10,087 nucleotides of DNA, taken from an uncultured Prevotella sp. (lineage in GTDB: Bacteria; Bacteroidota; Bacteroidia; Bacteroidales; Bacteroidaceae). Numbering within the stretch: position 1 is the first letter of the stretch; each line of letters opens with the position of its first letter. The notes under the pieces are model-generated. The model was not told the DNA's origin. It worked only from the letters and a program-made list of their open reading frames with translations, and did no database searches. A program made the position numbers and the translations under genes. The DNA is taken from NCBI GenBank assembly GCA_945827565.1, contig CALZNR010000025.1, positions 1 to 10,087 on the forward strand. The letters run 5' to 3'. Below are positions 1 through 10,087 of this stretch, piece after piece.

Positions 1-44
1 ATTTCTGCCTGTCTCGTGGGCTCGGAGATGTGTATAAGAGACAG
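1..44. other. Nextera Read 2 adapter plus i7 index (sequencing artefact)
   Basis: Bases 11-44 match the 34-nt Nextera transposase Read 2 oligonucleotide, ending in the 19-bp Tn5 mosaic end (26-44, ending GAGACAG). Bases 3-10 are TTCTGCCT, which I recognise as the Nextera N703 i7 barcode, and bases 1-2 (AT) fit the end of the P7 primer. This is not genomic DNA. Biological sequence begins at 45. A GTG at 30 inside the adapter opens a false plus-strand reading frame whose product begins MYKRQ, a known signature of untrimmed Nextera adapters in protein databases. Confidence 0.98.
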
Positions 45-398
45 GAGCACACGGCGTGCCAAATTTTCATTAAACGGTCTAATGCTTTCCACATCCACCC
101 CTACGAGACTATCTGCCACGGCACAAGCCACAGCCTCCTTACAATGACTGATGCTGAAATGCACCTGTGGATATTGTGGCAGATAGGGCTTGCCTCCCTC
201 ATGCCATGCCAGCAATGGCTGTTCGGTGATACCATACTCTATGGACAGTGCTCTGCAAAGCAGCATATAGGCCGCCACCGAGAGCCGTTGGTTAAGCTCG
301 CTCTTGTAGCGTAATGCCTGTTCTCTGCGCTGTGCTGTCACACGGCAGAGGGCCTCTTGCAAGTTGAATTGGGTGATATGAGTGTCAATATACAGCAT
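45..398 (-). CDS. 4'-phosphopantetheinyl transferase superfamily protein (N-terminal part, cut by contig edge)
   Basis: Probable Sfp/AcpS-superfamily enzyme, which moves the phosphopantetheine arm of coenzyme A onto a serine of acyl or peptidyl carrier proteins in the cytoplasm. The 118 residues visible contain the N-terminal helical part, then GGKPYL (residues 68-73), FSISHC (81-86) and GVDVE (100-104). D102 and E104 are the expected Mg2+ ligands. The second signature (W-x-x-K-E-A) would lie beyond the break and is missing. The ATG at 398-396 starts 31 bp after the stop of the helicase gene, with no promoter box between, so the two are probably co-transcribed. The open frame runs into adapter at 44 without a stop, so any extension past residue 118 is artefact. 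The superfamily call is secure; the carrier-protein partner (fatty acid, polyketide or peptide synthesis) cannot be told. Confidence 0.88.
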
Positions 399-429
399 TT
401 TCTGAAATTATTTCTGTTTTTCTTTTTCT

Positions 430-1890
430 TCACGATGCAGCCCCATCACCATTGGTTTGCTGCTCGCTCCAGTTGACCAGATACAGATGACCGGTGGCTC
501 GGGTGAATGCCGTGTATAGCCAATGCAGGTAAGAAGAGGTGAGCATCTCGGCTGTCATGTAGCCCTGATCCACATACACATGCTCCCACTGTCCGCCCTG
601 AGCCTTGTGACAGGTAACGGCATAGCCGAACTTGATTTGCAAAGCATTGTAATAGATGTCGTTCTTTATCTTCTCTATCCTATCGCGTTTCAGTGGGATA
701 TAGGCATAGTCTTCCATCACCCCGTTGTATAGCATCTGCTGTTGCTCTGCAGTGAGTGCCGGAGCCTCTGTGGTGAGTGTATCAAGAATGGCGGTACAGT
801 TGATTTGTCTGTCATCATAATCGGGAAACACAAGGGTAAGATCCACAAACTTCAACCCATAGAAGCTACGATGGTTGCGCACCCTGCTCACCCTCACCCT
901 GTCGCCATTGGCAATAAAGGCAAGCTTCTGTGCAGTGCTGTTTGCCTCCACTCCCTCGGCAGCAGCCCAGTAATAGTTGTTTTTCACCACCATCAGCATA
1001 TCTCCCGATGAGATTTCCTCCTCGCAGTCGAGCACCTGTGCCCGGATTCCCTGATTATATATGTTGGCACGCTTGTTGCTTCGTGTCACCACCACAGTTT
1101 CATCCTGTCCCACCCTGGCATAGCTGTTTGCAAGCGTTTCTACCAGTTCATTGCCACGCACGATGCTGATATCAGCAAAGCTCTTGAAGGTGATACGTGG
1201 CAGAGCCGTCAGCTCATCATGCTCCACCAGTTGACGGATGGCGGTGGCATTGGCAAGAATACCCGACTGAAGGCTTTGACGCAACACCTCGCTGAGGGTA
1301 GTTTCAAACACGTCCATGCCATACTCTTCAAGCACATGTCGCTGCAATGCCGGACTCTGTTCCTGCTCCACTGGGGGCAACTGTGCGCTATCGCCTATGA
1401 GCAGCAGTCGGCAGTTGTTTCCCGAATACACATACTGCACCAAATCATCGAGCAGGCGACCCTGTCCGAAGAGAGCATCAGCATGACCATCGTTGGAAAT
1501 CATAGAACTCTCATCCACGATAAACAGTGTATTGCTTGCCTTATTAGGCGCCAGCGTAAAGGCAGAGAACGTGGCTGCCTGCTTCTGTCGGTAAATGATG
1601 CGATGGATAGTGTAGGCTGTATGGCCCGCATAGAGGGCAAACACTTTGGCAGCCCTACCTGTGGGTGCCAGTAACATTTGCCTGATGCCCAACAGGGAAA
1701 GAGCCTTGACAAAAGCCGCTGCCAGCGAAGTTTTGCCTGTACCAGCACTACCCCGGAGAATCATCACAGCCATGGAAGATGGCGAACACATAAAACGGGT
1801 GAACACATCTATCGCTTGCTGCTGCGAAGATGTGGGATGATGAATGAAGGCTTGCGCGATGCGATAAGCAAGTGTCTCGGGCTGTAGCAT
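430..1890 (-). CDS. RecD-like superfamily 1 DNA helicase (AAA_30 / UvrD C-terminal type)
   Basis: ATP-dependent DNA helicase of the RecD/Dda type, 486 residues from the chosen start. Motifs in order: Q-like region SSQQQAI near residue 21; Walker A GSAGTGKT (47-54); motif Ia APTGRAAK (75-82); Walker B IVDESS with D126 and E127; motif [12 protein letters not shown] (about 165-173); VLRQS (about 202-206); then near the C-terminus [10 protein letters not shown] (426-435) and YTAFTRA (459-465), the UvrD-like C-terminal motifs. It is shorter than RecD2 (over 700 residues) and lacks its long N-terminal extension; Bacteroidetes carry such compact stand-alone helicases. The frame is open to a TTG at 1986 and has an ATG at 1947, but a perfect TAnnTTTG box (TACCTTTG, 1903-1896) sits 5 bp before the ATG at 1890, so both upstream starts would be untranscribed from it. 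Role in repair or recombination is inferred from family. A phosphopantetheinyl transferase gene follows. Confidence 0.93.
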
Positions 1891-1895
1891 TGGTG

Positions 1896-1903
1896 CAAAG
1901 GTA
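1896..1903 (-). promoter_or_regulatory. Bacteroidetes -7 promoter box for the helicase gene
   Basis: On the minus strand the sequence reads TACCTTTG, a perfect match to the Bacteroidetes sigma-ABfr -7 consensus TAnnTTTG. Only five bases (CACCA) separate it from the ATG at 1890, so transcription would begin at or within a few bases of the start codon. No clear -33 TTTG is seen 19-21 bp upstream. The box is the reason for choosing the 1890 start. Confidence 0.7.
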
Positions 1904-1950
1904 GCAGAAAGGAATGAGAAAGTACCGACGACCTCAATTTTTTTCATTAT

Positions 1951-1983
1951 TTTTTGTGTTGTCTGTGAATTAACGTATCTTTG
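1951..1983 (+). promoter_or_regulatory. Bacteroidetes -33/-7 promoter for the dxs-trkA-trkH operon
   Basis: A -33 element TTTTTG (1951-1956) and a -7 element TATCTTTG (1976-1983) are separated by 19 bp, the classical spacing for the Bacteroides primary sigma factor. The dxs ATG at 1988 follows the -7 box after only four bases, so the expected start of transcription falls on or next to the start codon, suggesting a leaderless or nearly leaderless message. Confidence 0.8.
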
Positions 1984-1987
1984 CAAA

Positions 1988-3904
1988 ATGTTTGAAGATA
2001 ATTTTGACCTTCTGAGTCATATCAAATATCCCGATGATTTGCGCCAACTGAAGTTAGAGCAGCTGCCACAAGTTTGCGATGAACTGCGCAAAGACATCGT
2101 CAAGGAGTTATCGGTCAATCCCGGTCACTTAGCCTCCAGTTTAGGCGTGGTGGAGATTACGGTGGCTCTTCATTATGTATTCAACACGCCCCACGACCGC
2201 ATTGTATGGGATGTGGGGCATCAGGCCTACGGTCATAAGATTCTTACCGGAAGACGCGACACCTTTTGCACCAACAGAAAACTGCACGGCATCATGCCTT
2301 TCCCCTCGCCTAAAGAGAGCGAATACGACACCTTTGCCTGCGGACATGCCTCCAACTCCATATCAGCAGCGCTGGGCATGGCAGTGGCTCTGCACGAGAG
2401 CAAGCAACATGTGGTGGCTGTTATCGGTGACGGTGCCATGAGCGGCGGATTGGCTTTTGAGGGACTGAACAACGCATGTGCCACCCCCAACAACATGCTC
2501 ATCATACTGAATGACAACAACATGAGCATTGACCGAAGTGTAGGAGGCATGAAAGAATACCTGCTGAAACTAAACACCAACAAGACCTACAATGCCCTGC
2601 GATTCAAGGTTTCGAAATGGCTGCACAGCAAAGGCTATTTGGAGGAAGAGCGTCGCAAGGGAATCATCCGACTGAGCAATGCACTGAAATCGGCTATCAG
2701 TCATCAGCAGAATATCTTTGAGGGACTCGATATCCGATATTTCGGTCCCTTTGACGGGCACAACATCATAGAACTGGTGCGCATACTGAAGCAACTGAAG
2801 GATATGCAAGGGCCCAAGTTGCTGCACCTGCATACCATCAAAGGCAAAGGCTATGCACCTGCCGAGGAAGAAGCTACCCTGTGGCACGCACCTGGCAAGT
2901 TTGATGTAGATACAGGCGAACGACTTGTACACGACAGCACTGGTGAACCTCCACGCTTTCAAGATGTGTTTGGACATACCCTGTTAGAATTGGCAGAACA
3001 GAATCCGAACATCGTGGGAGTGACACCTGCCATGCCCACAGGTTGCTCCATGAACATTATGATGGAAGCCATGCCACAGCGCACCTTTGACGTGGGCATT
3101 GCCGAAGGTCATGCGCTTACTTTCTCTGGTGGATTGGCAAAAGAGGGGAAAATACCCTTCTGCAACATCTACAGCGCCTTTGCACAGCGCGCCTACGACA
3201 ATCTGATTCATGATGTAGCCTTACTGAACCTGCCCGTGGTACTGTGCCTAGACCGTGCCGGACTGGTGGGCGAAGACGGCCCCACCCATCACGGAGCCTT
3301 CGACATGGCTGCCCTGCGCCCCGTACCCAATCTTACCATTGCCTCGCCAATGGACGAACATGAACTGCGCCGGCTGATGTTTACAGCCCAGCAGTCCAAT
3401 CACGGACCTTTTGTGATACGCTATCCCCGTGGCAAGGGAGTGTGCCCACAGTGGAAATGCCCGTTAGAGGCCATAGAGGTGGGTACAGGCAGGTGTATCA
3501 AAGAAGGCAGCTCCAAATTGGCCGTGGCCACCATCGGACCCATTGGCAACACTGCCCTAAGAGCCATCCACGAGGTAGAAAAACAGTGGCAGGGAGCCCC
3601 GCTCAGCATTGCTCACTACGACCTGCGCTTTCTGAAACCGCTTGATGAAAAATTGCTGCACCATATTGCAACCCAACACACCCATCTCATCACCGTGGAA
3701 GATGGAACAAGACAGGGAGGCATGGGCTCTGCTGTGATGGAATGGATGAACGACCACGGACACGCGCTCCACATCACACGCTTGGGCCTACCCGACTCTT
3801 TTGTGGAACACGGCACCGTGGCACAACTGCAACATATTGTAGGCATAGATCAAGAGGGCATCGCTCAGACTATCCGCTCGATAGCCACCACGCTGATATC
3901 ATAA
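1988..3904 (+). CDS. dxs: 1-deoxy-D-xylulose-5-phosphate synthase
   Basis: Thiamine-diphosphate enzyme that condenses pyruvate with glyceraldehyde 3-phosphate to form DXP, the first step of the MEP isoprenoid pathway (DXP also feeds thiamine and pyridoxal synthesis). The 638 residues cover the full family length (E. coli 620). Visible landmarks: GHLASSLG with H47, [16 protein letters not shown] (74-89), the ThDP motif GDGAMSGG (147-154) ending in NDNNMSI (175-181), catalytic E373 in [21 protein letters not shown] (422-436) with the substrate-site histidine, and the C-terminal transketolase domain after about residue 500. The usual EQHA is EGHA here, as in other Bacteroidetes homologues I recall. 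The ATG at 1988 is supported by the promoter just upstream and by the N-terminal alignment ([11 protein letters not shown]). trkA follows after 15 bp, so the two are almost certainly co-transcribed. Confidence 0.98.
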
Positions 3905-3919
3905 CCAATTTCCGAACCT

Positions 3920-5284
3920 ATGAAGATTATCATTGCCGGTGCAGGTGCCGTGGGCACCCATCTTGCCAAACTATTGTCAAGAGATCATCAGGACTGTATT
4001 CTGGTGGATGAAGACGAGAATCGCTTGGAGGGTCTGGACACCGAATACGACATTATGACCCTACAAGGCTCGCCCACCAGCATCAAAACGCTCAAAGAGG
4101 CGGGTGTGGAAAATGCAGAATTATTTGTGGGCGTGACCCCCGACGAGAGCACCAACATGAATGCCAGCATCTTGGCGCATGCCTTGGGCGCACGCAAAAC
4201 GGTGGCTCGCATTGACAACTATGAGTATCTTGCCCCACAACTGGAATCATTCTTCAAAAACCTGGGCATCGACTCACTCATCTATCCCGAAGTGTTGGCG
4301 GCCATTGACATCAACAACGGATTGAGAATGAGTTGGGTGAGACAGCGTTGGGACGTACATGGAGGTGCGCTGGTGATGCTGGGAGTGAAACTGAGAGAGA
4401 CCTGCGAAATACTCAACCAGCCACTCAAGCAACTGTGTACACCCTCTGACCCCTACTACATCGTGGCGGTGAAGCGAGGCGACGACACCTTGATACCAGG
4501 CGGTAACGACGAATTGCGAGTGGGCGACCTTACCTACTTTATGACTACACGCGAATACATACCCTATATCCGCAAAATCTGTGGCAAAGAGCACTATGCC
4601 GACGTGAAGAACGTGATTATCATGGGAGGAGGGAAAACCACCGTGCGTGCAGCACTCACTGCGCCCGACTACATGAACATCAAGATTATAGAACAGGATG
4701 AAAGGCGCTGCGAAAAACTGAATACTCTGCTCAGCGATTCAAATACCATCGTGATTCACGGTGACGGACGCGATACCAACCTGCTCATCGAAGAGGGAAT
4801 TGACAACACACAGGCTTTTGTAGCACTGACAGAGAATGCCGAAACAAACATTCTGGCATGCCTCACCGCCAAGAAGATGGGAGTGAGAAAGACCATTGCA
4901 CTGGTGGAAAATTTAGACTACGTGAGCATGGCAGAAAGTTTGGATATAGGCACCATCATCAACAAAAAGACCATTGCTGCCAGCCACATCTATCAAATGA
5001 TGCTGGATGCCAATGTAAGCAACCTGCGCTCGCTGATGATGGCGGATTCTGATGTAGCAGAGTTTGTGGCAGAAGAAGGTTCTGCTGTGACCAAGCGAGC
5101 CGTGAAGGATTTGGGACTGCCCTTTGGCGTGACCATAGGTGGACTGGTACGCAACAACCAAGGAATGTTGGTCAACGGTCTTTCGCGTATCGAAGCCGGT
5201 GACAGTGTGATGGTGTTCTGCCACGAGCATAACCTGAAAAAGGTGGAACGCTTCTTCAAGCCCAGCGGTTGGAATATTTTTTAA
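3920..5284 (+). CDS. trkA: Trk system potassium transporter TrkA (two RCK domains)
   Basis: Cytoplasmic nucleotide-binding gating subunit of the Trk K+ uptake system, partner of the TrkH channel encoded next. The 454 residues show the usual tandem layout: RCK-N 1 with GAGAVG (7-12) and an acidic D30 at the end of the second strand, RCK-C 1 around 145-215, RCK-N 2 from about 230, and RCK-C 2 from about 370 to the end. The second Rossmann loop reads GGGKTT (236-241): the third glycine of GxGxxG is threonine, so NAD(H) binding at the second site may be altered, or this may be the normal Bacteroidetes variant. Other family marks are IHGDGRDTNLL (279-289) and TENAETNILA (304-313). The gene starts 15 bp after dxs and lies 82 bp before trkH in the same direction. 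Confidence 0.97.
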   Translation: MKIIIAGAGAVGTHLAKLLSRDHQDCILVDEDENRLEGLDTEYDIMTLQGSPTSIKTLKEAGVENAELFVGVTPDESTNMNASILAHALGARKTVARIDNYEYLAPQLESFFKNLGIDSLIYPEVLAAIDINNGLRMSWVRQRWDVHGGALVMLGVKLRETCEILNQPLKQLCTPSDPYYIVAVKRGDDTLIPGGNDELRVGDLTYFMTTREYIPYIRKICGKEHYADVKNVIIMGGGKTTVRAALTAPDYMNIKIIEQDERRCEKLNTLLSDSNTIVIHGDGRDTNLLIEEGIDNTQAFVALTENAETNILACLTAKKMGVRKTIALVENLDYVSMAESLDIGTIINKKTIAASHIYQMMLDANVSNLRSLMMADSDVAEFVAEEGSAVTKRAVKDLGLPFGVTIGGLVRNNQGMLVNGLSRIEAGDSVMVFCHEHNLKKVERFFKPSGWNIF

Positions 5285-5366
5285 AACCTCATGTTTCTAA
5301 AGACTGTGTTCTGAGAAGCACCTCTCAACACTGCATCCAAAACATCGAATCACAGGCATTACAAGA

Positions 5367-6824
5367 ATGGTTAATTATCATCTCGTTTCAAAAATCATAG
5401 GCCAGTTGCTCCTGCTTGAGTGCGTCATCATGATGCTCTGCTGGGGGGTATCGGTGGGCTACGGAGAAGACGACAGCATGCCTTTCCTGCTATCGTCTAT
5501 CATTACCACTGGCGGAGGCATACTGTTTAAGTTCTTTGGAAGAAATTCGGGCAACAACATGAGCCGACGCGATGCCTATTTGGTAGTGACTGTGGCATGG
5601 CTCATATTCAGTGCCTTTGGCATGTTGCCCTTCCTGATAGGTGGCTATATTCCCAATGTCACCGATGCCTACTTTGAAACCATGTCAGGTTTCACCACCA
5701 CCGGTGCCACCATCCTTGACGATGTGGAGCATCTGCCCCATGGCATTCTGTTCTGGCGTTCGCTCACACAGTGGATTGGCGGCCTGGGTATCCTGTTTTT
5801 TACCATTGCCATTCTACCTTCTATGGTGGGCGGAAGCATGAAGGTGTTTTCTGCCGAAGTGACAGGGCCATTCAAATCAAAGATGCACCCACGCCTCAGC
5901 ACCAGCGCCAAGTGGCTATGGTCTATCTATCTGGCACTCACCATCGCCTGTATCGCCTGCTATCGTATCGCAGGCATGGAGTGGTTCGATGGTATCAACT
6001 ATGCCATGACCACCACTGCCACAGGCGGTTTTGCCCCCCACAACGACAGTGCTGCCTACTTCATCTCTCCTGCAATAGAGTATATCAGCATCCTGTTCCA
6101 GTTTCTGTCGGGTGTCAACTTTGTGCTACTTTATGCCATGGTGTTCAAGGCTCAGTTTGCCAACCTGTTTCGCAACTCAGAGTTTCGCCTGTACTTGGGG
6201 ATTGTCACCATCTCTACCATCACCATCATGGGCATGCTGATGCACTCGCTCAACTACGATTTGGAGCGCGCCTTCCGCTGCTCCTTGTTTCAGGTGGTGT
6301 CGTTTATCACCACCACAGGCTTGTTTAACGACGATGCCGGTCAGTGGCCTCACCTCACATGGATTATTTTGGGCTGCTGCATGTTCTCTGGAGCATGTGC
6401 CGGTTCCACCAGTGGCGGATTCAAGTGCATCCGCATCACTATGATTCTGAAGGTGTTGCGCAATGAGTTTCGCCACATCCTGCATCCCAGCGCCGTGCTG
6501 CCCGTAAAAATCAACGGCATGGCTGTAGCCCCCTCAAAAATAGGCACCCTGCTGGCTTTTGGCACGGTGTATGTGCTGATGTGCATTATCACATCGAGCA
6601 TTATGATTGCATGGGGAGTGGATCACACCAATGCCATCACCATAGCCTTGAGTTGTGTGAGCAACGTGGGTCCCACGCTGGGCACAGAGATTGGCCCGGT
6701 GATGTCGTGGAGCATACTTCCTGACACGGTGAAATGGATATGCTCTTTCTTGATGCTGATGGGACGTTTGGAGATTATCACCGTACTGATACTCTTCAGC
6801 AGGAGTTATTGGAAGGAGAACTGA
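5367..6824 (+). CDS. trkH: Trk-type potassium channel subunit TrkH
   Basis: Inner-membrane K+ channel/transporter of the Trk/Ktr/HKT superfamily, 485 residues, built of four M1-pore-M2 repeats. All four selectivity-filter segments are visible: TTTGAT (110-115), TTTATGGF (215-222), TTTGLF (315-320) and SNVGPTLG (432-439). The gate-region sequence GSTSGGFKCIRI (346-357) and the C-terminal MGRLEI (465-470) are also typical. The ATG at 5367 gives the normal N-terminus with a first hydrophobic helix at about residues 8-31. It follows trkA by 82 bp without a TAnnTTTG box, so it is probably the third gene of the dxs operon and supplies the channel on which TrkA acts. The stop (6822-6824) lies inside the 3' end of the convergent DUF4435 gene, a 29-bp tail-to-tail overlap, with no terminator hairpin seen between them. 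Confidence 0.97.
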   Translation: MVNYHLVSKIIGQLLLLECVIMMLCWGVSVGYGEDDSMPFLLSSIITTGGGILFKFFGRNSGNNMSRRDAYLVVTVAWLIFSAFGMLPFLIGGYIPNVTDAYFETMSGFTTTGATILDDVEHLPHGILFWRSLTQWIGGLGILFFTIAILPSMVGGSMKVFSAEVTGPFKSKMHPRLSTSAKWLWSIYLALTIACIACYRIAGMEWFDGINYAMTTTATGGFAPHNDSAAYFISPAIEYISILFQFLSGVNFVLLYAMVFKAQFANLFRNSEFRLYLGIVTISTITIMGMLMHSLNYDLERAFRCSLFQVVSFITTTGLFNDDAGQWPHLTWIILGCCMFSGACAGSTSGGFKCIRITMILKVLRNEFRHILHPSAVLPVKINGMAVAPSKIGTLLAFGTVYVLMCIITSSIMIAWGVDHTNAITIALSCVSNVGPTLGTEIGPVMSWSILPDTVKWICSFLMLMGRLEIITVLILFSRSYWKEN

Positions 6825-7833
6825 CCGCTGTATTCTCTTCATCATCCAGCCTGCTCTGTATCAGCGCCCTGATTTGCAAGAACTGCTTGCTATTGGTATA
6901 GCCCTGGTTGCGCTTTATGGCTCTCTTCACATCATCAATACTGTTCTCATAACACGCCATCTCGTTATACATCTGCGTGCGGTGGATTGCCGTGCGGTGA
7001 ATTTCGTTCTCACGCTCCAGGCGCAGTCGATTGCACACCTTGATTACCGTGGGCGTCACCACAGCATCCATGAGATGATGCCCCTGCATGTATAGATAGG
7101 TGGTTTGCGGAGTGACACCCAATTCAAACAACTCTTGCTTCAGGGCATCGTAGGCAGTCTGTGCATGGGGATAGTGGCGCTGCATGAAGAGCACCTTGCG
7201 CTGCACCTTTTGCTGCAAATGAGCCAATGCTAACTGTGGTTTCTGTACATCCAGCCCTCCCAGTTCCACCACCTTGCCATAGTCAGAGAGTGAGAACTCA
7301 CCGTAATGAATAGTGCGATATGCCCACACCGACCACACAAAGAGGGGATAACATATTTCGGAATATTCTTTGAAAAACCTTTCAAAGTCGAAGATACGAT
7401 GATCGTTGAGGGTAACCATCACACAGAGGTCATGCAGTGAGGGAGCATAGCACTGGAAGTTTTCAATGGCATAGACAAAGGTGTGAAACACATAAGGATT
7501 GCCCAGCACCTTACGTGAGGTGGGCGAGGCACCCTGCAACAAGTAGTCATAGTCGGCATCCACGCAGGCTATCATGTCTTTGCCAGCACCGTTATCTACC
7601 ACACTCATCAGTGCCGACTTCTTGCCACGGCCCAATCCCTCTTTTCGTGCGGGTAGCATCACCTCAAAATATCTTTTATCGTTCTCTAAAGCACTGAGCA
7701 CCGTGCGCCAAAAAAACACATCATCATAGCTCTCCACATAAGCCACGATTCTGCGCCTTTGGTCTTTTGCCTTCATGGCATTGGCTGCCTCAAAGTAGCG
7801 ATTGCTGATATTTTCGTATAATTTCTTTGCCAA
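6796..7833 (-). CDS. DUF4435 protein, Toprim-like nuclease candidate (AriB-like)
   Basis: 345-residue protein that I recognise as DUF4435, the Toprim-related family that includes AriB, the effector nuclease of the PARIS anti-phage system. Near the N-terminus is IVAYVESYDDVFFW (29-42) with E34, followed by MIACVDADYDYLL (87-99) with D92, D94 and D96; a glutamate then a DxD is the acidic pattern expected of a Toprim metal site. Further segments are NPYVFHTFVYAIENF (112-126) and TYLYMQGHHLMDAVV (245-259); the C-terminal third is helical and basic. The start is a TTG: an in-frame TGA lies three codons upstream and AGGAGG sits 4 bases before it. The next methionine (residue 20) would discard the YFEAAN segment. 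The partner ATPase gene ends 79 bp upstream on the same strand with no promoter box between. Nuclease activity and tRNA targeting, known for AriB, are only inferred here. Confidence 0.88.
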   Translation of the reverse strand: MAKKLYENISNRYFEAANAMKAKDQRRRIVAYVESYDDVFFWRTVLSALENDKRYFEVMLPARKEGLGRGKKSALMSVVDNGAGKDMIACVDADYDYLLQGASPTSRKVLGNPYVFHTFVYAIENFQCYAPSLHDLCVMVTLNDHRIFDFERFFKEYSEICYPLFVWSVWAYRTIHYGEFSLSDYGKVVELGGLDVQKPQLALAHLQQKVQRKVLFMQRHYPHAQTAYDALKQELFELGVTPQTTYLYMQGHHLMDAVVTPTVIKVCNRLRLERENEIHRTAIHRTQMYNEMACYENSIDDVKRAIKRNQGYTNSKQFLQIRALIQSRLDDEENTAVSSPSNNSC

Positions 7834-7837
7834 AACT

Positions 7838-7843
7838 CCTCCT
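7838..7843 (-). promoter_or_regulatory. Strong Shine-Dalgarno sequence deciding the TTG start of the DUF4435 gene
   Basis: On the minus strand the bases read AGGAGG, part of a longer GAGGAGGAG run, four bases before the TTG at 7833. Other starts in the window lack any such element, so it stands out. Together with the in-frame TGA at 7845-7843 it fixes initiation at the TTG or later. Confidence 0.65.
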
Positions 7844-7912
7844 CAAATTTTCTCGTACTGCCGAACAACAATACGTATATAATGAACACTCTCTGCTGCA
7901 AAGCAGTGCCTT

Positions 7913-8767
7913 TTAGGAGGTGATATCATTCACCTCAGTCACATGATTCATCCATCCGTTCATAATAACAGCGGGCGAATGGGTGGTGAGCACTATCTGC
8001 ACATTGGGATTGAGTTCCATGATCATGTCTATCAGTTGCTGCTGCCAATCAATGTGCAGGCTCACCTCGGGTTCGTCCATGAAAAGCACATAGGGCTTGT
8101 TGTCTTCTATCAGCACAGTAAGCAGTATGGCAAGCATCTGCTTCTCTCCACTGGACAGCTGGTAGCAGGTAATCACCTCACCCAACTGAGTGAAGGCAAT
8201 TTCATTTTGTGTACGTATCAGCCGCTTGCCTGTCTCAGCAAAGAGGCGGTCAATGAGGTCTTGAAACAGTTTTTTGGGAGCCGACACCCGGCCTGCCTGT
8301 TCCGTGGCATCTGCATCTCCCTGTTGCAGTATAGCGATGATACGGTTGCCCATGTTCACCTGATAGTCCAGATATTTGCGCTGCAACTGATACAGTTGCC
8401 AGTCCAATTCTGTGGCCACCGGAGCATCCACTATCTTGTTGACCACATCTCCCTGCATCAGCGGACGGTCAAAACTGCGTATCACGTCATAGCGTATGCG
8501 CCGAGCATCTTCGGGCACCACCTTTATCTTTACTCCCGGCAGAATATTGTCTGAGAGTTCTCCCCCAGGCAACAGGGTTCGCAACACCTTATTCAATATG
8601 GTGCTCTTACCCACCCCGTTGATACCGCTAAGGATGTTCACCTTGGGGTCCAGTTCCCACACTATATGCTTTCGTCCGCTCCAAAGCGAGTCTATCTCTA
8701 TGCGTGAGATATAGTCTGCGTATTTTTGAACCATGAGCTCTGTTTTAGGTTGGATTATTTTCTGCAT
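7913..8767 (-). CDS. AAA family ATPase of ABC/OLD type (AriA-like partner of the DUF4435 protein)
   Basis: Soluble ABC-type ATPase of 284 residues with all motifs intact: Walker A GINGVGKST (48-56), ABC signature LSSGEKQ (204-210), Walker B YVLFMDEPE (226-234) with catalytic E232, D-loop SLHIDWQ (236-242), and switch histidine H263 in TTHSP. This is the pattern of the AAA_15/AAA_21 ATPases in OLD nucleases, AriA and RecF/Rad50 relatives. There are no membrane segments. The region between Walker A and the signature is only about 150 residues, room for a short helical hairpin (about 115-150) but not a long coiled coil. The DUF4435 Toprim gene follows after 79 bp, so an ATPase-sensor/nuclease-effector pair is the natural reading. 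A TATATTTG box lies 12 bp before the ATG at 8767; an alternative ATG at 8734 (MVQKYADYI) is possible and would remove 11 residues. Confidence 0.9.
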   Translation of the reverse strand: MQKIIQPKTELMVQKYADYISRIEIDSLWSGRKHIVWELDPKVNILSGINGVGKSTILNKVLRTLLPGGELSDNILPGVKIKVVPEDARRIRYDVIRSFDRPLMQGDVVNKIVDAPVATELDWQLYQLQRKYLDYQVNMGNRIIAILQQGDADATEQAGRVSAPKKLFQDLIDRLFAETGKRLIRTQNEIAFTQLGEVITCYQLSSGEKQMLAILLTVLIEDNKPYVLFMDEPEVSLHIDWQQQLIDMIMELNPNVQIVLTTHSPAVIMNGWMNHVTEVNDITS

Positions 8768-8779
8768 CTTTGTCTATTG

Positions 8780-8787
8780 CAAATATA
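8780..8787 (-). promoter_or_regulatory. Bacteroidetes -7 box for the ATPase-DUF4435 pair
   Basis: The minus strand reads TATATTTG, matching TAnnTTTG, 12 bases before the ATG at 8767. A leader of about five bases is expected. No convincing -33 TTTG lies 19-21 bp upstream. It is divergent from, and 21 bp away from, the box serving the transporter gene. Confidence 0.6.
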
Positions 8788-8808
8788 TGAATTATCCCAA
8801 TAAATGTG

Positions 8809-8816
8809 TACTTTTG
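8809..8816 (+). promoter_or_regulatory. Bacteroidetes -7 box for the EamA transporter gene
   Basis: TACTTTTG matches TAnnTTTG. It lies 30 bases before the ATG at 8847, giving a leader of about 25 nt. It is downstream of an earlier in-frame ATG at 8733, which argues against that longer start. The -33 element is not clear. Confidence 0.65.
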
Positions 8817-8846
8817 CACCGGATTTTTAACAACATTAAGTTGATT

Positions 8847-9782
8847 ATGGATAACAAAAGAGTACTTTTAGCACATCTGTCGATGTTTTCTGCCTGCGCT
8901 TTTTGGGGATTGATGGCGCCTTTGGGAAAAGACGCCATGGTACATGGTCTCACGGGAATAGACATGGTGAGCTTTAGAGTAGGTGGAGCATGTATTCTGT
9001 TTTGGCTCACTTCACTGTTTGTGCCCAGCGAGCAGGTAAGCAAGCGCGACAAACTGATGCTGGCTGGTGCCGCCCTGTTTGGACTGGTGTGCAACCAGTG
9101 CTGCTACACCATCGGACTGAGTATCACCTCGCCCATCAACGCCAGTATTGTCACCACCAGTATGCCCATCTTTGCCATGCTGCTGTCGGCACTCATCTTG
9201 AAGGAGCCCATCACCAGCAAGAAAGCAATAGGAGTGTTCATGGGTTGTAGCGGTGCACTGATTCTGATACTCACCAGTGCCCACAGTGGCAGCAACAAGG
9301 TGGGCGACATCCGAGGTGACCTGCTATGCCTGTTTGCCCAGTTCTCCTTTGCCTTGTATCTATCATTATTCCGTGACCTGATAAGGCGCTATTCCGTATT
9401 CACCATCAACAAGTGGATGTTTCTATATGCCTGCCTCCTCATCCTTCCCTTCTCTCAGCAGTCATTGCGACAGATAGCATGGACAGAGGTGAGCACCACT
9501 ACCTGGCTTGAGACTGCCTATGTGGTGGTGATAGGCACCTACTTCTCGTATATTCTCACCATGATAGGCCAGCACACTCTGCGCCCCACTGTGGTCAGCG
9601 TGTACAACTATGTGCAGCCCATTGTGAGCGTAATTGTGAGCGTGTGTATGGGCATCGGCATACTGCGATGGAGCCATGCCCTGGCAGTCATTCTGGTATT
9701 TTCCGGGGTACGATTGGTAACAAAGTCGAAGAGCAGGAGTGATCTGGAAAAAGAGATGACCACAAACACAAAGCAGGAATAA
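8847..9782 (+). CDS. EamA/DMT superfamily transporter
   Basis: Inner-membrane carrier of the drug/metabolite transporter superfamily, 311 residues from the ATG at 8847. About ten hydrophobic segments form two EamA repeats. The first contains the typical FSACAFWGLMAPLGKDAM (residues 14-31) and ASIVTTSMPIFAMLLSALIL, the second FAQFSFALYLSLFRDL and VVSVYNYVQPIVSVIVS. The tail is short, charged and cytoplasmic. The frame is open upstream to an ATG at 8733, which would add 38 residues, but a TAnnTTTG box at 8809-8816 lies inside that extension and the usual family N-terminus begins near MDNKRVLLAHL. The substrate cannot be predicted: members export amino acids, nucleosides or other metabolites. 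It is divergent from the ATPase-DUF4435 pair and closed by a strong hairpin at 9858-9917. Confidence 0.93.
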   Translation: MDNKRVLLAHLSMFSACAFWGLMAPLGKDAMVHGLTGIDMVSFRVGGACILFWLTSLFVPSEQVSKRDKLMLAGAALFGLVCNQCCYTIGLSITSPINASIVTTSMPIFAMLLSALILKEPITSKKAIGVFMGCSGALILILTSAHSGSNKVGDIRGDLLCLFAQFSFALYLSLFRDLIRRYSVFTINKWMFLYACLLILPFSQQSLRQIAWTEVSTTTWLETAYVVVIGTYFSYILTMIGQHTLRPTVVSVYNYVQPIVSVIVSVCMGIGILRWSHALAVILVFSGVRLVTKSKSRSDLEKEMTTNTKQE

Positions 9783-9857
9783 AAGACAGGAAACGGAAAA
9801 AGAAAAAACGATTCAATGCCATAGGTTCTGCAGATCAGAGCCATAAGACACAAAATG

Positions 9858-9917
9858 AAGGAAGCCAAGATAACCAAACAGGTTGAACCTGTTGTCTTTG
9901 GTTATCTTGGCTTCCTT
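9858..9917. terminator. Long perfect hairpin, probable bidirectional terminator
   Basis: Bases 9858-9878 and 9897-9917 are perfect 21-bp inverted repeats (left arm begins AAGGAAGCC, right arm ends GGCTTCCTT) around an 18-base loop. A second, smaller inverted repeat AACAGGTT/AACCTGTT (9877-9884, 9886-9893) is nested over the loop. ATTTT follows on the plus strand, and CATTTT follows on the minus strand. It lies 75 bp after the transporter stop and 32 bp after the stop of the convergent partial gene, the place for a shared terminator. Confidence 0.85.
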
Positions 9918-9949
9918 ATTTTCTCAAAATTCAATGGACTATCCCGAAT

Positions 9950-10045
9950 TTACTTCACTACCGTGATGTTTACATTCTCTCGGGTGATGTTGCGTGAGTT
10001 GTTGAACTCTGCACCCTTCTTTGCCTGAATAGTGATATCCTGCAG
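9950..10045 (-). CDS. C-terminal fragment of an unidentified protein, possibly a beta-helix carbohydrate enzyme
   Basis: Only the last 31 codons and the TAA (9952-9950) remain; the rest is lost at the adapter junction. The peptide reads LQDITIQAKKGAEFNNSRN and continues ITRENVNITVVK. The alternation of short beta strands with asparagine turns (NNSRNI, ENVNI) is what the final coils of right-handed parallel beta-helix proteins look like, for example GH28 polygalacturonases, which are common in Bacteroidales. That family call is a guess from 31 residues. Support that this is a real gene end: the frame is open right up to the adapter, and the stop lies just outside a bidirectional terminator. 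Reading into the adapter would add a false MYKRQ start. Confidence 0.55.
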   Translation of the reverse strand: MQDITIQAKKGAEFNNSRNITRENVNITVVK

Positions 10046-10087
10046 CTGTCTCTTATACACATCTGACGCTGCCGACGATATGCAGTG
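10046..10087. other. Nextera Read 1 adapter plus i5 index (sequencing artefact)
   Basis: Bases 10046-10078 are the reverse complement of the 33-nt Nextera Read 1 oligonucleotide, starting with the Tn5 mosaic end (10046-10064). Bases 10079-10086 (TATGCAGT) are the reverse complement of ACTGCATA, which I recognise as the S506 i5 barcode, and the final G fits the start of the P5 side. Genomic sequence therefore ends at 10045. Confidence 0.98.

Follow-up and report, generated by a model that had tools for sequence, protein, structure and literature searches.

Anti-restriction proteins, Ocr among them, trigger the PARIS defence system, in which AriA is a hexameric ATPase, AriB is a nuclease that cleaves tRNA, and the two genes are required jointly. 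Its distribution is usually sporadic and linked to mobile elements, although this is not strictly defining. In the PARIS of E. coli B185 (PDB 8ux9, 8v45-8v49) an ABC ATPase of 464 aa is adjacent to a DUF4435 Toprim protein. The detection rule given in PMC9122126 is an AAA_15/AAA_21 ATPase next to DUF4435, with thresholds of 32, 27 and 27 bits. The same ABC ATPase and Toprim logic is found in OLD nucleases, which act on DNA and have both fused in one chain, and in single-gene AriAB fusions of about 515-555 aa from other Bacteroidales families. According to PMC12409363, the active site of AriB resembles that of RNase M5. Given this likeness, RNase M5, which takes part in rRNA maturation, is an earlier example of a Toprim RNase with a housekeeping role. 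Besides these two papers, PMC11455837, PMC10924106 and PMC9090908 were used.

Here we compare with these systems a gene pair from an uncultured Prevotella sp., located in a stretch of 10,087 nucleotides, the whole of which is called the window.

Results

Structure of the locus

The features of the pair are as follows (residues of the ATPase are numbered in its 284-aa frame).

6796..7833, minus strand: DUF4435 / AriB-type Toprim nuclease (predicted from ORF, profile and fold), 345 aa from TTG
7546..7560, minus strand: Toprim acidic motif D92-A-D94-Y-D96; D92, D94 and D96 invariant
7618..7626, minus strand: G70-K71-K72, before the third Toprim strand; G70 and K71 invariant
7732..7734, minus strand: Toprim glutamate E34 (YVES), invariant
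7913..8767, minus strand: ABC-type ATPase, short AriA type (PF13304/PF13175; ORF, profile and fold)
8066..8089, minus strand: Walker B, VLFMDEPE, residues 227-234, including E232
8138..8158, minus strand: ABC signature, LSSGEKQ, residues 204-210 (LSSGE 204-208)
8603..8626, minus strand: Walker A, GINGVGKS, residues 48-55

An earlier note on this DNA had described an ATPase followed by a DUF4435 gene on one strand, between trkH and a transporter gene and with no obvious change in base composition. All of this agrees with our results: the two ORFs lie 79 bp apart, each on the minus strand, trkH is convergent and overlaps the 3' end of the DUF4435 gene by 29 bp, an EamA (DMT) transporter gene is divergent, and the GC content of the pair (0.46-0.50) is inside the range of the window (0.44-0.56). 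The note had placed the module at 6796..8767, of which the DUF4435 end stands, while for the ATPase a start at ATG 8734 (codon 12) is more probable than one at 8767 and would give a protein of about 273 aa, because many homologues begin at the place of the next codon and 43 of 55 readable named relatives have ATG opposite codon 13 of the window's ATPase gene. The TTG start of the DUF4435 gene is plausible; among 71 readable sequences of 80 named relatives, residue 1 is encoded by ATG in 68, GTG in two and TTG in one. A TAnnTTTG element upstream of the ATPase (8780..8787, minus strand), which we take to be a putative Bacteroides-type -7 box, is a candidate promoter element.

The motif set of the ATPase is intact, as was claimed, and includes H263. 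Among the tallied Walker A positions, 48, 50, 51, 53 and 54 are constant in all aligned sequences, whereas position 55 carries S or T. GA replaces SS of the signature in one of 38 representative loci, and D231-E234, including the Walker B glutamate E232 which the note had singled out, do not vary. The glutamate and DxD pattern reported for the second protein is likewise present as E34, D92 and D94, to which D96 can be added; these four residues are constant in 63/63, 38/38, 80/80 and 30/30 loci, in four sets that overlap in genomes. Judging by its spacing only, G70-K71-K72 is a possible counterpart of AriB K60/K64.

Comparison with PARIS, OLD and AriAB fusions

Both proteins are AriA/AriB homologues by profile and predicted fold. 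The ORF 8767-7913 scores 67.4 bits against AAA_15 (cut-off 32.1) and 75.3 bits against AAA_21 (cut-off 27), and residues 27-271 of the ORF 7833-6796 score 168 bits against DUF4435 (cut-off 27, E 3.9e-49), which places the pair within the PARIS detection rule. PADLOC models of AriA and AriB match the two proteins over most of their length, the catalytic motifs are present, and their predicted folds are AriA-like and AriB-like, with solved AriA as the best PDB match of the ATPase and solved AriB as that of the nuclease. Structurally the nuclease matches OLD far less well than AriB, and the window's pair, unlike OLD, consists of two separate ORFs. The profile and structure checks which the earlier note had proposed thus put the proteins in AAA_15 and DUF4435 and gave the second one a fold closest to AriB, but its view that this is exactly the PARIS pair holds for homology and not for exactness. 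Only AriA 4-82 and 320-440 align to the window's ATPase, which is not a full-size AriA and is without most of its middle region (about 75 profile positions versus about 238 AriA residues). When PDB sequences were searched with the DUF4435 profile no relative came up, not even AriB, and Foldseek with the predicted fold of the nuclease gave nothing significant, AriB being shown only by a second aligner.

AriAB fusions, one of which (L132) matches PADLOC PDLC02982 with 405 bits, were present in all examined genomes of two small families (f18, 7/7; f54, 4/4). In the trees the DUF4435 domains of these fusions group apart in a clade of their own (UFBoot 100), which also contains the locus L148, so the fusions are not just the window's pair joined into one gene.

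Distribution and inheritance

The search for relatives relied on genome surveys and a single scan of genome contigs. A strong DUF4435 copy was found in 96 of 100 genomes of the window's genus and in 145 of 151 genomes, from 21 of 22 genera, of its family, where it adjoins the ATPase in 38 of 39 representative loci, while the domain occurs in 14 of 296 genomes of a phylum sample. Gene trees of the pair follow dxs, and omega of its genes is 0.05 and 0.02 in the close window pair, quoted because saturation affects distant comparisons, where group medians are 0.10-0.24. DUF4435 has a dN two to five times as high as the ATPase and flanking genes. This shows that in its family the pair is core, vertically inherited and under purifying selection, unlike PARIS, in accordance with the lineage-conserved alternative of the earlier note and contrary to the compact mobile defence or toxin-like module it had also considered. 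The survey of Bacteroidales it had suggested therefore came out as core for the window's family. The pair is nevertheless dispensable, since it is missing from five of 151 family genomes, all five without an orthologous ATPase. No description of the pair as core in Bacteroidales was found in titles and abstract openings among the matches listed, in a search of open-access journal papers, and its distribution is a new point.

DUF4435 had no match among 50,697 phage records, and viral contigs yielded a single distant relative (28%). Four plasmid records matched. The one from B. finegoldii, which has the same EamA-ATPase-DUF4435 order together with meaB and further genes of chromosomal type, probably represents a chromosomal contig, one from Phocaeicola matches at 48.8%, and two small Klebsiella plasmids match distantly (22.6%). 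The ATPase alone has distant relatives in 67 plasmid and eight phage records. Sporadic DUF4435 copies also occur in relatives (L145-L148); in a search for a closer PARIS relative with AriB of L146 as query, phages gave no match and plasmids two, both from Leptotrichia.

Nucleases without the ATPase

Also unlike PARIS, the ATPase is missing or unlinked in most of a second family (f103), where DUF4435 is present in 59 of 60 genomes and the ATPase in 11, unlinked in five. Thirteen sampled orphan nucleases form one clade with catalytic residues kept, and the eight closest orphan pairs have omega of 0.065-0.22. In f103 the nuclease was retained while the ATPase was lost or unlinked. Support for the f103 set as a clade is 90 under one model and 24/0 under the other. 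Neither tree united the two families in one clade, which was not rejected (p-AU 0.111), and seven other pairs branch nearer the window's family than f103 does (UFBoot 88 in one tree, 68/87 in another), which makes f103 no more than indirect evidence for the window. A search for a lost ATPase-binding face in paired versus orphan nucleases gave three columns only (84, 88 and 123), too few to map.

Discussion

We tentatively favour, with confidence slightly below even, the explanation that this is a core AriA/AriB-type module, a metal-dependent Toprim RNase serving the cell and not a mobile defence cassette. If AriA is a guide, the ABC-type ATPase would gate or deliver the nuclease; by analogy with AriB, the latter would act on structured, tRNA- or rRNA-like RNA, and the module might take part in RNA maturation, quality control or stress response. 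We infer this cellular rather than antiviral role against several considerations, namely that a core distribution is compatible with fixed defence, that in the window's family the genes are nearly always side by side, as a sensor would be with its effector, that five family genomes do without the pair, that f103 is indirect evidence and its orphan nuclease may have changed function, that DUF4435 has a higher dN than the ATPase and flanking genes, and that gene neighbours suggest no pathway.

A close rival, possible if somewhat doubtful, is a lineage-fixed innate anti-phage system, now core genome, whose ATPase would sense a phage product and free or activate the Toprim RNase, stopping translation. 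The PADLOC matches over most of both proteins, PARIS subunits as the best match of both folds, the retained catalytic motifs, the pair's adjacency and its loss as a pair in those five genomes, and the branching of sporadic PARIS-like pairs close to the core set are all in accordance with it, whereas near-universal presence and strong constraint, compared with second DUF4435 matches in at most 16 of 151 family genomes, the absence of most of the AriA middle region and the persistence of the f103 nuclease argue against it. The orphan nucleases show a role beyond the pair, and in f103 their function may have changed. By themselves they do not refute PARIS, because deletion of either PARIS gene in E. 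coli is reported to be non-toxic (Rousset et al., PMC9122126); a nuclease acting as a toxin silenced by the ATPase was dropped for the same reason.

It is unlikely that the pair is an OLD-like DNA nuclease, a split ATPase-Toprim enzyme of DNA repair or recombination. That the pair is a common PARIS cassette spreading horizontally and present here by chance is very improbable and, for this locus, in the main refuted: profile tools would call the pair PARIS, and the sporadic copies, the small Klebsiella plasmids and the ATPase-only relatives fit such mobility, but the core distribution, the dxs-like trees, the near absence of DUF4435 from phage and viral sequences, and the distant or probably chromosomal nature of three of the four plasmid matches do not.

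Returning to the cellular module, a broader claim, which we hold more loosely, is that the AriB-type Toprim nuclease could be a housekeeping RNase of dominant gut Bacteroidales, widely miscounted as PARIS and sharing one ancestor with it, so that an RNase with its ATPase would have moved between cell maintenance and immunity. If true, defence catalogues based on AAA_15/AAA_21 and DUF4435 count a core pair as PARIS in most relatives of Prevotella and Bacteroides, and the pair makes it possible to test an immune-type nuclease for a routine role, for which a clade retaining the nuclease without its ATPase is a natural experiment.

As for the surroundings of the f103 genes, no gene neighbour is fixed across the opened genera, which gives no hint of a pathway. 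Three genes, which suggest no mechanism, precede the unlinked ATPase in three of four opened loci, and at L329 the copies of these genes have Pfam matches to peptidase S49, LpxK and PNP_UDP_1.

The gene pair and its surroundings

The AriA/AriB-like pair consists of two genes on the same strand:

8767-7913, minus strand: ABC-type ATPase reading frame, with Walker A, signature, Walker B and H-loop all intact
7833-6796, minus strand: DUF4435 reading frame, 168 bits against a cut-off of 27

The ATPase likely starts at the ATG at 8734. The likeness to PARIS proposed in the earlier note was borne out by profile searches, in which the ATPase matched PADLOC PDLC04164 for AriA (193.8 bits, residues 18-283) and the DUF4435 protein PDLC02983 for AriB (200.9 bits). 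Gene order in the window is dxs-trkA-trkH / DUF4435-ATPase / EamA, and the pair does lie, as was also stated there, between trkH and a transporter gene, flanked by convergent trkH and divergent EamA. An inverted repeat 3' of the EamA gene (9853-9922, 26-nt arms, 92% complementary), followed by a T-rich run, looks from its sequence like an intrinsic terminator. The window spans the entire contig G000:C25 (10087 bases), with adapter sequence at both ends (about 11-44 and 10046-10087), which we take to be Nextera adapter with its 19-base transposon end at 26-44 and 10046-10064. These untrimmed adapters truncate the first gene, 4'-phosphopantetheinyl transferase-like by weak Pfam matches.

Distribution and linkage

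The closest named records are Prevotella, and a B. finegoldii record shares the EamA-ATPase-DUF4435 order, so the window's family (f1) probably corresponds to GTDB's Bacteroidaceae. In the window's genus, 97 of the 100 genomes carry DUF4435 (96 strong matches; only a weak one in G012; none in three genomes). In f1 it is present in 146 of 151 genomes (145 strong), a set that is at least 90% complete throughout except for the window's own genome; the defence-type control AbiEii was present in 87 of the same 151. Wider samples gave 61/295 genomes for the order and 14/296 for the phylum, three of the latter belonging to f1. Both genes are absent from G433, G478, G487, G503 and G528 of f1, G487 and G503 being single-contig, and G396, the sole genome sampled of its genus, carries a different DUF4435 type (L110).

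As to whether the pair is core or sporadic, the pair itself proved near-universal and linked in f1, but its surroundings are only partly conserved. Of 39 representative loci from 22 genera, 38 have the orthologous ATPase adjoining DUF4435 in the same orientation. So do 79 of the 80 Prevotella loci with named sources, a non-random sample of the best-scoring 80 of 583; in the 80th the DUF4435 frame starts 87 bases from a contig end. Divergent EamA adjoins the ATPase in 14/38 representative loci (seven genera) and, among the best 80 of 583, in 22/76 named loci, with convergent trkH at most 4.5 kb downstream in 48/73; the place of the pair is therefore only partly conserved.

A family that mostly keeps the nuclease alone

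Another family of the same order, f103, which we guess is perhaps Muribaculaceae, carries DUF4435 in 59 of 60 genomes and 16/16 genera. An ATPase orthologue (>150 bits in the ATPase profile search) occurs in 11 of the 60, the best match in the remaining 49 being 51.4 bits, and 48 of those 49 keep DUF4435, four of them in single-contig genomes (G542, G568, G571, G586). The ATPase adjoins DUF4435 in six genomes (G539, G540, G543, G550, G554 and G551, where a contig end breaks the ATPase gene) and is unlinked in five, about 51 kb away in G545, about 153 kb in G555 and G561, and on a different contig in G541 and G567. Residues E34, D92, D94 and D96 (window numbering) are retained in 30/30 f103 loci, and in the paired-versus-orphan comparison 27 orphan loci keep them at ≥95%. 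Retention of the nuclease alone in most genomes shows that it has a role independent of the orthologous ATPase, at least in f103. At three loci (L326, L328, L329) the unlinked ATPase lies directly 3' of three conserved genes, which at L329 match peptidase S49 (sppA-like), LpxK and PNP_UDP_1.

In trees of 57 DUF4435 sequences the f1 core (13 sequences), f103 (23) and orphans (13) were recovered with UFBoot 100, 90 and 87 under LG+F+G4, and with 98/98, 24/0 and 94/89 under a mixture model; one ATPase loss ahead of the orphan clade thus fits both trees. Seven other pairs (L110, L143, L144, L145, L147, L240, L242), several on long branches, are nearer f1 than f103 is (UFBoot 88; 68/87 under the mixture model), and a tree constrained to unite f1 with f103 loses 4.9 log-likelihood units; the AU test does not reject it (p-AU 0.111). 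L242 comes from a very small Klebsiella plasmid of ColRNAI type (NZ_CP141665.1, 4416 bp), which carries as its main cargo a distant pair of short ATPase and DUF4435 protein. Fused ATPase-DUF4435 forms, a group including L148, branch apart with support 100 in both trees. Such proteins of about 515-555 aa occur in other Bacteroidales families (L128, L129, L132, L133, L135-L142), in 7/7 and 4/4 genomes of the small families f18 and f54, and look like a second, separate form that is core in both.

Possible roles of the pair

PMC12409363 describes AriB as a tRNase of the Toprim type, for which a two-metal site is proposed, and PMC9122126 reports that defence in E. coli requires ariA and ariB, either deletion being harmless. 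Because the window's nuclease retains the acidic residue set, the most likely chemistry of the pair would be metal-dependent RNA cleavage under the control of the ATPase; AriB K60/K64 and the invariant G70-K71 of the window fall at about the same place, by spacing from the catalytic glutamate only.

Near-universal presence, together with the f103 nuclease being kept alone, leans towards a cellular role over fixed defence, at a little under even confidence. A lineage-fixed defence role is a real possibility, if a rather doubtful one. The f103 family is evidence on the window's pair at one remove, one fixation or two both being compatible, and consequently slightly less weight falls on cellular and housekeeping-RNase readings and slightly more on fixed defence and mobility. 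An ordinary horizontally moving PARIS cassette at this locus is nevertheless very improbable. DUF4435 had zero matches in 50,697 phage records, one distant relative in viral contigs and matches in four plasmid records, at least one of which is probably chromosomal. Among 31 f1 genomes tree distances correlate with those of Dxs (ATPase r 0.74, DUF4435 r 0.72) and with each other (r 0.81), with 0/999 permutations as high, and 9/28 (ATPase) and 10/28 (DUF4435) splits are common to the Dxs tree. Four genera have at least two members: g1, g3 and g187 are monophyletic in both gene trees, while g2 is a clade in the ATPase tree only and is no clade in the Dxs tree either. Compared with its nearest named relative, the window gives an omega of 0.052 for DUF4435 and 0.023 for the ATPase, with 0.025, 0.014, 0.038 and 0.036 for the neighbouring TrkH, TrkA, Dxs and EamA.

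The component parts of the pair are already known; the literature searched yielded no AriA/AriB relative that has a short ATPase, is core and vertically inherited, and has a clade of orphan nucleases in a second family. We tentatively suggest that the AriB-type nuclease may be a housekeeping RNase of dominant gut Bacteroidales, sharing a common ancestor with PARIS and miscounted as such. Rousset et al. detect PARIS with general Pfam profiles and the DefenseFinder PARIS ATPase models originate from Pfam. The rule of Rousset et al. picks up the window's pair, so the pair will probably be counted as PARIS. A gut survey placed Rst_PARIS in 20% of gut MAGs, chiefly Bacteroidales, a figure that may partly stem from the core pair.
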